This document shows, piece after piece, positions 1 to 64,000 of a DNA stretch of 64,000 nucleotides (within the stretch, counting starts at the first letter, position 1; each line of letters begins with the position of its first letter). Source of the stretch: Modestobacter sp. VKM Ac-2985 (GTDB lineage: Bacteria > Actinomycetota > Actinomycetes > Mycobacteriales > Geodermatophilaceae); NCBI RefSeq assembly GCF_026967925.1, contig NZ_JAPVBI010000002.1:496001-560000 (forward strand), written 5' to 3'. The notes under the pieces are model-generated. The model did not search any database. It worked only from the letters and a program-made list of their open reading frames with translations, and was not told the DNA's origin. The position numbers and the translations under genes were made by a program.

Positions 1-1060
1 CCAGCCGGCGGCGGCGGATCAGCGCGATGAAGAAGGGGGCACCGACGACGGCCAGCACGATCCCGACCTGCAGCTCACCCGGCCGGGCCAGGACCCGGCC
101 CAGCACGTCGGCCAGCAGCAGGAACACCACGCCGAGCAGCGCGGAGTACGGGACCAGCCAGCGGTGGTCGGGGCCGGTGATCGCCCGGGCGACGTGCGGC
201 ACCACCAGCCCGACGAAGGCGATCGGCCCGCAGGCGGCGGTGGCGGCCCCGGTGAGCAGCGTGATCGCGCCCAGCCCGACCACGCGGGCCAGCCAGATCC
301 GCTGGCCCAGGCCCCGGGCGACGTCCTCCCCGAGGCCCAGCAGGTTCAGCGCCGGCGCGTTCACCATGGCGAGCAGCAGGCCCACCACGATGAAGGGGGC
401 GATCTGGGTGAGGACCTCGGCGTCCCGCCCGGCCAGCGCACCCACCACCCAGAACCGGTAGGCGTCCAGCGCGGTCGTCTCGCGGATCGTGACCGCCTGC
501 ACCAGGGCGTAGAGCAGGTAGCTGATGGCCGCCCCCGCGAGCGCCAGGCTCACCGGGCTGGGCGCTCCGCGGCCCGCCGAGGCGATCAGGAAGACCGCCA
601 CGCTGCCCAGCATCGCGCCGGCGAAGGCGAACCAGACGTACCCGCCGGCCGTGGTGATGCCGAGCAGCCAGATCGAGAGGACGACGGCGAACGACGCACC
701 CGCGGTGACGCCGAGGAGGCCGGGATCGCCCAGCGGGTTGCGGGTGTGGCCCTGCATCAGCGCCCCGGAGACGGCGAGTGCGGAGCCGGCCAGGACGCCC
801 AGCAGGGTCCGGGGCACCCGCAGTTCGCGGATGATGACCGTCTCGTCCCCAGGGGTGCTCGGGTCGAGCAGGGCCTGCCACACGGTGCCGAGGCCGATCG
901 GCCTCGTCCCGACGGCGATGCTGAGCACGCACACCGCCACGACGACGGCCAGCAGCAGCCACAGCCCCAGCACCCGCGGGGCCATGCCCTGGAGCAGTCC
1001 TCGGCGCGGTGGCTGCGGGGTCGCCTCCGGAGCGGGCCGGGTGGCCGTGCGTTGCGCCAC
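1..1060 (-). CDS. FecCD-family iron-siderophore ABC transporter permease (3' end beyond window)
   Basis: Integral membrane permease that would move ferric siderophore across the cytoplasmic membrane with a FecE-type ATPase and a binding lipoprotein (neither is in the window). Read from a GTG at 1060 it begins VAQRTATRP; 353 codons are visible and the usual family length is about 340, so only the last few residues are missing. The frame shows about ten hydrophobic segments and family motifs such as RVPRTLLGVLAGSALAVSGA near residue 65, and GLVVPHVAR in the region facing the ATPase. An AGGAG lies 6 nt before the GTG. An IdeR-type box 42 nt upstream implies repression by iron. The upstream neighbour diverges, so this is probably the first gene of its operon. 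Family assignment is firm; the transported siderophore is unknown. Confidence 0.92.
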   Translation of the reverse strand, partial: MAQRTATRPAPEATPQPPRRGLLQGMAPRVLGLWLLLAVVVAVCVLSIAVGTRPIGLGTVWQALLDPSTPGDETVIIRELRVPRTLLGVLAGSALAVSGALMQGHTRNPLGDPGLLGVTAGASFAVVLSIWLLGITTAGGYVWFAFAGAMLGSVAVFLIASAGRGAPSPVSLALAGAAISYLLYALVQAVTIRETTALDAYRFWVVGALAGRDAEVLTQIAPFIVVGLLLAMVNAPALNLLGLGEDVARGLGQRIWLARVVGLGAITLLTGAATAACGPIAFVGLVVPHVARAITGPDHRWLVPYSALLGVVFLLLADVLGRVLARPGELQVGIVLAVVGAPFFIALIRRRRL

Positions 1061-1101
1061 GAGCGGCTCCTGGGGACGGGGTCGGGCCGGGTCCCCGGCC
1101 G

Positions 1102-1120
1102 GCAGGTGAGGCTCACCTTA
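1102..1120 (-). promoter_or_regulatory. IdeR/DtxR iron box upstream of the siderophore permease
   Basis: The 19-mer GCAGGTGAGGCTCACCTTA is a near-palindrome matching the IdeR/DtxR consensus TWAGGTWAGSCTWACCTWA at most positions, including both AGGT/ACCT half-sites. It sits 42 nt before the permease start, where iron-loaded IdeR would block transcription. The motif is seen directly; the regulation is inferred from the family and the target gene. Confidence 0.8.
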
Positions 1121-1150
1121 CCCAGCTGTCCCGCTCCGACCCCCGTCCCG

Positions 1151-1174
1151 GGGCAGAAATGGCCATTTCTGCCC
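1151..1174. repeat. Perfect 24-nt palindrome with AAATGGCCATTT core (copy 1 of 3)
   Basis: A loop-free perfect inverted repeat with 12-nt arms: an AT-rich AAATGGCCATTT core flanked by GGGCAG and CTGCCC. It lies in the divergent gap between the permease (-) and the acyl-CoA dehydrogenase (+), so it cannot terminate either gene. The core recurs at 2583..2610 and, with one change, at 36800..36827. It may be a protein-binding site or a member of a dispersed palindrome family. Confidence 0.85.
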
Positions 1175-1320
1175 GAGGGTGCGGGGCGAGCTCCCGGTGC
1201 GGCGGCGGCGTCGCTCGCGGCCAGCTCGTCGCGGGCGGACGGGCGGGAGCACTGCGTACCGTCCCTGAGTACCGCAACCCGGTCGGGACGGCGCCGTCTC
1301 GACTCCCCTGGAGGTGCACC

Positions 1321-2511
1321 GTGCCCGTCCGTCGCCTGGTCCCCACGCAGGAGGCCGCCGACCTGCTCGACCTCACCCGGCAGCTGGCCCGGGACGAGCT
1401 CGCGCCCCGGGCCGCCGCGGCGGAGGCGGCCGAGGAGTTCCCGTGTGACGTCTTCCGCACCCTGGGCCGGGCCGGGCTGCTGGGGCTGCCGTACGCCGAG
1501 GAGCTGGGCGGCGGCGGGCAGCCCTACGAGGTGTACCTGCAGGTGCTCGAGGAGATCGCCGCTGCGTGGGCCAGCGTCGCTGTCGGGGTGAGCGTGCACG
1601 GGCTGTCCTGCTTCGGGCTCGCCACCCGGGGCACGCCCGCGCAACAGCAGTGGCTGCCGGAGATGCTCGGCGGTGAGCAGCTGGGCGCCTACTGCCTCTC
1701 CGAGCCGCACGCCGGCTCCGACCCGGCGGCGATGCGCACCCGGGCCGTGCGGGACGGCGACTCGTACGTCCTCACCGGGGAGAAGGCCTGGACCACCCAC
1801 GGCGGGCACGCGGACTTCTACAAGGTCATGGCCCGCACCTCCGACGACGGCGCCCGCGGCATCTCCTGCTTCCTCGTGCCCGCCGACAGCGCGGGGCTGT
1901 CCGCCGACACCGCCGAGCGCAAGATGGGGCTGACCGGCTCGACCACCGCGACCATGCGGTTCGACGGCGTGCGGATCGACGCCGACCGGCGGCTGGGCGA
2001 GGAGGGCGAGGGGCTGTCGATCGCCCTCGCCGGGCTGGACGCCGGGCGGCTCGGGATCGCCGCCGTCGCCACCGGCCTGGCCCAGGGCGCGCTGGACGAC
2101 GCGGTCGCCTACGCAAGTGAGCGGGAGACCTTCGGCAAGCCGATCATCGAGCACCAGGGGCTGGGCTTCCTGCTCGCCGACATGGCCGCGGCCGTCGAGA
2201 CCGCCCGGGCGACCTACCTGTCCGCGGCCCGGCTGCGCGACGCCGGCCAGCCCTACGGCCAGCAGGCCTCGATCGCCAAGCTGGTGGCCACCGACAACGC
2301 GATGAAGGTGACCACCGACGCCGTCCAGGTGCTCGGCGGGTACGGCTACACCCGAGACTTCCCCGTCGAGCGGTACATGCGCGAGGCGAAGGTCATGCAG
2401 ATCTTCGAGGGCACCAACCAGATCCAGCGCCTGGTGATCAGCCGCGCCCTGGCCCGCGGCGGCACCCCCACCACCACCGTCGTCCCCCAGGGGCCTCGCC
2501 TCGTCGAGTGA
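1321..2511 (+). CDS. Acyl-CoA dehydrogenase
   Basis: FAD enzyme of about 396 residues catalysing alpha,beta-dehydrogenation of an acyl-CoA. The N-terminal helical domain is followed by the flavin/substrate motif YCLSEPHAGSD (about residues 121-131), the middle beta domain, and the C-terminal helical domain with RETFGKPI and QVLGGYGYTRDFPVERYMR. The likely catalytic base is E363 in IFEGTNQIQ. The GTG start at 1321 has GGAGGTG 5 nt upstream; the frame is open further upstream, but no other start has comparable Shine-Dalgarno support. Substrate chain length cannot be read from the sequence; the short-chain/branched-chain subfamily is plausible. The neighbours (permease, DUF2277) give no pathway. 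Confidence 0.93.
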   Translation: MPVRRLVPTQEAADLLDLTRQLARDELAPRAAAAEAAEEFPCDVFRTLGRAGLLGLPYAEELGGGGQPYEVYLQVLEEIAAAWASVAVGVSVHGLSCFGLATRGTPAQQQWLPEMLGGEQLGAYCLSEPHAGSDPAAMRTRAVRDGDSYVLTGEKAWTTHGGHADFYKVMARTSDDGARGISCFLVPADSAGLSADTAERKMGLTGSTTATMRFDGVRIDADRRLGEEGEGLSIALAGLDAGRLGIAAVATGLAQGALDDAVAYASERETFGKPIIEHQGLGFLLADMAAAVETARATYLSAARLRDAGQPYGQQASIAKLVATDNAMKVTTDAVQVLGGYGYTRDFPVERYMREAKVMQIFEGTNQIQRLVISRALARGGTPTTTVVPQGPRLVE

Positions 2512-2582
2512 CAGTCCAGCGGGCATCGGCCCGCCGGGAAGCCGGCTCAGCTGCCACTCGCCGTCGAGCGGGGCCCTTGAGG

Positions 2583-2610
2583 GACCACCGAAATGGCCAT
2601 TTCGGTGGTC
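2583..2610. repeat. Perfect 28-nt palindrome with AAATGGCCATTT core (copy 2 of 3)
   Basis: Perfect loop-free inverted repeat with 14-nt arms; GACCACCG and CGGTGGTC flank the AAATGGCCATTT core. It lies between the acyl-CoA dehydrogenase stop (2511) and the DUF2277 start (2636). The arms differ completely from copy 1 yet remain self-complementary, so arm changes have been compensated while the core is fixed. As RNA it would fold into a GGCC-tetraloop hairpin and could attenuate transcription here. Confidence 0.85.
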
Positions 2611-2635
2611 GGGGGGCGGGCCTAGGCTGCGCGGC

Positions 2636-2905
2636 ATGTGTCGGAACATCCACGTCCTGCACAACCTGGAGCCGGCCACCACCTCCGATGAGGTGCGCGC
2701 GGCGGCGCTGCAGTACGTGCGCAAGGTGAGCGGGTCGACCAAGCCGTCGCAGGCGAACCAGGCGGCGTTCGACCGGGCGGTCGAGGAGATCGCGCACGCC
2801 ACCGAGCACCTGCTCGCCGACCTGGTCACCACCGCGCCGCCCAAGGACCGCGAGGTGCTGGCGGCCCAGGCCCGCGCCCGCGCCGCCGTCCGCTACGCCG
2901 GCTGA
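2636..2905 (+). CDS. DUF2277 family small protein
   Basis: 89-residue protein beginning MCRNIHVLHNLEP, with the DUF2277 signature EVRAAALQYVRKVSG(S)TKPS..N..AFDRAV and the terminal TTAPPKDREV block. It matches the family over its whole length. The molecular role of the family is not established. It is alone on the plus strand, is preceded by a palindrome, and its transcript would end at the strong hairpin at 2931..2974 shared with the convergent PTS gene. Confidence 0.92.
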   Translation: MCRNIHVLHNLEPATTSDEVRAAALQYVRKVSGSTKPSQANQAAFDRAVEEIAHATEHLLADLVTTAPPKDREVLAAQARARAAVRYAG

Positions 2906-2930
2906 GACGCACGACTGCTCCCGCTGACGC

Positions 2931-2974
2931 ACGACGGCCCCGGCCGACCCGGGTGGGTCGGCCGGGGCCGTCGT
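2931..2974. terminator. Bidirectional intrinsic-type terminator hairpin
   Basis: Two perfect 19-nt arms (2931..2949 and 2956..2974) enclose a 6-nt loop between the convergent DUF2277 and PTS genes. There is no U-tract, as is common in high-G+C actinobacteria. Confidence 0.85.
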
Positions 2975-2985
2975 GGACGCCTGGC

Positions 2986-5058
2986 CTACGCGGGCTGCAG
3001 CGAACCGAGCACGGCCAGGACGTCGGCCGGGCTCTGCGCCGTCTCCAGCCGGGCGACCTGCGCCGGGTCGACGAAGACCTCCGCGATCCGGCCGAGCAGC
3101 TTCAGGTGGTCGTCGCCCGCGCCGGCGATGCCGATGACGAAGGAGACCTCCTTGCCGTTCCAGTCGATGCCGTCGGCGTAGCGGACGAAGGAGATCGCGG
3201 TCCGCCGGATGGCGGGCTTGGCCTCGTTCGTGCCGTGCGGCAGCGCCAGCCGGTTGCCCATGTAGGTCGACACCGAGGTCTCCCGCTCGTGCATGGCCTG
3301 CACGTAGGAGGCGTCGACGGCGTCGGCAGCGACCAGCAGCTGGCCGGCCTCGGTGATCGCCTCGTCGCGGGTGGTGGCCGAGCCGCCCAGGACGATGCTC
3401 TCCGCGGCCAGCACGTCGGTGCCGTCGTCGCCGTCGTCGGTCAGCCGGGAGAGGCCGCCGGCCGCGGCGGGGGCGGTGGCCTCGCGGCCGGGGACGGCGG
3501 CGCCGTCGGGCGCTGCGGCCGCGGTGGCCTCCTCGGCCGAGGGCGCGGCGTTGGTCCGCTTCAGCATCTCGACGATCTCGTCGTAGCGCGGACTGGACAT
3601 GAAGTCCGACACCGACACGTGCACCGCCGACCCGGTCTTCTTCTCGGCCCGGTCCGTCAGGTCCTCGTGGGTGACGACGAGGTCGTAGTCGTCGGTCAGG
3701 TTGGAGATGGCCTTGTTGACCACGGTCACGTCGTCGAAGCCGGCGCCGTGCACCTTCTTGCGGAGCACCGAGGCGCCCATGGCGGAGGAGCCCATGCCCG
3801 CGTCGCAGGCGAACACGATGGAGCGGATCGGGCCCTCGCTGCGGCCGGTGCGGGCACCGCTCAGGGCCGAGGAGACCGAGGACTTCTTGCCCTTGTTCGC
3901 CTCCATCGCCGCGGTGGCCGCGGTCAGGTCGCCGTCGTCGTCCTTGTCCAGCTTCAGCAGGAAGGCGGCGACCACGAACGTGACACCGGCCGCGATCACC
4001 ACCGAGGCGGTGACGCCGAGCAGGCTGCTGGGCGGGGAGGCCGCCCAGACCGCGATGATCGAGCCGGGGGACGCCGGCGAGCGCAGGCCCGAGCCGAAGA
4101 GCACGTTCGTGGCCACGCCGGCCATGCCGCCGAGGATGACCGCGACGATCAGCTTCGGCTTGGCCAGCACGTAGGGGAAGTAGATCTCGTGGATGCCGCC
4201 GACGAACTGGATGAGGATCGCGCCGGGTGCCGAGGCCTTGGCCACGCCGCGGCCGAACAGGGCGAAGGCGAGCAGCAGGCCCAGGCCCGGGCCGGGGTTG
4301 GCCTCGAGCAGGAACAGGATGGACTGGCCGGCCTGGGCCGCCTCGGTGGTGCCCAGCGGGGTGAGGATGCCCTGGTTGATCGCGTTGTTCAGGAACAGGA
4401 TCTTGGCCGGCTCGATGAAGATCGAGGTCAGCGGCAGCAGGCCGTTCTCGACCAGGACGTCGACGAGGTTGGAGGCCAGGTCGCTGAAGGCCTGCACGAA
4501 CGGGCCGGCGACCACGAAGCCGACGACGGCCAGGAACCCGCCCCAGATGCCGGCGGAGAAGTTGTTGATCAGCATCTCGAAGCCGGGGCGGATCTTGTGC
4601 GCCCACAGCGCGTCGAGCTTCTTCATCGACCAGCCGGCGAGCGGGCCCATCACCATGGCGCCCAGGAACATCGGCACCGTGGAGCCGGTGATGGCGCCGA
4701 TGGTGGCGATGGCGCCGACGACGCCGCCGCGCAGGTTGTCGTCGTACATCATCCGGCCGCCGGTGTAGCCGATCAGCAGCGGCAGGAGGTACGTGATCAT
4801 CGGGCCGACGATCCCGGTGCCCTCGGCCCCGGATCCCCAGGCGCCGAGGTCCTCGACGAAGCCGTAGCCGCCCTCGTAGCCGAGCGCGTCGCCGATCAGG
4901 GTGATCCAGCCGGTCTCGATGAACAGGGCGGTGATCAGGCCCCAGGCGATGAACGCGCCGATGTTGGGCAGCACCATGTTCGACAGGAAGGTGCCGAACC
5001 GCTGGACGTGCAGCCGCATCCCTCCCGAACGCGCTTCGGGCTGGGTGGTCGTGGCCAT
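2986..5058 (-). CDS. mtlA: PTS mannitol-type enzyme IICBA
   Basis: About 690-residue phosphotransferase permease, all three domains fused. IIC (about 1-350) is the multi-helix membrane channel starting LSNMVLPNIGAFIAWGLITA. IIB (about 410-500) carries the phospho-cysteine C418 in FACDAGMGSSAMGAS. IIA (about 550-690) carries the phospho-histidine H608 in LALPHGTNEAK. The order and motifs are those of mannitol MtlA, which imports mannitol as mannitol-1-phosphate. ATG 5058 is chosen because AGGAGG lies about 7 nt upstream; an in-frame start 90 nt earlier lacks this. A promoter and repeated ACCCAC half-sites lie upstream. It diverges from a zinc dehydrogenase that probably oxidises the imported polyol or its phosphate. 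EI and HPr are not in the window. Confidence 0.93.
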   Translation of the reverse strand: MATTTQPEARSGGMRLHVQRFGTFLSNMVLPNIGAFIAWGLITALFIETGWITLIGDALGYEGGYGFVEDLGAWGSGAEGTGIVGPMITYLLPLLIGYTGGRMMYDDNLRGGVVGAIATIGAITGSTVPMFLGAMVMGPLAGWSMKKLDALWAHKIRPGFEMLINNFSAGIWGGFLAVVGFVVAGPFVQAFSDLASNLVDVLVENGLLPLTSIFIEPAKILFLNNAINQGILTPLGTTEAAQAGQSILFLLEANPGPGLGLLLAFALFGRGVAKASAPGAILIQFVGGIHEIYFPYVLAKPKLIVAVILGGMAGVATNVLFGSGLRSPASPGSIIAVWAASPPSSLLGVTASVVIAAGVTFVVAAFLLKLDKDDDGDLTAATAAMEANKGKKSSVSSALSGARTGRSEGPIRSIVFACDAGMGSSAMGASVLRKKVHGAGFDDVTVVNKAISNLTDDYDLVVTHEDLTDRAEKKTGSAVHVSVSDFMSSPRYDEIVEMLKRTNAAPSAEEATAAAAPDGAAVPGREATAPAAAGGLSRLTDDGDDGTDVLAAESIVLGGSATTRDEAITEAGQLLVAADAVDASYVQAMHERETSVSTYMGNRLALPHGTNEAKPAIRRTAISFVRYADGIDWNGKEVSFVIGIAGAGDDHLKLLGRIAEVFVDPAQVARLETAQSPADVLAVLGSLQPA

Positions 5059-5165
5059 GAAGGACCCTCCTGAGCTGGATCTGCAACCGCGATCGACAGG
5101 GGTCGTTCGGGCGTCGGACTGAGCGGTCGATCGTGTGACGGCTATCACCCGAATCTGTGTATGTC

Positions 5166-5194
5166 TGTATATAGGGCCTTGTGACGTGGGTCAA
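5166..5194 (-). promoter_or_regulatory. Predicted sigma-70-type promoter for the PTS gene
   Basis: On the minus strand TTGACC (5189..5194) and TATACA (5166..5171) are separated by exactly 17 nt. The predicted transcript starts near 5159, giving a leader of about 100 nt. An unusually AT-rich patch in this genome supports the call. Confidence 0.6.
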
Positions 5195-5230
5195 GCGCGG
5201 ACAAACCCACATGAACGCAGAGAGACCCAC
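5186..5230. promoter_or_regulatory. Candidate operator: GTGGGT/ACCCAC half-sites at about 20-bp spacing
   Basis: GTGGGT (5186..5191) faces ACCCAC (5205..5210), and a second ACCCAC follows at 5225..5230. The steps are 19 and 20 bp, about two helical turns. The first half-site overlaps the predicted -35 box of the PTS gene, so a repressor or activator bound here could control both divergent genes. No regulator gene is adjacent, so its identity is unknown. Confidence 0.45.
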
Positions 5231-5338
5231 TCATCCGGGTGTGACGCTTCCGTCCTACAGTGATCGGCGACACCCGGTCAGTGGCCAGCCCCGCGGCGCC
5301 GGACGGCGTCACCGTCGACACAGCACTCGGAGGACGAC

Positions 5339-6397
5339 ATGAAGGCCCTGCGGTTCTACGCCCCTGAGGACGTGCGGCTCGAGGACGTCCCGGAGCCCGA
5401 GTGCGGTCCGGACGAGATCAAGATCAAGGTCAAGAACACCTCGACCTGCGGCACCGACGTCAAGATCTTCCACAACGGCCACCAGAACCTCTCCCCGCCG
5501 CGCACCATCGGGCACGAGGTCGCCGGTGAGGTCGTCGAGGTCGGCGCGAACGTCAACGCGACCTACGGCAGCAGCTGGGCCCCGGGCGACCGCGCGCAGG
5601 TGATCGCCGCGGTGCCGTGCGGGCACTGCCACGAGTGCCGCAAGGGCTGGATGGCGGTGTGCCAGAACCAGACCTCGGTGGGCTACCAGTACGACGGCGG
5701 GTTCGCCGAGTACATGATCGTCCCGCAGCAGGTGCTGAAGGTCGACGGGCTGAACCGGATCCCGGACAACGTCGGCTACGACGAGGCCTCGGCCGCCGAG
5801 CCGTTCGCCTGCGCGATCAACGCCCAGGAGCTGCTCGGCATCGAGGAGGGCGACACCCTCGTCGTGTTCGGCGCCGGGCCGATCGGCTGCATGCACATCC
5901 GCATCGCCCGCGGCGTGCACAAGGTCGGGAAGGTCATCCTGGTCGACGTCAACGCCGACCGGCTGGAGATGTCGGCGAAGGCCGTCCAGCCCGACGAGGT
6001 CATCAACGGCGCCGAGGTCGACGTCGTCACCCGGGTCATGGAGCTCACCGAGGGCCGCGGCGCCGACGTCATCATCACGGCGACGGCGGCGAACGTCACC
6101 CAGGAGCAGGCGATCGCCATGGCGGCCCGCAACGGCCGGATCTCCTTCTTCGGCGGCCTGCCCAAGACCAACCCCACGATCACCTGCGACTCCAACGTCG
6201 TGCACTACCGGCAGCTGCACATCCACGGCGCCAACGGGTCCGCGCCCGAGCACAACAAGCGGGCGCTGGAGTACATCTCCACCGGTCAGGTGCCGGTCAA
6301 GGACCTGATCACCGAGCACCTGCCGCTGGACCGCGTCCTCGACGCCTTCTCCATCGTGCAGAAGGGCGAGGCGATCAAGGTCACCGTCGAGCCGTGA
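5339..6397 (+). CDS. Zinc-dependent medium-chain dehydrogenase, probably polyol(-phosphate) dehydrogenase
   Basis: 352-residue MDR-family NAD(P)-dependent enzyme. Catalytic zinc ligands are visible in TSTCGTDVK and TIGHEVAGE. The structural zinc lobe CGHCHECRKGWMAVC has all four cysteines. The Rossmann motif VVFGAGPIGCMHIRIARG is near residue 180. The ATG at 5339 is preceded by GGAGG. It is divergent from the mannitol-type PTS and shares a 280-bp control region with it, which suggests oxidation of an imported hexitol phosphate (mannitol-1-P or sorbitol-6-P). Classical MtlD belongs to a different long-chain family, so this would be a non-homologous substitute. Substrate is inferred from context only. 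Confidence 0.82.
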   Translation: MKALRFYAPEDVRLEDVPEPECGPDEIKIKVKNTSTCGTDVKIFHNGHQNLSPPRTIGHEVAGEVVEVGANVNATYGSSWAPGDRAQVIAAVPCGHCHECRKGWMAVCQNQTSVGYQYDGGFAEYMIVPQQVLKVDGLNRIPDNVGYDEASAAEPFACAINAQELLGIEEGDTLVVFGAGPIGCMHIRIARGVHKVGKVILVDVNADRLEMSAKAVQPDEVINGAEVDVVTRVMELTEGRGADVIITATAANVTQEQAIAMAARNGRISFFGGLPKTNPTITCDSNVVHYRQLHIHGANGSAPEHNKRALEYISTGQVPVKDLITEHLPLDRVLDAFSIVQKGEAIKVTVEP

Positions 6398-6404
6398 CCT
6401 GGCG

Positions 6405-6429
6405 GCGCAGCCCCCGCCGGGGGCTGCGC
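6405..6429. terminator. Convergent terminator hairpin
   Basis: Perfect 11-bp arms GCGCAGCCCCC (6405..6415) and GGGGGCTGCGC (6419..6429) around a 3-nt loop. It starts 8 nt after the dehydrogenase stop and abuts the stop of ilvA on the other strand, so it can serve both. Confidence 0.8.
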
Positions 6430-7688
6430 TACACCAGGAAGCGGTAGGCGGTCGTGCCCGGGGCGAGGAGCTGGATCTTCAGCGGGCCCGCCTCGATCCG
6501 GGCCAGCAGCGGTGCCAGGCCGTCGACGCTGCCCAGCTCGATGCCGGTCAGCGCCGCCCCGGTCTCCCGGTTGTCCCGCTTGACGTACTCGAACAGCACG
6601 ATGTCGTCGTCCGGGCCGAGCACCTCGTCCAGGAACCGGCGCAGCGCCCCGGGCTCCTGGGGGAACTCGACCAGGAAGTAGTGCTTGAGGCCCTGGTGCA
6701 CCAGGGAGCGCTCGACGACCTCGGCGTACCGGCTGACGTCGTTGTTGCCGCCCGACAGCAGGGTGACGACGGTCTGGCCGGGCTCGACGAGGACCGAGCC
6801 GCCGGTGAGCGCGGCGCTGGCCAGGGCGCCGGCGGGCTCGGCGATCACCCCGTCGACCTGGTAGAGGTCGAGCATCTCGGTGCAGACCTGCCCCTCGGGC
6901 ACGGTCACCAGCTCTGCGCCCGAGTCGCGGACCAGTGGGAAGGTCACGTCGCCGGCCCGGCGCACCGACGCGCCGTCGACGAAGGTGTCGATCTCGGCCA
7001 GCTCCACCGGTCGGCCCGCAGCCAGCGCCGCGGCCATGTTCGCCGCACCCGCCGGCTCCACCCCCACCAGCCGGACGCCGGGGACCTGCTCGCGCAGCCA
7101 GGTGCCGCAGCCGGCCAGCAGCCCGCCGCCACCGACCGGCAGGACGACGACGTCCGGCGGGGTGTCCAGCTGGCTGAGCAGCTCCATCGCCACGGTGGCC
7201 TGACCGGCGACCGTCGACCGTGCGTCGAAGGCGGGCACCAGCGTGGCCCCGGTCATCGTGGCGTGCTCGGCAGCTGCGGCGGCCGCGTCGTCGTAGGTGT
7301 CGCCGTGGACGACGAGCTCGACCATGTCCCCGCCGAGCGCGGCGATCCGCTGCCGCTTCTGCCGCGGCGTCGTCCCGGGGACGAACACCCGGCCCCGGAC
7401 GCCGAGCACCCGGCAGGCGTAGGCGACGCCCTGGCCGTGGTTGCCGGCGCTGGCGGTCACCGCGCCGGCGGCCCGCCCGGCGGCGTCCAGCTGGCTGATC
7501 GTGTTGTAGGCGCCGCGCACCTTGTACGACCGGCCGACCTGCAGGTCCTCGCGCTTGACCCAGACGGCGGCGCCGGTCAGCTCCGACAGCCGGGCGTTGC
7601 GCTGCAGCGGCGTCCGTTCGGCGACGCCGGCCAGCCGGGCGGCGGCGGCGGTGACCTCGGCGGAGAAGGAGGTGCGGAGTGCGGTCAC
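6429..7688 (-). CDS. ilvA: Threonine ammonia-lyase (threonine deaminase)
   Basis: 419-residue PLP enzyme converting threonine to 2-oxobutyrate, first step of isoleucine synthesis or a catabolic route. The Schiff-base lysine is K56 in GRSYKVRGAYN; the cofactor phosphate loop VGGGGLLAGCG lies about residues 190-200. A single C-terminal ACT-like domain (from LKHYFLVEFPQEPGALRRFL, about residue 330) indicates feedback control, as in the biosynthetic IlvA type; the length also fits that type. The GTG at 7688 follows GGGGAGGATGGGGC; a longer in-frame start at 7745 lies inside the 7724..7789 hairpin and is less likely. It is a single gene between two hairpins. Confidence 0.9.
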   Translation of the reverse strand: MTALRTSFSAEVTAAAARLAGVAERTPLQRNARLSELTGAAVWVKREDLQVGRSYKVRGAYNTISQLDAAGRAAGAVTASAGNHGQGVAYACRVLGVRGRVFVPGTTPRQKRQRIAALGGDMVELVVHGDTYDDAAAAAAEHATMTGATLVPAFDARSTVAGQATVAMELLSQLDTPPDVVVLPVGGGGLLAGCGTWLREQVPGVRLVGVEPAGAANMAAALAAGRPVELAEIDTFVDGASVRRAGDVTFPLVRDSGAELVTVPEGQVCTEMLDLYQVDGVIAEPAGALASAALTGGSVLVEPGQTVVTLLSGGNNDVSRYAEVVERSLVHQGLKHYFLVEFPQEPGALRRFLDEVLGPDDDIVLFEYVKRDNRETGAALTGIELGSVDGLAPLLARIEAGPLKIQLLAPGTTAYRFLV

Positions 7689-7723
7689 CGCCCCATCCTC
7701 CCCGACCCAGCGGGCCCACCCAC

Positions 7724-7789
7724 TCAGGCACAGGAGGCTCTTCACCCACTCCTGGGCGTCAGACCGGGTGGAAAGCCTCCTGTGCCTGA
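7724..7789. repeat. Intergenic inverted repeat, family 2 (copy 1)
   Basis: Arms 7724..7747 and 7766..7789 pair at 22 of 24 positions, separated by 18 nt. It lies just downstream of the SDR (-) and immediately upstream of the ilvA start. The right arm read in reverse is nearly the same 27-mer as the left arm of the hairpin at 51701..51762 behind the HelD-like gene (about four differences). Confidence 0.85.
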
Positions 7790-7790
7790 C

Positions 7791-8711
7791 TCAGATGCCG
7801 CGGAAGCGGCCTCGGGTCGACTCCTTCTCCGGCACCGGCTCGAACACGTTGCCGGTCGTCGGCCCCACCTGGTCGCGGGCCATGCCGAAGACCTTGAGCA
7901 GCGGGCCGACCAGCGCGTCGAACACCGGCGGGAAGAGCCGGAACCCGGCGATGATCACCGGGTTGGCGATCCCGGACTGCTGGAGCCGGCGCGGCTTCGA
8001 CACCTGTGCCAGCACCGCCCGGGCGACCCGCTCGGGGGTGTAGACCGGCGGTGGCGGGTGCCCGGTGTTGCCCAGCACGGTGGCGGCCTGGCCGTAGATC
8101 GGCGTCGTCGTCCCGCCTGGGGCGACAGCGGAGACGTGCACGTCGGGCAGCTCGCGCAGCTCCTGCTGCAGGGTGCGGATCAGCCCGAGCTGGCCCCACT
8201 TGGCGGCCACGTAGGCGCCCATCGTCGGTGCGGTGATCGAGGCGAGCAGCGAGCTGACGACGACGACGTGCCCGCGCCGCTGGGCCCGCAGCACCGGCAG
8301 GGCGGCCTGGAAGACGTGGAAGGTGCCCTGGACGGCGGTGTCGACGACCCGCTGGAAGACGGCGGCGTCGAGGTCCTCGACCCGGCCGTAGGCCATCACG
8401 GTGGCGGAGTGGACGACGACGTCCAGCCGGCCGAAGATGCCGGTCGCGCGGTCGACGGCGGACTGCACGGCCGCGGCGTCCAGGACGTCGGCCGGCACGC
8501 ACTCGACCGCCGCGGCACCGGCGGCCCGGCAGTCGGCGGCGGCGTCGGCGAGCGCGGTGGCGCTGCGGGACACCAGCACGAGGGCGGCGCCGCGCCGGGC
8601 GAACCCGATGGCGCTGGCCCGGCCGATGCCGCTGGACGCGCCGGTGACGAGCACGACCTCCTTCAGCGCGCGGGCGGAGGAGACGTCGTCAGCCGTGGTC
8701 TGGGCGGTCAC
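7791..8711 (-). CDS. SDR family NAD(P)-dependent oxidoreductase
   Basis: 306-residue classical-type short-chain dehydrogenase. Cofactor motif TGASSGIG is near residue 23, the HSA variant of NNAG near 105, and the catalytic pair is Y/K in AYVAAKWG with a serine in VVVVSSLL. It is about 50 residues longer than the minimal family because of a C-terminal extension rich in hydrophobic and proline residues (VIIAGFRLFPPVFDALVGPLLKV, written here as two blocks around FRLF) that may touch the membrane. Substrate unknown. It diverges from pyruvate carboxylase across a 133-nt gap. Confidence 0.88.
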   Translation of the reverse strand: MTAQTTADDVSSARALKEVVLVTGASSGIGRASAIGFARRGAALVLVSRSATALADAAADCRAAGAAAVECVPADVLDAAAVQSAVDRATGIFGRLDVVVHSATVMAYGRVEDLDAAVFQRVVDTAVQGTFHVFQAALPVLRAQRRGHVVVVSSLLASITAPTMGAYVAAKWGQLGLIRTLQQELRELPDVHVSAVAPGGTTTPIYGQAATVLGNTGHPPPPVYTPERVARAVLAQVSKPRRLQQSGIANPVIIAGFRLFPPVFDALVGPLLKVFGMARDQVGPTTGNVFEPVPEKESTRGRFRGI

Positions 8712-8844
8712 CTCCCGGCTCTACCCGGGGCAGCGTCCGGCACGCACGTTGTGCGCAACAGGAACACCGGGCAGCCGGGTGCGCCGCTAGCGTCGGCCCC
8801 CGAGGGCGTGCGTGCCGGCGCCCCCCGTCACGAGAGGGGCACCC

Positions 8845-11800
8845 GTGTTCGAGAAGGTCCTGGTCGCCAACCGCGGTGAGATCGCCGTCCGCGCCTTCCG
8901 CGCGGCCTACGAGCTGGGTGCCGGGACGGTCGCCGTCTTCCCGCACGAGGACCGCAACTCCGTGCACCGCCTGAAGGCCGACGAGAGCTACGAGATCGGC
9001 GAACCCGGCCACCCGGTGCGGGCCTACCTGGACGTCGCCGAGATCGTCCGGGCCGCCCAGCGCGCCGGTGCCGACGCGGTGTACCCCGGCTACGGCTTCC
9101 TGTCGGAGAACCCCGACCTCGCCGAGGCCTGCGCGCAGGCCGGGATCACCTTCGTCGGCCCGTCGGCGGAGGTCCTGACGCTGACCGGGGACAAGTCCCG
9201 GGCGATCGCCGCGGCCCGCGAGGCCGGCCTGCCGGTGCTCCAGGGCACCGAGCCGAGCGACGACGTCGACACCCTGCTGGCCGCGGCGGACGCGATCGCG
9301 GGCCCGGTCTTCGTCAAGGCGGTCGCCGGGGGTGGCGGGCGGGGCATGCGCCGGGTCGAGCAGCGCGACCAGCTGCGCGGCGCGATCGAGGCGGCGATGC
9401 GGGAGGCGGAGTCGGCGTTCGGGGACGCGACGGTCTTCCTCGAGCAGGCGGTGATCGACCCCCGGCACATCGAGGTGCAGATCCTGGCCGACAGCACCGG
9501 CGACGTCATCCACCTCTACGAGCGGGACTGCTCGGTGCAGCGCCGGCACCAGAAGGTCATCGAGATCGCCCCGGCGCCGAACCTGGACCCGGCCCTGCGC
9601 GAGCGGATCTGCGCCGACGCCGTCGCCTTCGCCCGGCAGATCGGCTACAGCTGCGCGGGCACGGTGGAGTTCCTGGTCGACCGCGAGGGCCGGCACGTCT
9701 TCATCGAGATGAACCCGCGGATCCAGGTGGAGCACACGGTGACCGAGGAGGTCACCGACGTCGACCTGGTGGGCAGCCAGCTGCGGATCGCGGCGGGGGA
9801 GACGCTGGCCGACCTGGGGTTGACCCAGGAGTCGATCGTGCTCCGCGGGGCGGCGCTGCAGACCCGGATCACCACCGAGGACCCGGCCAACGGCTTCCGC
9901 CCGGACACCGGCCGGATCACCGCCTACCGCTCGCCCGGCGGCGCCGGGGTGCGGCTGGACGGCGCGGCCACGCTGGGCGCCGAGGTGGGCGCGCACTTCG
10001 ACTCGATGCTGGTCAAGCTCACCTGCCGCGGCCGCACCTGGGACATCGCGGTGGCCCGGGCCCGCCGGGCGGTGGCCGAGTTCCGGATCCGCGGGGTGTC
10101 GACGAACATCCCGTTCCTGCAGGCGGTGCTGGACGACCCGGACTTCCGGGCCGGCCGGGTGACGACGTCGTTCATCGAGGAGCGCCCCGAGCTGCTCACC
10201 GCCCGCAGCTCCGCCGACCGCGGCACCAAGATGCTCACCTACCTGGCCGACGTCACGGTCAACGCCCCGCACGGTGAGCGCCCGCACCTGGTCGACCCGG
10301 TCGAGAAGCTCCCGCGGCTGGACCTCGCGCTGCACCCGCTCGACGGCTCCCGGGACCGGCTGCGCGAGCTGGGGCCGGAGCGGTTCGCCGCCGACCTGCG
10401 CGCGCAGAAGGCCCTTGCGGTCACCGACACCACCTTCCGGGACGCGCACCAGTCGCTGCTGGCCACCCGGGTGCGCACCAAGGACCTGCTGGCCGTGGCC
10501 GGGCACGTGGCGCGGGCGACCCCGCAGCTGCTCAGCATCGAGGCCTGGGGCGGGGCGACCTACGACGTCGCGCTGCGGTTCCTGCACGAGGACCCGTGGG
10601 AGCGGCTGGCCGCGCTGCGCGAGGCGGTGCCCAACATCTGCCTGCAGATGCTGCTGCGCGGGCGCAACACGGTGGGCTACACCCCCTACCCGGAGCAGGT
10701 GACGACGGCGTTCGTCGCCGAGGCCGTGCGCACCGGGATCGACGTCTTCCGGGTGTTCGACGCGCTCAACGACGTCGGCCAGATGCGCCCGGCGATCGAC
10801 GCCGTCCGGGAGACCGGGACGGCGGTCGCCGAGGTCGCCCTCTGCTACACCGCCGACCTCTCCGACCCGGCCGAGCAGCTGTACGACCTCGACTACTACC
10901 TCCGGCTGGCCGAGCAGATCGTCGAGGCCGGGGCACACGTGCTGGCGATCAAGGACATGGCCGGGCTGCTCCGCCCACCGGCGGCGGCCACCCTGGTCAC
11001 CGCGCTGCGCGAGCGGTTCGACCTGCCGGTGCACCTGCACACCCACGACACCCCCGGCGGGCAGCTGGCCACCCTGATGGCGGCCTGGCAGGCCGGGGTC
11101 GACGCCGTGGACGGCGCCAGCGCGGCACTGGCCGGGACGACGTCGCAGCCGGCGCTGAGCAGCATCGTCGCCGCCACCGACCACACCGAGCGGGCCACCG
11201 GCCTGGACCTGACGCGGGTCAACGACCTGGAGCCCTACTGGGAGTCCGTCCGCCGGGTCTACGCGCCCTTCGAGTCCGGGCTGCCGGCCCCGACCGGGCG
11301 GGTCTACACCCACGAGATCCCCGGCGGGCAGCTGTCCAACCTGCGCCAGCAGGCGATCGCCCTGGGGCTGGGGCAGCGGTTCGAGGAGGTCGAGGCGATG
11401 TACGCCGCGGCCGACCGGCTGCTCGGCCGGCTGGTCAAGGTCACGCCGTCGTCGAAGGTGGTCGGGGACCTGGCGCTGCAGCTGGTGGGCGCCGGGGTGG
11501 ACGTCGAGGACTTCGCCGCCGACCCCGGGAAGCACGACCTGCCCGACTCGGTGGTCGGGTTCCTCCGCGGCGAGCTGGGTGACCCGCCCGGCGGCTGGCC
11601 GGAGCCGTTCCGCTCGCGTGCCCTGGAGGGCCGGCGCCCGGCCGAGCCGCCGGCGGAGCTGGCGGAGGAGGACCTGGCCGGCCTGGCGAAGGAGCCGCGG
11701 TCGACGCTGAACCGGCTGCTGTTCCCCGGCCCGACGAAGGAGTTCCAGGCCCACCGGGAGGCGTACGGGGACACCTCGGTGCTGCCCAGCAAGGAGTTCC

Positions 11801-12219
11801 TCTACGGGCTGCGGCAGGGGGTGGAGCACTCGGTCGACCTGGAGCCCGGGGTGCGGCTGCTCATCGCGATCGAGGCGATCTCCGACGCCGACGAGCGGGG
11901 GATGCGCACGGTGATGTGCACGATGAACGGCCAGCTCCGCCCGGTGTCGGTGCGGGACCGGTCCGTCACGTCCGACGTCCAGCCCACCGAGAAGGCCGAC
12001 CGCAGCGACCCTGGCCAGGTGGCCGCGCCGTTCGCCGGGGTGGTCAGCCTGTCGGTCACCGAGGGCGACACGGTGGAAGCGGGCGCGCAGCTGGCCACCA
12101 TCGAGGCGATGAAGATGGAGGCCGCGATCACCGCGCCCCGGGCCGGCACCGTCTCCAGGGTGGCGATCAGCGCCGTCCAGCAGGTCGAGGGCGGCGACCT
12201 GCTCGTCGTCCTGGGCTAG
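8845..12219 (+). CDS. pyc: Pyruvate carboxylase
   Basis: About 1124-residue single-chain biotin enzyme that carboxylates pyruvate to oxaloacetate using ATP and bicarbonate (anaplerosis). An N-terminal biotin carboxylase domain (1-450; FEKVLVANRGE, GGGGRGMR, EMNPRIQVEH) is followed by the carboxyltransferase TIM barrel (about 525-800; VTDTTFRDAHQSLLATRVR, with the biotin/metal motif HLHTHDTPGG), the central PYC/OADA domain and the C-terminal biotin carrier, where the biotinylated lysine is K1090 in EAMKMEA. GTG 8845 matches the family N-terminus and has GAGAGGGG upstream; an in-frame GTG at 8812 would add 11 atypical residues. A TTGTGCGCAAC element at 8754 precedes it. Convergent hairpin downstream. 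Confidence 0.96.
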   Translation: MFEKVLVANRGEIAVRAFRAAYELGAGTVAVFPHEDRNSVHRLKADESYEIGEPGHPVRAYLDVAEIVRAAQRAGADAVYPGYGFLSENPDLAEACAQAGITFVGPSAEVLTLTGDKSRAIAAAREAGLPVLQGTEPSDDVDTLLAAADAIAGPVFVKAVAGGGGRGMRRVEQRDQLRGAIEAAMREAESAFGDATVFLEQAVIDPRHIEVQILADSTGDVIHLYERDCSVQRRHQKVIEIAPAPNLDPALRERICADAVAFARQIGYSCAGTVEFLVDREGRHVFIEMNPRIQVEHTVTEEVTDVDLVGSQLRIAAGETLADLGLTQESIVLRGAALQTRITTEDPANGFRPDTGRITAYRSPGGAGVRLDGAATLGAEVGAHFDSMLVKLTCRGRTWDIAVARARRAVAEFRIRGVSTNIPFLQAVLDDPDFRAGRVTTSFIEERPELLTARSSADRGTKMLTYLADVTVNAPHGERPHLVDPVEKLPRLDLALHPLDGSRDRLRELGPERFAADLRAQKALAVTDTTFRDAHQSLLATRVRTKDLLAVAGHVARATPQLLSIEAWGGATYDVALRFLHEDPWERLAALREAVPNICLQMLLRGRNTVGYTPYPEQVTTAFVAEAVRTGIDVFRVFDALNDVGQMRPAIDAVRETGTAVAEVALCYTADLSDPAEQLYDLDYYLRLAEQIVEAGAHVLAIKDMAGLLRPPAAATLVTALRERFDLPVHLHTHDTPGGQLATLMAAWQAGVDAVDGASAALAGTTSQPALSSIVAATDHTERATGLDLTRVNDLEPYWESVRRVYAPFESGLPAPTGRVYTHEIPGGQLSNLRQQAIALGLGQRFEEVEAMYAAADRLLGRLVKVTPSSKVVGDLALQLVGAGVDVEDFAADPGKHDLPDSVVGFLRGELGDPPGGWPEPFRSRALEGRRPAEPPAELAEEDLAGLAKEPRSTLNRLLFPGPTKEFQAHREAYGDTSVLPSKEFLYGLRQGVEHSVDLEPGVRLLIAIEAISDADERGMRTVMCTMNGQLRPVSVRDRSVTSDVQPTEKADRSDPGQVAAPFAGVVSLSVTEGDTVEAGAQLATIEAMKMEAAITAPRAGTVSRVAISAVQQVEGGDLLVVLG

Positions 12220-12250
12220 GCCCCAGCCGCCTTCCCACCCAGCGCTCGCC

Positions 12251-12322
12251 GACGATCATGGGCTGGCGGTGGCGGCACGCCGAGCACGGCCGGGGTGTCG
12301 CCACTGCAGCTCCATGATCGTC
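12251..12322. repeat. Large intergenic hairpin, family 3 (copy 1)
   Basis: GACGATCATGG on the left pairs with CCATGATCGTC on the right, and pairing continues with mismatches toward a loop near 12285. It lies between the convergent pyc and SDR genes and likely terminates both. The left arm resembles that of 16881..16943 (GATCAT, then CTGGCGGT, then CACGCCG, in the same order). Confidence 0.75.
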
Positions 12323-12359
12323 GTGGTGGCGGCGGCGGCGGCGGCGGGGGAGTGCGGGG

Positions 12360-13124
12360 TCAGCGGGCGGTCCAGCCGCCGTCCACGGTCAGGGTGTGGC
12401 CGGTGACCAGGCTGGCGGCCGGGGAGGCGAGGAAGGCGACCGCGGTGGCGACCTCCGCCGGCCGGCCGATCCGGTGCAGCGCGGCGATCCGGTCGACGAC
12501 GTCGGCCCGGAAGGCCGGGTCCGACAGCGCCGGCTCGGTGCCCGGCGTCTCGATGAAGGTGGGCGCCACCGCGTTGACCCGGATGCCCAGCTCTCCCCAC
12601 TCGACGGCCAGGCACCGGGTCAGGTGGATGACCGCGGCCTTGGCGGTGCAGTAGGCGGACTCGCCGGGCAGTGCGACCAGCCCGGCCTGGGAGGCGACGT
12701 TGACGATCGCCCCGCCACCGGTCCGGGCCATGTGCCGGGCGGCGTGCTGGGCGAGGAAGAACGTCGAGCGGGTGTTGCGCGACCACACGGCGTCGAAGTC
12801 CGCCTCGGTCAGCTCCAGCGCCGAGGCCATCACCCCGCCGCCCGCGTTGTTGACCAGCACGTCGACCGACCCGAGCTCGTCGGCCACCCGGTCGATCGCC
12901 GCCCGGCTCTGGGCCAGGTCGGTGACGTCCATCGGGACGGCGACCACCCGGCGTCCGAGCGCGGCGATCTCCCCGGTGAGCCCGCCGTCGGAGGTGACGT
13001 CCCGGAGGCCCAGACCGATGTCGGCGCCGGCGGCCGCGAGCTCCAGGGCGATCGCCCGGCCGAGGCCGCGCGCCGCCCCGGTGACCACCGCGACCTGACC
13101 CGCGAGGGCACTGCTGTCCGTCAT
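12360..13124 (-). CDS. SDR family oxidoreductase (FabG/glucose-dehydrogenase type)
   Basis: 254-residue classical SDR: cofactor motif TGAARGLG (residues about 15-22), NNAG near 92, catalytic Y/K in ESAYCTAKAAV near 160, and the C-terminal TGHTLTVDGGW typical of 3-oxoacyl-ACP reductase-like enzymes. A GAGG lies 7 nt before the ATG. Specificity is not readable. It diverges from the NhaA fusion gene across 108 nt. Confidence 0.9.
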   Translation of the reverse strand: MTDSSALAGQVAVVTGAARGLGRAIALELAAAGADIGLGLRDVTSDGGLTGEIAALGRRVVAVPMDVTDLAQSRAAIDRVADELGSVDVLVNNAGGGVMASALELTEADFDAVWSRNTRSTFFLAQHAARHMARTGGGAIVNVASQAGLVALPGESAYCTAKAAVIHLTRCLAVEWGELGIRVNAVAPTFIETPGTEPALSDPAFRADVVDRIAALHRIGRPAEVATAVAFLASPAASLVTGHTLTVDGGWTAR

Positions 13125-13232
13125 CGTCGTCCTCCCGGTCGGTCGTCCACCAGGCGGTCACCTGGAGGACGGCGCCGCATGCAGTCGTCTGACGGATTCC
13201 GCGGCGTCACACGGGCAGGGTAGGAAGACCGG

Positions 13233-15887
13233 GTGAGCGCACCGGCACGGACCACCGCACGGTCGGGGTCCGGTCACCTCCTCGCCCAGCTGTCGGCGCA
13301 GGCCCGGCGCATGCTGCAGACCGAGTCGGCCAGCGCCGGCCTGCTCGTCGCGGCGACGGCGCTGGCGCTGGTCTGGGCGAACTCGCCGTGGGGCGACAGC
13401 TACGAGGCCTTCTGGCACACCGAGCTCTCCTTCGAGGTCGGCTCGGCCGGCGTCGCCATGGACCTGCGGCACTGGGTCAACGACGGCCTCATGGTGTTCT
13501 TCTTCTTCCTCATCGGCATGGAGGTGCGCCGCGAGCTGTCGATGGGGGAGCTGACCGAGCGCAGCCGGCTCTCGGTGCCGGCCCTCGCCGCGATCGCCGG
13601 GCTGGCGGTGCCCGCCGGCCTCTACCTCGCGATCAACGCCGGCGGCCCGGGTGCGCACGGCTGGGGCATCCCGATGGCCACCGACACCGCCTTCGTCCTC
13701 GGCGCGCTCGCGATCGTGGGCTCCCGGTGCCCCACCCAGCTGCGGGTCTTCCTGTTGTCGCTGTCGGTCGTCGACGACATCGGCGCGCTCACCGTGATCG
13801 CGGTCTTCTACTCCGACGACATCGACCTCCTCGCCCTCGGCGTCGCGGTGCTGTGCGTGGTCGCCTTCGCACTGCTCACCCGGCTGCAGGTGTGGCGCGG
13901 GCCGGCCTACTTCGCCGTCGGCGTAGTGATGTGGCTGGCGATGCACGCGTCCGGGGTGCACGCCACCATCGGCGGAGTGGTGCTGGGCCTGCTGGTCAGC
14001 GCCTACACGCCGCGGCGGCAGGAGGTGGAGTCCGCGGGCACGCTGGCCCGCGCCTTCCGGCAGGCCCCCGACGTCGCGCTGGCCCGGCGGGCGAAGCTGT
14101 CGGTGGAGCGGGCCATCTCGCCGAACGAGCGGATCGGCGCGCTGCTGGTGCCGTGGAGCGGGTACGTCGTCGTCCCGGTGTTCGCGCTGGCCAACGCGGG
14201 CGTCCAGTTCGACACCGAGCTGCTGGACCGGGCGCTCACCTCCCCGATCACCGTCGGCGTCTTCGTCGGCCTGGTCGTCGGCAAGTTCCTCGGCATCGGG
14301 CTGGCCTCGACCCTCGCCGTCCGCTTCGGGATGGGGTCGCTGCCGCCCGGGGTGACGCTGGCCGCCGTGTGGGGCGGGGCGGCGCTGTCCGGCCTGGGCT
14401 TCACCGTCTCGCTGTTCGTCGCCGACCTGGCCTTCGACGACCCGGCGCTGCGCGAGGAGGCGATGGTCGGCGTCCTGGCTGCCGGCGTCGTCGCCGCGGT
14501 GCTGGGCGCGGTCTGGTTCTGGGCGCTCGGACGGCGCTCGCCCCAGGTGGCCCGGACCGGCCCCCGGCAGCTGGACCCGCCGGTCGACCCGGCGCTCGAC
14601 CACCTGCGCGGCCGGGTCGACGCACCGCTGACCCTGGTGGAGTACGGCGACGTCGAGTGCCCGTTCTGCGGCCGGGCGACCGGGGTGGTCGAGGAGCTGC
14701 GGCACCGGTTCGGCGACGACCTGCGCTACGTCTTCCGGCACCTGCCGCTGCCCGACGTCCACCCGCACGCCGAGCTCGCCGCCGAGGCCACCGAGGCCGC
14801 CGGCGCGCAGGGCGCCTTCTGGACGATGCACGACCGGCTGTTCGCCCACCAGGACCAGCTGGAGGCCGACCAGCTGCTCGACCACGCCGCCGCGCTCGGG
14901 CTGGACCTCGGCCGGTTCGCCGCGGAGCTGGGCAGCGGCGCGCACGCGGCCCGGGTGCGCGCCGACGTCGTCGGCGCCGAGGCCAGCGGCGCGCGGGGCA
15001 CCCCGACGTTCTTCGTCAACGGCGTCGGCCACGACGGCCCGACCACCACCGAGTCGCTCGCCGCCGCCCTGGTCGCCTCCGACCCGCGCGGTCCGGGCCA
15101 CGGCAGCCTGCTGCCGGCGGCCGAGCTGGTCGCGCCGGCACGGTCGTCGGTCGCCCTCTCCCCGGCCGCCGAGCTGCCGGCGATCAGCGTGCTGCCCGGC
15201 GAACGCCTCGCCGAGACCCCGGACGACGGCTCCTCCCCGCGGCTGTCCGAGGAGCACGTCGCCGTGCTGCGGCGGGTGGGGCGCCGGCAGCGCACCGTCC
15301 GCGGGCAGGTGCTGCTGCGCTCGGGGCAGGCGGAGTTCGACTTCTTCGCCGTCCTCTCCGGCACCGTGGCGGTGGTCGAGGGGCCGCTGGACGGCGGGCC
15401 GGACGGCGGCAAGCGGGTCGTGGCCGTCCACGGGCCGGGCCGGTTCCTGGGCGGGCTGAACATGCTGGCCGGGCAGCGGCCGGTGCGTTCGCTGGTGGCG
15501 GCCGAGGACGGCGAGGTGCTGGTGCTCAGCCTGGAGCAGCTGCGCGCCGTGTTCACCCGCGACCGCGGGCTGGCCGACGTCATCACCCGGTCGTTCCTGC
15601 TGCGCCGGGCGATGCTCATCGGGCAGGCGAGCGGGCTGCGGGTGGTCGGCGACCGGCGCTGGCCGGCCAGCGCCGAGCTGCGCGCTCAGCTGGCCGAGGA
15701 CGGCGTGCCGCACACCTGGCTGGACCCGGCCGAGGACGCCGCGGCCGCCCGGCTGCTCGCCGAGATCGGCGGCGAGGAGGCGACCTCGCCGGTCGTGCTC
15801 ACCCCCGACGGTCGGGTGCTGGTCGAGCCGACCCGCGAGGAGCTGGCCCGCGCAGCCGGCGCCTCGCGCGACCTGACGACCACATGA
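13233..15887 (+). CDS. NhaA Na+/H+ antiporter fused to DsbA-like, cNMP-binding and thioredoxin-like domains
   Basis: 884-residue four-module protein in one uninterrupted frame. Residues about 1-440 are NhaA: the membrane antiporter with ATDTAFVLG and the ion-binding pair in SVVDDIGALTVIA. About 455-630 is a DsbA/thioredoxin module with active site C476-P-F-C479 and the cis-proline motif RGTPTFFVNG. About 670-800 is a cyclic-nucleotide-binding-type beta barrel (FDFFAVLSGTVAVVEG, GPGRFLGGLNMLAGQR); the usual glutamate of the phosphate cassette is replaced by glycine, so ligand binding is uncertain. About 800-880 is a thioredoxin-like segment (LRVVGDRRWPASAELRAQL) as found between the cNMP and reductase parts of actinobacterial cNMP-TrxB proteins, but no reductase follows. 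NhaA-DsbA fusions are known; the C-terminal pair is unusual. AGGAAG precedes GTG 13233. Its stop overlaps the next start (ATGA). Confidence 0.88.
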   Translation: MSAPARTTARSGSGHLLAQLSAQARRMLQTESASAGLLVAATALALVWANSPWGDSYEAFWHTELSFEVGSAGVAMDLRHWVNDGLMVFFFFLIGMEVRRELSMGELTERSRLSVPALAAIAGLAVPAGLYLAINAGGPGAHGWGIPMATDTAFVLGALAIVGSRCPTQLRVFLLSLSVVDDIGALTVIAVFYSDDIDLLALGVAVLCVVAFALLTRLQVWRGPAYFAVGVVMWLAMHASGVHATIGGVVLGLLVSAYTPRRQEVESAGTLARAFRQAPDVALARRAKLSVERAISPNERIGALLVPWSGYVVVPVFALANAGVQFDTELLDRALTSPITVGVFVGLVVGKFLGIGLASTLAVRFGMGSLPPGVTLAAVWGGAALSGLGFTVSLFVADLAFDDPALREEAMVGVLAAGVVAAVLGAVWFWALGRRSPQVARTGPRQLDPPVDPALDHLRGRVDAPLTLVEYGDVECPFCGRATGVVEELRHRFGDDLRYVFRHLPLPDVHPHAELAAEATEAAGAQGAFWTMHDRLFAHQDQLEADQLLDHAAALGLDLGRFAAELGSGAHAARVRADVVGAEASGARGTPTFFVNGVGHDGPTTTESLAAALVASDPRGPGHGSLLPAAELVAPARSSVALSPAAELPAISVLPGERLAETPDDGSSPRLSEEHVAVLRRVGRRQRTVRGQVLLRSGQAEFDFFAVLSGTVAVVEGPLDGGPDGGKRVVAVHGPGRFLGGLNMLAGQRPVRSLVAAEDGEVLVLSLEQLRAVFTRDRGLADVITRSFLLRRAMLIGQASGLRVVGDRRWPASAELRAQLAEDGVPHTWLDPAEDAAAARLLAEIGGEEATSPVVLTPDGRVLVEPTREELARAAGASRDLTTT

Positions 15888-16885
15888 GGTCACTCGACGA
15901 GGAGCTCGACGACCTGGCCGACCACTACCGGTGGTTCGCCCAGGTGGAGGCCGCGCCGCTCTCGCCGCGGTACGCCGAGCTGGCCGCCGCGGTGGCGGAG
16001 GACGCCGACGTGCTGGCCTTCCTCGGCACCCTGCCGCCCCCGAAGCGGCAGGCCAACCTGCTGCTGGGCGCGCTCCAGTACCTGCACGGCGGCCCGCCGG
16101 CGGACGGTGCGGAGCTGCGCGACCGGGTGCTGGGCGACGCCGAGCGGCTGCGGGCGACGATGCTCACCCGGGCCACCCAGACCAACGAGGCCGCCCGCTG
16201 CGCGGCTCTGCTGCCGGTGCTGGCCGGCCTGCCGGGGCCGCTGGCGCTGATCGAGGTGGGCGCGTCGGCCGGGCTGTGCCTGTACCCGGACCGGTACGGC
16301 TACGAGTACGACGACGGAGTACGGGTCGGGCCCGCGTCGAGTCCGGTGCAGCTGCGGTGCGAGGTGACCGGCCGGGGGCCGGTGCCGAGCGGGGTGCCGC
16401 AGGTGGTGCGGCGGGCGGGCATCGACCTGAACCCGCTCGATCCCGCGGCCCCCGACGACGTCGCCTGGCTGCGGGCGTTGATCTGGCCGGGGATGGAGGA
16501 GCGGCGCGACCGGCTCACCGCCGCGGCCGCCATCGCCGCCCGGGAACCCGTGTCGATCGTCCGCGGTGATCTGGTGGCCGAACTGCCCGGCCTGGTCGCC
16601 GCGATGCCGGCCGAGGCCACCGTCGTCGTCTTCCACACCGCGGTGCTGGCCTACCTGCCGGCGGCGGCGAAGGAGGCGTTCACCGAGCTGGTCGCCGGGC
16701 TCCCGGTGCGCTGGGTCTCCCAGGAGGGGGCAGGCGTGCTGCCCGCCGTCCGCGACCGGCTGCCCGAGCCACCGGCGGCCGACGAGGCCCGGTTCCTGCT
16801 GGCCCTGGACGGCGAGCCGCTGGCCTGGACCGCCGCCCACGGCGGCCGCATCGACTGGCTACCCACCGCCGCCCTCAGGCGTTGA
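15884..16885 (+). CDS. DUF2332 family protein
   Basis: 333-residue soluble protein of the actinobacterial DUF2332 family, function unknown. The start is translationally coupled to the NhaA fusion by an ATGA overlap. Visible features: an N-terminal helical segment (DEELDDLADHYRWFAQVEA), a glycine-rich stretch ALIEVGASAGLCLYPDRYGY near residue 120 that resembles a methyltransferase motif I, RAGIDLNPLDP, and ATVVVFHTAVLAYLP near 250. The methyltransferase-like fold is my inference from these motifs. Operon context suggests a role linked to ion or redox stress. Confidence 0.87.
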   Translation: MRSLDEELDDLADHYRWFAQVEAAPLSPRYAELAAAVAEDADVLAFLGTLPPPKRQANLLLGALQYLHGGPPADGAELRDRVLGDAERLRATMLTRATQTNEAARCAALLPVLAGLPGPLALIEVGASAGLCLYPDRYGYEYDDGVRVGPASSPVQLRCEVTGRGPVPSGVPQVVRRAGIDLNPLDPAAPDDVAWLRALIWPGMEERRDRLTAAAAIAAREPVSIVRGDLVAELPGLVAAMPAEATVVVFHTAVLAYLPAAAKEAFTELVAGLPVRWVSQEGAGVLPAVRDRLPEPPAADEARFLLALDGEPLAWTAAHGGRIDWLPTAALRR

Positions 16886-16943
16886 TCATCGGCACCTGGC
16901 GGTCCGACACGCCGGTCGGCCCCACCGATCGCCGATGATCAAC
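16881..16943. repeat. Intergenic hairpin, family 3 (copy 2)
   Basis: Perfect 13-nt arms GTTGATCATCGGC (16881..16893) and GCCGATGATCAAC (16931..16943) with a 37-nt interior. The left arm overlaps the DUF2332 stop; the right end is 5 nt from the stop of the convergent YgiC-like gene. Shares GATCAT..CTGGCGGT..CACGCCG order with the element at 12251..12322. Confidence 0.8.
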
Positions 16944-16948
16944 GGTGA

Positions 16949-18211
16949 TCAGGCCGACCAGGTGGTGTTCGCGGGGCGGCGGTGGTCGATGGTGTGGGGC
17001 ACGAAGAAGGACAGGTCGTCGGTGATCAGCCCGTCGGACTCCCGGATGCCCAGGCCGGCGGCCTCGCCGTCGACGACCCAGGTGCCGAGCACCGGGTGGT
17101 GCGGGCCGTCGGGGCCGGCGAAGTCCGGGAGCGCGCAGAGCTGCTGCACGACCCAGCCCTCCGCGCCGTACTTCCCGCCGAGCGAGGCCAGCGGCTCGCC
17201 GCCGGGGGCGAACAGCTCGACGTTGTTGCCCTCCCGGCCGAACAGCGGCTTGCGGGCGTAGCCGGTCTGCTCCAGCTCCGCCGCCCGGGGGTCGTCGGCG
17301 AAGTAGGCGCGGAGCAGGTGCTTGCCGATCACCGGGTCGTCGGCGTAGCGCTGCCACAACACCGGCAGCAGGCCCTTGTTCGACCACAGCATCTTCCAGA
17401 TCGGCTCGATCCAGGTGGTGCCGTCGGGGGTCCACAGGTCGGCGATCACCGAGGGGCCGTACGCGTCCTCGAGCAGCCACTCCCAGGGGTAGAGCTTGAA
17501 GAGGACGTCGATCAGGTTGCCCTTGGGGTCGTAGAACCGGGCGTCACCGGTGTCCAGGGCGAGCTCCTCGGTGGTGAGCACCACCGTCTCGTAGCCGGCC
17601 CGCTGCACGGTGTCGGCCAGGTAGGCCACCGTCATCCAGTCCTCACCGCTGCGGTCGCCGTTGGTCCAGGCGAGGTGGACCCGGGGACGGCGGCCGTGCT
17701 CGGCCTCCCAGCGGGACAGGTTGCGCCGCCAGGCCTCGACCAGCCGGTCGTCCAGCTGGTTCCACTGGTCGCGGCCCTGGCCGGTCTCCAGGTGCCAGGC
17801 CCACTGCACGACCGCGGCCTCGACCAGCGAGGTCGGGGTGTCGGCGTTGAACTCCAGCAGCCGGACGGCGCCCTCGCCGTCCCACCACAGGTCGAAGCGG
17901 CCGTAGACGCTGGGCGGCTCGGACTCCCAGGTGGCCTTGATGACCTCGCGGGCGTCGCGCGGGATCCGCATCCGGTCCAGCAGCTGCTCGTCGGCGAGCG
18001 CCACGTCGCCGGCCTCCACGCAGGCGGCGAAGAGCTGGTCGGTGACGTCGGCCAGGTGGTCGATCTGGGCGGAGGTGAAGTCGTAGAAGACGTCCTCACG
18101 CCAGTACGAGCGGGTCTCCCCGCCGGGGACGGTCGTCTTGTTGTAGACCAGCCCCTGGCTCTCGATCTCGGCCTCCCAGCCGCGCCGGGCCGTGCCGTAG
18201 AGCCGTCTCAT
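16949..18211 (-). CDS. YgiC-like glutathionylspermidine synthase family ATP-grasp protein
   Basis: 420-residue protein of the preATP-grasp/glutathionylspermidine-synthase C-terminal family (E. coli YgiC/YjfC). Recognisable blocks: SYWREDVFYDF, YGRFDLWWDGEGAVRLLEFNADTPTSLVEAA split near residue 110-130, the ligase core IEPIWKMLWSNKGLLPVLW, and KPLFGREGNNVELF near 320, where ATP-grasp lysine and acidic ligands lie. The family is predicted to form amide bonds, but substrates of YgiC-type members are unsettled. Its ATG overlaps the stop of the upstream YgiB-like lipoprotein gene (ATGA), reproducing the ygiB-ygiC pairing of enterobacteria. Confidence 0.88.
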   Translation of the reverse strand: MRRLYGTARRGWEAEIESQGLVYNKTTVPGGETRSYWREDVFYDFTSAQIDHLADVTDQLFAACVEAGDVALADEQLLDRMRIPRDAREVIKATWESEPPSVYGRFDLWWDGEGAVRLLEFNADTPTSLVEAAVVQWAWHLETGQGRDQWNQLDDRLVEAWRRNLSRWEAEHGRRPRVHLAWTNGDRSGEDWMTVAYLADTVQRAGYETVVLTTEELALDTGDARFYDPKGNLIDVLFKLYPWEWLLEDAYGPSVIADLWTPDGTTWIEPIWKMLWSNKGLLPVLWQRYADDPVIGKHLLRAYFADDPRAAELEQTGYARKPLFGREGNNVELFAPGGEPLASLGGKYGAEGWVVQQLCALPDFAGPDGPHHPVLGTWVVDGEAAGLGIRESDGLITDDLSFFVPHTIDHRRPANTTWSA

Positions 18212-18633
18212 GAGCCGACGCTCCCGCTCCCGACCCGGCCCGAGCCGATCCCGCCGGAGATCCGGGTGCCGGAGGTGACCCGGCCGCTGCCGGGCAGCCC
18301 GGCCCGGGACCGCGCCGTGGTGTCGGCGGGGTTCACCCGGGTCGCTGCGCCGGTGTACTGCTGCGGGATGGTCTGCCCGACCGAGTACCGGTTGCCACCG
18401 AACCCACCGAGCAGGAAGAAGAAGGGCACGCCGCCGATGAAGCCGCCGTTGCGCTCGGCCTCCTCGCACTGTTCCTCGTCGACCACCTGGTCCTGGTCGT
18501 CCACGCAGTAGACCCGCTCGGCCTCCTGCTCCTCGCCCCCCACGGCGCAGCCGGACATGAAGCCCATCGCCGCCCCGGTCAGGCTGACCGTGCCGATCGC
18601 CGCCTTGACCCGGTTGCTCCTCGACGTGCTCAC
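18208..18633 (-). CDS. YgiB-like (DUF1190-type) putative lipoprotein
   Basis: 141-residue secreted protein. A basic N-terminus and hydrophobic stretch end in the lipobox-like FMSGC with C29 as the predicted lipidated cysteine. The mature part has an acidic cysteine pair region (VYCVDDQDQVVDEEQCEEAE), a glycine/phenylalanine-rich patch and a low-complexity Gly/Ser/Arg tail ending RVGSGSVGS. I base the YgiB comparison on the lipoprotein architecture, the 'xxxYCVD...C' block and the conserved coupling to a YgiC-like ligase; sequence identity cannot be measured here. Diverges from an alpha/beta hydrolase. Confidence 0.75.
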   Translation of the reverse strand: MSTSRSNRVKAAIGTVSLTGAAMGFMSGCAVGGEEQEAERVYCVDDQDQVVDEEQCEEAERNGGFIGGVPFFFLLGGFGGNRYSVGQTIPQQYTGAATRVNPADTTARSRAGLPGSGRVTSGTRISGGIGSGRVGSGSVGS

Positions 18634-18798
18634 CGTCCGCGCTCCTCACCTGGGCGTCCACCGTGTCCCCGGACCGCACATGCTGTCGGACCCGGGGTCC
18701 CGCGGTGCACCCGACCCCTCGCATCATCCCCGGATCCGCACCGCAGGCGGCGGCCGCCGCACGCGGGTGCCGGATCGCGATCGGGGTAGGGGCCGGGG

Positions 18799-19587
18799 AT
18801 GGACCTCGCAGCGCACCGGACCGGCTCCGGCGACCCCCTCGTCCTCGTGCACGGCCTGGGTGGCTCCTGGCGCTCCTGGGACCCGGTGCTCCCCGGCCTG
18901 GCCGCGGCCCGCGAGGTGGTCGCCGTGGACCTGCCCGGCTTCGCCGGCGACACCCCGCCGCTGGCGGACCCCACGTTCGGGTCGATGACCGACGCCGTGG
19001 CGGGCTGGCTGCGGGCCGAGGGGCTGGCCGACGCCCCGCTGGTCGGCAGCTCGCTGGGCGCCCGGATGGTGCTGGAGCTGTCCCGGCGGGGGCTGGGTGG
19101 GGACGCCGTGGCGCTGGACCCGGGCGGGTTCTGGACCGACCGGGAGGCCGCGGTCTTCCTCGCCAGCCTGCGCGCCTCGATCGCGTTGGTCCGCCGGGTC
19201 CGGCCGGTGCTCCCCGCGCTGCTGGGCAACCCGGCCGGGCGGACGGCGCTGCTGGCCCAGTTCTCCGCCCGCCCGTGGGCGCTGGACGGCGAGGTGGTCA
19301 CCCGTGAGCTCACCGGGTACGCGCAGTCGCCGTCCTTCGACGCCGTCCTCACCGACCTCGCCCGCGGGCCACGACAGCAGGGCGCCCCGGCCGGGTCGCT
19401 GCCCGGCCGGCTGACCATCGGCTGGGGACGGCGGGACCGGGTCACCCTGGCCCGGCAGGCGGCGCGGGCGGTCGAGGCCTTCCCCGACGCCGAGCTGCAC
19501 TGGTTCGACGGCTCCGGCCACTTCCCGATGTGGGACGTGCCGGGCGAGACCGTCGACCTGGTCCTCGCCGCCACGGCCCGCGGCTGA
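18799..19587 (+). CDS. Alpha/beta fold hydrolase
   Basis: 262-residue cytoplasmic hydrolase. The oxyanion motif VHGLGG is near residue 18, the nucleophile serine sits in LVGSSLGARM (about residue 75), the acid is probably D in GWGRRDRVT, and the histidine is in DGSGHFPMWD near 242. The full triad is present, so it is likely active as an esterase or C-C hydrolase; substrate unknown. The stop codon lies inside a perfect terminator hairpin. Confidence 0.88.
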   Translation: MDLAAHRTGSGDPLVLVHGLGGSWRSWDPVLPGLAAAREVVAVDLPGFAGDTPPLADPTFGSMTDAVAGWLRAEGLADAPLVGSSLGARMVLELSRRGLGGDAVALDPGGFWTDREAAVFLASLRASIALVRRVRPVLPALLGNPAGRTALLAQFSARPWALDGEVVTRELTGYAQSPSFDAVLTDLARGPRQQGAPAGSLPGRLTIGWGRRDRVTLARQAARAVEAFPDAELHWFDGSGHFPMWDVPGETVDLVLAATARG

Positions 19588-19596
19588 GCCGCGGGC
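19576..19596. terminator. Terminator hairpin overlapping the hydrolase stop
   Basis: GCCCGCGGCT (19576..19585) and AGCCGCGGGC (19587..19596) form a perfect 10-bp inverted repeat around one base. The right arm touches the stop of the convergent DUF1348 gene, so it may act both ways. Confidence 0.65.
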
Positions 19597-20049
19597 TCAG
19601 TGCAGCGGGATCTCCGGCTCGCCGGGGGTGCGCGGGCCGGTCAGCCGCCGCTCGGCCTCGGTGATCGGGACGTCGTTGATGCTGGCCTCCCGCCGCCGCA
19701 TCAGCCCGTGCGCGTCGAACTCCCAGTTCTCGTTGCCGTAGCTGCGCCACCACTGGCCGGCGGCGTCGTGCCACTCGTACTGGAACCGGACGGCGATCCG
19801 GTCGTCGGTGAACGCCCACAGCGACTTGCGCAGCACGTAGTCCTCCTCGCGCGCCCACTTGGCGGTGAGGAAGGCGACGATCTCGGCGCGCCCGGTGAGG
19901 AAGGTGTCCCGGTTCCGCCACACCGAGTCCTCGGTGTAGGCGAGGGAGACGCGCTCGGGGTCCCGGCTGTTCCAGGCGTCCTCGGCTGCCTGCACCTTCG
20001 CGGTGGCGGTCTCGGCGGTGAACGGGGGCAGCGGAGGGCGGTCGGTCAC
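19597..20049 (-). CDS. DUF1348 / NTF2-like family protein
   Basis: 150-residue SnoaL/NTF2-like fold protein: [50 protein letters not shown] and the NENWEFD(A)HGLM block identify DUF1348. Members are small monomer-type proteins of unknown activity, some proposed to be isomerase/hydratase-like. GTG 20049 is chosen with AGGA 8 nt upstream. The gene follows the DUF2237 gene by 26 nt on the same strand and is probably co-transcribed with it. Confidence 0.88.
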
Positions 20050-20075
20050 CTGCCCATCCTGGCCCGGGCGGAGGG

Positions 20076-20474
20076 TCAGAGCGAGGAGAGGTCGTCCGGG
20101 ACGTCGACCGCCTGGGACCGCAGCACGTCCAGCGGCACGACCTCCAAGGCGCGGGCGTTGGTCGCGGCCAGCACCACCCCGGCCGGTGCACCCGCCTCGA
20201 GGGCCTGCAACCAGCGGACGGCGACCACGCACCAGCGGTCGCCGGGGCGCAGCCCGGGGAAGGAGTACTCGGGGCGCGGGGTGGCCAGGTCGTTGCCCAG
20301 CTCGCGCTGCATCTGCAGGAACTCGGCGGAGACCACCGCACAGACCGTGTGGCTGCCCAGGTCGGCCGGTCCGGTGCGGCACGACCCGTCCCGGGTGAAG
20401 CCGGTCATCGGGTCGGTGCCGCACGGCTGGAGTGGGCCACCGAGCACGTTGCAGTCCTCGCCGGGGTCGGTCAT
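20076..20474 (-). CDS. DUF2237 family protein
   Basis: 132-residue protein with the full DUF2237 signature: [49 protein letters not shown] and the terminal [17 protein letters not shown]. Four conserved cysteines (in DPGEDC, LQPC, GSC, HTVC) suggest metal or redox chemistry, but no function is established. It leads a two-gene minus-strand unit with DUF1348 and diverges from the NAD-binding protein 92 nt away. Confidence 0.9.
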
Positions 20475-20565
20475 GGGGTGATCATCGCGCCGCCGGAGCC
20501 CGCCTGCTGGGTGGATGGCGTGCCCCTGAGTCGCGCCCGACCGGCCTGACCGGGAGGCTGGGGTC

Positions 20566-21492
20566 GTGCGAGTACTGGTCACTGGGGCGTCGGGGTTCGT
20601 CGGCAGCAGGTTGGCGCCTGCCCTGGAGGAGGCCGGGCACGAGGTCCGGGCGATGACCCGGCACCCGGACACCTACTCCGGGGCCGGCACGGCGGTGCAG
20701 GGGGACGTCGGTGACGAGGCGTCGCTGCGTGCCGCGCTCGCCGACTGCGAGGCCGCCTACTACCTGGTCCACTCGCTGGACTCGGCGGACTTCCAGGAGA
20801 AGGACGCCGCGGCCGCCCGGTCCTTCGCCCGGGCCGCAGCCGATGCCGGGATCGGCCGGATCGTGTACCTGGGCGGGCTCGGCAGCGACTCCGACGACCT
20901 CTCCGCGCACCTGCGCAGCCGCCGCCAGGTCGAGGAGCTGTTGGGGGAGACGGGCGTGCCGGTCACCGCGCTGCGGGCCGGGATCGTGGTCGGCCACGGC
21001 GGGGTCTCCTGGGAGATGACCCGCCAGCTCGTCGCGCACCTGCCGGCGATGATCACCCCGCGCTGGGTGCACACCCGGACCCAGCCGATCGCGATCGCCG
21101 ACGTCGTCCGGTACCTGGTCGGGGTGCTGGAGGCCCCGGAGGCCGAGGGCCGGCCGTTCGACGTGGGCGGCCCCGAGGTGCTGGAGTACCTGGAGATGCT
21201 CACCCGGGTCGCGGAGATCCAGGGACGCCGGCTGCTGATCGTCCCGGTGCCGCTGCTGAGCCCGAAGCTCTCCTCCTACTGGCTGTCGCTGGTCACCGAC
21301 GTCGACGTGCAGACCGGCCGGTCGCTGATCGACTCGATGACCAACGAGGTGGTGGTGAAGGACGACTCGATCCGTCGGGTGGTCCCCTTCGAGCCGATGC
21401 CCTACGACGAGGCGGTGCTGACCGCGCTGGGCGAACGCGCCCGATCCCGCCGGGACGCGCGTGGGCCGAAGCGGGCGGGGCTGGCCGGATGA
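20566..21492 (+). CDS. NAD(P)-binding, NmrA/epimerase-like protein
   Basis: 308-residue atypical/extended SDR. The N-terminal MRVLVTGASGFVGSRLAPAL is the cofactor motif, followed by GDVGDEASL and YYLVHSLDSADFQEKDAAAA, a block typical of the YwnB/NmrA-like actinobacterial subgroup often annotated as NAD(P)H-binding. The classical YxxxK pair is not evident, so it may be a sensor or have a shifted active site. GTG 20566 follows GGGAGG by 9 nt. Its stop overlaps the start of the CPBP protease (ATGA), implying translational coupling. Confidence 0.85.
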   Translation: MRVLVTGASGFVGSRLAPALEEAGHEVRAMTRHPDTYSGAGTAVQGDVGDEASLRAALADCEAAYYLVHSLDSADFQEKDAAAARSFARAAADAGIGRIVYLGGLGSDSDDLSAHLRSRRQVEELLGETGVPVTALRAGIVVGHGGVSWEMTRQLVAHLPAMITPRWVHTRTQPIAIADVVRYLVGVLEAPEAEGRPFDVGGPEVLEYLEMLTRVAEIQGRRLLIVPVPLLSPKLSSYWLSLVTDVDVQTGRSLIDSMTNEVVVKDDSIRRVVPFEPMPYDEAVLTALGERARSRRDARGPKRAGLAG

Positions 21493-22283
21493 CCGCCACC
21501 GAGCGGCGGCCGGGACAGGCGGTGCTGTCCGAGGCCCGGCTGGCCCGGCTGCTGGCCAAGGCGCCGTCCTGGCTGGTGGACAAGGTGCCGCGGGACCACC
21601 GGGAGACCGACGAGGCCTTCCGGCGCCGTCGGCGGGTGACCGCCGGCGTCTCCCTGGCCGGGGCCGGGCTGCTCGGGGTCTCGCTGTCGACGAAGCCGGG
21701 CTCGACGGCGTTCTACGCCCTGACCCTGGGCGTGGCCGGTACCTGGGTGGCCGGTGGCCTCGCCTCCGGGCCGCTGCACCTGGGCTGGGTGCAGACGCCG
21801 AAGCTCACGCTGCGCCGCCCGCTGCTGACCCCGGTCGCGGCCGGGGCTTCGGCCGCCGCGGGCTTCTACGGCGCGGCGCTCGTGGCCAAGCGCATCCCGC
21901 CGTTGGACGCCGCCATCACCCGGGTCCTGCGGTACGCCCAGCAGGGGTCACCGCCGCTCGTGCTCACCACCACGCTGGCCAACGGCATCGCCGAGGAGGT
22001 CTTCTTCCGCGGGGCGCTCTACGCGGCGGTCGGCGTGCACCACCCGGTGCTGAAGTCCTCCGTCGTCTACACGCTGGCCACGGTCGCCACCCGCAACCCG
22101 GCGCTGATGATCGCCTCGGTGCCGATGGGCTTGTTGTTCGCGCTGCAGCGGCGGGTCACCGGCGGCATCCAGGCACCGATCCTCACCCACGCCACCTGGT
22201 CGGTGCTGATGCTGCGGTACCTGCCCCCGTTGTTCGCCGACGAGTCCTCGGTGAACGACCCGCACCCCGCCGAAGAGCTCTGA
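21489..22283 (+). CDS. CPBP family intramembrane metalloprotease
   Basis: 264-residue membrane protein of the CAAX-protease/bacteriocin-processing (CPBP) family. Motif 1, E169-E170-VFFRG, is intact, with the later histidine motif in APILTHATWSVLML near 240; these form the metal site of Rce1-type glutamate proteases. The N-terminal 50 residues are charged and cytoplasmic, followed by several hydrophobic segments. Coupled to the upstream NAD-binding gene; substrate unknown. Confidence 0.88.
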   Translation: MTATERRPGQAVLSEARLARLLAKAPSWLVDKVPRDHRETDEAFRRRRRVTAGVSLAGAGLLGVSLSTKPGSTAFYALTLGVAGTWVAGGLASGPLHLGWVQTPKLTLRRPLLTPVAAGASAAAGFYGAALVAKRIPPLDAAITRVLRYAQQGSPPLVLTTTLANGIAEEVFFRGALYAAVGVHHPVLKSSVVYTLATVATRNPALMIASVPMGLLFALQRRVTGGIQAPILTHATWSVLMLRYLPPLFADESSVNDPHPAEEL

Positions 22284-22289
22284 TCCCGG

Positions 22290-23324
22290 TCAGGCCGGGC
22301 GGGCCAGCAGCTCCGTCAGCGCCTGGTCGATGAAGGCGTTGTCCGCCGGGTTCTGACCCAGGCCGGCGAAGTGCCCGTAGACGGTCGGGATGACCCGGAC
22401 CTCACCGTTCGGGATGAACTGCGACGCCCACTCCTCGTCCTCCGGCGGGAAGTACAGGTCGGTCTCCGCCGGCATGGCCAGCACCGGGCAGCGGATGGAG
22501 CGCAGCGCCGCCTCGGTGTCGCCGTCGAAGCCCGGGGTCTTGCCGACGTCGCCGTGCTCCCAGGTCCACAGCATCCCCAGCAGGTCGTTGGGGTCCCGGT
22601 CGTCGAGCCAGAAGCCCTCCCAGAACCCGACGAGGAAGTCCTCCAGTGAGGAGAAGCCCAGGGTGCGGTACTCCCGCTGCCAGTAGAAGGCCTGCGACAG
22701 GCCCCAGCCGGCGTAGATCCGGGCGAAGGCCCGCAACCCGGCGGTGGGCAGCGCGTCCGGCCGGTAGCGGCCACCCGCGAACGCCGGGTCGAGGGTGAGC
22801 GCGGCGCGCAGGCTCTTCAGGAAGACCTGGTTGTGCTCGCTGGTGACCGCCGACCCGACGATCGGCGCCGCCCGCTTCACCATCTCCGGGTGGCTGACCG
22901 CCCACTGGTAGGTCTGGCCGGCGCCCATCGAGGACCCGAGCACCAGCTCCACGGACTCGATGCCCCACTGCTGCGTGAGCAGCCGGTGCTGCACCTCGAC
23001 CTGGTCGTAGAAGGTGACCGGCGGGAAGTTCGGCCCGTCGTAGGGCGGCGGGGTGTTGCTCGGCGACGTCGACAGGCCGTTGTTCAGCTGGTTGGGCATC
23101 ACGATGAAGTGCTTCTCGGGGTCGCAGGCCATGCCCGGCCCGACCGACCACTCGTTGGCGTCGTGCCAGGCGCTGTACCAGGTCGGGTGCACGATCACGT
23201 TGGACTTCTCGGCGTTCAGCGTGCCGTACGTCCGGTAGGCGAGCTGCGCCCCGCGCAGCGTCGCGCCGCCCTGCAGGACGACGTCCCCCAGGTCGAAGAG
23301 CTCGTGGTCGGTGGGCCGTGGCAT
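22290..23324 (-). CDS. MetX-like alpha/beta fold hydrolase/acyltransferase
   Basis: 344-residue protein of the homoserine acetyltransferase-like alpha/beta family: AQLAYRTYGTLNAEKSNVIV, NEWSVGPGMACDPEKHFIV, the nucleophile in LVLGSSMGAGQTYQWAV, the acid region PAETDLYFPPED and histidine in VYGHFAGLG. The canonical MetX nucleophile motif is GGSMGG; here it is GSSMGA, so it is more likely a hydrolase than an acetyltransferase. It lies 29 nt downstream of formamidase fmdA on the same strand and is likely co-transcribed, suggesting it handles an ester or amide related to that pathway. AGGAG precedes the ATG. Confidence 0.87.
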   Translation of the reverse strand: MPRPTDHELFDLGDVVLQGGATLRGAQLAYRTYGTLNAEKSNVIVHPTWYSAWHDANEWSVGPGMACDPEKHFIVMPNQLNNGLSTSPSNTPPPYDGPNFPPVTFYDQVEVQHRLLTQQWGIESVELVLGSSMGAGQTYQWAVSHPEMVKRAAPIVGSAVTSEHNQVFLKSLRAALTLDPAFAGGRYRPDALPTAGLRAFARIYAGWGLSQAFYWQREYRTLGFSSLEDFLVGFWEGFWLDDRDPNDLLGMLWTWEHGDVGKTPGFDGDTEAALRSIRCPVLAMPAETDLYFPPEDEEWASQFIPNGEVRVIPTVYGHFAGLGQNPADNAFIDQALTELLARPA

Positions 23325-23353
23325 CGCTGCTCCTCAGGGCTCGGGCCGGGCGG

Positions 23354-24607
23354 TCAGAAGCTCGATCGGGGGACGCCCATGCCCGGGTCGATCCGCGTCG
23401 GCCCGGACGCCGAGGGGGTGACGTCGACGTCGAAGATGCCGGTGGGGAGGTAGACGGTGGCGCAGGAGTTGGGGATGTCGACGACCCCGGACAGCCGGCC
23501 CTCGATCGGCGCGGCGCCGAGGATCATGTACGCCTGTTCCGGGGACCAGCCGAACTTGGTCAGGTAGTCGATGGCGTGCAGGCAGGCCCGCTGGTAGGAC
23601 AGGTGCGAGTCCAGGTAGCGCTGCTCGTCGTCCAGCGTCACCGACGTCCCGGAGAACGCCAGCCACCTCTCGTACCGGGGGTCGACGTTGCCCGGCATGA
23701 AGATGGCGTTCTCGCCGACCCCGTAGGTCTCCATGCCGCCCTTGATCAGGTCGACGTGCAGGTCGATGAAGCCGCCCATCTCGATGGCCCCGCAGAAGGT
23801 GATCTCGCCGTCGCCCTGGGAGAAGTGCAGGTCGCCCAGCGACAGCTTCGCCCCGGGCACGTACACGGGGTAGAAGACCCGGCTGCCCTTGGTCAGGTTC
23901 TTGATGTCCTGGTTGCCGCCGTTCTCCCGGGGCGGTGCGGTGCGCGCGGCCTCGCCGGCGACGCGGTCGTACTCCGCGCCGGTCAGGCCGGAGAGGATGG
24001 CGTCCTGCGGCAGCGGGGGCAGGGCCAGCGGCGGGACCCGGTCGGGATCGGTGGCGATCAGCGCACCCTCGCGCCGGTTCCAGCGGGCCAGCAGCTCCGC
24101 CGACGGCGCGGTGCCCATCAGGCCCGGGTGCACGATGCCGGTGAACGACACGTGCGGGACGTGCCGGGAGGTCGCCGTCTGCCCGGCGAAGTCCCAGATC
24201 ACCTTGTAGGCGTCCGGGAACTGGTCGGTCAGGAACCCGCCGCCGTTCTGCCTGGCGAAGATGCCCGTGTACCCCCAGCCCTGCCCGGCCAGCGGGCCGG
24301 AGTCCTCCTGCGGGATCGGCCCGACGTCGAGGATGTCGACGATCAGCAGGTCACCGGGCTCGGCGCCCTCCACGGCGAACGGACCGCTGAGCACGTGCAC
24401 CGTGGACAGTGGCGCGTCCCGGATGTCGTCGGCGGAGTCGTCGTTGTGGATCGCCCCGTCGAACCACTCGCGGCAGTCGACCCGGAAGGTGTCCCCGGGG
24501 CGGACGGTCACCTGGGCCGGGATGTCGGGGTGCCAGCGGTTGTGGCCGATGTGCTGCTGCTCGGTGAACGGCTTGCTGGAGTCGAGGGGGAACAGGCGCT
24601 CGGGCAT
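23354..24607 (-). CDS. fmdA: Formamidase/acetamidase family hydrolase
   Basis: 417-residue enzyme of the FmdA/AmdA family that hydrolyses formamide or short amides to ammonia and acid. Family blocks: FTEQQHIGHNRWHPDIPA, GDTFRVDCREWFDGAIHND, STVHVLSGPFAVEGAEPGD, HPGLMGTAPS, GDLHFSQGDGEITFCGAIE and the C-terminal DIPNSCATVYLPTGIFD. GGAG lies 6 nt before ATG 24607. It is followed by a MetX-like hydrolase and preceded by an FmdB zinc-ribbon gene, giving the order fmdB-fmdA-hydrolase. Formamide versus another small amide cannot be decided from sequence. Confidence 0.92.
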   Translation of the reverse strand: MPERLFPLDSSKPFTEQQHIGHNRWHPDIPAQVTVRPGDTFRVDCREWFDGAIHNDDSADDIRDAPLSTVHVLSGPFAVEGAEPGDLLIVDILDVGPIPQEDSGPLAGQGWGYTGIFARQNGGGFLTDQFPDAYKVIWDFAGQTATSRHVPHVSFTGIVHPGLMGTAPSAELLARWNRREGALIATDPDRVPPLALPPLPQDAILSGLTGAEYDRVAGEAARTAPPRENGGNQDIKNLTKGSRVFYPVYVPGAKLSLGDLHFSQGDGEITFCGAIEMGGFIDLHVDLIKGGMETYGVGENAIFMPGNVDPRYERWLAFSGTSVTLDDEQRYLDSHLSYQRACLHAIDYLTKFGWSPEQAYMILGAAPIEGRLSGVVDIPNSCATVYLPTGIFDVDVTPSASGPTRIDPGMGVPRSSF

Positions 24608-24709
24608 GGCTGGCTCCTGGGCTCGGGTCGGGCTGCGGGGCGTCTGGCCGACGGTTCGGTGCGGGGTCGCACGCCGCCGGGTGGGTCGGGGTCCGCCGTC
24701 GGCTCAGCC

Positions 24710-25000
24710 TCAGGGCCTCGGCAGCCGGCTCAGGGCCGGGTTGCGCAGCACGTCGGCCCGGCGACCGGTCCGCGGCCCCGGCGGCGGTGCGGAGACGACG
24801 TCGGGCTGGTCGCTGGTGCGCTCCGTGTGCTCGATCAGGGCGCGGCGCACCGGGGACCCGAACGAGAGGCGGGGGGCGGTGAACACCCGTGCGGAGGTCG
24901 AGCCGCAGGCCGGGCACGGGACCGTGGGAGGAGCAGCGCCCATCGCGCAGCGGGCCTCGGTCGTGCCGTGGTGGGTGCAGCGGTACAGGTAGACGGCGAT
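24710..25000 (-). CDS. fmdB: FmdB-family zinc-ribbon regulator, apparently starting at ATC
   Basis: Reading from 25000 gives about 96 residues: (I/M)AVYLYRCTHHGTTEARCAMG, then the CPACGS knuckle, the typical RVFTAPRLSFG and a low-complexity tail. FmdB proteins normally begin M-x-x-Y-x-Y-R-C, which aligns exactly with the ATC codon; a perfect GGAGGT sits 5 nt upstream of it. No ATG, GTG or TTG in frame is both near and preceded by a ribosome site. Either AUC initiates (as AUU does in infC) or a point change or sequencing error replaced ATG. The first zinc knuckle is CTHHG rather than CxxCG. It leads the fmdB-fmdA-hydrolase unit. Confidence 0.78.
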   Translation of the reverse strand: MAVYLYRCTHHGTTEARCAMGAAPPTVPCPACGSTSARVFTAPRLSFGSPVRRALIEHTERTSDQPDVVSAPPPGPRTGRRADVLRNPALSRLPRP

Positions 25001-25292
25001 GTCGGACCTCCGGGTGACCGGCGGAGGGGCACTCGGCCCTCCGGACCAGGCGCACGCTCGTCCCGCCGCGAGGAGGTGGTCAAGGCGCGGCGGAGCCCGG
25101 GACGGCGTGGTGCACGTCGCCTCGCGGCGCGCCGTGACGGACCGGGGGGCGTCGCCCGGCATGTCGCGGTCGGCACGGACCGGTCCGGCACGCTGGAGGG
25201 AAGTGTTGTCTCGGTCACGTAGGCGTGCATCGGGGCCCTGGTTACCCGACAGTAGGTCGATCCGGACTCTCCCGAACCAGGAGGCACCGACG

Positions 25293-26555
25293 ATGACGTC
25301 GACCGCCAGCCGCCCCGCCGAGACCGCCGAGACCTGGCTGCCCGAGCCCCCCGTCCTGCACTCCCCGTGGCACACGCCCGAGCGGGCCGCGCTGATGGAG
25401 CAGGCCCGCCGGTTCGCGATGGACGAGGTGCTGCCGGTCGCGAACGAGCTCGACCCGCAGAAGGGCGAGATCCCGCAGCGCCTCCTGGAGCGGCTCGGCG
25501 AGCTGGGGTGGTTCGGGATCACCGTCCCCGCGGCCGACGGCGGGCTGGGCCTCGGCGTCTTCGAGTACTGCATGGTCAGCGAGGAACTGGCCCGGGCGTG
25601 GATGAGCGTGGCCAGCATCCTGGCCCGGTCGCAGGGCATGGGGACGGCGGTCGCCGACCCGGACCGCCGCCGCGAGCTGCTGCGGCGCAGCGCCGGCGGC
25701 TCGTGGATCGGCGCGGTGGCGCTCTCGGAGCCCGAGGCTGGCTCGGACCTGGCCAACGTGCAGACCCGCGCCGTGCGCGACGGCGACGAGTGGGTGGTCA
25801 CCGGGCACAAGCGCTGGTGCGGCAACGCCAAGGCCGCCGACTTCATCCAGGTGCTGGTCCGGGTGGCCGACCCGGCGCCGGGGGAGTCCCGTTCCCGCGG
25901 GCTGCGGAACCTGCTGCTGGTCAAGGAGCGCGGGGAGTTCCCGTCGGGGCTGTCCGGCCACGCCATCGACAAGGTCGGCTACCACGGCTTCCTGACCTGG
26001 GACCTCACCTTCGACGGCGTCCGCATCCCGGCCGCGGACCTGATCGTCGCTCCCGGCGAGGGTGGCTCGGACGGCGCGGACTCCGGCGCCGGGTTCCGGG
26101 AGGCGCAGGCCTTCCTGAACACCGCCCGGGTGCACACCGCGGCCCGCGCCGTCGGCCTGGCCCGGGCCGCGGTCGAGGACTGCGTGCTCTACCTGCAGGA
26201 GCGCGCCCAGTTCGGCCACCCGATCGGCGACTTCCAGGCGCTGCGGTTCACGCTGGCCGAGATGGCCGCCCAGGTGGAGCAGGCGCGGGCGTTCTACCGC
26301 CAGGTGGCCCACCTGCTCGACGAGGGTGTGCCGTGCGAGCGGGAGGCGGCGATGGTGAAGCTGCAGGCCACCGAGATGGCGGTGCGGGTCACCAACCAGG
26401 CCATGCAGCTGCACGGCGGCAACGGGTACACCACCGAGCGCCAGGTGGAGCGGCACTGGCGGGACGCGCGGCTGACCACGATCTTCGAGGGCACCAGCGA
26501 GATCCAGAAGCGGATCATCAGCAACACGATGCTCCCGCGCAGCCCGCTGGGCTGA
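25293..26555 (+). CDS. Acyl-CoA dehydrogenase (second)
   Basis: 420-residue FAD-dependent acyl-CoA dehydrogenase, only distantly like the one at 1.3 kb. Blocks: ITVPAADGGLGLGVFEYCM, the flavin/substrate motif AVALSEPEAGSDLAN, VTGHKRWCGNAKAADF, ERAQFGHPIGDFQALRFTLA, and the catalytic glutamate E399 in IFEGTSEIQKRI. AGGAGG lies about 8 nt before ATG 25293. An insertion of Gly/Asp residues (PGEGGSDGADSGAGFR) sits in the middle domain. Substrate unknown. It diverges from fmdB over 292 nt, which hold no other gene I can support. Confidence 0.92.
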   Translation: MTSTASRPAETAETWLPEPPVLHSPWHTPERAALMEQARRFAMDEVLPVANELDPQKGEIPQRLLERLGELGWFGITVPAADGGLGLGVFEYCMVSEELARAWMSVASILARSQGMGTAVADPDRRRELLRRSAGGSWIGAVALSEPEAGSDLANVQTRAVRDGDEWVVTGHKRWCGNAKAADFIQVLVRVADPAPGESRSRGLRNLLLVKERGEFPSGLSGHAIDKVGYHGFLTWDLTFDGVRIPAADLIVAPGEGGSDGADSGAGFREAQAFLNTARVHTAARAVGLARAAVEDCVLYLQERAQFGHPIGDFQALRFTLAEMAAQVEQARAFYRQVAHLLDEGVPCEREAAMVKLQATEMAVRVTNQAMQLHGGNGYTTERQVERHWRDARLTTIFEGTSEIQKRIISNTMLPRSPLG

Positions 26556-26559
26556 CCAG

Positions 26560-26579
26560 CCGCCGATCGGTGTCGGCGG
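26560..26579. terminator. Small terminator-like hairpin
   Basis: CCGCCGA (26560..26566) and TCGGCGG (26573..26579) with a 6-nt loop, 5 nt after the acyl-CoA dehydrogenase stop. Confidence 0.6.
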
Positions 26580-26707
26580 TGGGGTCGCTGGGCAGGAGAG
26601 GGCTGCGCCGCCCGGCGTGCCACGGGCGGTCGCCCGGCGCACGCCCGCCTCCTCAGCACCGGGAGGTCCAGCCCCCCACCCCGGCTCGCCCCGGGAAGGA
26701 GATGCGC

Positions 26708-28060
26708 GTGTCCTCGCAGCACGACCAGCCCCCGTCGGCAGGCCCGCCGTCCGATGCGTCCACCGGCGGGCAGGCGTCCACCGGCGGGCAGGCGTCCACC
26801 GGCGGGCAGGCGTCCACCGGCGGGCAGGCGTCCACCGGCGAGCCGGCGGGCACGGCCAGCGACCCGGGTGTGCCCGCCGGCGTCCGGACCGCGGGGATGT
26901 GGTGCCTCTGGACGCTGGTGATCGGCGCCGTCGTCTACTTCGCGGTGCAGGTGGCCGTCCTGCTCGGCACCGTGGTGCTCACCTTCCTGGCCGGTCTGCT
27001 GCTCACCGCGCTCCTGCGGCCGGTGGTCGACTGGCTCGACCGGATCGGGTTGCCCCGACTGGCCGCGACCTGGCTGGCGACGGTGCTGTTCCTCGTCCTG
27101 TTCGGCGGGGTCGTCTACTTCCTGCAACAACAGGTCGCCCGGCAGTGGGCCGACCTGCGCCCCACCCTGGCCAGTGGGCTGGACCGGCTGCGCAACGGCC
27201 TGGTCGAGACGTTCGGCCTCTCCTCCGACCGGGTCAACTCGATCATCGACGAGCTGATCGGCCAGGTGTCCCCCAACGGGTCCGGGGGCGGGGCAGGAGG
27301 GGCAGGCATGCTGGTCACCGGTGCCACGACCGGGGCCACCGTCCTGGCGTCACTGGTCCTCGCCCTCTTCACCGCCTTCTGGTTGGCCTACGACGGGGCC
27401 AGGATGTGGCGGCTGTGCCTGCGGATCGTGCCCGCCGATCGGCGAGCAGCCGCCGACGCCGCGGGGAGCGCCGCCTGGCACACCGTGGGGGGTTACCTGC
27501 GGGGCACCACGGCCGTCGCGCTCGTCGACGCCGTCGGCATCGGCGTGGCGCTGGTGGTCATCGGCGTGCCGTTGCCCTTCGCGCTGGCGGTGCTCACCTT
27601 CCTGGGCGCCTACATCCCGGTCGTCGGCGCCTTCGTGGCAGGGCTGGCCGCCGTCGTGGTGGCGTTCGCATCGGGCGGGCTGACCGACGCCCTGCTCGTG
27701 CTCGGTGCGGTGGTCGTGGTCCAGCAGATCGAGGGCAACCTCCTGCAGCCGTTGATCATGCGGCGGACCGTCTTCCTCCACCCGCTGGGGATCGTCTACG
27801 CCCTCACCGTCGGCGGCCTGCTGTGGGGGATCGGCGGCGCGGTGATCGCCGTACCGCTGACCGCTGCGGTGTACGCGATCGCGGTCGCCCTGGCCGACCG
27901 CAAGGGCGGCGAGGAAGCGGAACCGAGGCCGCGGGGCCTCCGGCTCCGGACCGGCGGTGCCTCCCGGGCCGACGTGCCGGCCACCGGCGGGCGGGCGGGC
28001 GGAGGCGACGGGGGACCTAGCCGCCGGGACCGGGCCGCGGAGGCGTCCGAGGGCTCCTGA
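26708..28060 (+). CDS. AI-2E/PerM family transporter
   Basis: About 450-residue membrane protein of the PF01594 (AI-2E transporter/PerM) family, now linked to autoinducer export or Na+/H+ exchange. A Ser/Gly/Gln-rich N-terminal tail holding the 18-bp repeat array precedes eight or so helices. Family motifs: YFLQQQVARQWADLR, GGYLRGTTAVALVDAVGIG, FLGAYIPVVGAFVAG and the QQIEGNLLQPLIM motif. The AAGGAG directly abuts ATG 26702, so GTG 26708 with a 6-nt spacer is the better start. The last 44 nt overlap the 3' end of the convergent histidine kinase gene, leaving no room for a terminator. Confidence 0.9.
   Translation: MSSQHDQPPSAGPPSDASTGGQASTGGQASTGGQASTGGQASTGEPAGTASDPGVPAGVRTAGMWCLWTLVIGAVVYFAVQVAVLLGTVVLTFLAGLLLTALLRPVVDWLDRIGLPRLAATWLATVLFLVLFGGVVYFLQQQVARQWADLRPTLASGLDRLRNGLVETFGLSSDRVNSIIDELIGQVSPNGSGGGAGGAGMLVTGATTGATVLASLVLALFTAFWLAYDGARMWRLCLRIVPADRRAAADAAGSAAWHTVGGYLRGTTAVALVDAVGIGVALVVIGVPLPFALAVLTFLGAYIPVVGAFVAGLAAVVVAFASGGLTDALLVLGAVVVVQQIEGNLLQPLIMRRTVFLHPLGIVYALTVGGLLWGIGGAVIAVPLTAAVYAIAVALADRKGGEEAEPRPRGLRLRTGGASRADVPATGGRAGGGDGGPSRRDRAAEASEGS
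26756..26845 (+). repeat. In-frame 18-bp tandem repeat, four exact copies plus one variant
   Basis: The unit GCGTCCACCGGCGGGCAG is repeated exactly at 26756, 26774, 26792 and 26810; a fifth, altered copy (ASTGEP) runs to 26845. It encodes ASTGGQ within the disordered N-terminal tail of the transporter. Exact nucleotide identity between copies indicates recent slippage expansion, and copy number probably varies among strains. Confidence 0.95.
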
Positions 28061-30725
28061 TCGTCACGGTGGTGCCCTCCGGGCCGGGGACGACGGTGAC
28101 GTCGGCGAACGCGCTCATCAGCGTCGCCCCCCGCCCGCGGTCCATGCTCGGCACCCGTTCCCGCCACTGCCCGTGGTCGCGCACGGTGATCTCCACGCCG
28201 TCCACGGAGGCCTCGATGGTCACCTCGACGACCGGTCGGGTCGGGTGCTGGGCGTGCTCCACCGCGTTGGTGGCGGCCTCGCAGGCGGCCAGCAGCAGGT
28301 CGTAGACCTGGTCCTCGTCCAGCCCGGCGGCGGTCAGGACCCGGCGCAGCGCCCGGCGCAGCCCGGGGATCGCCCGGGCTGTGGCGGGGAAGCGCCAGTG
28401 CTCCCGGAGCACCGGTGCGGTCGTCGGTGGCGGGGCCGTGGCCGACGGCCGGGAGGCGGGCACCAGCGCGCGCACCTCCGCCGGTCCGGCCCGTCCGGCG
28501 GGGACGGTCGGCATCGGCACCGGCGGAGCAGCGGCGGGGCCGGCGGCGGCTCCGTCGCGGGCACCCGAGCCGCGCTCGACCGCGACGCGCACCCGGGCGA
28601 TCAGCTCGGCGGCCTGGAACGGCTTGGCGAGGTAGTCGTCGACCCCGGCGGCGAACCCCTCCACCGCGGCCTCCTGCCCGGCCCGGGCGGTCAGCATGAT
28701 CACCGGGATGGCGCGGGTGGCGGGGTCGGCGCGCAACCGGCGCAGCAGCTCGAAGCCGTCCACGCGCGGCATCATCACGTCGGTGAGGACGACGTCGGGC
28801 CGGTGCACGGCCACGGCCGCCAGCGCCTCCTCACCGTTGGTGCAGGTGTGCACCCGCCAGATCGGCGCGAGCAGTCTCGTCAGGTAGGTGCGCATGTCGG
28901 CGTTGTCGTCGACGACCAGGACCGTCGCCGCCGCGCCGGCGGGTGCGTCCGGCAGCTCGTCGGGGGTCACGTCGGCGATCCAGGAGGCGGCCGTGCCGTG
29001 CGCGACCTCCGAGGGGGTGGCCGACGGGCCCGTGTCGGCGGGCATGTCGGGGCTGCCGTAGGGGACGACGACGGTGAAGGTGCTCCCGGCGCCCGGCTCG
29101 CTCTCCACCGAGACGGTGCCGCCGTGCAGCCCGACCAGCTCGCGGACCAGGGCCAGCCCGATGCCGGTGCCCTCCCGGTTGCGTGCCAGGGAGCCCTGCA
29201 CCCGGTGGAAGCGGTCGAACACCAGCGGCAGCTCGGCGGCGGGGATGCCGATCCCGGTGTCGGCGACGGTGAGGAGCACCTGGTCGGCCTCGCCCCGCAG
29301 GGTCAGCCGGATCCCGCCGACGAAGGTGTACTTGACCGCGTTGGTGAGCAGGTTCAGGACCACCTTCTCCCACATCCGCGGGTCGACGTGCACCGGCCGG
29401 TCCACCGGGGGGCAGTCGACCGACAGCTGCAGGCCGGCCCGCTCGGCGGCGGCCCGCAGCACCCCGGCCAGCTCGGCGGTGAAGGCGGCGACGTCGGTCT
29501 CCACCCGCACGGCCTCCGCTCGGCCGGCCTCGATGCTGGCGACGTCCATCAGGTCGTTGACCAGGCGCTGGAGCCGTTGGCCGTTGCGCAGGGCCAGGGC
29601 CAACTGGTCCCGGGCTGCCTGGGGCAGTGGGTCGGAGGTGTCGGCCAGGACGTCGCTGATCGGCCCGAGCAGCAGGGTGAGCGGGGTGCGCAGCTCGTGG
29701 CTCACATCGGAGAAGAACGCCGTCTTCGCCCGGTCGAGCTCGGCCAGCGACTCGGCTCGCCGCCGTTCGGTCTCGAACGCGCGGGCGGTGCCCAGTGCGC
29801 TGGTGAACTGCCCGGCGACCAGGTCCAGGAAGGTGCGGTACTCGGGGTCCAGCGCGCGGTTCGGGCTCACCCCGGCGACGAGGACGCCGATCCGCTCCTC
29901 ACCCGCTGCGCCGCCCAGCGGCAGCACGACGGCATCGCGGACCGGGTCCTGCCAGAACCCGCCGACCAGCCCGAGCCCGGCGACCGGTCCGGGCAGCGCG
30001 GCGGGGTCGGGGACGGACCCGGGCAGCAGCTCGGCCGGGCAGCCCACCGTGCCGGCCCGCCGGAGACCATCACCCGCGTCGAGGTAGACGGCGGCGAACG
30101 GCACGTCGAGCGGATCGCTGCCCAGGGTGCTGCACAGGCCGGCGAGCACGGCCTCCTCGTCCCCTCGCTCCGCCTCGGTGCAGGACAGGTCGTGCAGGAG
30201 TCGCTGCCGCCGTTCGCCGAGCACCTCGTTGGTCACCTCGGTGCAGACGGCGTGCATCCCGGCGACGAGCCCGTCGTCGCCGAAGGCCGGCGCGTGGGAG
30301 ACGGTGAAGTAGGTCTCTTCGCGGTAGCCGGCGCGCTCCAGCAGCAGGGGCAGCCGGGGCAGCCAGGACGCCTCGCGGGTGGTCATCGCATGTTGGACCG
30401 GTCCCCGGAGGACGCCCCACCCCTCGGCCTGGGTGACCCGCAGGTCGCGCCCGAGGGCCCCGGGGTGCTTGGCGCCGATCAGGGTGGCGTAGCCGTCGTT
30501 GTACAGCTGGGTGTACCCGGGGCCCCAGGTGAGGATCATGGGGAAGCGCGAGGCCAGGATCGTGCGGACGGCGTACCGGAGGCTGGCCGGCCACTCCTCG
30601 ACCGGGCCCACCGGCGTCGCGGACCAGTCGAGCCCGGCCATCAGCCGGCCGGTCTCGCCGCCACCGGCGAAGAGGTCGGCGGGGGTGGGCGCACCCGGCG
30701 CAGCAGAGGTCGGATCGGGGGCCAC
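28017..30725 (-). CDS. Hybrid sensor kinase: PAS-GAF-HisKA-HATPase-REC plus C-terminal RsbW-like ATPase
   Basis: About 902-residue soluble signalling protein without membrane segments. Order: PAS-like region (about 20-140; MILTWGPGYTQLYNDGYATLIG), GAF region (about 190-320), HisKA with phospho-His H343 in FFSDVSHELRTPL, HATPase (about 430-570; NLLTNAVKYT, DTGIGIP, GTGIGLALV), REC with phospho-Asp D649 in VVLTDVMMPRVDG and K in DYLAKPFQ, then, after a proline/alanine linker, a second ATPase of the RsbW/anti-sigma type (about 775-895; ACEAATNAVEHA with N820, RGRGATLMSAFAD). The last domain suggests control of a partner-switching sigma cascade. GTG 30725 follows GGAGGT by 4 nt. The 3' end overlaps the transporter gene by 44 nt. 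Confidence 0.88.
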   Translation of the reverse strand: MAPDPTSAAPGAPTPADLFAGGGETGRLMAGLDWSATPVGPVEEWPASLRYAVRTILASRFPMILTWGPGYTQLYNDGYATLIGAKHPGALGRDLRVTQAEGWGVLRGPVQHAMTTREASWLPRLPLLLERAGYREETYFTVSHAPAFGDDGLVAGMHAVCTEVTNEVLGERRQRLLHDLSCTEAERGDEEAVLAGLCSTLGSDPLDVPFAAVYLDAGDGLRRAGTVGCPAELLPGSVPDPAALPGPVAGLGLVGGFWQDPVRDAVVLPLGGAAGEERIGVLVAGVSPNRALDPEYRTFLDLVAGQFTSALGTARAFETERRRAESLAELDRAKTAFFSDVSHELRTPLTLLLGPISDVLADTSDPLPQAARDQLALALRNGQRLQRLVNDLMDVASIEAGRAEAVRVETDVAAFTAELAGVLRAAAERAGLQLSVDCPPVDRPVHVDPRMWEKVVLNLLTNAVKYTFVGGIRLTLRGEADQVLLTVADTGIGIPAAELPLVFDRFHRVQGSLARNREGTGIGLALVRELVGLHGGTVSVESEPGAGSTFTVVVPYGSPDMPADTGPSATPSEVAHGTAASWIADVTPDELPDAPAGAAATVLVVDDNADMRTYLTRLLAPIWRVHTCTNGEEALAAVAVHRPDVVLTDVMMPRVDGFELLRRLRADPATRAIPVIMLTARAGQEAAVEGFAAGVDDYLAKPFQAAELIARVRVAVERGSGARDGAAAGPAAAPPVPMPTVPAGRAGPAEVRALVPASRPSATAPPPTTAPVLREHWRFPATARAIPGLRRALRRVLTAAGLDEDQVYDLLLAACEAATNAVEHAQHPTRPVVEVTIEASVDGVEITVRDHGQWRERVPSMDRGRGATLMSAFADVTVVPGPEGTTVTIRSPRTPPRPGPGG

Positions 30726-30933
30726 GCACACCTCCACCAGGGACACCAGCACGCCTGCGAGCCCGGGCAGCGCTGTGCCCGGGAGCGGTCACCAGCGACC
30801 CACCCGCAGCGTGCAACCTACCTCCGGCACGCGGCCCCCGCGCTGAGGCCAGCTGTGCCCCCGGACGGTCGGGCGGGTTGGATGGGGGCAGAACCGCCGG
30901 GAGAGCCCTGGCGCCGACCCCGAGGAGACCCCC

Positions 30934-31311
30934 GTGGCAGAGCTGACCCGCCCCGACGTCGAACCCCCCACCGGGCCTGCCCCGTCCGACCTGGTGATCG
31001 AGGACCTGGTGGTCGGTGAGGGCGCCGAGGCCACCGCCGGCAGCCTGGTGAGCGCGCACTACGTGGGCGTCACCCACGACGGCGGCGAGCAGTTCGACGC
31101 CTCCTGGGACCGCGGCGACCCGCTGGAGTTCCGGATCGGCGTGGGCATGGTCATCCAGGGCTGGGACGAGGGCATCGTCGGCATGAAGGTCGGCGGCCGT
31201 CGCCGGCTGACCATCCCGCCGCACAAGGCCTACGGCGAGCGCGGCGCCGGGGGCGTCATCAAGCCCGGCGCCACCCTGGTCTTCGTGGTGGACCTCGTCG
31301 GCGTCCGCTGA
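30934..31311 (+). CDS. FKBP-type peptidyl-prolyl cis-trans isomerase
   Basis: 125-residue cytoplasmic PPIase that accelerates proline isomerisation during folding. Single FKBP domain: VSAHYVGVTHDGGEQFDASWDRG, FRIGVGMVIQGWDEGIVGMKVGGRRRLTIP and the YG..GAGGVIKPGATLVFVVDL finish are all canonical, including the aromatic pocket (Y, F, W, Y). A short Pro-rich N-terminus precedes it. GAGGAG lies upstream of GTG 30934. Single gene ending at a very strong hairpin. Confidence 0.95.
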   Translation: MAELTRPDVEPPTGPAPSDLVIEDLVVGEGAEATAGSLVSAHYVGVTHDGGEQFDASWDRGDPLEFRIGVGMVIQGWDEGIVGMKVGGRRRLTIPPHKAYGERGAGGVIKPGATLVFVVDLVGVR

Positions 31312-31323
31312 AGCTCGACATGG

Positions 31324-31368
31324 TGCGCTGAGTGTCAGGTCCGGGCACCGGACCTGACACTCAGCGCA
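31324..31368. terminator. Very long perfect terminator hairpin
   Basis: Perfect 21-nt arms (31324..31344 and 31348..31368) around a 3-nt GCA loop, between the convergent FKBP and SDR genes. Each arm contains GCTGAGTGTCAGGTCC or its complement. The arm is longer than needed for intrinsic termination. Confidence 0.9.
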
Positions 31369-31373
31369 CATGG

Positions 31374-32078
31374 TCAGATCGCGAGCTGGCGGTAGAAGTC
31401 GCGGGGGTCGGCGGACAGGGCGGCCTTGACGCCTCGGCTCCAGTCGTCGACCAGCACCTCCCACGCGCCGGCCTGCACACCGTCCAGTGCAGCCCGGACG
31501 ACGTCGGCCGGGTCGCTCATCGGGCCGGTGTAGCCGGCCATCATGTCGGTGTCGGCGGCTCCCAGCACGACGCCGGTGACCGACGTGCCCTGCTCGGTGA
31601 GCTCGATCCGGACGCCGTTGGTCAGGCTCCACTCCGCGGCCTTGGCCGCGCTGTAGGCGTTGGCGCCAGCGGTGGAGAACCAGGAGAGCGCCGAGAGCAC
31701 GTTGGCGATCGCACCCCCGCCGTTGCGGGCGAGCACCGGCGCGAACGCCCGGATGACGCCCAGCGTGCCGAAGAAGTGCGTCTCCATCTCCAGCCGGACG
31801 TCGGCCAGGTCGCCGGTGACGAGGTCGGCCCGGGTCGTCAGGCCGGCGTTGTTGACCAGCAGCGTGACGTCGCTGGCGGCTGCGGCGGCGGTGGCGATCG
31901 ACTCCGGGTCGGTGACGTCCAGCCGCAGCACCTCCACGCCCGGGACGTCGACGAGCTCGGGGCGGCGGGAGGTGGCGTAGACCTTGGCGGCGCCGCGCTC
32001 GAGCAGCTGCTGGGCGAAGTGGCGGCCGAGGCCGCGGTTGGCGCCGGTGACCAGGGCGACGGATCCGGTGATGTCCAT
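31374..32078 (-). CDS. SDR family oxidoreductase controlled by adjacent MerR regulator
   Basis: 234-residue classical SDR: VALVTGANRGLGRHF cofactor motif, LLVNNAG near residue 75, the serine in NVLSALSWFS and the Y/K pair in NAYSAAKAAEW. Short C-terminus ending DPRDFYRQLAI. AAGGAG precedes the ATG. Its promoter has the long 19-20 bp spacer and dyad typical of MerR-activated genes, and the divergent gene encodes a MerR-family protein, so it is probably induced by the regulator's ligand. Substrate unknown. Confidence 0.9.
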   Translation of the reverse strand: MDITGSVALVTGANRGLGRHFAQQLLERGAAKVYATSRRPELVDVPGVEVLRLDVTDPESIATAAAAASDVTLLVNNAGLTTRADLVTGDLADVRLEMETHFFGTLGVIRAFAPVLARNGGGAIANVLSALSWFSTAGANAYSAAKAAEWSLTNGVRIELTEQGTSVTGVVLGAADTDMMAGYTGPMSDPADVVRAALDGVQAGAWEVLVDDWSRGVKAALSADPRDFYRQLAI

Positions 32079-32113
32079 GGTGGTTCTCCTTGCGTTCGGG
32101 TGGGTTGTCGAGG

Positions 32114-32154
32114 ACGCTAAGACCTCACGTTGACGTCAGAGTCAACAGTGAGGT
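32114..32154 (-). promoter_or_regulatory. MerR-type promoter and operator dyad
   Basis: The near-palindrome ACCTCAC-GTTGAC/GTCAAC-A-GTGAGGT (32122..32154) lies between the SDR and merR genes. On the minus strand TTGACT (32140..32145) and TAGCGT (32114..32119) are 20 nt apart, the over-long spacing that MerR proteins correct by twisting DNA. The dyad overlaps the -35 box and spacer. Regulation of the SDR by the neighbour is a strong inference. Confidence 0.75.
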
Positions 32155-32173
32155 CCATCACTGAGGAGGCCCG

Positions 32174-32557
32174 GTGCTGCGCATCGGAGAGGTCGCCGCC
32201 CGCGCCGGCGTGAGCGTGCGGGCGCTGCGCTACTACGAGGAGCAGGGGCTGCTGGAGGCCGAGCGCACCCCGAGCGGTCAGCGCCGGTACCCGGAGGGCG
32301 CCGTGGGCCGGGTCCGGTTCATCCAGCAGATGTACGCCGCCGGGCTGGGCAGCGCGGACGTCCTGGAGGTGCTGCCGTGTGTGCACACCGGCGTCGCGAC
32401 GCCGGAGATGCTGGCCCGGCTGGTCGAGCAGCGGGACGGCATCGACCGGCAGGTCGCCGAGCTGACCCAGGCCCGTGAGCGCCTGGACGAGATCATCCGC
32501 ATCGGCGAGGAGCACGTGCCCGGGGCCCGGTCGGTGACCGCGTCCCCTCGGCGATGA
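32174..32557 (+). CDS. MerR family transcriptional regulator
   Basis: 127-residue regulator. The N-terminal winged helix MLRIGEVAARAGVSVRALRYYEEQGLLEAERTPSGQRRYPE (given as the conserved RALRYYEEQGLL core) is textbook MerR; a dimerisation coiled coil follows (LVEQRDGIDRQVAELTQARERLDEI). No cysteine triad for metals is apparent; one cysteine occurs in LPCVHTG, so an organic ligand or oxidative cue is possible. GTG 32174 with GAGGAGG upstream. Probably autoregulated through the shared dyad. Confidence 0.93.
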   Translation: MLRIGEVAARAGVSVRALRYYEEQGLLEAERTPSGQRRYPEGAVGRVRFIQQMYAAGLGSADVLEVLPCVHTGVATPEMLARLVEQRDGIDRQVAELTQARERLDEIIRIGEEHVPGARSVTASPRR

Positions 32558-32585
32558 GTTCCGGCCGTCCCGGGGTCTTCCCGGC

Positions 32586-32879
32586 ATGACCACCGCCGCG
32601 CACCCCGCCCAGCCGCTCGACGTCGTCTTCCGCTGCGTCATCGAGAAGGACGGCGCCTTCCCCACGTACCTGGAGCTGTCGGGCTCGGCCGAGGTGCTGG
32701 GCACCCGGCGGGCGGTGAAGGTCGCCGGCACCCTGGACGGGCACCCCTTCGCCGCGACGCTCATGCCCTCGGGACAGGGGCCGCACTGGCTCCCGCTGCG
32801 GAAGGCGCTGTGCGCGGGGATCGGCAAGAGCGAGGCCGGGGCCCCGGTGCTGGTCCACCTGGAGGAGCGCCTCAGCTGA
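32586..32879 (+). CDS. DUF1905 domain protein
   Basis: 97-residue protein matching DUF1905: VVFRCVIEKDGAFPTYLELS, GTLDGHPFAATLMPSG and HWLPLRKALCAGIGKSEA. The domain is a small beta barrel of unknown function, often fused to a YdeI-like domain; here it stands alone. It follows merR by 28 nt on the same strand, so the two may be co-transcribed. Confidence 0.88.
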   Translation: MTTAAHPAQPLDVVFRCVIEKDGAFPTYLELSGSAEVLGTRRAVKVAGTLDGHPFAATLMPSGQGPHWLPLRKALCAGIGKSEAGAPVLVHLEERLS

Positions 32880-32965
32880 CCGACGGACCGCTGGCGCCCC
32901 CCGGGCATCTCCTCCGGCCGGGTGGCCACCGGAATGCCCGGCTCGACCAGTGGGTTGGGCCGGGC

Positions 32966-33658
32966 ATGCAGGTCGAGGTGTGGTCCGACGTCGTGTGCCC
33001 GTGGTGCTACATCGGCAAGCGCAAGCTGGAGACGGCGCTCTCCCGCTTCCCGCACGCCGACCAGGTCGAGGTGGTGTGGCGGTCGTTCCAGCTCGACCCG
33101 AGCGTCCCCGAGGGCCACACCGAGCCCACCCTGCCGGCGCTGGCCGCCAAGTACGGGCGCAGCGTCGAGGAGATGGCCGGCCAGATGCGCCGGGTCGAGG
33201 AGGTCGCCGCCGCCGAGGGTCTGCAGTACGACCTCGTCCAGGGCGTCAGCGGCAACACCCTCCTCGCCCACCAGCTCCTCCACCTCGCCGCCGAGCGGGG
33301 CCTGGGCGATGCGATGAAGGAGCGCCTGCTGCGCGCGCACTTCACCGAGCACCGTTCGGTGTTCGACGTCGACGGGCTCGTGCCGCTCGCCGTCGAGGTC
33401 GGCCTGGCCGAGGACGAGGTCCGGGCCGCGCTGGCCGATCGCCGGTACCTGCCCGCCGTCCGCGCCGACATCGAGACCGCGCGGGCGCTCGGCGCGACCG
33501 GCGTCCCCTTCTTCGTCGTCGACCGCACGTACGGCGCTGCCGGGGCGCAGCCGGCCGAGCAGTTGCTGCAGCTGCTCGAGCGCGCCTGGGCCGACGCCCA
33601 CCCGCTCACCACCGTCCCCGCCGCCGAGGGGTGCGCGGACGGCAGCTGCGCCGTCTGA
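32966..33658 (+). CDS. DsbA family oxidoreductase, FrnE-like
   Basis: 230-residue cytoplasmic thiol-disulfide isomerase of the FrnE/2-hydroxychromene-2-carboxylate isomerase group. The active site CPWC is at the start (WSDVVCPWCYIGKRKLE), the cis-proline in GATGVPFFVVDRTYG, and a helical insertion between. A second Cys-pair, CADGSC, ends the protein, a C-terminal feature of FrnE proteins that can assist redox cycling. No signal peptide. ATG 32966 sets the family N-terminus. Confidence 0.92.
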   Translation: MQVEVWSDVVCPWCYIGKRKLETALSRFPHADQVEVVWRSFQLDPSVPEGHTEPTLPALAAKYGRSVEEMAGQMRRVEEVAAAEGLQYDLVQGVSGNTLLAHQLLHLAAERGLGDAMKERLLRAHFTEHRSVFDVDGLVPLAVEVGLAEDEVRAALADRRYLPAVRADIETARALGATGVPFFVVDRTYGAAGAQPAEQLLQLLERAWADAHPLTTVPAAEGCADGSCAV

Positions 33659-33694
33659 GGCGCGCCTGCGCGGCCGCTCTGCACGCGTTCCGGC

Positions 33695-33726
33695 CGCATC
33701 GCACGCGCTGCACCACGTGCGATGCG
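33695..33726. terminator. Convergent terminator hairpin
   Basis: Perfect 11-nt arms CGCATCGCACG (33695..33705) and CGTGCGATGCG (33716..33726) with a 10-nt loop, between the FrnE-like gene and the convergent nitronate monooxygenase gene. Partial copies of GCACGCG flank it. Confidence 0.75.
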
Positions 33727-33776
33727 TACACAACCCGTGCAATGCCGCCTCTGGGGCCGCGGCCTCCGCGCCCGGG

Positions 33777-34739
33777 TCAGCCCAGGAGGCGGGGTGCCTT
33801 CTCCAGGGCCCTGCGGGCGTCGGTGGCCAGCCGGCGGACGACGTCGCTCGCCGACTCCTCGCGGGTGACCAGCCCGACCGACTCCCCGGCGTAGACCGGG
33901 GTGTTCTCGAGGTCGCCCTCCGCCCGGGCGCGGCGGACGAGGTCGGCTGCGGCGGTGTCGCCGCGCAGCTCGGTCTCCCGGCCGTGCCAGAGCTGGGTGA
34001 ACTCGTTGACCAGCGCCCGTCCGGGCCAGCGCGCCGGCCAGGGCAGCTCCTGGGCGATGTCGAAGGCGCTGGTCAGCACCGTGTCGTCACCGCCGGCGGC
34101 CCGGATCCGCTCCCGGGCGGCCGGGGAGTTGGCCGCCTCCGTGCAGGACAGGAACGGGGTGCCGATCCAGGCCCCCGCGGCGCCGGCGACCAGGACGGCG
34201 GCCAGCCCGGCACCGGTGGCCACCCCGCCCGCGGCGAGCACCGGCCGGTCGGTCGCGGCCAGCACCTCCTGCAGCAGCGGCAGGGTGGCCCGCTGCCCGG
34301 TGTGCCCGCCGGCCTCGGTGCCCTGCGCCACGATGACGTCGGCCCCGGCCGCCAGGGCGCGGTCCAGGTCGGCCAGCGAGTTCACCGCGGTGGCCACCGC
34401 GATGCCGGCGTCGTGCAGCGGCCCCACGAACGGCTCCGGGTCGCCGAAGGAGACCGACACCAGGGCCGGCTCGGTGGCGATCGCCGCGGCCAGCAGCTCC
34501 GGGCGCCGCTCCAGTGCCCAGGCCATCAGGCCGACCCCGAAGGAGACGTCCGCCTCCGTGGGCAGCCGGGCCTGCTCGGCCAGCCACTCCACCGGGGTGT
34601 CGGACCCGACGCCGATCATGCCCAGCCCGCCGCCGAGGGAGACGGCGCGGGCCAGCTCCCCGCCGGCCACCCCGGCCATCGGGGCACCGAAGACCGGCAC
34701 GTCGAGGTCGAACCAGCGGGTCAGCGGGGTCTTGATCAC
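33777..34739 (-). CDS. Nitronate monooxygenase-type FMN oxidoreductase
   Basis: 320-residue TIM-barrel flavoprotein of the NMO/FabK-like family: VPVFGAPMAGVAGGELARAV, FGVGLMAW, the FMN motif VIVAQGTEAGGHTGQR with the conserved histidine, LAAGGVATGAGLAAVLVAGA and AWIGTPFLSC. It oxidises propionate-3-nitronate-like nitronates in characterised members; the actual substrate here is unproven. GTG 34739 start. It is the downstream partner of an SQR-like gene 65 nt away. Confidence 0.9.
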   Translation of the reverse strand: MIKTPLTRWFDLDVPVFGAPMAGVAGGELARAVSLGGGLGMIGVGSDTPVEWLAEQARLPTEADVSFGVGLMAWALERRPELLAAAIATEPALVSVSFGDPEPFVGPLHDAGIAVATAVNSLADLDRALAAGADVIVAQGTEAGGHTGQRATLPLLQEVLAATDRPVLAAGGVATGAGLAAVLVAGAAGAWIGTPFLSCTEAANSPAARERIRAAGGDDTVLTSAFDIAQELPWPARWPGRALVNEFTQLWHGRETELRGDTAAADLVRRARAEGDLENTPVYAGESVGLVTREESASDVVRRLATDARRALEKAPRLLG

Positions 34740-34803
34740 CCGACCATCGTCGTCCCTCGCTCCACGGGTCGCAGCGGCGGTCAGCGGCCGGTGGTCGACG
34801 GCG

Positions 34804-35988
34804 TCAGACCCGGCCGCGGAGGATGCGGTGCCAGTAGACCTGCGGCAGCCCGTACCGGTCGAAGAGCCACTGCCAGCGGCGCGGCACGAACGGGTCGAGG
34901 AAGGGCACCGACGGCTGCGACCGGTTGTCGCGGTCGACCTCGTTGAGCATCAGCTTCCGGCGGTGCACGGTGATCGGCATGACCGTGTAGCCGCTGTACT
35001 GCTGCATGGGCCTGCCCGTCGCGGCGGCTGAGAGGTTCGTGCTCAGCACGTGCACCTGCTTGCGCAGCGCACCCCCGGACGGGCGGGTCGCGAGGTCGGC
35101 GGCGTCACCGAGACCCCAGATCGACCCGTGGCGGCGGTGCCGCATCGTCCCGGGGTCGACGTCCACCAGGCCGGGGGACGCATCGGCGGCGAGGCCGGCG
35201 TCGGCGATCCAGCGCGGTGCCCGGTAGTGCGGGACGGCGTGCGCGAAGGCGACGTCCTCCAGCACCCGCCGGCCGCCGGGGGAGGTGACCGTGACCGAGT
35301 GCAGGTCGCCGTCCACCTGCTCCACGCGCGACTCGCGCAGCACCTCCACGCCGTAGCCCGCGAACGCCTCCTCGAGGTACCGGTCTGCCTCCGGGATGCC
35401 CGTCCCGGTGGCCGTCGGCAGCACGAGGCGGACCTGCAGGTCGTCGAGCACCCCGGCGCGCCGCCAGTGGTCGCACGCCATCAGGAGCGGCTTGAGCGCG
35501 GTCGGCCCGCACGACGCCGGCTCCGGCGGCACGGTGAAGACGACCGAGCCCGACCGCAGCGACGTCACGCTCGGCCACACCAGCGGGGCGCTGCCCGGCA
35601 CGTAGGAGGACGCGGCCCAGCCCTCGGCGTACGCCGACCGGAGCCCAGGCGTCTCGTCCCAGTCCTCCACGAGGCCCGGGCAGAGCACGAGGGTCGAGCA
35701 GTGCAGGCTCCGACCCCCGCGGGTCCGCACCGTCATGGCCGCGGGGTCGACGGCGTCGACGGCGTCGCGGATCCAGGTGCACCCGTCGGGCACGACGTCG
35801 GCCATCGGGCGCTCGAGGTCGGCCATCGTCGCCTCGCCCGCGGCGACGTAGTTCAACAGCGGTTTGTACCGGTGCACCGGGGACGGCGCGACGACGGCGA
35901 CGTCCTCCATCCCGTCCCGGAGCAGCCGCGCCGCGAGGGAGATCCCGGCGTTGCCGCCGCCCACGATGAGTACCTCGGTGTGCTCCAC
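34804..35988 (-). CDS. SQR-like NAD(P)/FAD-dependent oxidoreductase
   Basis: 394-residue two-dinucleotide-fold flavoprotein: FAD motif VLIVGGGNAGISLAARLLRDG, HRYKPLLNYVAAGEA as in sulfide:quinone reductases, VFTVPPEPASCGPTALKPLL, and the second FAD motif HGSIWGLGDAADLATRPSGGALRKQ. Only one of the usual redox cysteines is evident (in EPASCGP), so it may not be a true sulfide:quinone reductase; an NDH-2-like or type IV/V SQR role is possible. The C-terminus (RRWQWLFDRYGLPQVYWHRIL) is amphipathic and could anchor to the membrane. Confidence 0.85.
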   Translation of the reverse strand: MEHTEVLIVGGGNAGISLAARLLRDGMEDVAVVAPSPVHRYKPLLNYVAAGEATMADLERPMADVVPDGCTWIRDAVDAVDPAAMTVRTRGGRSLHCSTLVLCPGLVEDWDETPGLRSAYAEGWAASSYVPGSAPLVWPSVTSLRSGSVVFTVPPEPASCGPTALKPLLMACDHWRRAGVLDDLQVRLVLPTATGTGIPEADRYLEEAFAGYGVEVLRESRVEQVDGDLHSVTVTSPGGRRVLEDVAFAHAVPHYRAPRWIADAGLAADASPGLVDVDPGTMRHRRHGSIWGLGDAADLATRPSGGALRKQVHVLSTNLSAAATGRPMQQYSGYTVMPITVHRRKLMLNEVDRDNRSQPSVPFLDPFVPRRWQWLFDRYGLPQVYWHRILRGRV

Positions 35989-36209
35989 GTCCGCTCCCGC
36001 TCCTCACGCCGCGGACCCTCGGTCACCGCCGCAGCTCGGCCACGGTGCCCACCCTGCCCAGCTCCTGCGAGTTGCGCAGGGCGTGGACGGGCGTGACCCG
36101 GTCCTCCGCGATGACGGACGTGGTCACCATGGGCCCTGCACGTCGCCGACGTTCACCCCACCCAGGTCTCCTGCACGTCGTCGTCGACGACGCCGCGCCT
36201 TCGCCGTGT

Positions 36210-36710
36210 TCAGCGGCGGGTGACGTCGGCGGTGAACGCCTGCAGCCGCTTGCGCAGGCCGATGGCCTGCTCCTCGATCGCGAGCGCCTGCAGCTCCTCG
36301 TCCAGGTGCTGCGCCGACGGCGGCACGGCGGTCACCCGGCTCGCGCAGCCCAGGTCGGCGCAGATGTAGGTGCCCACGGTGTTGCCGTTGCGGCCGGCCT
36401 CGCCGACCCGCCGCGCGGCGAACAGCGAGACGTCGGCGGCCGACTGCACCGAGTGGCACAGCAGGCACATCGCGGAGCGGCGGCTGGACATCTTCGTGTC
36501 GGCGGCCCGCAGCGCGATGCCGATGGGGTCGCCGTCCTGCTCGTGCACCAGGTAGCCGCGGAGCTCGGCCTTGGCGTCCCGCCAGCCGAGGACGTCGAGC
36601 GACGCCCAGTCCCGCTCGGCCAGGTCGCGGGGCGGTGTGAGGGACGCGGCCTCGCTGCGGGAGCAGTTGACCATCGAGCGACGGATCGCCGCCTCGGTCA
36701 GGGCGTGCAC
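36210..36710 (-). CDS. FBP domain protein (EF-G-binding-type treble-clef zinc finger)
   Basis: 166-residue protein of the FBP_C family related to the fusidic-acid-resistance EF-G-binding fold. Zinc ligands are the two knuckles CLLC (in RRSAMCLLCHSVQ) and C..LGC (YICADLGCASRV). The N-terminal helical part begins VHALTEAAIRRSMVNCSRSE, then LTPPRDLAERDWASLDVLGW. GTG 36710 is supported by GGAGGT 5 nt upstream. Fusidic acid resistance is not implied for actinobacterial members; a ribosome-associated role is plausible. The 220 nt downstream to 35989 hold no gene I can support. Confidence 0.88.
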   Translation of the reverse strand: MHALTEAAIRRSMVNCSRSEAASLTPPRDLAERDWASLDVLGWRDAKAELRGYLVHEQDGDPIGIALRAADTKMSSRRSAMCLLCHSVQSAADVSLFAARRVGEAGRNGNTVGTYICADLGCASRVTAVPPSAQHLDEELQALAIEEQAIGLRKRLQAFTADVTRR

Positions 36711-36799
36711 GCAGGACCTCCAGGAGCGTCGGGACGGGACGGCCGCAGACGCTACGTACCGCGCCCGCCCCGACGCACCCGGATTTCCCACCCGCCCGG

Positions 36800-36827
36800 T
36801 CCCACCACAATGGCCATTTTGGTGGGA
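36800..36827. repeat. Palindrome with AATGGCCATT core (copy 3 of 3)
   Basis: Loop-free 28-nt inverted repeat (13 of 14 pairs) with CCCACC and GGTGGG flanking an AATGGCCATTTT core. It lies between the FBP gene start and the stop of the ferritin-like gene, 7 nt from the latter. The outer arms resemble those of copy 2 (CCACC/GGTGG). Confidence 0.8.
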
Positions 36828-36833
36828 ACGGGG

Positions 36834-37076
36834 TCAGCTGGTGGCGGGGCCGCCGTGCTCGGTGCCGGAGAGCGTGCGGAGCAGGTCGTGGGCGCGTGCG
36901 GCGCGCTTCGAGTCCTGCTCCATCACCTCGCGGAAGAACGCGGCGACGTCGTCCAAGCCGGCGTTCTCGGCGTCCCGGACGTACTGGCCGTAGTCGTGCC
37001 CGGCCTTGAGGGAGTGGTACTGGACGGAGATCAGGTCGAACGTGACGTCGGCGAAGCCGGTCTCACCGGTGGCCAT
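36834..37076 (-). CDS. Small helical protein, ferritin-like in appearance
   Basis: 80-residue all-helical protein MATGETGFADVTFDLISVQ, then a YHSLKAGHDYGQY block and FFREVMEQDSKRAARAHDLL. The spacing of Glu/His (YHSLKAGHDY, DAENAG, FREVMEQDS) recalls half of a ferritin-like four-helix bundle, which would need dimerisation to make a metal site; this is inference. Such short proteins are frequent and unnamed in actinobacteria. GAGGAGG precedes ATG 37076. Confidence 0.75.
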   Translation of the reverse strand: MATGETGFADVTFDLISVQYHSLKAGHDYGQYVRDAENAGLDDVAAFFREVMEQDSKRAARAHDLLRTLSGTEHGGPATS

Positions 37077-37181
37077 GGGTCCTCCTCGGGGAGTGCGTAC
37101 GGGGCCGTTGCTCGACACGTGCGTCCCCGCGCTACCCGCCCGCCGCGAGGGCGACACGCGTCCGGGCCGGACCGGTCCGTC

Positions 37182-37418
37182 TCAGGTCTGGTCGTTGGTC
37201 GGGGCCTCGCCCACCGCGCCGGCGAAGCCGCCGGTCACGTCACCGCCGCCGGCCTCGTCGGCCTCGGTACGGGAGGTGGCGAGCTCGTCCTCGCCGGTCG
37301 AGGTCTGGTCGTCCTCGGTGGAGGCGAGGTCCTCGCCCTCGCCGAGGGCGCCGGGGTCGGCCTGCAGCGTGCGCGGGTCGTTCAGGGGGTCGGGGACGTC
37401 GGGATCGGTGACGGTCAT
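37182..37418 (-). CDS. Small acidic, disordered hypothetical protein
   Basis: 78-residue protein composed mainly of Asp, Glu, Thr, Gly and Ala (GEGEDLASTEDDQTSTGEDE), with no cysteine, no membrane segment and no domain I recognise. It is likely intrinsically disordered. It diverges from arsR across about 80 nt and is 105 nt upstream of the ferritin-like gene. The coding call rests on codon bias and conserved-style actinobacterial composition, so confidence is moderate. Confidence 0.6.
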   Translation of the reverse strand: MTVTDPDVPDPLNDPRTLQADPGALGEGEDLASTEDDQTSTGEDELATSRTEADEAGGGDVTGGFAGAVGEAPTNDQT

Positions 37419-37462
37419 GACCCGACCGTGCCCCGGTGGTGCGCCGTCCGAACGTGCGTAAC

Positions 37463-37492
37463 TGGACAGTTAATTAAGTCCTCTGTTACACA
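37463..37492 (+). promoter_or_regulatory. Promoter with TTAATTAA-containing operator; leaderless transcript predicted
   Basis: TGGACA (37463..37468) and TACACA (37487..37492) are 18 nt apart. The spacer holds TTAATTAA inside the partial dyad GGAC..GTCC, the most AT-rich spot in the region and a likely ArsR operator. The transcription start would fall at about 37499-37500, on the GTG codon, and there is no Shine-Dalgarno. Confidence 0.6.
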
Positions 37493-37499
37493 TCTGCGC

Positions 37500-37829
37500 G
37501 TGGAGGCTCTCGCGGCCCTGGCCGACCCGACCCGGCGGCAGATCGTCGCCCTGCTCGCCGTCGGTGAGCGGGGCGCAGGCGAGCTGGCCGGGCAGTTCCC
37601 GGTCAGCCGTCCGGCGATCAGCCGGCACCTGCGGGTGCTCCGCGAGGCCGGGCTGGTGCGGGTCCGGGTGGAGGGGCAGCGCCGGGTCTACGCGCTGGAC
37701 CCGGCGCCGCTGTCGGAGCTGGACGCCTGGCTGGCCCCCTACCGGCGGCTGTGGGCGCAGCGGCTGGACGCGCTGGACACCGAGATCGCCCGCGGACGGC
37801 GGGCACGGACGCAGGAGGACGGTCGATGA
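37500..37829 (+). CDS. ArsR family transcriptional regulator
   Basis: 109-residue winged-helix repressor: VEALAALADPTRRQIVALLAVGER (core LADPTRRQIVALL), SRPAISRHLRVLREAGLVRVRVEGQRRVYALDP. It lacks the CxC metal motif, fitting the subgroup paired with AHSA1/SRPBCC genes. GTG at 37500 appears leaderless. Stop and next start overlap (ATGA), so the AHSA1 gene is translationally coupled; autoregulation through the upstream TTAATTAA site is likely. Confidence 0.9.
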   Translation: MEALAALADPTRRQIVALLAVGERGAGELAGQFPVSRPAISRHLRVLREAGLVRVRVEGQRRVYALDPAPLSELDAWLAPYRRLWAQRLDALDTEIARGRRARTQEDGR

Positions 37830-38329
37830 CGACACCGGACGAGCGACTGGGGCAGGTCACCGAACTGCCGGAGGGCGTACGGCTGCGGTTCCGCCGCAGC
37901 TGGCCGGACCCGATCGACGACGTCTGGGCGGCGCTCACCGAGCCCGACCGGATGGTCCGCTGGATCGGCACGTACGAGGGTGAGCGCCGGGTCGGCGGGT
38001 CGGGCACGTTCACGATGACCCACGAGGACTCGCCGATCGGTGAGCCGATGCGGATCGTGGAGTGCGAGGCGCCGCGCCGGCTGGTGGTCGACTGGGACAC
38101 CGAGGAGGGCTGGCGGGTGGAGCTCGACCTGACCGCCCAGGACGGCCAGACGGTCCTGCTGTTCACCCAGCTCTTCCCGCCGGGCACCGAGATCACCGAC
38201 TACGTGCTGGGCTGGCACTGGTACCTGGACAAGTTCGACGCCGAGGTGGGCGACCGCCCGGCGCCCGGTGACTGGGACGGCTTCCTCGCCGCCACCGGCC
38301 CGGCCTACGGGCGCGCGCCTCAGGCCTGA
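37826..38329 (+). CDS. SRPBCC/AHSA1 domain protein
   Basis: 167-residue START-like (AHSA1) protein with LRFRRSWPDPIDDVWAALTEPDRMVRWIG at the start, EPMRIVECEAPRRLVVDW in the middle and FTQLFPPGTEITDYVLGWHWYLD near the end. The fold forms a hydrophobic ligand cavity; the ligand is unknown. The ArsR-AHSA1 pair is a common actinobacterial module, in which the regulator probably senses something related to this protein's ligand. Confidence 0.9.
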   Translation: MTTPDERLGQVTELPEGVRLRFRRSWPDPIDDVWAALTEPDRMVRWIGTYEGERRVGGSGTFTMTHEDSPIGEPMRIVECEAPRRLVVDWDTEEGWRVELDLTAQDGQTVLLFTQLFPPGTEITDYVLGWHWYLDKFDAEVGDRPAPGDWDGFLAATGPAYGRAPQA

Positions 38330-38333
38330 GCAG

Positions 38334-38405
38334 GGGTTGAGCCGCCCGACCTGACGTCCAGCCGCGCCACGACATGGCTCAACGTCTGGCCGGGCGGCTC
38401 AACCC
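38334..38405. terminator. Convergent hairpin with 15-nt perfect arms
   Basis: GGGTTGAGCCGCCCG (38334..38348) pairs perfectly with CGGGCGGCTCAACCC (38391..38405). The 42-nt interior contains a further GGCTCAACGTC resembling the arm, so alternative folds exist. It starts 5 nt after the AHSA1 stop; the old-yellow-enzyme gene converges from the right. Confidence 0.8.
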
Positions 38406-38470
38406 GGGGCGGCGATGCGGCTCCGCCCGGGGTCGGCCAGTTCGGGGCCATGACCTGGCCCGGCCCCGGC

Positions 38471-39643
38471 TCAGGCCTGGGCGGCCCGGGCCTGCTCGAC
38501 GTGGACCGGGTCCGGCCCGGTCCACGGGCCCAGCCGGTGCAGCAGCCGGTCGCGGGAGGCCAGCCGCGGGCCGGCCTGGACCGGGTAGGCGTCGTAGGAG
38601 CTGGTCAGCGCGCGGGCGGCGTGCAGGGCGAAGTTCGGGTCGTCCTGCGCCTCCCGGGCGACGGCGACCAGGTCGGCCTGCCCGGTGGCCACGACGGCGT
38701 CGGCCTGCTGCGGGTCGACGAGCAGGCCCACGGCCATGGTCGGGATGCCGACCTGCTCCTTGATCGCGGCGGCGAAGGGCACCTGGTACCCGTAGCCGAT
38801 CGGGTGCTCCCAGCCGCTGCCGATGCCCCCGCCGGAGACGTCGATCGCATCGACCCCGAGGGCCTTCAGCTCCCGGCAGAAGGCGATCGTGTCGGCCAGC
38901 GTCGTCCCCTCGCGGGTGGCGTCGACGGCGGAGACCCGCACCATCAGCGGCAGGTCGGCCGGCCAGACGGCGCGCACCGCTTCGACCACCTCGAGCGGGA
39001 ACCGCATCCGGTTCTCCAACGACCCCCCGTAGGCGTCCGTGCGGGTGTTGGTCAGCGGCGACAGGAACTCGTTGAGCAGGTAGCCGTGCGCGGTGTGCAC
39101 CTCGGCCAGCTGGAACCCGGCGGTCAGCGCCCGGCGGGCGGCGGCGACGAACGCGTCGCGCACCGCGGGGAGCTCCTCGACCGCCAGGGCGCGGGGGGCC
39201 GGCCAGCCGTCGCCCATCGGGACGCCGCTGGGGGAGACCGGCGTCCACGGGACGTCGCCGGGCCGGGCGTTCTCCGCGGTGACCGGGCCGTCGCCGTCCC
39301 AGGGGCGCAGCGTGCTGCCCTTGCCGCCGGCGTGGGCCAGCTGGATCGCCGGCACGCTGCCGTGCTGGCGCAGGAAGGCGGCGACGCGGGCCAGGCCGGG
39401 CACCTGCTCGTCGTTCCACAGGCCGACGTCGCCGGGGGTGATCCGGCCCTCGGCGGTCACGCCGGTGGCCTCGACCATCACCAGGCCGAAGCCGCCGAGG
39501 GCGAACCGGCCCAGGTGGGCCAGGTGGTAGTCGCCGACCACCCCGTCGGAGACGCAGTACTGGCACATCGGCGCGACCGCGAGGCGGTTGGGGAGGGTGA
39601 CCCCGCGCAGGGTCAGGGGCTGCAGGAGCTGAGGTGTGCTCAC
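38471..39643 (-). CDS. NADH:flavin oxidoreductase, old yellow enzyme (YqjM-like)
   Basis: 390-residue FMN TIM-barrel ene-reductase. APMCQYCVSDG carries the YqjM-type flavin-tuning cysteine; AIQLAHAGGKGS, the substrate-binding pair in HTAHGYLLNEFLSPLTN, YGGSLENRMRFPLEVV and the FMN phosphate site MAVGLLVDPQQAD are all present. It reduces activated C=C bonds with NAD(P)H in characterised relatives. The GTG at 39643 sets the usual N-terminus; the ribosome site is weak. It diverges from PEP carboxykinase. Confidence 0.92.
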   Translation of the reverse strand: MSTPQLLQPLTLRGVTLPNRLAVAPMCQYCVSDGVVGDYHLAHLGRFALGGFGLVMVEATGVTAEGRITPGDVGLWNDEQVPGLARVAAFLRQHGSVPAIQLAHAGGKGSTLRPWDGDGPVTAENARPGDVPWTPVSPSGVPMGDGWPAPRALAVEELPAVRDAFVAAARRALTAGFQLAEVHTAHGYLLNEFLSPLTNTRTDAYGGSLENRMRFPLEVVEAVRAVWPADLPLMVRVSAVDATREGTTLADTIAFCRELKALGVDAIDVSGGGIGSGWEHPIGYGYQVPFAAAIKEQVGIPTMAVGLLVDPQQADAVVATGQADLVAVAREAQDDPNFALHAARALTSSYDAYPVQAGPRLASRDRLLHRLGPWTGPDPVHVEQARAAQA

Positions 39644-39705
39644 GACCGCCGTCAACCGCAGGGCGGCCGGGAGGCATTCCAGGGGGAGCTGCGTCACACT
39701 CTGGG

Positions 39706-39723
39706 TAGACGTTCTAGACGTAC
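39706..39723. repeat. Tandem 9-mer direct repeat upstream of PEP carboxykinase
   Basis: TAGACGTTC and TAGACGTAC lie head to tail, the junction also forming a near-palindrome around CTAG. It sits 112 nt before the pckG start in the divergent gap and is a candidate binding site for a regulator of gluconeogenesis. Function is unproven. Confidence 0.5.
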
Positions 39724-39834
39724 GCCTTCTGACCGGTAGCCTGGCCCGATCCCCCGGCCCCAGCGTTGCGGCCGGGGGGTCGACACAACGCCGGTGCGAC
39801 ACCCACACCGGCGGCACCCGAAGGAGGAGACGCC

Positions 39835-41649
<1,815 letters not shown>

Positions 41650-41669
41650 GCCGCAGGCGCACGGACCGG

Positions 41670-41691
41670 GTCGGCCGCCGCGGAGGCCGAC
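41670..41691 (+). terminator. Terminator hairpin after pckG
   Basis: GTCGGCC (41670..41676) and GGCCGAC (41685..41691) with an 8-nt loop, 21 nt after the stop. Confidence 0.65.
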
Positions 41692-41695
41692 CCAC

Positions 41696-41746
41696 GGGAC
41701 GAGGTCCCGCTCATCGACAGCGTCGTCGGGGGCGGGACCTCGTCGC
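41696..41746. repeat. Second inverted repeat between pckG and the MFS gene
   Basis: GGGACGAGGTCCCGC (41696..41710) pairs with GCGGGACCTCGTCGC (41732..41746), 14 of 15 positions, loop 21 nt. It is independent of the terminator just upstream. Each arm itself contains the short palindrome GGGAC..GTCCC. Confidence 0.75.
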
Positions 41747-41809
41747 GTTCGGCGACGCTCCGCCGTCGTGCCGCCGGTGGTGGCGCGGTCGGGTTAGCGT
41801 GGCGACGGC

Positions 41810-43057
41810 GTGCCCATCCCCGTGACGGAGGCCAGTCCGCTCGTGCCCAACCCGTACCTGCACGTCCTGCGGACCCCGCATGCGCTGCCGATGGTGCTGG
41901 CCGCGTTCATCGGCCGGCTCCCGCTGTCGATGATCGGCCTGGGCAGTGTGCTGCTCGTCCAGTCCGAGACGGGTTCCTACGGACTGGGCGGTGCGGTCGC
42001 CGCCGTGGGTGCGATCGCCACCGCGATCGCCGGGCCGGTGATCGGTCGGCTGGCCGACACCCACGCCCAGCGCCGGGTGCTGCTGAGCGTGCTGGCGGTC
42101 TTCATCGTCTCGGGGGTGACCTTCCTCTGGTCGGTGCGCGGCGGCTGGCCGCTGTGGACGGTCTTCCTCTCCGCCGCCGCGGCCGGGGCCAGCATCCCGC
42201 CGGTCTCCTCGATGATCCGGGTCCGCTGGACCCACCTGCTCCGCGGCACCCCGCGGCTGCCCACCGCGCTGGCGATGGAGTCGGTGGTCGACGAGTTCGT
42301 CTTCATCGTCGGGCCGGTGCTGGTCACCTTCCTGTCCACCACCGGGCACACCACCTCGGGGCTGGTCACCGCGTTCACACTGGCCGCGGTCGGCGGGCTG
42401 CTGTTCGCCGTCCAGGGCCACACCGAGCCGCCGCCGGCCGCGCACGGGCACCGGCGGGGTGCCTCGGCGATCCGGGTGCGCGGGCTGCGGGTGCTGTTCG
42501 TCGTCGGGGCCGCGGTCGGCGCCATCCTCGGGGCGCTGGAGATCGGGCTGGTCGCGTTCGCCGACGAGGTCGGCCAGCGGTCGCTGTCCGGGCTGCTCAT
42601 CGCGGCCCTGGCCGCCGGTTCGATGTTCGCCGGCATCGGCTGGGGCGTCGTGCACTGGAAGGTGCGGCTGCGGCACCGGCTGGTCGCCGCCCTCGTCGTC
42701 CTGACCGTGCTGACCCTGCCGCTGGTGCTGGTGACCGACTACTGGCTGATGCTGCCGCTCGTCGTGGTCGCCGGCATCGCGGTCTCTCCCTCGCTGATCA
42801 GCGCCTTCACGCTGGCCGAGGTGCTCGTGCCCCGCTCGGCGGTCACCGAGGCGTTCACCTGGATCGGCACCGCGCTCGCCCTGGGCGTGGCGATCGGGGC
42901 GTCGGTCGCCGGGAAGATCGTGGACGTGGTCGGGGCCAACGCCAGTTTCCTGGTCGCCACGGTCGCCGCGGGGCTGGCCGCGGTGGTGGTCGGCCTGGGG
43001 CAGCGGACGCTGCACGTGCCGGCCGAGCACGCCGCCTCCCCGGCGCTGGCCCACTGA
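41810..43057 (+). CDS. MFS transporter
   Basis: 415-residue major facilitator with about twelve hydrophobic segments. The loop 2-3 motif appears as GRLADTHAQRRVLL (near residue 78), and the region PRLPTALAMESVVDEFVFIVGP matches a common actinobacterial uncharacterised MFS subgroup. The central loop is short and histidine-rich (HTEPPPAAHGHRRG). Substrate unknown. GTG 41810; ribosome site weak. Gap of 73 nt to the acVLRF1 gene on the same strand. Confidence 0.9.
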   Translation: MPIPVTEASPLVPNPYLHVLRTPHALPMVLAAFIGRLPLSMIGLGSVLLVQSETGSYGLGGAVAAVGAIATAIAGPVIGRLADTHAQRRVLLSVLAVFIVSGVTFLWSVRGGWPLWTVFLSAAAAGASIPPVSSMIRVRWTHLLRGTPRLPTALAMESVVDEFVFIVGPVLVTFLSTTGHTTSGLVTAFTLAAVGGLLFAVQGHTEPPPAAHGHRRGASAIRVRGLRVLFVVGAAVGAILGALEIGLVAFADEVGQRSLSGLLIAALAAGSMFAGIGWGVVHWKVRLRHRLVAALVVLTVLTLPLVLVTDYWLMLPLVVVAGIAVSPSLISAFTLAEVLVPRSAVTEAFTWIGTALALGVAIGASVAGKIVDVVGANASFLVATVAAGLAAVVVGLGQRTLHVPAEHAASPALAH

Positions 43058-43130
43058 CGGAGCCCCCTCGCGCGCATGCGGTGGGACCCGGGCGGGAGCC
43101 GGCAGAGGCTGCTGCTGCGATGCTCCGCGG

Positions 43131-43796
43131 ATGACCTCCCCTCGCCCCGCCGCCGGAGGCGGGCGCCTGCTCGGGGTCGCCCCCGAGCGGCTGGACCGCT
43201 GGCTGGACGGTGTGGCGCAGCGGCACGGCGCGTTCGCCGACGTGCAGGTCGACGACGCGGGCCTGCTCACGGTGACCTGCCAGGACACCACCACGGTGCG
43301 GCTGACCGCGCCCTACGGCTGGACGCCGGGCCCGGCGCCGCTGACCGCCTTCAGCGCCGCCGCCAAGGCGCCGCGACGCACCGCCGTCCTGCTGGTCCGG
43401 CGCGGGCGCTGGGCGGTCGGGGTGTTCGACGGCGCGGACCTCGTCGTCTCCAAGGTCGACACCCGCCAGGTGCAGGGCCGCACGGCAGCCGGCGGCTGGT
43501 CTCAGCAGCGCTTCGCCCGGCGGCGCGGGCACCAGACCGACGCCGTCGTCAGCCATGCCGCGGACACCGCCGCCCGGGTGCTGCTGCCGCACGCCGGCAC
43601 GCTCGTGGCACTCGCGCCGGGCGGGGACAAGGGCCTGGCCGCGGAGGTGCTCACCGACCCGCGGCTCCGCCCGCTGGCCGACCTGCCGCGACTGCCCGCG
43701 CTGGACGTCGGCGAGCCGACCAAGGTGGTGCTGCTGGCGACGCCGGCCCAGTTCCGCGCCGTCCGGGTGCACATCGTGGAACCGGGTGACCGGTGA
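43131..43796 (+). CDS. acVLRF1 family peptidyl-tRNA hydrolase
   Basis: 221-residue actinobacterial Vms1-like release factor. The VLRF1 fold is an RNase-H/eRF1-domain-2-like module that cleaves peptidyl-tRNA on stalled ribosomes or 50S subunits. The catalytic loop GGWSQQRFARRR is at residues 121-132 with Q125 the likely catalytic glutamine; VGVFDGADLVVSKVDTRQVQGR precedes it (core FDGADLVVSKVDTR). The C-terminal half (GTLVALAPGGDKGLAAEVL, LDVGEPTKVVLLATPAQFRAV) is also typical. It would act in ribosome-associated quality control with tmRNA- or RqcH-type systems elsewhere. Confidence 0.88.
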   Translation: MTSPRPAAGGGRLLGVAPERLDRWLDGVAQRHGAFADVQVDDAGLLTVTCQDTTTVRLTAPYGWTPGPAPLTAFSAAAKAPRRTAVLLVRRGRWAVGVFDGADLVVSKVDTRQVQGRTAAGGWSQQRFARRRGHQTDAVVSHAADTAARVLLPHAGTLVALAPGGDKGLAAEVLTDPRLRPLADLPRLPALDVGEPTKVVLLATPAQFRAVRVHIVEPGDR

Positions 43797-43803
43797 GGCC
43801 GGC

Positions 43804-44859
43804 TCACGGGTGGACGAGGATCTTGACCTGGGTGTCCTTCCGGTGGACGAGCGCGTCGAGCCCCTCGGCCACCAGGTCCTCCAGTGCGATCCGGGCGGTG
43901 ATGAACGGCGCGAGGTCGACCTTGCCGCTGCGCACCAGCTCGATCGTGGCCGGGTGGTCGCCGGCGTAGGCGATGGTGCCGCGCAGGTCGATCTCCTTGA
44001 GCACCAGCTTCTGCATGTCCACCGAGGCGGGGTGCCCCCAGATGGAGACGTTGACGACGACGCCCCCCGGTCGCACCGCGTCGAGCAGCGTGTCCAGGAC
44101 GGCGTCGACGCTGGTGCACTCGAAGGCCACGTCCGCGCCCCGGCCGCCGGTCAGCTCGCGCACCCGGGTGGCCACGTCGCCCTCGGTGGGGTCGAGCACG
44201 TGGGCGGCGACGCCGGTCTCGACCGCCTTCGCCTTGCGGGCCGCACTGACCTCGGTGACCACCACCGTGAGCCCCTCGGCCGTGAGCAGCGCGGCCAGGA
44301 GCAGACCGATCGGGCCGGCCCCGCCCACCAGGGCGACGTCCCCGGCGCCGGCCCCGCTGCGGACGTAGGCGTGGTGCCCGACCGCCAGGGGCTCGATCAG
44401 TGCGGCCTGGTCCAGGGGCACGTCGCCGACCGGGTGCACCCAGCGGCGCTGCACCACGATCTGCTCGCTCAGCCCGCCGCCGCGGCCACCCAGGCCGATG
44501 AAGTTCATGTCCGGCGACAGCTGGTACGGCTGGCCAGGGCTGGCGTCGACCTCGTCCCGGATGATGTACGGCTCGACCACCACGGCGTCGCCCACGGACA
44601 GGTCGTCGACCCCGTCCCCGAGGGCGCGGACGGTGCCGGAGAACTCGTGCCCCATGACGATCGGCGCGGCCTCGCCGGACACCGGCTGGGGTGAGCCGGT
44701 TGGGGGGATGAAGATCGGGCCTTCCAGGTACTCGTGCAGATCGGTGCCGCAGATGCCGCACCAGGCGACGTCGATGGCGACCGTGCCGGGGCGGAGCTGC
44801 GGTTCCGGGATCTCGTCGATCCGGATGTCGCCACGACCGTGGAAACGGGCGGCTCGCAT
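43804..44859 (-). CDS. 2,3-butanediol dehydrogenase-type zinc alcohol dehydrogenase
   Basis: 351-residue MDR enzyme resembling (R,R)-butanediol/acetoin dehydrogenases: catalytic zinc ligands in AWCGICGTDLHEYLEGP and IVMGHEFSG, cofactor motif ALVGGAGPIGLLLAALL, and GGVVVNVSIWGHP. The structural zinc lobe is altered: where four cysteines are expected the sequence reads RDEVDASPGQPYQLSP, with none, so the second zinc is lost. Such Cys-less lobes occur in part of the family. ATG 44859 has GGAG 7 nt upstream. It follows the flavin monooxygenase by 79 nt on the same strand and could oxidise its product. Confidence 0.88.
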   Translation of the reverse strand: MRAARFHGRGDIRIDEIPEPQLRPGTVAIDVAWCGICGTDLHEYLEGPIFIPPTGSPQPVSGEAAPIVMGHEFSGTVRALGDGVDDLSVGDAVVVEPYIIRDEVDASPGQPYQLSPDMNFIGLGGRGGGLSEQIVVQRRWVHPVGDVPLDQAALIEPLAVGHHAYVRSGAGAGDVALVGGAGPIGLLLAALLTAEGLTVVVTEVSAARKAKAVETGVAAHVLDPTEGDVATRVRELTGGRGADVAFECTSVDAVLDTLLDAVRPGGVVVNVSIWGHPASVDMQKLVLKEIDLRGTIAYAGDHPATIELVRSGKVDLAPFITARIALEDLVAEGLDALVHRKDTQVKILVHP

Positions 44860-44938
44860 CGTGGACTCCGTTCGAGGGTGACGGTCTGGCCGGCGGCTGT
44901 CCCACCCGGAGGGCGTCCTGGGGTGTCGGACGGCCGGG

Positions 44939-46768
44939 TCAGCTGGTGTGGTGGACCTGCTGGAGCCGGTACACCGGGGTCGGGATCTCCACCTGGCGGG
45001 CCTTGAGCTGCAGCGCCAGGTAGAGCGAGTAGTGCCGGGACTGGTGCAGGTTCCCGCCGTGGAACCACAGCGCCTCCTGCTGGGTGGGCTTCCACATGTT
45101 GCGCTGCTCGCCCTCCCACGGCCCCGGGTCCTTGGTGGTGTCCGAACCCAGCCCCCAGACCTTGCCCACCCGGTCGGCGACCTCCTGGCTGATCAGGTCG
45201 GCGGCCCAGCCGTTCATCGAGCCGTACCCGGTCGCGTAGACCACCAGGTCGGCCGGGAGCTCGGTGCCGTCGGCCAGCACGACCGAGTCCTCGGTCAGGT
45301 GGTCGACCTGCCCGTTGACCAGCCGGACGTCGCCGTTCGCGACGAGGTCGGCGGCGCCCACGTCGATGTAGTAGCCCGAGCCGCGGCGCAGGTACTTCAT
45401 GAACAGGCCCGACCCGTCCTCGCCCCAGTCGTGGTCGAACCCGGCCGCCTCGAGCCGCTGGTAGAAGTCGGCGTCCCGCTCCCGCATCTGGTCGTACAGC
45501 GGGATCTGGAACTCGTGCATGATCCGGTAGGGCAGCGAGGCGAAGGTGAGATCGGCCTTCTCCGTCGTCATGCCGCCGGCGACGGCCTCCTCGGAGTACA
45601 GCGCACCCAGCCCGATCTCCATCAGCGACTCCGACCGGACGATGTGGGTCGAGGAGCGCTGGACCATCGTGACGTCGGCGCCGTTCTCCCACAGCGCCCC
45701 GCAGATGTCGAAGGCCGAGTTGTTGGAGCCGACGACCACGCACTTCTTGCCGCGGTAGGCGTCCGGGCCGGGGTGGGCCGAGGAGTGGTGCTGGTCGCCG
45801 CGGAAGACGTCCTGGCCGGGCAGCACCGGGACGTTCGGCTTGCCCGACATCCCGGTGGCCAGCACCAGCTGCTTCGGGCGCAGCTCCACCGAGTTGCCGT
45901 CCCGCTCGACGGTGACCCGCCACTCCTGGGTCGCCTCGTCCCAGGAGGCGCTGACCGCCCGGGTGTTGGACCAGTAGTTCAGCTCCATCACCCGGGTGTA
46001 GGACTCCAGCCAGTCGGCGATCTTGTCCTTGGGGGCGAACACCGGCCAGTTGTCCGGGAACTTGATGTAGGGCAGGTGGTCGTACCAGACCGGGTCGTGC
46101 AGGCACAGCGACTTGTAGCGGCTGCGCCACTGGTCCCCGGGCCGGGGGTGCTTGTCGATCACGATGGTGGGGACGTCGAGCTGCCGCAGCCGCGCCCCGA
46201 GCGCGATCCCGCCCTGCCCGCCGCCGACGACGAGCACGTACGGCTGCGTCTGGTACCCCAGCTCCCGGGCCTCCCGCTCGCGCCGGTCCAGCCAGGTCTC
46301 TCGGTCCCGGTGGATGCCGTGCTCGGCGCCCTTTGGCCGGCGGTCCCGGGTCGGCTCCTCGTGGCCGGTCAGCTCGTACAGCGTGGTCAGCAGGGTCCAG
46401 GCCCGCCCGTCCTGCAGGCGCAGGTGCCCCCGCCCGCGGCCGACGGCGGTCTCGAAGGTGATCCACGCCTCGTTGACGCCGTCCGCGCCGGTGGGCGGCT
46501 CAGCCGCCTGGAAGCCCTGCGGGTCGGTGCGGTCGAGCGTGGCCTCGAGCAGGCCGCGGACGCCGTCGGGCCCCTCGACCGTGGTGATGTTCCAGCTGAA
46601 GGCGACCAGGTCGCGCCAGAAGCAGGTGGGGGCGAACAGCTCGACCACCCGGTCGACGTCCCGGGCGGTCAGCGCGGACTGGAAGGCCTCCAGCCAGGCG
46701 GCCACCCGGCTGCCCGGGTCGTCCGTTCCGGTGGTCGGGGTGTCGGTCGGGTCCAGCGTCTGGGTCAC
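44939..46768 (-). CDS. Flavin-containing monooxygenase with N-terminal NTF2-like domain
   Basis: About 609-residue NAD(P)H/FAD monooxygenase. Residues about 10-130 form a SnoaL/NTF2-like domain (WLEAFQSALTARDVDRVVELF, WRDLVAFSWNI). The FMO part has the FAD motif VLVVGGGQGGIALGARLRQL near 180, then SLCLHDPVWYDHLPY and an NADPH-type motif KKCVVVGSNNSAFDICGAL near 345, with a VVYATGYGSMNG block near 515. Baeyer-Villiger or N/S-oxygenation is possible. AGGAG abuts ATG 46774, so GTG 46768 with a 6-nt spacer is preferred. Flanked by two alcohol dehydrogenases on the same strand, suggesting a small catabolic set for an alcohol or ketone. Confidence 0.88.
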   Translation of the reverse strand: MTQTLDPTDTPTTGTDDPGSRVAAWLEAFQSALTARDVDRVVELFAPTCFWRDLVAFSWNITTVEGPDGVRGLLEATLDRTDPQGFQAAEPPTGADGVNEAWITFETAVGRGRGHLRLQDGRAWTLLTTLYELTGHEEPTRDRRPKGAEHGIHRDRETWLDRREREARELGYQTQPYVLVVGGGQGGIALGARLRQLDVPTIVIDKHPRPGDQWRSRYKSLCLHDPVWYDHLPYIKFPDNWPVFAPKDKIADWLESYTRVMELNYWSNTRAVSASWDEATQEWRVTVERDGNSVELRPKQLVLATGMSGKPNVPVLPGQDVFRGDQHHSSAHPGPDAYRGKKCVVVGSNNSAFDICGALWENGADVTMVQRSSTHIVRSESLMEIGLGALYSEEAVAGGMTTEKADLTFASLPYRIMHEFQIPLYDQMRERDADFYQRLEAAGFDHDWGEDGSGLFMKYLRRGSGYYIDVGAADLVANGDVRLVNGQVDHLTEDSVVLADGTELPADLVVYATGYGSMNGWAADLISQEVADRVGKVWGLGSDTTKDPGPWEGEQRNMWKPTQQEALWFHGGNLHQSRHYSLYLALQLKARQVEIPTPVYRLQQVHHTS

Positions 46769-46930
46769 GCGCATCTCCTGCGTCCTCGGAGGAGTGGCCG
46801 CCGTGACCGGCGTCCGGGAGCAGCTGACCACCCTGCCGCCACCTGGTGAGAGAGCTGCGGAGGAGTCGCCCCGTCCCCGTCGAGCGCCGCCACCGTCTGT
46901 GTGACCAAGGCCACACTCGGTGACGCAGGC

Positions 46931-46958
46931 AGGGGCCGAAGTCGCGATCTCGGCCCCT
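46931..46958 (-). terminator. Terminator hairpin after the alcohol dehydrogenase
   Basis: AGGGGCCGA (46931..46939) and TCGGCCCCT (46950..46958) with a 10-nt loop, 8 nt beyond the stop of the 46966..47991 gene. It separates that gene from the downstream monooxygenase. Confidence 0.75.
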
Positions 46959-46965
46959 CCGGAGG

Positions 46966-47991
46966 TCAGGGCTGGAGGACCAGCCGGATCGGGTCGCCCT
47001 CCTTGCGGGACAGCCGATCGACCGCCGTTGCCGCCTGGCTGAGCGGCAGCGTGTCGCTGACCGAGCGGGCGAAGTCGATCCGGTGGTGCCGCACCAGCTG
47101 CACCAGTTCGAGCACGTGCTCGGGCATCGACCCGTAGTGGCCCAGCACCTTCTGCCCGAAGTAGCTGAACGCCGTCCCGTCCGCGATCGTCAGCGGCTGC
47201 CTGGTCAGCCCGACCAGCACCAGCGCGCCCCCGACGCCGAGCGCGCGCACCGCCTGCTCGCGCACCGCGGCGACCCCGGCGAAGTCGAAGGCGAACGCCA
47301 GCCCGGCGCCACCGGTCGCTGCCCGCACCTGGTCGACCAGGTCGTCGGCGGCGGGGTCGAGGGCCACGTCCGCGCCGAACTGCAGCGCCCGTTCCCGGGC
47401 GGCCGGCACCGGGTCGACGGCGATGATCGGCGCGGCCCCGGCCAGCCGGAGCAGCTGAACGCCGTGCGCACCCAGCCCGCCGATGCCCCAGACGCCCACC
47501 GGCTGGGCCGGCCGGACCCCAGCGGTGGCGGTGATCGCACCCCACGGGGTGGAGACCGCGTCGGGCACGATGCAGGCCTGCTCCAGCGGCAGGTCGTCGG
47601 GGACGGCGACCAGCGTGTCCGCCCGCGCCACCGCGTACTGGGCCCAGCCGCCGTCGTAGTCGACGCCGCGGGTGTGCACGACGCCGCGCCGCTCCTCACC
47701 GGCCTGGAGCAGCACGCGCTGGTCGGTGGCCCAGCCGGCAACGCCCGCGCCCAGTGCCGCCACGGTGCCGGCCACCTCGTGGCCCAGGGTCACCGTGTCC
47801 CCGGGCAGGAACAGCGGGGTCAGCTCGCCTTCGATGAGGTGGACGTCGGACAGGCACACGCCGGCGGCGCGCACCCGGACGAGCACCTCGCCGGGGCCCG
47901 GGGTCGGCACGGGAACCTCGGTGACGGCGAAGTCGCGGGTCCGGACGTTCAGCCGCCCGGCGAGCATGGAGTCAGGGATCGTCTCGGCCAT
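46966..47991 (-). CDS. Zinc-type alcohol dehydrogenase (NAD-dependent MDR)
   Basis: 341-residue medium-chain dehydrogenase: AAGVCLSDVHLIEGE and VTLGHEVAGTVAALG hold the catalytic zinc ligands, PVGVWGIGGLGAHGVQLLRL is the cofactor fold near residue 170. As in the 43.8-kb gene, the structural zinc cysteines are missing (QAGEERRGVVHTRGVDYDGG). Resembles 6-hydroxycyclohex-1-ene-1-carbonyl-CoA dehydrogenase/propanol-preferring relatives, but substrate is not determined. The ATG at 47991 follows a GAGG closely; a second ATG eight codons downstream is an alternative. It diverges from an esterase. Confidence 0.87.
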   Translation of the reverse strand: MAETIPDSMLAGRLNVRTRDFAVTEVPVPTPGPGEVLVRVRAAGVCLSDVHLIEGELTPLFLPGDTVTLGHEVAGTVAALGAGVAGWATDQRVLLQAGEERRGVVHTRGVDYDGGWAQYAVARADTLVAVPDDLPLEQACIVPDAVSTPWGAITATAGVRPAQPVGVWGIGGLGAHGVQLLRLAGAAPIIAVDPVPAARERALQFGADVALDPAADDLVDQVRAATGGAGLAFAFDFAGVAAVREQAVRALGVGGALVLVGLTRQPLTIADGTAFSYFGQKVLGHYGSMPEHVLELVQLVRHHRIDFARSVSDTLPLSQAATAVDRLSRKEGDPIRLVLQP

Positions 47992-48046
47992 GACCTCACC
48001 CTGCCCCCGGCCGTGCAGGTCCGTCGTCCCGGGGTAGGGGAGCGCG

Positions 48047-48733
48047 GTGCCTCCTTCCTCACGCGCGGCGGACGGCCGCCTGGACAGCCGCCCCGGCCAG
48101 CAGCCGAGCGGCCCGGCGCCCGTCCCGGGGGTCTCCCGGCTCGACCTGGGGCCAGGGGCGGAGGCGTTGCTCGCCGTCCCGGCCGGCGAGCCGCAGCCGC
48201 GCCCGCTGCTGGTGTTCTTCCACGGCGCCGGCGGGACGGCGGAGCAGTCGCTGGCCGCGGTCGGCGCAGCGGCCACCGACCGAGGGGCGCTCGTGCTCGC
48301 CCCGACGTCGGCGGCCACCACCTGGGACCTGATCGCCGGCGGGCTGGGCCGGGACGTCGCCGCGCTGGACGCGGCGCTCGGCCACGTCTTCGCCACCTGC
48401 CCGGTGAGCCGGGTGGCCGTGGCCGGGTTCTCCGACGGCGGCTCGTACGCGCTGTCGCTGGGCGTGGCCAACGGCGACCTGGCCGAGGCCGTGCTGGCCT
48501 TCTCCCCGGGCTTCGTCTCCTCGCCCGGCCGGTACGGCCGGCCCCGGTTCTGGCTCAGCCACGGCGTCGCGGACCCGGTCCTGCCGGTGGACCGGTGCGG
48601 GCGGCGGGTCTCCGCCGAACTGCTCGCCGACGGCTACGACGTGACCTACGAGGAGTTCGCCGGCGGGCACGTGATCACCCCGGAGCTGGTCGCCGCAGGG
48701 CTGGACTGGTGGTTCGGCGCCCCGGCCGGCTGA
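48047..48733 (+). CDS. Alpha/beta hydrolase, phospholipase/carboxylesterase type
   Basis: 228-residue predicted esterase: LLVFFHGAGGTAEQSL oxyanion motif, nucleophile in VAVAGFSDGGSYALSLG near residue 130, acid in HGVADPVLPVDRCG and histidine in FAGGHVITPEL. The core is compact, like dienelactone hydrolase/carboxylesterase family members; no signal peptide. About the first 25 residues are Pro/Arg/Ser-rich and could be dispensable. The stop is embedded in a 10-bp inverted repeat. Confidence 0.87.
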   Translation: MPPSSRAADGRLDSRPGQQPSGPAPVPGVSRLDLGPGAEALLAVPAGEPQPRPLLVFFHGAGGTAEQSLAAVGAAATDRGALVLAPTSAATTWDLIAGGLGRDVAALDAALGHVFATCPVSRVAVAGFSDGGSYALSLGVANGDLAEAVLAFSPGFVSSPGRYGRPRFWLSHGVADPVLPVDRCGRRVSAELLADGYDVTYEEFAGGHVITPELVAAGLDWWFGAPAG

Positions 48734-48743
48734 CCGGGGCGCC
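48716..48743. terminator. Convergent terminator hairpin at the esterase stop
   Basis: GGCGCCCCGG (48716..48725) and CCGGGGCGCC (48734..48743) around an 8-nt loop that contains part of the stop. It faces the end of the DUF2382 gene. Confidence 0.65.
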
Positions 48744-48747
48744 TGCC

Positions 48748-49536
48748 TCAGCGGCGGGGCGTGTCGTCGGTGGTGAGCTCGACCTCTTCGTGGCGCAGCT
48801 GCTCGGTGACCGTGGACTGCTCGGTCTCCCACGAGGTGGTCAGCCGCACCCGCTCGGCCGGCACCCGCTCCAGGGAGACCCGGGGCTCCTCGGCGTAGAG
48901 GGTGACCCACCCGGTGCTCCGAGAGGGCTGCCGCTCACCCGGCGCGGAGGCCGGGCCGGCCTCACGGTCGCCGTGGGCCAGCGGGAGGTGCTCGATCCGG
49001 GCGCGCTGCCGGGTGATCGTCACCGGCACCAGCACCTCCTCGCTGACCTCCTCGATGCGGAGGACGGCTCGGGTCCAGGGCTCCACCACGGTGGTGACGT
49101 CCAGCTGCTCCTCGGCGCGGGTCATCGCGCCGACGCCGTCACCCGACCGGGTCGGGGCCGTGGTCGGGGCCGCGGCCGGGGCTGGGGCCGCAGTCGGGAT
49201 CCGGGGCGTGGCCGGCTCGCGGTAGTGCTCGAGCAGCGCCGACTCCTCGTCCGGGCTCAGGTGGTCCCCCCGGCTGGGCCGGGGAGCGGAGTCGACGGCG
49301 GCGGAGTCGACGGCCAGCTGCAGCCGGCCGTCGGCGAACTCGGACCCGGCGACCGGGGCGATCGTCGGCACGTCGTCGGTGTCCGGTGCTGCGTGCGTCC
49401 CCGGGGTGAGGCCCACCCACGTGGGCTGCTGGGTCGCGTCGTCGAGGTACACCGCGGTGATCGTGCCCAGCGGCTTCCCGTCGCGGTCGTGGGCGATCGC
49501 CCCGATGACGGAGGGCGGGGTCGGGTCACTGGCCAT
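48748..49536 (-). CDS. PRC-barrel/DUF2382 (YsnF/AvaK-type) stress protein
   Basis: 262-residue protein. N-terminal PRC-barrel-like region (VIGAIAHDRDGKPLGTITAVYLDDATQQPTWVGL, core DRDGKPLGTITAVYLDD), an Ala/Pro/Thr linker (residues about 110-135), then the DUF2382 domain: RAEEQLDVTTVVEPWTRAVL, RIEEVSEEVLVPVTITRQRARIEHLPL (core EEVLVPVTITRQRARIE) and VTEQLRHEEVELT. DUF2382 proteins such as YsnF are general-stress-induced and of unknown biochemistry. Diverges from the HelD-like gene 102 nt away. Confidence 0.9.
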   Translation of the reverse strand: MASDPTPPSVIGAIAHDRDGKPLGTITAVYLDDATQQPTWVGLTPGTHAAPDTDDVPTIAPVAGSEFADGRLQLAVDSAAVDSAPRPSRGDHLSPDEESALLEHYREPATPRIPTAAPAPAAAPTTAPTRSGDGVGAMTRAEEQLDVTTVVEPWTRAVLRIEEVSEEVLVPVTITRQRARIEHLPLAHGDREAGPASAPGERQPSRSTGWVTLYAEEPRVSLERVPAERVRLTTSWETEQSTVTEQLRHEEVELTTDDTPRR

Positions 49537-49600
49537 GTCAGGTGGGTGATCCAGGAGGCACCGGTCTACACATCGCCCGGCGGGTCGTGCCGGAAGTCGG

Positions 49601-49629
49601 TTGAGCCGGGTACAGAGCACGCGTACCGT
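49601..49629 (+). promoter_or_regulatory. Promoter of the HelD-like gene, predicting a leaderless mRNA
   Basis: TTGAGC (49601..49606) and TACCGT (49624..49629) with an exact 17-nt spacer. Transcription would start about 49636-49639, on or just before the GTG start, and there is no Shine-Dalgarno, so translation is probably leaderless. Confidence 0.6.
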
Positions 49630-49638
49630 CCTGCGATC

Positions 49639-51708
49639 GTGTCCGTGCCGTCCGCCCCGGCCCCTCCCCCCGCAGCCGACCAGACAGACCCCACCCTCGC
49701 CGCTGAGCGCGACCACCTCCACCATGCGGCGGAATGTCTGACCTTCATGCGTGCCGCCGCCGTCTCGGTCACCGACGCCGGCGTCGACGCCTGGGCCTCC
49801 GAGCGGCTCGGCGCCGCGCGTGCCGAACGGCTGCTCGCCCTCGCCGCTGACCCCGGCGTCCCGGCGTTCTTCGGCCGCACCGACGGCGTCGGCGACGCCG
49901 GGCCGGAGACCTTCCACGTCGGCCGACGCCACGTGCGTGACGCGCTGGGCGACCCCGTCGTGATCGACTGGCGTGCGCCGATGAGCCGGCCGTTCTACCA
50001 GGCCAGCGCCACCGATCCGCAGGGGCTGCTGCGCCGCCGCCGCTTCGGGTTCGCCGGCGGGGAGCTGACCAGCTACGAGGACGAGCGGCTCGCCGACGGC
50101 GAGGACGACGGCGGCGCGGGCGAGATCCTGCGGCAGGAGATCGAGCGCCCGCGCAGCGGCCCGATGCGCGACATCGTGGCCACCATCCAGCCCGACCAGG
50201 ACGACATCGTGCGGGCCCCGTTGGCCGAGTCGATCTGCGTGCAGGGCGCCCCGGGCACCGGCAAGACGGCGGTCGGGCTGCACCGGGCGGCCTACCTGCT
50301 CTACACGCACGGCGAGCAGCTGGCCCGCACGGGCGTGCTGGTCGTCGGGCCGAACCGGGCCTTCCTGCGGTACATCGAGCAGGTGCTGCCCGCGCTCGGC
50401 GAGGTGGAGGTCGACCAGGCGACGGTCGCGAGCCTCACCGCCCGGGTGACGGCCCGCGCGAAGGACGAGCCGGCGGTCGCCGTCCTCAAGGGCGACCCGC
50501 GGATGGCCGAGGTGCTGCGCCGGGCACTGTGGGGCGGCATCCGCAAACCGGTGGACTCGGTACAGGTGACGCTGGCCGGCCGGAAGTACCGGATCGGTGA
50601 GGACCGGCTCAGGCGCTTCGTCGACGACCTGCGCCGGGCCGGCACGAGCGGCGTCGACGAGCAGCAGCTGGTGCACTACGCCGCCGGCCGGGAGCGGCTG
50701 GCGATGTCCCTCGCCGAGCACGCCCGGCGGCTGAAGGAGGCCGGTGGCGGGAGCCCGACCGACGCGGAGACGCGCCGGACCGCCCGCAGCGCCGAGGTGC
50801 GGGCCTTCTGCGACGCCGTCTGGCCGGCGGTGGACGCCGCCGGGCTGGTGCACGACCTGTTCACCGACCCCGAGCGGCTGGCCCGGGCGGCCCGCGGCGT
50901 GCTGACCGAGGAGGAACAGGCGCTGCTGCACTGGCCCCGCGCACCGCGGTCGGTGCGCGCCGCCCGGTGGACGGCCGCGGACGCGGTGCTGGTCGACGAG
51001 GTGGCCGGGATGCTGGACCGGACCCCGGGCTACGGGCACGTGGTGGTGGACGAGGCGCAGGACCTCTCCCCGATGGAGTGCCGCGCCGTCGCCCGCCGGC
51101 TGGGCGCGGGCTCGCTGACCGTGCTCGGTGACCTGGCCCAGGCCACCAGCCCCTGGTCGGCCGCGGACTGGGCGCAGACGCTGGCGGCGCTCGGCCGGCC
51201 GGCGACGACCGTGCGGCCGCTCACCCGGGGCTACCGGGTGCCGGGGGAGGTCCTCGACTTCGCCAACCGGCTGCTGCCCGCGATCGCCCCCGGGCTGGCC
51301 GCGGCCACCGCGGTCCGCCGGGAGCCGGGCGCCCTGCAGCTGCGACCGGTCGGCACGCTGGCCGCGCCGCTGGCCGAGGTGGTCGGTGAGCTGGCGGCCA
51401 CCGCCGGCTCGACCGGGGTGGTCTGCGCCGATGCGTCGGTCGACGAGGTGGTCGCGATGCTCACCGCGGCGGGGCTGGACGTGGCTGCGCTGGCCGACGA
51501 CGGCGCCGCGCCCGCCCGGGTGTCCGTCGTCCCGGCCGGGCTGGTGAAGGGGCTGGAGTTCGACCACGTCGTGGTGGTCGAGCCGGCCGCGATCGTCGCC
51601 GCGGAGCCCCGCGGGCTGCACCGGCTCTACGTCGTCCTCACCCGGGCGGTGAGCAGCCTCGTCGTCCTCCACCACGCGGCCCTCCCCGCCCTGCTGGCCG
51701 AGGCATAG
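49639..51708 (+). CDS. HelD-like RNA-polymerase-associated ATPase (UvrD/Rep superfamily)
   Basis: 689-residue superfamily-1 helicase-like ATPase. Walker A with K209 in VQGAPGTGKTAVGLHRAAYLL (core GAPGTGKT), Walker B D471-E472 in VVVDEAQDLSPMECRA, motif III LTVLGDLAQATSPW, motif VI LYVVLTRAVSSLVV. The N-terminal helical arm (AERDHLHHAAECLTFMRA...) and VIDWRAPMSRPFYQA are HelD/HelR hallmarks: HelD proteins insert arms into RNA polymerase and free stalled complexes; actinobacterial HelR can confer rifamycin tolerance. Whether this is HelD class II or HelR needs phylogeny. A strong family-2 hairpin covers the stop. Confidence 0.9.
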   Translation: MSVPSAPAPPPAADQTDPTLAAERDHLHHAAECLTFMRAAAVSVTDAGVDAWASERLGAARAERLLALAADPGVPAFFGRTDGVGDAGPETFHVGRRHVRDALGDPVVIDWRAPMSRPFYQASATDPQGLLRRRRFGFAGGELTSYEDERLADGEDDGGAGEILRQEIERPRSGPMRDIVATIQPDQDDIVRAPLAESICVQGAPGTGKTAVGLHRAAYLLYTHGEQLARTGVLVVGPNRAFLRYIEQVLPALGEVEVDQATVASLTARVTARAKDEPAVAVLKGDPRMAEVLRRALWGGIRKPVDSVQVTLAGRKYRIGEDRLRRFVDDLRRAGTSGVDEQQLVHYAAGRERLAMSLAEHARRLKEAGGGSPTDAETRRTARSAEVRAFCDAVWPAVDAAGLVHDLFTDPERLARAARGVLTEEEQALLHWPRAPRSVRAARWTAADAVLVDEVAGMLDRTPGYGHVVVDEAQDLSPMECRAVARRLGAGSLTVLGDLAQATSPWSAADWAQTLAALGRPATTVRPLTRGYRVPGEVLDFANRLLPAIAPGLAAATAVRREPGALQLRPVGTLAAPLAEVVGELAATAGSTGVVCADASVDEVVAMLTAAGLDVAALADDGAAPARVSVVPAGLVKGLEFDHVVVVEPAAIVAAEPRGLHRLYVVLTRAVSSLVVLHHAALPALLAEA

Positions 51709-51762
51709 GAAGCTCTCCACCCGGTCTGGCCGCCGAGACCGGGTGGAGAGCTTCCTTTGCCT
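51701..51762. repeat. Terminator-like inverted repeat, family 2 (copy 2)
   Basis: 27-nt arms (51701..51727 and 51736..51762) with a single mismatch and an 8-nt loop, starting inside the stop codon region of the HelD-like gene. The arm begins AGGCATAGGAAGCT and ends CCACCCGGTCT; nearly the same 27-mer occurs in the hairpin at 7724..7789. Confidence 0.9.
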
Positions 51763-51807
51763 GTGGCAGGCCCGGGGTCGGTGGGGCGGCGTCCCTAGGC
51801 TCCGGGG

Positions 51808-52662
51808 GTGCCCGAATCCCTGCGCCTCGCCCTGCGCGCCCCCGCCGCCCCGATCGAGCTGAGCGGGATCGACCCGCGGGCGACCCCGCTGGCCCCCGGC
51901 GACAAGGAGCGCACCCGGGAGGCGACGCGGCTGGACGCCGGCCACCTGGCCGAGCTGCAGCAGCGGCTGTACGCCGAGGCCAGCGGTGGCAGCCGACGGC
52001 GGGTGCTGCTGGTGCTGCAGGGCATGGACACCAGCGGCAAGGGCGGCGTGGTGAAGCACGTCATCGGCGCGATGGAGCCGCACGGGGTGGCGGTGACGAG
52101 CTTCGGACGGCCGACGCCGGAGGAGCTGCGGCACTCCTTCCTGTGGCGGGTTCGCCGCGCCCTGCCCGGCCCGGGCAAGGTCGGCGTCTTCGACCGCTCG
52201 CACTACGAGGACGTGCTGATCGGCCGGGTGCGGGAGCTGGCGACCCCGGAGGTGATCGAGCGCCGCTACCGGGAGATCGTGCGGTTCGAGCGCCAGCTCG
52301 TCGCCGACGACGTCACCGTGGTCAAGGTGCTCCTGCACCTGTCGCCGTGGGAGCAGAAGCAGCGCCTGCTCGCCCGGCTCGACGACTCCAGCAAGCGCTG
52401 GAAGTTCGACCCCGCGGACGTCGACGAGCGGGCGCTGTGGCCGCAGTACCAGCAGGCGTACGCCACCGCCCTGGAGCGCACCGACACCGACACGACCCCC
52501 TGGTACGTCGTCCCGGCCGACCGGAAGTGGTACCGGAACTGGGCGGTCGGCCGGCTCCTGCTCGAGACGCTGACCGAGCTGCAGCCCCGGCTGCCGGAGC
52601 CTGCCTGGGACGTCGACGAGCAGCGCGACCGGCTGATCGAGGAGCACCCGATCAGCTGGTGA
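51808..52662 (+). CDS. PPK2 family polyphosphate kinase
   Basis: 284-residue soluble kinase using polyphosphate as phosphoryl donor to nucleotides (or the reverse). Walker A with K78 in LVLQGMDTSGKGGVVKH, lid region FGRPTPEELRHSFLWRV, Walker B in VGVFDRSHYEDVLIGRV, and KRWKFDPADVDER, WYVVPADRKWYRNW are canonical. Length and motifs fit single-domain PPK2 (class I/III). GTG 51808. The last 11 nt overlap the 3' end of the convergent YihY gene. Confidence 0.94.
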   Translation: MPESLRLALRAPAAPIELSGIDPRATPLAPGDKERTREATRLDAGHLAELQQRLYAEASGGSRRRVLLVLQGMDTSGKGGVVKHVIGAMEPHGVAVTSFGRPTPEELRHSFLWRVRRALPGPGKVGVFDRSHYEDVLIGRVRELATPEVIERRYREIVRFERQLVADDVTVVKVLLHLSPWEQKQRLLARLDDSSKRWKFDPADVDERALWPQYQQAYATALERTDTDTTPWYVVPADRKWYRNWAVGRLLLETLTELQPRLPEPAWDVDEQRDRLIEEHPISW

Positions 52663-53485
52663 GCGGGGTCCCGCGGGTCAGTCGCTCGTCCAGGGCCTGG
52701 GTGAACAGCCAGCCGCCGATCAGCACGAACTGCAGCAGGAACAGCCAGAACCCGATGGCGATCACCCCGCCGACCACGGTGAGGCCGCCGAACGGGGCGC
52801 CCAGGTCCAGCGGCAGGGCCAGGAACAGCACGAACCCCTGGAGGAACCCGGACAGGCAGGCGGCGGTGAACAGCGCCCCGGCGACCACGGCCCGCCAGCC
52901 CAGCCGGCTCACCGCGACCACCCGGAAGATCCAGGCCAGCGGCAGGGTGAGGGCGAACAGCACGGAGTAGTAGCCGGCGGCCAACCCGCCGACTGCCGCG
53001 GCGAACCCTGGGGTCTCGGCCAGGTGCGCCAGCACCCCCGCGACCAGCAGCAGCGGGTACAGCAGCAGCGGCGCCACCACCAGCAGCGGCAGCGCCAGCG
53101 CCCGGCCCCGCCAGGCGGTGAACCGGTCGTGCGCCGGGCTGAACCGCAGCAGCGACCGGCGCAGCCCCTCGCCGTAGAGGGAGATGGGCAGCAGGGTCAG
53201 CAGGGCGCCGACGGCGCTCAGGCCGGTGCCCGCCTCGGCCAGTCGCTCCACCGCGCGCGGGGCTCCCAGCGCGTCGGGCAGCACCTGGGTCAGCCGGCCG
53301 GTGAGCTCACGCACCGTGTCGGCACCGGCCAGCCAGCTGGTCAGCCCGAGGGAGAGCACCAGCGCCGGGACGACGGCGACCCCGGCGTAGAAGGTGAGCC
53401 CGGCGGCGATGAGCGCGGTGTCCCGCTGGCGCATCCGCTCCCGGATCGCCCGGAGCAGGCCGCGCGCCTCCGTTGCCACCTGCAT
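52652..53485 (-). CDS. YihY/virulence factor BrkB family membrane protein
   Basis: 277-residue integral membrane protein with about six helices. ALIAAGLTFYAGVAVVPALVL is the family N-terminal signature, then GLRRSLLRFSPAHDRFTAWRGRALALPLL (core SPAHDRFTAWRGR) and a C-terminal GGVIAIGFWLFLLQFVLIGGWLF stretch. Despite the old ribonuclease BN label, the family is a probable transporter or envelope protein. No clear ribosome site before ATG 53485. Overlaps the PPK2 gene tail to tail by 11 nt. Confidence 0.9.
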   Translation of the reverse strand: MQVATEARGLLRAIRERMRQRDTALIAAGLTFYAGVAVVPALVLSLGLTSWLAGADTVRELTGRLTQVLPDALGAPRAVERLAEAGTGLSAVGALLTLLPISLYGEGLRRSLLRFSPAHDRFTAWRGRALALPLLVVAPLLLYPLLLVAGVLAHLAETPGFAAAVGGLAAGYYSVLFALTLPLAWIFRVVAVSRLGWRAVVAGALFTAACLSGFLQGFVLFLALPLDLGAPFGGLTVVGGVIAIGFWLFLLQFVLIGGWLFTQALDERLTRGTPLTS

Positions 53486-53510
53486 CAGGTCATGTGATCA
53501 GGTCCGGGCC

Positions 53511-53532
53511 GGGCGCGCTCGGTGGCGCGCCC
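53511..53532 (-). terminator. Small terminator hairpin
   Basis: GGGCGCGC (53511..53518) and GCGCGCCC (53525..53532) with a 6-nt loop, just past the stop of the 48-aa membrane gene. Confidence 0.65.
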
Positions 53533-53549
53533 AGCGCTGGAGGAGCCCG

Positions 53550-53696
53550 TCAGGCGGTGTTGGCCACCAGCAGCATGTAGGAGAACGCCACCACCAGGAT
53601 CAGCACGAAGGTGCCGACGATCAGCAGGCGTGCCCGGTTCTTCGGCAGCTTGCCCTGCCCGGTCCGGTCGTGGCTGTCGTCGGGTCGCTCGCTCAT
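53550..53696 (-). CDS. 48-aa single-pass membrane protein
   Basis: MSERPDDSHDRTGQGKLP, a basic patch (KNRAR), then one hydrophobic helix LLIVGTFVLILVVAFSYML and a three- or four-residue tail. GGGAGG sits 4-5 nt before ATG 53696, good support for a real gene. No family recognised. The topology (charged cytoplasmic N-terminus, single helix) resembles small regulatory or scaffold membrane peptides. It lies between a flavoprotein gene upstream and YihY downstream on the same strand. Confidence 0.7.
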   Translation of the reverse strand: MSERPDDSHDRTGQGKLPKNRARLLIVGTFVLILVVAFSYMLLVANTA

Positions 53697-53846
53697 CGGT
53701 CCTCCCGGACGTCGTCTCGGGCCCGCGGGACGCGGTGGCCGGCTCCGCCGGCCCCGGGGCATCGCCTGCTCGGACGAGCAGGCGGCGGTGCCCGGTGCCT
53801 GCCCACTTCCGTCGACGCTCACGCCTGCCGGGGCGGCCCACTCCGG

Positions 53847-55415
53847 TCAGCGACCGCCGAGCAGGTGCTGCGCCGCGGCGAAGCCGCCCAGGCCGCTGAC
53901 CGCGCCGCCGCGCACCGTGCCGCCCGAGGAGGCGGCGACCACCCGCGGGTGCGCCGTCGCCACGCCCCAGGTGCCGACGGCGGCCGGGTCGGGGGCGACC
54001 GGCCACGACAGGTCGCCGTGGAAGATGTGCCCGCCCGGCATCGCCAGCGACGCCTCGACGTCCAGCGGCGAGGACGCCTGCAGGCACGGTCGCCCCTCGC
54101 CGTCGGTGGCCAGGCAGTCGGCCAGCGGCTCGGTCAGGTGCGCGTCCAGCTGGGCGACCACCCGGCGCACCGCCTCGGCCCGGGTGCCCGCCGGGTCGGC
54201 CGCGTAGAGCTCGGCCGGCGTGTGCAGCCCGAACAGCGTGAGGGTGTGCAGCCCGGTGCTGCCGACGATCGAGGGGTCGGTGAGGGAGTGGCAGTACACC
54301 TCGAACGGGATCACCTCCGGCAGTCGCCCGGCCGCGGCCTGCGCGTACGCGGCGTCGATCTGACCGGCGGCCTCGTCGACGTGCACGGTCCCGCTGAAGA
54401 CGCGGCGGGGGTCGGCGCCCGACCGCAGCCCGGGCAGCCGGCCCAGCACCATGTTCACCTTCAGCTGCGACCCCGACGGCCGCGGTGCCGGGGCGGTGCC
54501 CAGCAGCTCGTCGAGCACGGCGGGGGCCGCGCCGCCGACCAGGTGCCCGGCGTCGGCCGCGTGCGCCGTCCCGTCGGCGTCGGTCCAGTGCACGGTGACC
54601 CCGTCGCCCCGGGTCTCGACCGCGGTGACCTCGGTGCGGGTGTGCAGTGCGGCGCCCCCGGCCCGCGCCGCGTCGGCGAGCGCACCGCTGACCGCGCCCA
54701 TGCCACCGACCGGCACCCGCCAGCGACCCGTGCCGTTGCCGATCAGGTGGTAGAGGAAGCACCGGCCGGCCAAGCCGTCCGCGGCGTGCACGTCGGCGAA
54801 GGTGCCGATCAGCCCGTCGGTGAGCGCGATGCCCCGGACGTCGTCGTCGGTGAGGTGGTCGGCGACCACGTCGGCCAGCGGCCGCTCCCGCAGGTCGTGC
54901 CACATGCCCGGGTCGCGCAGCCGCGCGGTGAGCTCGGCCTCGCTGGGCAGCGGCCCGGTCAGGGTGGGGGCCAGGTCCTCGGCGAGGGTGGTCAGCCGGC
55001 CGTAGAACCGCTGCCAGCCGGCGAACTCGGCGTCCGAGCCGGTGAGGTCCCGGAAGGAGGCCGCCGTCTCCGGCCCCTCGTCCCGCTCGACCAGCAGCCC
55101 GGTCGCTGCCCCCCCGCGGCGCACGGGGGTGTACGAGGCGACGGCGCGGTCGACCAGGGTGATCGGCAGCGCCAGGTCGGCGACGATCCGGTCGGGCAGC
55201 AGGCTGACCAGGTAGGAGTACGCCGAGAGCCGGACGTCGACGCCCGGGAAGACCTGCTCGCTGACCGCGGCGCCGCCGAGCACGGACCGCCGCTCCAGCA
55301 CCAGCACCGACCAGCCCGCGCGGGCCAGGTAGGCGGCGGCGACCAGCCCGTTGTGGCCGCCGCCCACCACGATCGCGTCGTACCGGGCGGCGGTGCTCGT
55401 GTCAGCGGTGCTCAT
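53847..55415 (-). CDS. Phytoene dehydrogenase-like (PYROXD2-like) FAD oxidoreductase
   Basis: 522-residue flavoprotein: DAIVVGGGHNGLVAAAYLARAGW is the dinucleotide motif (residues about 13-35), LVLERRSVLGGAAVSEQVFPG follows (core LERRSVLGG), and the C-terminus has ASSGGTVRGGAVSGLGGFAAA. It belongs to the CrtI/amine-oxidase superfamily, in the branch related to human PYROXD2; no other carotenoid gene is nearby, so true carotenoid desaturation is unlikely. Its ATG overlaps the stop of the upstream GNAT gene, so the two are coupled. Confidence 0.87.
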   Translation of the reverse strand: MSTADTSTAARYDAIVVGGGHNGLVAAAYLARAGWSVLVLERRSVLGGAAVSEQVFPGVDVRLSAYSYLVSLLPDRIVADLALPITLVDRAVASYTPVRRGGAATGLLVERDEGPETAASFRDLTGSDAEFAGWQRFYGRLTTLAEDLAPTLTGPLPSEAELTARLRDPGMWHDLRERPLADVVADHLTDDDVRGIALTDGLIGTFADVHAADGLAGRCFLYHLIGNGTGRWRVPVGGMGAVSGALADAARAGGAALHTRTEVTAVETRGDGVTVHWTDADGTAHAADAGHLVGGAAPAVLDELLGTAPAPRPSGSQLKVNMVLGRLPGLRSGADPRRVFSGTVHVDEAAGQIDAAYAQAAAGRLPEVIPFEVYCHSLTDPSIVGSTGLHTLTLFGLHTPAELYAADPAGTRAEAVRRVVAQLDAHLTEPLADCLATDGEGRPCLQASSPLDVEASLAMPGGHIFHGDLSWPVAPDPAAVGTWGVATAHPRVVAASSGGTVRGGAVSGLGGFAAAQHLLGGR

Positions 55416-55870
55416 GCCAGCTCCCGGGCGAAGAAGACGGCGTACGGGTCGTCGGCGCCGATGTAGTGCCCGAACGCCTCGATCGGCCGGTAGCCCGCCG
55501 ACGTGTACAGCGCGACCGCCTCCGGCTGCCGGACCCCGGTCTCCAGGCGCACCGTCGTCCACCCGCGGCGCAGCGCCTCGGCCTCCAGGCCGGCGAGCAG
55601 CAGCCGGGAGATGCCGCGACCGCGTGCCGGCGGGGCGACGTACATGCGCTTGACCTCGGCCTCGGTGTCCCCGAGCGGCCGCAGCGCGCCGCAGCCGACC
55701 GGCGTGCCGTCGTCGTCCCGGGCGAGCAGCACGACGGCCACGTCGGCGGCGGACGGTGGCACCCCCGGCTCGCCCGCGCCGTCGTAGCGGGCCCGCAGCT
55801 CGAGCTGCTGGGCGGCGGTCAGCGCGGCGACGTCCGGGTCGTCCCAGGAGGCGGTGGAGAGGGTCGGCAC
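55412..55870 (-). CDS. GNAT family N-acetyltransferase
   Basis: 152-residue acetyltransferase: VLLARDDDGTPVGCGALRPL, EAEVKRMYVAPPARGRGISRLLLAGLE (acetyl-CoA motif A with RGRGISR, about residues 80-95) and VALYTSAGYRPIEAFGHY (motif B). Single domain, cytoplasmic, acceptor unknown. GTG 55870 has AGGA 7-8 nt upstream. Four nt after the upstream hypothetical gene, and coupled to the flavoprotein gene downstream (ATGA overlap): a three-gene unit. Confidence 0.9.
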   Translation of the reverse strand: MPTLSTASWDDPDVAALTAAQQLELRARYDGAGEPGVPPSAADVAVVLLARDDDGTPVGCGALRPLGDTEAEVKRMYVAPPARGRGISRLLLAGLEAEALRRGWTTVRLETGVRQPEAVALYTSAGYRPIEAFGHYIGADDPYAVFFARELA

Positions 55871-55874
55871 CGGG

Positions 55875-56420
55875 TCATCCTGGCGCGCCGTCGTCCACCC
55901 GCTGCAGCAGCCCCCGGACGAACTGGGCCCGCACCGCACCGGGGAGGTGCACCTCGAAGCGGCTCGGGACGCCCGGATCGACAGCGGCCGCACCGGGCAG
56001 GCCGACGACGTCGTCCACCACGTGCTCCCAGACGCGCAGCGTGTCCGGTGCGGCGGCCGGGACCGGTGAGTCGGGGGCGCGCACGAGTTGCTCGTGCAGC
56101 ACCGAGCCGTCGGGGCCGGACAGCACCTCCCACCGCAGGAACGGCCACAGCGGGAGCGGCCAGCGCCGGACGACGAGGTCCACGTCACCGAACCGGCGGC
56201 CCTCCACCTGGTCGGCGGGGCCCAACACGGCCGCCCGCAGTGCGACCCCGCGCGGCGCTCGCTCTGCGTGATGAAGAGCTCGCCACCGACGGTGCGCGAG
56301 ACGGGCCTCGGCCCGGTCGGCACCCAGTCGGGGCAACGCCTCGGCGACCAGGTCGGGTCGCGTGTCGGCCATCCGACGGAGCAGCACGAGACAGAACTCG
56401 CGGCGGCTCAACCCCTGCAC
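55875..56420 (-). CDS. Hypothetical protein heading the GNAT operon
   Basis: Up to 181 residues: an Arg-rich helical N-terminus (LSRREFCLVLLRRMADTRP, ADRAEARLAHRRWRALHHAE) followed by a beta-rich part RFGDVDLVVRRWPLPLWPFLRWEVL and a C-terminal RFEVHLPGAVRAQFVRGLLQR. I do not recognise the family; the second half could be a START-like or lipocalin-like barrel, which is a guess. The start is uncertain: GTG 56420 or ATG 56372, neither with a strong ribosome site. It ends 4 nt before the GNAT start, supporting coding and co-transcription. Confidence 0.6.
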   Translation of the reverse strand: MQGLSRREFCLVLLRRMADTRPDLVAEALPRLGADRAEARLAHRRWRALHHAERAPRGVALRAAVLGPADQVEGRRFGDVDLVVRRWPLPLWPFLRWEVLSGPDGSVLHEQLVRAPDSPVPAAAPDTLRVWEHVVDDVVGLPGAAAVDPGVPSRFEVHLPGAVRAQFVRGLLQRVDDGAPG

Positions 56421-56495
56421 CCGGCGAGCCTGTCACCCTCGGTGAGCGTGTTGAACCACCCGGCCGGAGTTTCTGCACAAATGTGCCCCGGCCGT

Positions 56496-56524
56496 TTGTC
56501 ACGAGCTCATAACGCACGTACGGT
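56496..56524 (+). promoter_or_regulatory. Promoter of the riboswitch-NlpC/P60 transcript
   Basis: TTGTCA (56496..56501) and TACGGT (56519..56524) with a 17-nt spacer. It predicts a start near 56531 and a 5' leader of about 230 nt that contains the riboswitch. Confidence 0.65.
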
Positions 56525-56579
56525 CACCAGCGGTCCTGACGGGCAGCGCAGTCGCCCACCCGGGTGACGACCGACAGGG

Positions 56580-56734
56580 CCGCCGCCGAACCACACGGCT
56601 CGCCGCAACACTCGCGGGCTCGTGGACCGGGGACCCACCGCAGCACTGGGGTGAAGCTCCGCACGGCCCGTTCGCGGGCCCGAGGAGCCGGGCGACTTCC
56701 CGCCCGAACCCGTCAGCTAACTCGGTAGGCGGCA
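56580..56734 (+). promoter_or_regulatory. ydaO/yuaA-type cyclic di-AMP riboswitch
   Basis: The leader carries the conserved ydaO blocks in order: GGGGTGAAGCTCC (56649..), a closed GGCCC..GGGCC stem, the GCCGGGCGAC turn, CGCCCGAACCCG (56701..) and CAGCTAACTCGGTAGGCGGC (56714..56733), which closes the outer stem with GCCGCC near 56580. This class binds cyclic di-AMP and turns off downstream expression; in actinobacteria it commonly precedes cell-wall hydrolase genes, exactly as here. The structure is read by eye; boundaries are approximate within about 10 nt. Confidence 0.9.
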
Positions 56735-56762
56735 GGTGGAAGAAAGGACACACCCGCCGAAC

Positions 56763-57944
56763 ATGGCGAGTTCGCACACCTCCGTCCGTCATGGCCGCAA
56801 CGGCCGACGGGCCCTGCTCACCCTGTTCATCGCGGGTGGCGTAGCCCTTGCCCCAGTGCCCGCCCTGGCGGCTCCTGAAACCCCCACCACCTCGCAGGAG
56901 GCGGCCGAGCTCATCGCCGCCCGCGGTCACGACCTCGAGGTCGTCACCGAGAAGATGCACGAGGCGACCGACGTGCTGACCAGCATGAAGGCCGAGTCGG
57001 ACGCCGCGGCTGCCCAGCTCGTCGCCGCTGAGGCATCCGTCGTCGAGGCTCGCGACCACGTGCGTCAGGTCGCCCGCAGCGCCTTCACCGGTGAGCAGCT
57101 CTCCTCGCTGCAGGCCATGCTCACCAGCTCCTCCGCCGACGAGATGCTCGACCGGATGGGCACGCTGGACAGCATCGCCGGGCACAACAACGAGGTCCTC
57201 GGTGCCGCCCAGCAGGCGAGCGTCGCTGCCGACGAGGCGAAGGCCGTGGCCGCGAAGGCCGCCGCCGACGCGGAGGCCCAGGTCGCCGAGGTCGCCGCCC
57301 AGCAGGCCGACCTGAACGAGCAGATCGCCGAGTACCAGGCCGAGTACGACCGGCTCTCTGCCGAGGAGCGCGAGCGCGCCCGCATCCTGGCCGAGCAGCA
57401 CGCGGCCGCAGAAGCGGCTGCGGCCGCAGCCGAGCGGGAGGCCCAGGCGGCCGCCGCAGCCGAGCGCAGCAGTCAGGCCGCCTCGCGCGACGAGCGGACC
57501 GCTGCCCCCGCTCCTGCCCCCGCCCGCTCGTCCGCGCCCAGCGCGGTGGCTGCTGCCCCGGCGCCCTCCGCGCCGGTCGTGGCCAGCAGCGGCGCTGCTG
57601 CCACCGCGGTGAACACCGCCATGGCCCAGCGTGGCAAGCCCTACGTGTGGGCCGCGACCGGTCCGAATGCCTACGACTGCTCGGGTCTGGTGAAGTACTC
57701 CTACGCCTCGGCCGGGGTCGACCTGCCCCGCAGCAGCCGGGCGCAGGCGGCGTCGGGCCGGGCGGTCTCCCGCGGCGAGCTGCAGCCGGGCGACCTGATC
57801 GCCTTCTACTCGCCCGTCAGCCACATCGGCATCTACATCGGCGGCGGCCAGATGGTCCACGCGCCGACGTCCGGCGACGTGGTCAAGGTCGCCAGCATCG
57901 ACGCCATGGGGCCCATCACCGCCATGCGCCGGGTCGCCGGCTGA
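56763..57944 (+). CDS. Secreted NlpC/P60 cell-wall endopeptidase with coiled coil
   Basis: About 393-residue exported peptidoglycan hydrolase (RipA-like). A signal peptide (basic RHGRNGRR, hydrophobic LLTLFIAGGVALAPVPALA, cleavage near ALA-AP at about 37) is followed by a long coiled coil (about 45-235, RERARILAEQ and Ala/Glu-rich) and a Pro/Ala/Ser linker, then the NlpC/P60 domain (about 280-393) with C306 in YDCSGLVKYSYASAG, H354 in SHIGIYIGG and H366 in MVHAP as the triad. The coiled coil of RipA-type enzymes is a regulatory region. ATG 56763 is chosen because it precedes the signal peptide; the ribosome site (AAAGGA) is 14 nt away. Expression is probably off at high c-di-AMP. Confidence 0.92.
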   Translation: MASSHTSVRHGRNGRRALLTLFIAGGVALAPVPALAAPETPTTSQEAAELIAARGHDLEVVTEKMHEATDVLTSMKAESDAAAAQLVAAEASVVEARDHVRQVARSAFTGEQLSSLQAMLTSSSADEMLDRMGTLDSIAGHNNEVLGAAQQASVAADEAKAVAAKAAADAEAQVAEVAAQQADLNEQIAEYQAEYDRLSAEERERARILAEQHAAAEAAAAAAEREAQAAAAAERSSQAASRDERTAAPAPAPARSSAPSAVAAAPAPSAPVVASSGAAATAVNTAMAQRGKPYVWAATGPNAYDCSGLVKYSYASAGVDLPRSSRAQAASGRAVSRGELQPGDLIAFYSPVSHIGIYIGGGQMVHAPTSGDVVKVASIDAMGPITAMRRVAG

Positions 57945-57967
57945 CACCTGCACCACCCCGTGACACC

Positions 57968-58009
57968 CACCGGTGCCCCGGTCGCCTGACGGCGGCCGGG
58001 GCACCGGTG
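57968..58009 (+). terminator. Strong terminator hairpin after the NlpC/P60 gene
   Basis: 19-nt arms 57968..57986 and 57991..58009 with a TGAC loop and a single G-T type mismatch. Begins 23 nt past the stop. Confidence 0.85.
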
Positions 58010-58113
58010 CGTCGGGGCCCGGTGGCGACGATCACGCGGACACGCCCACCGGCGCCCCGTCCCGCCGGGCACGATGGGGCGCAGCCCACCCGCGTCCCAC
58101 CCCGAGGAGCGCC

Positions 58114-58461
58114 GTGCCCGCCGCACTGACCGACCCGCAGAGGGTCGCCCGCGTCTTCCGCGCCGTCGCCATCGCCGAGGCCGTCTCCTGGGTGCTGTTG
58201 CTGGCCGGCATGTTCGTCAAGCGGGTGCTGGACGCCTCCGAGCTGGGCGTGCAGGTCTTCGGCCCGGTCCACGGTGCGGTGTTCGTGCTCTACGTCGTCG
58301 TGACCCTCGTGGCCTGGCGGGTGCTCCGCTGGACCCCCGTCACCGGGCTGCTGGCGTTGGCCGCCTCGGTGCCGCCGCTGGTGACGATCTGGTTCGAGCG
58401 CTGGGCCCGGCGCACCGGCCGGCTGCCGGTCGACGCCGCCACGTCCGTCCCGGCCGGCTGA
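58114..58461 (+). CDS. DUF3817 membrane protein
   Basis: 115-residue protein with three predicted membrane helices: VFRAVAIAEAVSWVLLLAGMFVK, then GPVHGAVFVLYVVVTLVAW and TGLLALAASVPPLVTIWFERW. The motif FRxVAxxEAVSWxLLLxGM and the conserved GPxHG pattern are DUF3817, a family related to the YdzA-like integral membrane proteins, function unknown. GTG 58114 is preceded by GAGGAG. Ends 27 nt before the serine hydrolase gene on the same strand. Confidence 0.9.
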   Translation: MPAALTDPQRVARVFRAVAIAEAVSWVLLLAGMFVKRVLDASELGVQVFGPVHGAVFVLYVVVTLVAWRVLRWTPVTGLLALAASVPPLVTIWFERWARRTGRLPVDAATSVPAG

Positions 58462-58488
58462 CCGCCCGATGACCCGGCGGAGCGCGCG

Positions 58489-59817
58489 ATGACCCTGCCC
58501 GTCCTGCCCGCCACCGCTCGCACGCTGCTGGCCCGCACCGCTCGGGTCCAGCGCGACGGCCGGGCCCCCAGCCTGGTCGCGGGCGTCGTCCGGGACGGCG
58601 GGCTGGCCTGGTCGGCCGGTCGCGGCGACGTCGCCGAGCCACACGCCGACGTGCAGTACCGGCTCGGCTCGATCAGCAAGACGGTGACGGCCCTGGTCGT
58701 GCTGCGGCTGCGGGACGAGGGCCGGCTGGGGCTGGACGACCCGCTCGAGGAGCACGTCCCCGGCACGCCGTTCGGGGAGCGCACCGTCGGTCAGCTGCTC
58801 TCCCACCTCGCCGGCGCCAGCTCGGAGAGCCCCGGCGGCTGGTGGGAGCGCGTCCCCGGCGGGTCGCTGGCCGAGCTCCGGCTCACCGAGGACGACGTCG
58901 TCCTGGGCACCGCACGGCGCTTCCACTACTCGAACCTGGGTTTCGGGCTGCTCGGCGAGCTGGTCGCCCGGCACCGCGAGCGGCCCTGGGCCGAGGTGGT
59001 GCGGGACGAGGTGCTGCTGCCCCTGGGCATGGACCGCACCACCCCGCGGCCCACCGGCCGGGCGGCGCGCGGCTCGGCGGTGCACCCCTGGGCCGACGTC
59101 GTCCTTCCCGAGCCCGAGCACGACGCCGGGGTCATGGCTGCGGCCGGGCAGCTGTGGGCGACGCTGGCCGACCTCGGGAGCTTCGCCGCGTTCCTGCTCG
59201 GTGACACCGGCGAGGTGCTGTCCCCGGCGACGCTGGAGGAGATGACCGTGCCGGCCGGGGTCGACCCGTCGGCGTCCGGGTGGTCGGCCTACGGGCTGGG
59301 GGTGCAGGTGCTGCGGGTCGACGGGCACACCCTGGTCGGTCACGGCGGCTCGATGCCCGGCTTCCTGGCCGGGGCCTTCGTCGACCGGACGGAGCAGGCC
59401 GGTGCGGTGATGCTGGCCAACACGACCAGCGGGCTGGACCCGCTGCTGCCCGGGCTGCTGGCCGACCTGCGGGCCGCCGAGCCCCGGGTCGTCGACGCCT
59501 GGGCGCCGTCCCCGCCACCGCTGCCGCTGGACCAGCTCGGCGTCTGGTTCTGGGGCCCGGCCCCGCTGGTGCTGCGCGCGCAGGCTGGTGGCCTGCTGCA
59601 CCTGGGACCGCTGCCCGGCCGGCCCGGCCGGGCGAGCCGGTTCGCCGCGCGCGAGGACGGCACCTGGGTGGGGCTGGACGGCTACTACGCCGGCGAGACG
59701 CTGCGGATCGCCCCCGACCACCTGGACGTGGCGACGTTCGTGCTCACCCGGACGCCCTACGACCCCGAGGCCCCGGTGCCCGGTGGGGTCGACGAGCGCG
59801 GCTGGACGGTGCCGTAG
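58489..59817 (+). CDS. Serine hydrolase, class C beta-lactamase-like fold
   Basis: 442-residue penicillin-binding-protein-like esterase. The catalytic SxxK is S-I-S-K in RLGSISKTVTAL (near residue 62), YSN is the YxN motif in HYSNLGFG (near 146), and HGGSMPG the KTG-equivalent (near 285). No signal peptide, so it is probably a cytoplasmic esterase or D-aminopeptidase-like enzyme rather than a secreted beta-lactamase. A C-terminal lipocalin-like extension begins near residue 330 (LDQLGVWFWGP). Resistance is not implied. Confidence 0.9.
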   Translation: MTLPVLPATARTLLARTARVQRDGRAPSLVAGVVRDGGLAWSAGRGDVAEPHADVQYRLGSISKTVTALVVLRLRDEGRLGLDDPLEEHVPGTPFGERTVGQLLSHLAGASSESPGGWWERVPGGSLAELRLTEDDVVLGTARRFHYSNLGFGLLGELVARHRERPWAEVVRDEVLLPLGMDRTTPRPTGRAARGSAVHPWADVVLPEPEHDAGVMAAAGQLWATLADLGSFAAFLLGDTGEVLSPATLEEMTVPAGVDPSASGWSAYGLGVQVLRVDGHTLVGHGGSMPGFLAGAFVDRTEQAGAVMLANTTSGLDPLLPGLLADLRAAEPRVVDAWAPSPPPLPLDQLGVWFWGPAPLVLRAQAGGLLHLGPLPGRPGRASRFAAREDGTWVGLDGYYAGETLRIAPDHLDVATFVLTRTPYDPEAPVPGGVDERGWTVP

Positions 59818-59824
59818 CGCGCGC

Positions 59825-60343
59825 TCAGGGACGGTCGAAGGCGTCCATCGTCGTCTTCACGACCACGGCGTAGGCGACGTGCGGCACGAGGTCGCTGAGC
59901 CAGGAGCTCGCCGACCACGTGCGCGGATCGGTGATGCCGAGGACGGTCATCGGCCCGTTGGCGGCCACCAGCACCCCGGCGCTGATCAGCGCGGTGCCGA
60001 CGGCCGGCTGGGACCGGAAGCCCGCCGCACGGGCCAGGCCGACCACGATGCCGGTCCCCACACCGGCGGCGAGCCCGGTCAGGGGGCCGAGCCCGGAGAC
60101 CCGGTTCTGCCGGGTCTCCTCGTCGCCCGGGATCTGCACGTGCGCCTTGTCGGCCAGCTTCTCCACGGTCTGCTCCGGCGTCGAGCTGCTGCCCCGCCCG
60201 CGCGCCACCATGTCGAGGTAGGTGACGGCGTTGAGCGCGGTCGTCCCCGCCGCGCCGGCGGCCGCCCCGCGCAGCACCCAGCCCAGCGTGCTGATCCCGC
60301 GCCTGCCCTTGCCGATCGTCCCGAACGGGGTCTGCTTCGCCAT
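59825..60343 (-). CDS. Actinobacterial membrane-associated hypothetical protein
   Basis: 172-residue protein with a basic N-terminus (KQTPFGTIGKGRRG), a Gly/Ala helix (VLRGAAAGAAGTTALNAVTYL), a polar segment with VEKLADKAHVQIPGDEETRQNR, and two further hydrophobic, glycine-rich stretches (LTGLAAGVGTGIVVGLARAAGF; PAVGTALISAGVLVAANGPM). The layout is seen in a widespread unnamed actinobacterial family. Role unknown. Convergent with the serine hydrolase gene 7 nt away. Confidence 0.75.
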   Translation of the reverse strand: MAKQTPFGTIGKGRRGISTLGWVLRGAAAGAAGTTALNAVTYLDMVARGRGSSSTPEQTVEKLADKAHVQIPGDEETRQNRVSGLGPLTGLAAGVGTGIVVGLARAAGFRSQPAVGTALISAGVLVAANGPMTVLGITDPRTWSASSWLSDLVPHVAYAVVVKTTMDAFDRP

Positions 60344-60385
60344 GCCGACCGCCGTACCCGGGTCGCCTGGCGGGCGAAACGACCG

Positions 60386-61333
60386 TCAGCGCCAGCTGAG
60401 CCGGCTCCGCGTCGACCAGTACTCCGCCGGGTCCTCGGGCTGCACCCAGTCGCCCGCCTGGTCCGCCACCGGGTCCAGGGAACGGGCCGCCGCGTTGCTC
60501 GCCAGCTGCGCCACGGTCACCGCGCCGGACAGCACGACGTCGCACCACGGCTGGGCAAGCGCCGCCGCCAGCGCGAGGGCGTCCACCCCGACCCCGCGCT
60601 CGCGGGCCGCGGCGGCCAGCGGGGAGTCCGGCGCGGTGCCCCGGTCGGTCAGCCGGCCGTTGGCCACGCCCTCCTTGACGACGACCCGGGCCCCGGTGGC
60701 CGACGCCTCGGCCAGCGCCGGCCCGGCCGAGGGCTCCAGCAGGTTCCAGGTCGACTGCACGGTGGTGAACAGCGGCGCGCCGTCGACGGTCAGCTCCAGC
60801 CCGCGCCGGACGGCGTCGGCCTGGGCGGCCCCGGAGGTGGAGAAGCCGAGCTCGACGCCGTCGGCGCGCAGCCGGGCCAGCCGGTGCTGCAGCGGCCGGT
60901 CGGTCCACAGCGGGCTGTCGGCGGTCAGCGAGTGCACCTGGTAGAGCCGCAGCCACGGGCCGAGCAGCGCCGTCGTCTCGGCCAGCTGGCGCTCGAAGGC
61001 GGCGGTCGTGTGCTCCTTCACCTCGTGCACGGTGGCGTCCGGCCGCCAGTCGGCGGTGTAGCGGTAGCCCCACTTGCTCGCCACGAACGGGACGGCCTCG
61101 GCGGTGCGCAGCCACGAGGCGAGGAACTCCTCGGCGCGGCCGTAGGACCGGGCGGTGTCCACGTACTCCACGCCCAGGGCGGTCGCGGCGGTGAGCAGCT
61201 CGTGGGTGCGCGCCTCGAGGACGGCGGGGGCGCGGTCGGCGGGCAGGTCGGCGTCCCGCCCGAGGGTGAGGTACGCGGGCCGGCCGACGGCGGCCAGGCC
61301 GAGACCCAGCTGGGAGGGGGAGTCGTGGGGCAC
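60386..61333 (-). CDS. Aldo/keto reductase
   Basis: 315-residue NADPH-dependent TIM-barrel reductase: the DTARSYGRAEEFLASWL block holds the catalytic Asp and Tyr, a lysine lies in FVASKWGYRYTADW, and histidine in LYQVHSLTADS. TTVQSTWNLLEPS and a C-terminal loop (SGAVTVAQLASNAAA) for cofactor binding follow. Related to the AKR family of L-galactose/D-threo-aldose dehydrogenase-like enzymes; substrate unknown. GTG 61333 is chosen; it diverges from the DUF3253 gene 45 nt away. Confidence 0.88.
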   Translation of the reverse strand: MPHDSPSQLGLGLAAVGRPAYLTLGRDADLPADRAPAVLEARTHELLTAATALGVEYVDTARSYGRAEEFLASWLRTAEAVPFVASKWGYRYTADWRPDATVHEVKEHTTAAFERQLAETTALLGPWLRLYQVHSLTADSPLWTDRPLQHRLARLRADGVELGFSTSGAAQADAVRRGLELTVDGAPLFTTVQSTWNLLEPSAGPALAEASATGARVVVKEGVANGRLTDRGTAPDSPLAAAARERGVGVDALALAAALAQPWCDVVLSGAVTVAQLASNAAARSLDPVADQAGDWVQPEDPAEYWSTRSRLSWR

Positions 61334-61378
61334 GGGCCCATCCCAGCACCCGGACGGCGGCCGGGGCATCCTGACCGG

Positions 61379-61630
61379 GTGGACGACGTCGACCGGGTGC
61401 TCGAGCAGACCATCGGCGCGCTGCTGGACCAGCGCCGTCCCGAGGCCTCGATCTGCCCGTCGGAGGCGGCCCGGGCCGTCGACCCGGAGGGCTGGCGGGA
61501 CCTGATGCCCGCCGCCCGCGCAGCGGCCGGACGGCTGGCCGGAGCGGGCGCGGTCGAGGTCACCCAGTCCGGTGAGGTGGTCGACGTCGGCACCGCGCGC
61601 GGGCCGGTGCGGGTCCGCCGGCCCCGCTGA
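61379..61630 (+). CDS. DUF3253 family small protein
   Basis: 83-residue protein with the DUF3253 hallmark TIGALLDQRRPEASICPSEAARAVDPEGWRDLMP (core ICPSEAARAVDPEGW), then RLAGAGAVEVTQSGEVVD and the TARGPVRVR end. A winged-helix-like fold is predicted for the family (short helix-turn-helix, then beta wing), so DNA binding is conceivable. Full family length. Confidence 0.88.
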   Translation: MDDVDRVLEQTIGALLDQRRPEASICPSEAARAVDPEGWRDLMPAARAAAGRLAGAGAVEVTQSGEVVDVGTARGPVRVRRPR

Positions 61631-61680
61631 GACCGCTGTCCGGGCGTGTCCAGGTCGGGCTCCAGGGGGTCCGCGCCGGA

Positions 61681-62022
61681 TCAGCCCTGGTGGTCGGCGC
61701 GGTGGGCCTCCCAGGGCGGCTCGGGGTCGAAGCCGCCGCCCCGGTGGGTCCACCAGCCGGTGGGGTGCGGCTCCCGGGTGGCCAGGGACTCGTCCCAGTG
61801 CACCAGCATCAGCCGGGCGGCGGACTCCACCGCGCTGACACCGGGGCCCCAGAGCACCTCGGCGTCCGCGGTGGAGACGACCACCCCCGCCGGGTCGATC
61901 CAGAGCCGGTGGTTCCGGCCGGCGACCTCGACGACCACCTCGTCCCGCCCCGGTCCCCGGGAGACGCCGGTGCCCTCGCCCGCCAGCGCGCGGACGAACA
62001 GGTCGACGACCTCCCGGCTCAC
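61681..62022 (-). CDS. Hypothetical protein downstream of the AsnC regulator
   Basis: 113-residue protein without a recognised domain: VVDLFVRALAGEGTGVSRG, VVEVAGRNHRLWIDPAGVVVS and the Trp-rich C-terminus HPTGWWTHRGGGFDPEPPWEA. The N-terminal half looks like a small alpha/beta domain. It begins 7 nt after the AsnC-family gene on the same strand, so it is probably in the same operon. GTG 62022 start. Confidence 0.65.
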   Translation of the reverse strand: MSREVVDLFVRALAGEGTGVSRGPGRDEVVVEVAGRNHRLWIDPAGVVVSTADAEVLWGPGVSAVESAARLMLVHWDESLATREPHPTGWWTHRGGGFDPEPPWEAHRADHQG

Positions 62023-62029
62023 CGCGTGC

Positions 62030-62521
62030 TCAGTCCAGGTCGGCGACCGGCAGGGACCCGGCGGCGCGTTCCAGCAGCGGGGTCATCCGGTGGTCGACGA
62101 ACCGGCGCAGCGCCAGGTTGGTGTCCGTGCGCTGGACGCCGGGGATGGCCAAGACCTGCTCGGTGATCCGCCACAGGTCGTCGGCGTCGACCGCGACCAC
62201 CTGGACCAGCAGGTCGGCGACCCCGGAGAGCCCGATGACCTCCAGCACCTCCGGGATCGAGGCCAGCGCCTCGCCGACGTCGGCGAGGCTGCGCTGCACG
62301 ACCTGCACGGTGACGTAGGCGCCGAGCCGGTAGCCCAGCGCCTCGGGCCGCACCCGCCGTTCGAAGGGGTCCAGGGCGCCGCTGGACTCCAGCCGGCCCA
62401 GCCGCGCCTGCACGGTGTTGCGGGCCAGCCCGAGCTGCTGGGAGAGCGCGAGGACGGTGGCCCGCGGGTCCTCGGACAGGGCGAGCAGGAGCCGTGCGTC
62501 GGTGGCGTCCAGGGCTGGCAC
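62030..62521 (-). CDS. Lrp/AsnC family transcriptional regulator
   Basis: 163-residue feast/famine regulator. N-terminal helix-turn-helix (LDATDARLLLALSEDPRATVLALSQQLGLARNTVQARL; core SQQLGLARNTVQARL) and C-terminal RAM ligand domain (VVQRSLADVGEALASIPEV, GVADLLVQVVAVDADDL). It diverges from the 2-oxoacid dehydrogenase operon and is a good candidate for its BkdR-like regulator, sensing branched-chain amino or keto acids. GTG 62521; no strong ribosome site. A perfect TGCGCAAC dyad lies 43 nt upstream. Confidence 0.92.
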   Translation of the reverse strand: MPALDATDARLLLALSEDPRATVLALSQQLGLARNTVQARLGRLESSGALDPFERRVRPEALGYRLGAYVTVQVVQRSLADVGEALASIPEVLEVIGLSGVADLLVQVVAVDADDLWRITEQVLAIPGVQRTDTNLALRRFVDHRMTPLLERAAGSLPVADLD

Positions 62522-62563
62522 GTTGCTCAGTCTGACAGGCGAGCACCGGCGAGCGGTGGCCTT

Positions 62564-62596
62564 TCTGCGCAACGGCGTCGGAGGTGGTTGCGCAGA
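62564..62596. promoter_or_regulatory. Perfect dyad in the bkd/pdh-asnC control region
   Basis: TCTGCGCAAC (62564..62573) and GTTGCGCAGA (62587..62596) form a perfect 10-bp inverted repeat, spacer 13 nt, centre spacing about two helical turns. Each half holds the palindrome TGCGCA. It is the best candidate for binding by the divergent AsnC/Lrp protein. Confidence 0.75.
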
Positions 62597-62736
62597 TCGG
62601 TCGGTGAGTGATCTTCTCCACACGCGGCCCGGCGTGCCACCATGTGTGAGTGGCGCCACACCCCCGGCGCCGCGTGGACGTCCAGCGACGGGCGCTCCGG
62701 TGACCCCGGGCTCCGCCAGACGGCGAGGAGAGTGGC

Positions 62737-63876
62737 GTGACTGCGTTGCAGCAGGGGACCACCGAGGTGGTCGACCCCGTACCGGGCGCCGGCGCGCCAC
62801 ACCTGCCCGATCAGCCGGACCTGGTCCAGCTGCTCACCCCCGAGGGCGAGCGGGTCGAGCACCCCGACTACCGCCTGGACATCTCGGACGACGAGCTGCG
62901 CGGCCTGTACCGCGACCTCGCCCTCGTCCGCCGGTGGGACGCCGAGGCGACCGCCCTGCAGCGCCAGGGTGAGCTCGGCATCTGGGCCTCGCTGCTCGGC
63001 CAGGAGGCGGCCCAGGTGGGCGCCGGTCGGGCCCTCGTCGACGGCGACATGGCCTTCCCCACCTACCGGGAGCACGGCGTCGCCTGGACCCGGGGCGTCG
63101 ACCCGCTGCACGTGATGAGCCTGTTCCGCGGGGTCGACCAGGGCGGCTGGGACCCGGTCGCCCGCAGCTTCAACCTCTACACCGTGGTCATCGGCGCGCA
63201 GACCCTGCACGCCACCGGCTATGCGATGGGCCTGCAGCGCGACGGCGCGGAGAACGCCGCGCTGGCCTTCCTCGGCGACGGCGCGACCAGCCAGGGCGAG
63301 GTCAACGAGGCGATGATCTGGGCCTCGACCTTCGCCGCACCTGTCGTCTTCTTCTGTCAGAACAACCAGTACGCGATCAGCGTGCCGATCGAGCGGCAGT
63401 CCCGAGTGCCGCTCTACCAGCGGGCCGCCGGGTTCGGCTTCCCCGGCGTGCGGGTCGACGGCAACGACGTCCTGGCCGTGCTCGCCGTGACCCGGGCGGC
63501 GCTGGCCGCGGCCCGGGAGGGCTCCGGCCCCACCTTCATCGAGGCGTTCACCTACCGGATGGGCGCGCACACCACCTCCGACGACCCGACCCGCTACCGC
63601 CTGGCCGGCGAGCTGGAGGAGTGGAAGCTGCGCGACCCGATCGCCCGGCTCAAGGCGCACCTGTCCCGCACCGGCATCGCCGGTCCCGAGTTCTTCACCG
63701 CGGTCGACGCCGAGGGCGACGAGCTCGCCGCCCGGATCCGGAAGGGCACCGTGGAGATGCCCGACCCGGCGGGCACGGAGATGTTCGACCACGTCTTCGC
63801 CGAGCAGACCCCGGAGCTGGCGCAGCAGCGCGAGGAGTTCGTGGCCTACCACGCCTCCTTCGAGGGGGAGCAGTGA
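62737..63876 (+). CDS. 2-oxoacid dehydrogenase E1 component, alpha subunit
   Basis: 379-residue thiamine-diphosphate E1 alpha of the pyruvate/branched-chain dehydrogenase complex. ThDP motif GDGATSQGEVNEAMIWASTF near residue 185 (core GDGATSQGEVNEAM), PVVFFCQNNQYAISVP, and the phosphorylation-loop analogue TYRMGAHTTSDDPTRYR are seen. GAGGAGAG precedes GTG 62737. Its stop overlaps the E1 beta start (GTGA). The divergent AsnC regulator and the TGCGCA dyad favour a branched-chain (bkd) complex, but pyruvate cannot be excluded. Confidence 0.94.
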   Translation: MTALQQGTTEVVDPVPGAGAPHLPDQPDLVQLLTPEGERVEHPDYRLDISDDELRGLYRDLALVRRWDAEATALQRQGELGIWASLLGQEAAQVGAGRALVDGDMAFPTYREHGVAWTRGVDPLHVMSLFRGVDQGGWDPVARSFNLYTVVIGAQTLHATGYAMGLQRDGAENAALAFLGDGATSQGEVNEAMIWASTFAAPVVFFCQNNQYAISVPIERQSRVPLYQRAAGFGFPGVRVDGNDVLAVLAVTRAALAAAREGSGPTFIEAFTYRMGAHTTSDDPTRYRLAGELEEWKLRDPIARLKAHLSRTGIAGPEFFTAVDAEGDELAARIRKGTVEMPDPAGTEMFDHVFAEQTPELAQQREEFVAYHASFEGEQ

Positions 63877-64000
63877 CCGAGACGCTGACCATCGGCAAGG
63901 CGCTCAACCGCGGCCTGCGCAAGGCCATGGAGGACGACGGCAAGGTCGTGCTCATGGGCGAGGACATCGGCAAGCTGGGCGGGGTCTTCCGGATCACCGA
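63873..64000 (+). CDS. 2-oxoacid dehydrogenase E1 component, beta subunit (3' end beyond window)
   Basis: The first 42 codons are present: VTETLTIGKALNRGLRKAME then DDGKVVLMGEDIGKLGGVFRIT, which is the E1 beta N-terminus with the ThDP-associated GEDIG motif. GTG at 63873 overlaps the alpha stop (GTGA), so the subunits are translationally coupled. An E2 gene is expected to follow outside the window. Confidence 0.92.
   Translation, partial: MTETLTIGKALNRGLRKAMEDDGKVVLMGEDIGKLGGVFRIT

Follow-up and report, generated by a model that had tools for sequence, protein, structure and literature searches.

RESULTS

A four-module reading frame

The window analyzed here is a 64,000-nucleotide stretch of the genome of the soil actinobacterium Modestobacter sp. 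VKM Ac-2985, in which positions 13233 to 15887 (+) form one open reading frame, with a GTG start and no internal stop, that encodes a protein of 884 amino acids. Its modules are ordered NhaA antiporter, DsbA-like domain, cNMP-type barrel, and glutaredoxin-like domain; the first three are matched by Pfam and the last, weakly, by a glutaredoxin-like profile, which bears out the four modules in a single frame of the initial annotation. An overlapping 911-aa frame on the opposite strand has no Pfam match.

Uninterrupted frames spanning all four modules are present in 53 of the 112 Geodermatophilaceae genomes searched (54 proteins, counted by eye from a listing, with domains checked for 30 window-form, 9 second-form, and 5 further loci), and three additional family genomes (G017, G032, and G038) carry interrupted copies. 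An assembly or frameshift artifact is ruled out by these open frames, including the possible junction between residues 620 and 680, a point that all 54 proteins span without interruption. Since the same four-part protein recurs in about half of the family genomes searched, the fusion is a real, conserved variant of a known transporter. Rather than the one-off join of two proteins first supposed, it is a family-wide architecture that occurs in two forms within the family (the window form and a second form), with a third, divergent case outside it (L156).

All modules appear to be under selection: dN/dS is below 1 for every module in each of 17 hand-picked window-form pairs, ranging from 0.10 to 0.32 for NhaA, 0.04 to 0.23 for DsbA, 0.09 to 0.48 for the barrel, and 0.06 to 0.69 for the thioredoxin (Trx)-like end domain. 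The DsbA module has the lowest value in most pairs, and by both conservation and dN/dS the barrel and Trx-like domain are more variable than NhaA and DsbA. The linker that joins the two halves (15072 to 15236, +; residues 614 to 668) is the least conserved stretch apart from the N terminus, with dN/dS of 0.15 to 0.78 over residues 620 to 668 in the 16 of 17 pairs giving a value.

Antiporter and DsbA-like domains

The NhaA domain (13308 to 14516, +; residues 26 to 428) matches PF06965 (Na_H_antiport_1) with an E value of 1.3e-136 and passes the curated cutoffs of both PF06965 (455.8 bits; cutoff of 23.5) and TIGR00773 (350 bits; cutoff of 254). Alignment with the solved NhaA 7a0w, in two blocks (query residues 28 to 255 and 293 to 430 against 8 to 237 and 243 to 381), extends through the last NhaA helix and places D151, D181, D182, and K351, which are invariant across 23 aligned rows and which we take to be the counterparts of the transport-site residues D133, D163/D164, and K300 of Escherichia coli NhaA. 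The antiporter core and transport residues resemble those of the solved structures (1zcd and 7a0w), but these lack C-terminal domains and have a shorter loop between the aligned blocks, where the window protein has an insertion of about 37 residues (13998 to 14108, +; residues 256 to 292) that by homology presumably lies in cytosolic loop VIII-IX. By domain and transport residues, the protein is an NhaA-type Na+/H+ antiporter, antiport itself being predicted.

The DsbA-like (Thioredoxin_4) domain (14598 to 15071, +; residues 456 to 613) matches PF13462 (E value of 1.1e-18) and, over residues 467 to 612, DSBA PF01323 (E value of 2.4e-15), and its relatives include solved DsbA-type proteins. Both cysteines of its CPFC active-site motif (14658 to 14669, +; residues 476 to 479), C476 and C479, are invariant in 30 loci and in 23 aligned rows, as are, in the same rows, T590 and P591 of the cis-Pro segment GTPTFF (residues 589 to 594). 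The domain has the CxxC and cis-Pro features of DsbA/Thioredoxin_4 thiol oxidoreductases, from which redox activity is predicted. Two free-standing DsbA-domain relatives (L214 and L219) are 45% and 51% identical to it, and neither has an evident signal peptide as judged by eye.

The barrel and the cysteine-less end domain

The cNMP-binding-type barrel, together with the helices that follow it (15237 to 15623, +; residues 669 to 797), matches cNMP_binding PF00027 at residues 690 to 776 (E value of 4.3e-11; 43.1 bits, with a cutoff of 27.5). Its predicted model matches CRP (4ev0; E value of 4.4e-10) in a structure search whose 50 listed matches were all cNMP-type proteins; a model of the whole chain is of low quality (mean pLDDT of 52.6), and its domain contacts are not trustworthy. 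The phosphate-binding cassette, FLGGLNMLAGQRPVRS (15444 to 15491, +; residues 738 to 753), is altered. That its glutamate is replaced (FLGGLNML) had been read from the window alone and proves general for the window form, the residue being glycine in all 33 distinct window-form sequences and glutamate in all 9 second-form sequences examined. The segment FLGGLNxLAGQxxVR[S/T] is likewise kept in 33 of 33 distinct window-form sequences, in a barrel much of whose remaining sequence is variable. The position of the cassette arginine differs between templates: 4ev0 aligns its arginine with P750 and 5h5o with V751, and the conserved R752 lies one or two residues further, so a one-residue shift in the alignment could make R752 the cassette arginine. 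The absence of the glutamate argues against ordinary cAMP binding.

The end domain (15633 to 15848, +; residues 801 to 872) is probably glutaredoxin/mycoredoxin-like. Mycoredoxin TIGR02200 matches weakly at residues 811 to 870 (E value of 1.2e-4; 22.4 bits, below the cutoff of 89.5), hhalign pairs the domain with single-domain CxxC glutaredoxin-like proteins at a probability of 98.2% over 61 columns (from small alignments), and the predicted order of secondary structure is beta-alpha-beta-alpha-beta-beta-alpha. This favors the fold kinship implied by its original description as thioredoxin-like, but the domain looks glutaredoxin-like and lacks cysteine in all 43 distinct NhaA-fused sequences; WPAS (residues 810 to 813) falls at the CxxC position if the profile alignment is extended back from its start, immediately beyond this motif. 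DsbA is therefore the only one of the two thioredoxin-fold modules for which thiol chemistry is possible.

Relatives and the origin of the tail

The first two modules occur in the same order in NhaA-DsbA fusions (annotated as "Na+/H+ antiporter NhaA"; 38 to 58% identity; about 560 to 670 residues), which, unlike the window protein, stop after DsbA and have neither barrel nor glutaredoxin-like domain. These shorter fusions are widespread: a search of 396 genomes of the phylum at 1e-130 found, in addition to the window, 28 matches in 26 genomes, all ending at query residues 610 to 689 and all at loci with NhaA-DsbA only, and others lie on Aeromonas and Pseudomonas plasmids. With tailless NhaA-DsbA proteins so common, the function of this pair of modules, whatever it may be, does not depend on a tail. 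Nor is a separate downstream cNMP gene the rule in these relatives, 30 of 31 DsbA-ending loci having no gene that matches the barrel, Trx-like, or FAD queries in the stretch examined (up to about 9 kb on each side, some shortened by contig ends). The exception, G234, which was chosen because it had already been seen, has a divergent cNMP-Trx-FAD gene about 2 kb from its NhaA-DsbA gene; a general neighborhood link between the two gene types, seen this once, is not claimed.

The last two modules have their counterparts in cNMP-Trx-FAD proteins (also annotated as "FAD-dependent oxidoreductase," and in some plasmid records as "cyclic nucleotide-binding domain-containing thioredoxin-disulfide reductase"), in which the barrel and then the Trx-like domain can be aligned across about 200 of 217 columns. 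These proteins have no membrane transporter and carry a C-terminal FAD/NAD(P) domain that is absent here, with no Pyr_redox match in the 884-aa protein up to an E value of 1 in Pfam. Of the 29 loci fetched from the taxonomic class besides the window, 28 have an FAD domain after the pair, the 29th being the L156 gene; the pair therefore behaves as a portable unit. The proposal that the last two modules are a cNMP-thioredoxin reductase lacking its reductase part is upheld as to this kinship but not as to the relatives, which are reductase-like only, given that the FAD part lacks CxxC in 31 of 32 distinct cNMP-Trx-FAD proteins; the tail may have lost such a part or may have been acquired from another source. 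A UBP-type zinc-finger gene lies close by at 12 of 19 cNMP-Trx-FAD loci. Receiver-Trx-FAD proteins, presumably those named "fused response regulator/thioredoxin reductase," have the Trx-like middle domain in common with the window protein, but a receiver replaces the barrel and they are encoded by a separate gene.

Phylogenetic analysis of the NhaA-DsbA region rejects a single clade of four-module proteins, and with it a single clean origin, for all forms (AU test, P = 1.3e-9) and for just the two forms found in the family (P = 0.01, a value weaker than it appears, since the groups were fixed before a quick tree but the tests were chosen after viewing it). The cNMP-Trx tree is compatible with a single origin (76/35 support). 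The NhaA-DsbA tree indicates that the tail was gained more than once or was gained and then lost, and the data fit either history.

Gene neighborhood

Directly downstream of the fusion is a DUF2332 gene (15884 to 16885, +; PF10094, E value of 4.8e-79) whose ATG overlaps the fusion stop (ATGA), making it probable that the two are cotranscribed. The gene is kept in only part of Modestobacter: it lies near the fusion at 7 of the 13 Modestobacter-type loci, and none of the 20 other loci has it there. Pyruvate-carboxylase-type (11 of 13), SDR (5 of 13), and GSP_synth (11 of 13) genes are similarly absent from the 20 other loci. The window's neighbors are not kept beyond Modestobacter-type loci and are uninformative for function.

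At 8 of 24 loci of the second form, the fusion is followed directly by genes for a receiver-Trx-FAD protein and for a histidine kinase with a cNMP barrel; judged by their domains, these two genes are a signaling context. None of 24 window-form loci has a receiver-Trx-FAD, cNMP-barrel kinase, or UBP gene in flanks of up to 5 kb. The window's genome as a whole contains no receiver-Trx-FAD gene at an E value of 1e-60, no cNMP-barrel kinase at 1e-40, and no other full barrel plus Trx-like match, so no partner is identified there.

DISCUSSION

We favor, at a probability of roughly 0.55, the reading that a long tail in the cytosol, responsive to redox state or a ligand, regulates an NhaA antiporter; the architecture is observed, and the regulation would follow from it. 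If the C terminus faces the cytosol as in E. coli NhaA, the DsbA-like domain would be a cytosolic dithiol, with CPFC oxidized or reduced perhaps via mycothiol/mycoredoxin or an NADPH flavoprotein. The barrel would bind a small ligand or partner, and the two inputs would shift the seating of the tail on the cytosolic face, the site of the long VIII-IX loop, thereby increasing or decreasing antiport. The cysteine-less domain would dock partners and perform no redox chemistry, and the net effect would be to couple sodium/pH homeostasis to thiol-redox or stress state.

In assessing regulation, we counted in its favor the domain matches, the presence in 53 of 112 genomes, dN/dS below 1, the invariant CPFC and transport residues, the NhaA alignment through the last helix, the free-standing DsbA relatives, the portable pair, the second-form neighbors, and the history of tail gain and loss. 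Counted against it were the missing cassette glutamate, the commonness of tailless NhaA-DsbA, the lack of a partner in the window's genome, the lower conservation of the barrel and Trx-like domain, and the confinement of the window's neighbors to Modestobacter-type loci.

The persistence of NhaA-DsbA without a tail, extending to Aeromonas and Pseudomonas plasmids, and the low dN/dS of DsbA would also be expected if the modules were tethered but independent, with plain, unregulated antiport, a DsbA domain doing membrane-anchored thiol chemistry in the cytosol, and a tail that docks or dimerizes. We think this rather unlikely, as it leaves unexplained both the addition and retention of a sensor-type pair and the kinase and receiver neighbors of the second form. 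It is less probable still that the barrel and glutaredoxin-like domain are degenerate remnants, serving as a structural or dimerization element that binds no ligand: the glutamate-less window-form cassette, the uncertain arginine position, the cysteine-less Trx-like part, and the greater variation of both modules point that way, but a remnant would not readily account for the cassette segment kept in all distinct window-form sequences, for dN/dS below 1 in both modules, or for the glutamate retained in the second-form sequences examined.

Placement of the DsbA domain outside the cytosol, where it would form disulfides in exported proteins, has in its favor that several solved relatives (BdbD and DsbA-type) are extracytoplasmic thiol enzymes. 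We consider it very improbable, given that NhaA aligns through its last helix, which in E. coli NhaA ends in the cytosol, that the two free-standing relatives have no evident signal peptide, and that the chain includes a cNMP-type barrel, a domain that is usually cytosolic.

A more elaborate version of the regulated-antiporter reading is speculative and, in our estimate, doubtful: NhaA might be gated both by a dithiol switch in the cytosol and by a barrel whose new conserved cassette, GGLNxLAGQxxVR[S/T], accommodates a putative ligand, with the cysteine-less glutaredoxin-like domain as a standard connector common to receiver- and cNMP-linked flavoproteins. Kinase, receiver-flavoprotein, and antiporter could then be one redox-signaling kit with interchangeable parts.

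The best-known control of NhaA, a textbook transporter, is pH. Here it carries a putative thiol switch together with a barrel of the sensor type, and both have been kept by selection in roughly half of the family genomes searched; members of this family are noted for withstanding desiccation and stress. Plant SOS1 is a Na+/H+ exchanger with a cyclic-nucleotide-type domain, and SOS1 and SLC9C1 belong to a different exchanger family from NhaA. Like the window protein, the sperm Na+/H+ exchanger SLC9C1 has a cyclic-nucleotide-type domain, according to excerpts of two papers (PMC6052114 and PMC10620091). SLC9C1 differs in having a voltage sensor, and neither exchanger is known to have a thiol domain; the likeness is at most convergent. 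If regulation of the tailed antiporter is real, sodium/pH homeostasis would be tied directly to redox state, and SLC9C1 and other ligand-gated exchangers would have a bacterial counterpart in a different exchanger family. Among the open-license literature matches listed, as far as their excerpts go, we found no paper on the four-module protein, NhaA-DsbA fusions, or the cNMP-Trx-FAD and receiver-Trx-FAD proteins; the four-module protein offers a handle on the latter two.

Architecture and conservation of the four-module protein

The open frame at positions 13233 to 15887 of the forward strand begins with GTG and encodes 884 residues, in which three domains exceed the Pfam cutoffs: NhaA (residues 26 to 428), Thioredoxin_4/DSBA (residues 456 to 613), and cNMP_binding (residues 690 to 776). 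The C-terminal ~75 residues return only a weak mycoredoxin match; a profile of 8 relatives of this end, compared with 6 single-domain CxxC glutaredoxin-like proteins, aligns with 98.2% probability over 61 columns. An AlphaFold2 model of residues 668 to 884 (26 sequences; mean pLDDT of 83.3) contains a complete barrel followed by the glutaredoxin order of strands and helices and resembles PDB entries of the CRP type (4ev0; E value of 4.4e-10). The 911-residue frame on the opposite strand has no Pfam match.

The four-module protein is real and widespread. By-eye counting from the listing gives 54 proteins with the full frame and no stop, in 53 of 112 Geodermatophilaceae genomes (module content was verified for 44 of the 54), and 3 further family genomes hold interrupted copies. 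Identity to the window protein reaches 97% within the genus, then declines to about 70% and, in a second form, to 52 to 55%. The window form occurs on 24 named contigs, which are deposited under Modestobacter, Blastococcus, one Geodermatophilaceae bacterium, and one unverified “Bacillus.” The four modules are under selection in one chain: in pairwise comparisons of 17 hand-picked window-form pairs, dN/dS is below 1 in every module (NhaA, 0.10 to 0.32; DsbA, 0.04 to 0.23; barrel, 0.09 to 0.48; glutaredoxin-like, 0.06 to 0.69), with linker values of 0.15 to 0.78 in the 16 pairs giving a value. Both DsbA cysteines and the NhaA transport residues are invariant across 23 aligned full-length rows.

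Phosphate cassette of the barrel

The initial annotation held that the phosphate-cassette glutamate is replaced, so that the barrel might bind another ligand or none. The replacement is fixed in the window form, where all 33 distinct sequences read FLGGLN[M/Q/L]LAGQ[R/P][P/A]VR[S/T], and it lies within a strongly conserved stretch. The second form comprises 24 proteins (22 in group g4, 1 in g12, and 1 extra copy in genome G086, of the window's genus), and its cassette is FLGELDLF in 9 of 9 examined; an outlying four-module protein (locus L156) has FLGGLG. Both forms coexist in the Modestobacter genome G086 (loci L011 and L182). Among 32 distinct proteins with the barrel and thioredoxin-like pair before an FAD domain (cNMP-Trx-FAD proteins), the position is Glu in 24, Gly in 4, and Asp in 1, with 3 not fitting the pattern; all 4 Gly-type sequences entered through a scan whose pattern required Gly. 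The canonical cassette Arg pairs with P750 (4ev0) or V751 (5h5o), adjoining the kept R752, and its loss is therefore not certain. Judged from sequence, canonical cAMP binding by the window-form barrel is unlikely, but conservation of the altered stretch speaks for a different ligand or a contact surface.

Origins of the modules

Databases already contain every module and both halves of the chain; a search of the open-licence literature yielded no paper on either half or on the whole four-module protein, which is not proof of absence. NhaA-DsbA proteins ending at query residue 610 to 689 occur phylum-wide, with 28 matches at an E value of 1e-130 in 26 of 396 phylum genomes (window's genome excluded), all 28 loci lacking further modules, and they are also plasmid-borne in Aeromonas, Stutzerimonas, Pseudomonas, Rhodococcus, Streptomyces, and others. 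Another NhaA of the window's genome (L002; G000:C2:756496-757689) is 39% identical, in a frame without a DsbA tail.

When the barrel and thioredoxin-like pair (alignment A1) was searched against 296 class genomes, 28 of the best 29 loci of a longer list, the window aside, were cNMP-Trx-FAD proteins, and the remaining one was another NhaA-DsbA-cNMP-Trx protein, the outlier (genome G275; L053, identical to L156). Plasmid-borne cNMP-Trx-FAD proteins are annotated as “FAD-dependent oxidoreductase” or “cyclic nucleotide-binding domain-containing thioredoxin-disulfide reductase.” The reductase annotation looks doubtful for these and for barrel-less Trx-FAD proteins because their FAD parts mostly lack CxxC (L037, L057, L181, and others): it is missing from that part in 31 of 32 distinct cNMP-Trx-FAD proteins (the sole exception, L058, has the motif 204 residues into it) and in 10 of 11 barrel-less ones. 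The thioredoxin-like part holds some cysteine in 13 of the 32, CxxC in none, and is Cys-less in 43 of 43 distinct NhaA-fused sequences; “Cys-less” is therefore valid for NhaA-fused sequences, not the whole set.

In the tree of the barrel and thioredoxin-like pair, the NhaA-fused rows all fall to the same side of a weakly supported branch (76/35). In the NhaA-DsbA tree, four-module rows do not group; a constraint that unites every such row loses 150 log units (AU P = 1.3e-9), and one that unites the two family forms loses 27 (P = 0.01), in tests selected after a quick tree and with long branches present. Since this tree rejects grouping, it points either to multiple gains of the tail or to a single gain followed by several losses.

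Topology and a proposed mechanism

The C terminus of Escherichia coli NhaA is cytosolic, and because the window NhaA aligns to the solved NhaA through the last helix, the tail should likewise be cytosolic. Two free-standing DsbA-domain relatives (45% [69/153] and 51% [85/167 aligned residues] identical) have no evident signal peptide by eye. We propose that DsbA would act in the cytosol as a dithiol sensing or relaying redox state, that the barrel would sense a ligand or partner, and that the Cys-less glutaredoxin-like domain would be a connector, the three jointly acting on the antiporter, perhaps through a 37-residue insertion between the two blocks of the window NhaA aligned with the solved NhaA. 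The tail may in this way regulate or couple to antiport. SLC9C1, a sperm Na+/H+ exchanger that also carries a cyclic-nucleotide-type domain, serves as a comparison.

Gene neighborhood

A DUF2332 gene (15884 to 16885), whose start overlaps the fusion's stop codon (ATGA), recurs at 7 of 13 Modestobacter-type loci, and a glutathionylspermidine-synthase-type gene (GSP_synth, E value of 2.8e-122; 16952 to 18100, reverse strand) lies near the fusion at 11 of 13. At 24 window-form loci, flanks of up to 5 kb yielded no gene of the FAD, cNMP-barrel kinase, or UBP type.

At 8 of 24 second-form loci (genomes G041, G042, G043, G045, G050, G056, G064, and G065), the gene that follows in the same orientation encodes a receiver-Trx-FAD protein (in L181, Response_reg at 1.7e-12 and Pyr_redox_2 at 4.1e-30), and after it comes a histidine kinase whose N terminus carries a cNMP-type barrel (HATPase_c, 2.2e-23; cNMP_binding, 6.5e-12). 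Module types recur between the members of this three-gene set (L181, L183, L184, and L235 to L239). Matches to these two proteins are frequent across family genomes, in 78 of 112 (receiver-Trx-FAD, 1e-60) and 71 of 112 (kinase, 1e-40), and usually adjoin each other. At these cutoffs, neither turns up in the window's genome or in two near relatives bearing the fusion (G102 and G103), so the window protein cannot depend on either. Among 31 NhaA-DsbA-only loci, one has a cNMP-Trx-FAD gene ~2 kb away (G234, picked as previously seen) and one has an ordinary HAMP-HisKA-HATPase histidine kinase directly downstream (G073; L233:5061-6515).

A UBP-type zinc finger is a recurrent partner of cNMP-Trx-FAD, its gene lying nearby at 12 of 19 loci (L158, L160 to L165, L167 to L169, L174, and L175; Pfam zf-UBP at 4.2e-13 in one). 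Such genes also adjoin free-standing DsbA genes (L214 and L219) and, in one case (L237), the kinase gene of a second-form set; in the relative at L219:5559-6143, the motif is CPYS, with the second cysteine replaced.
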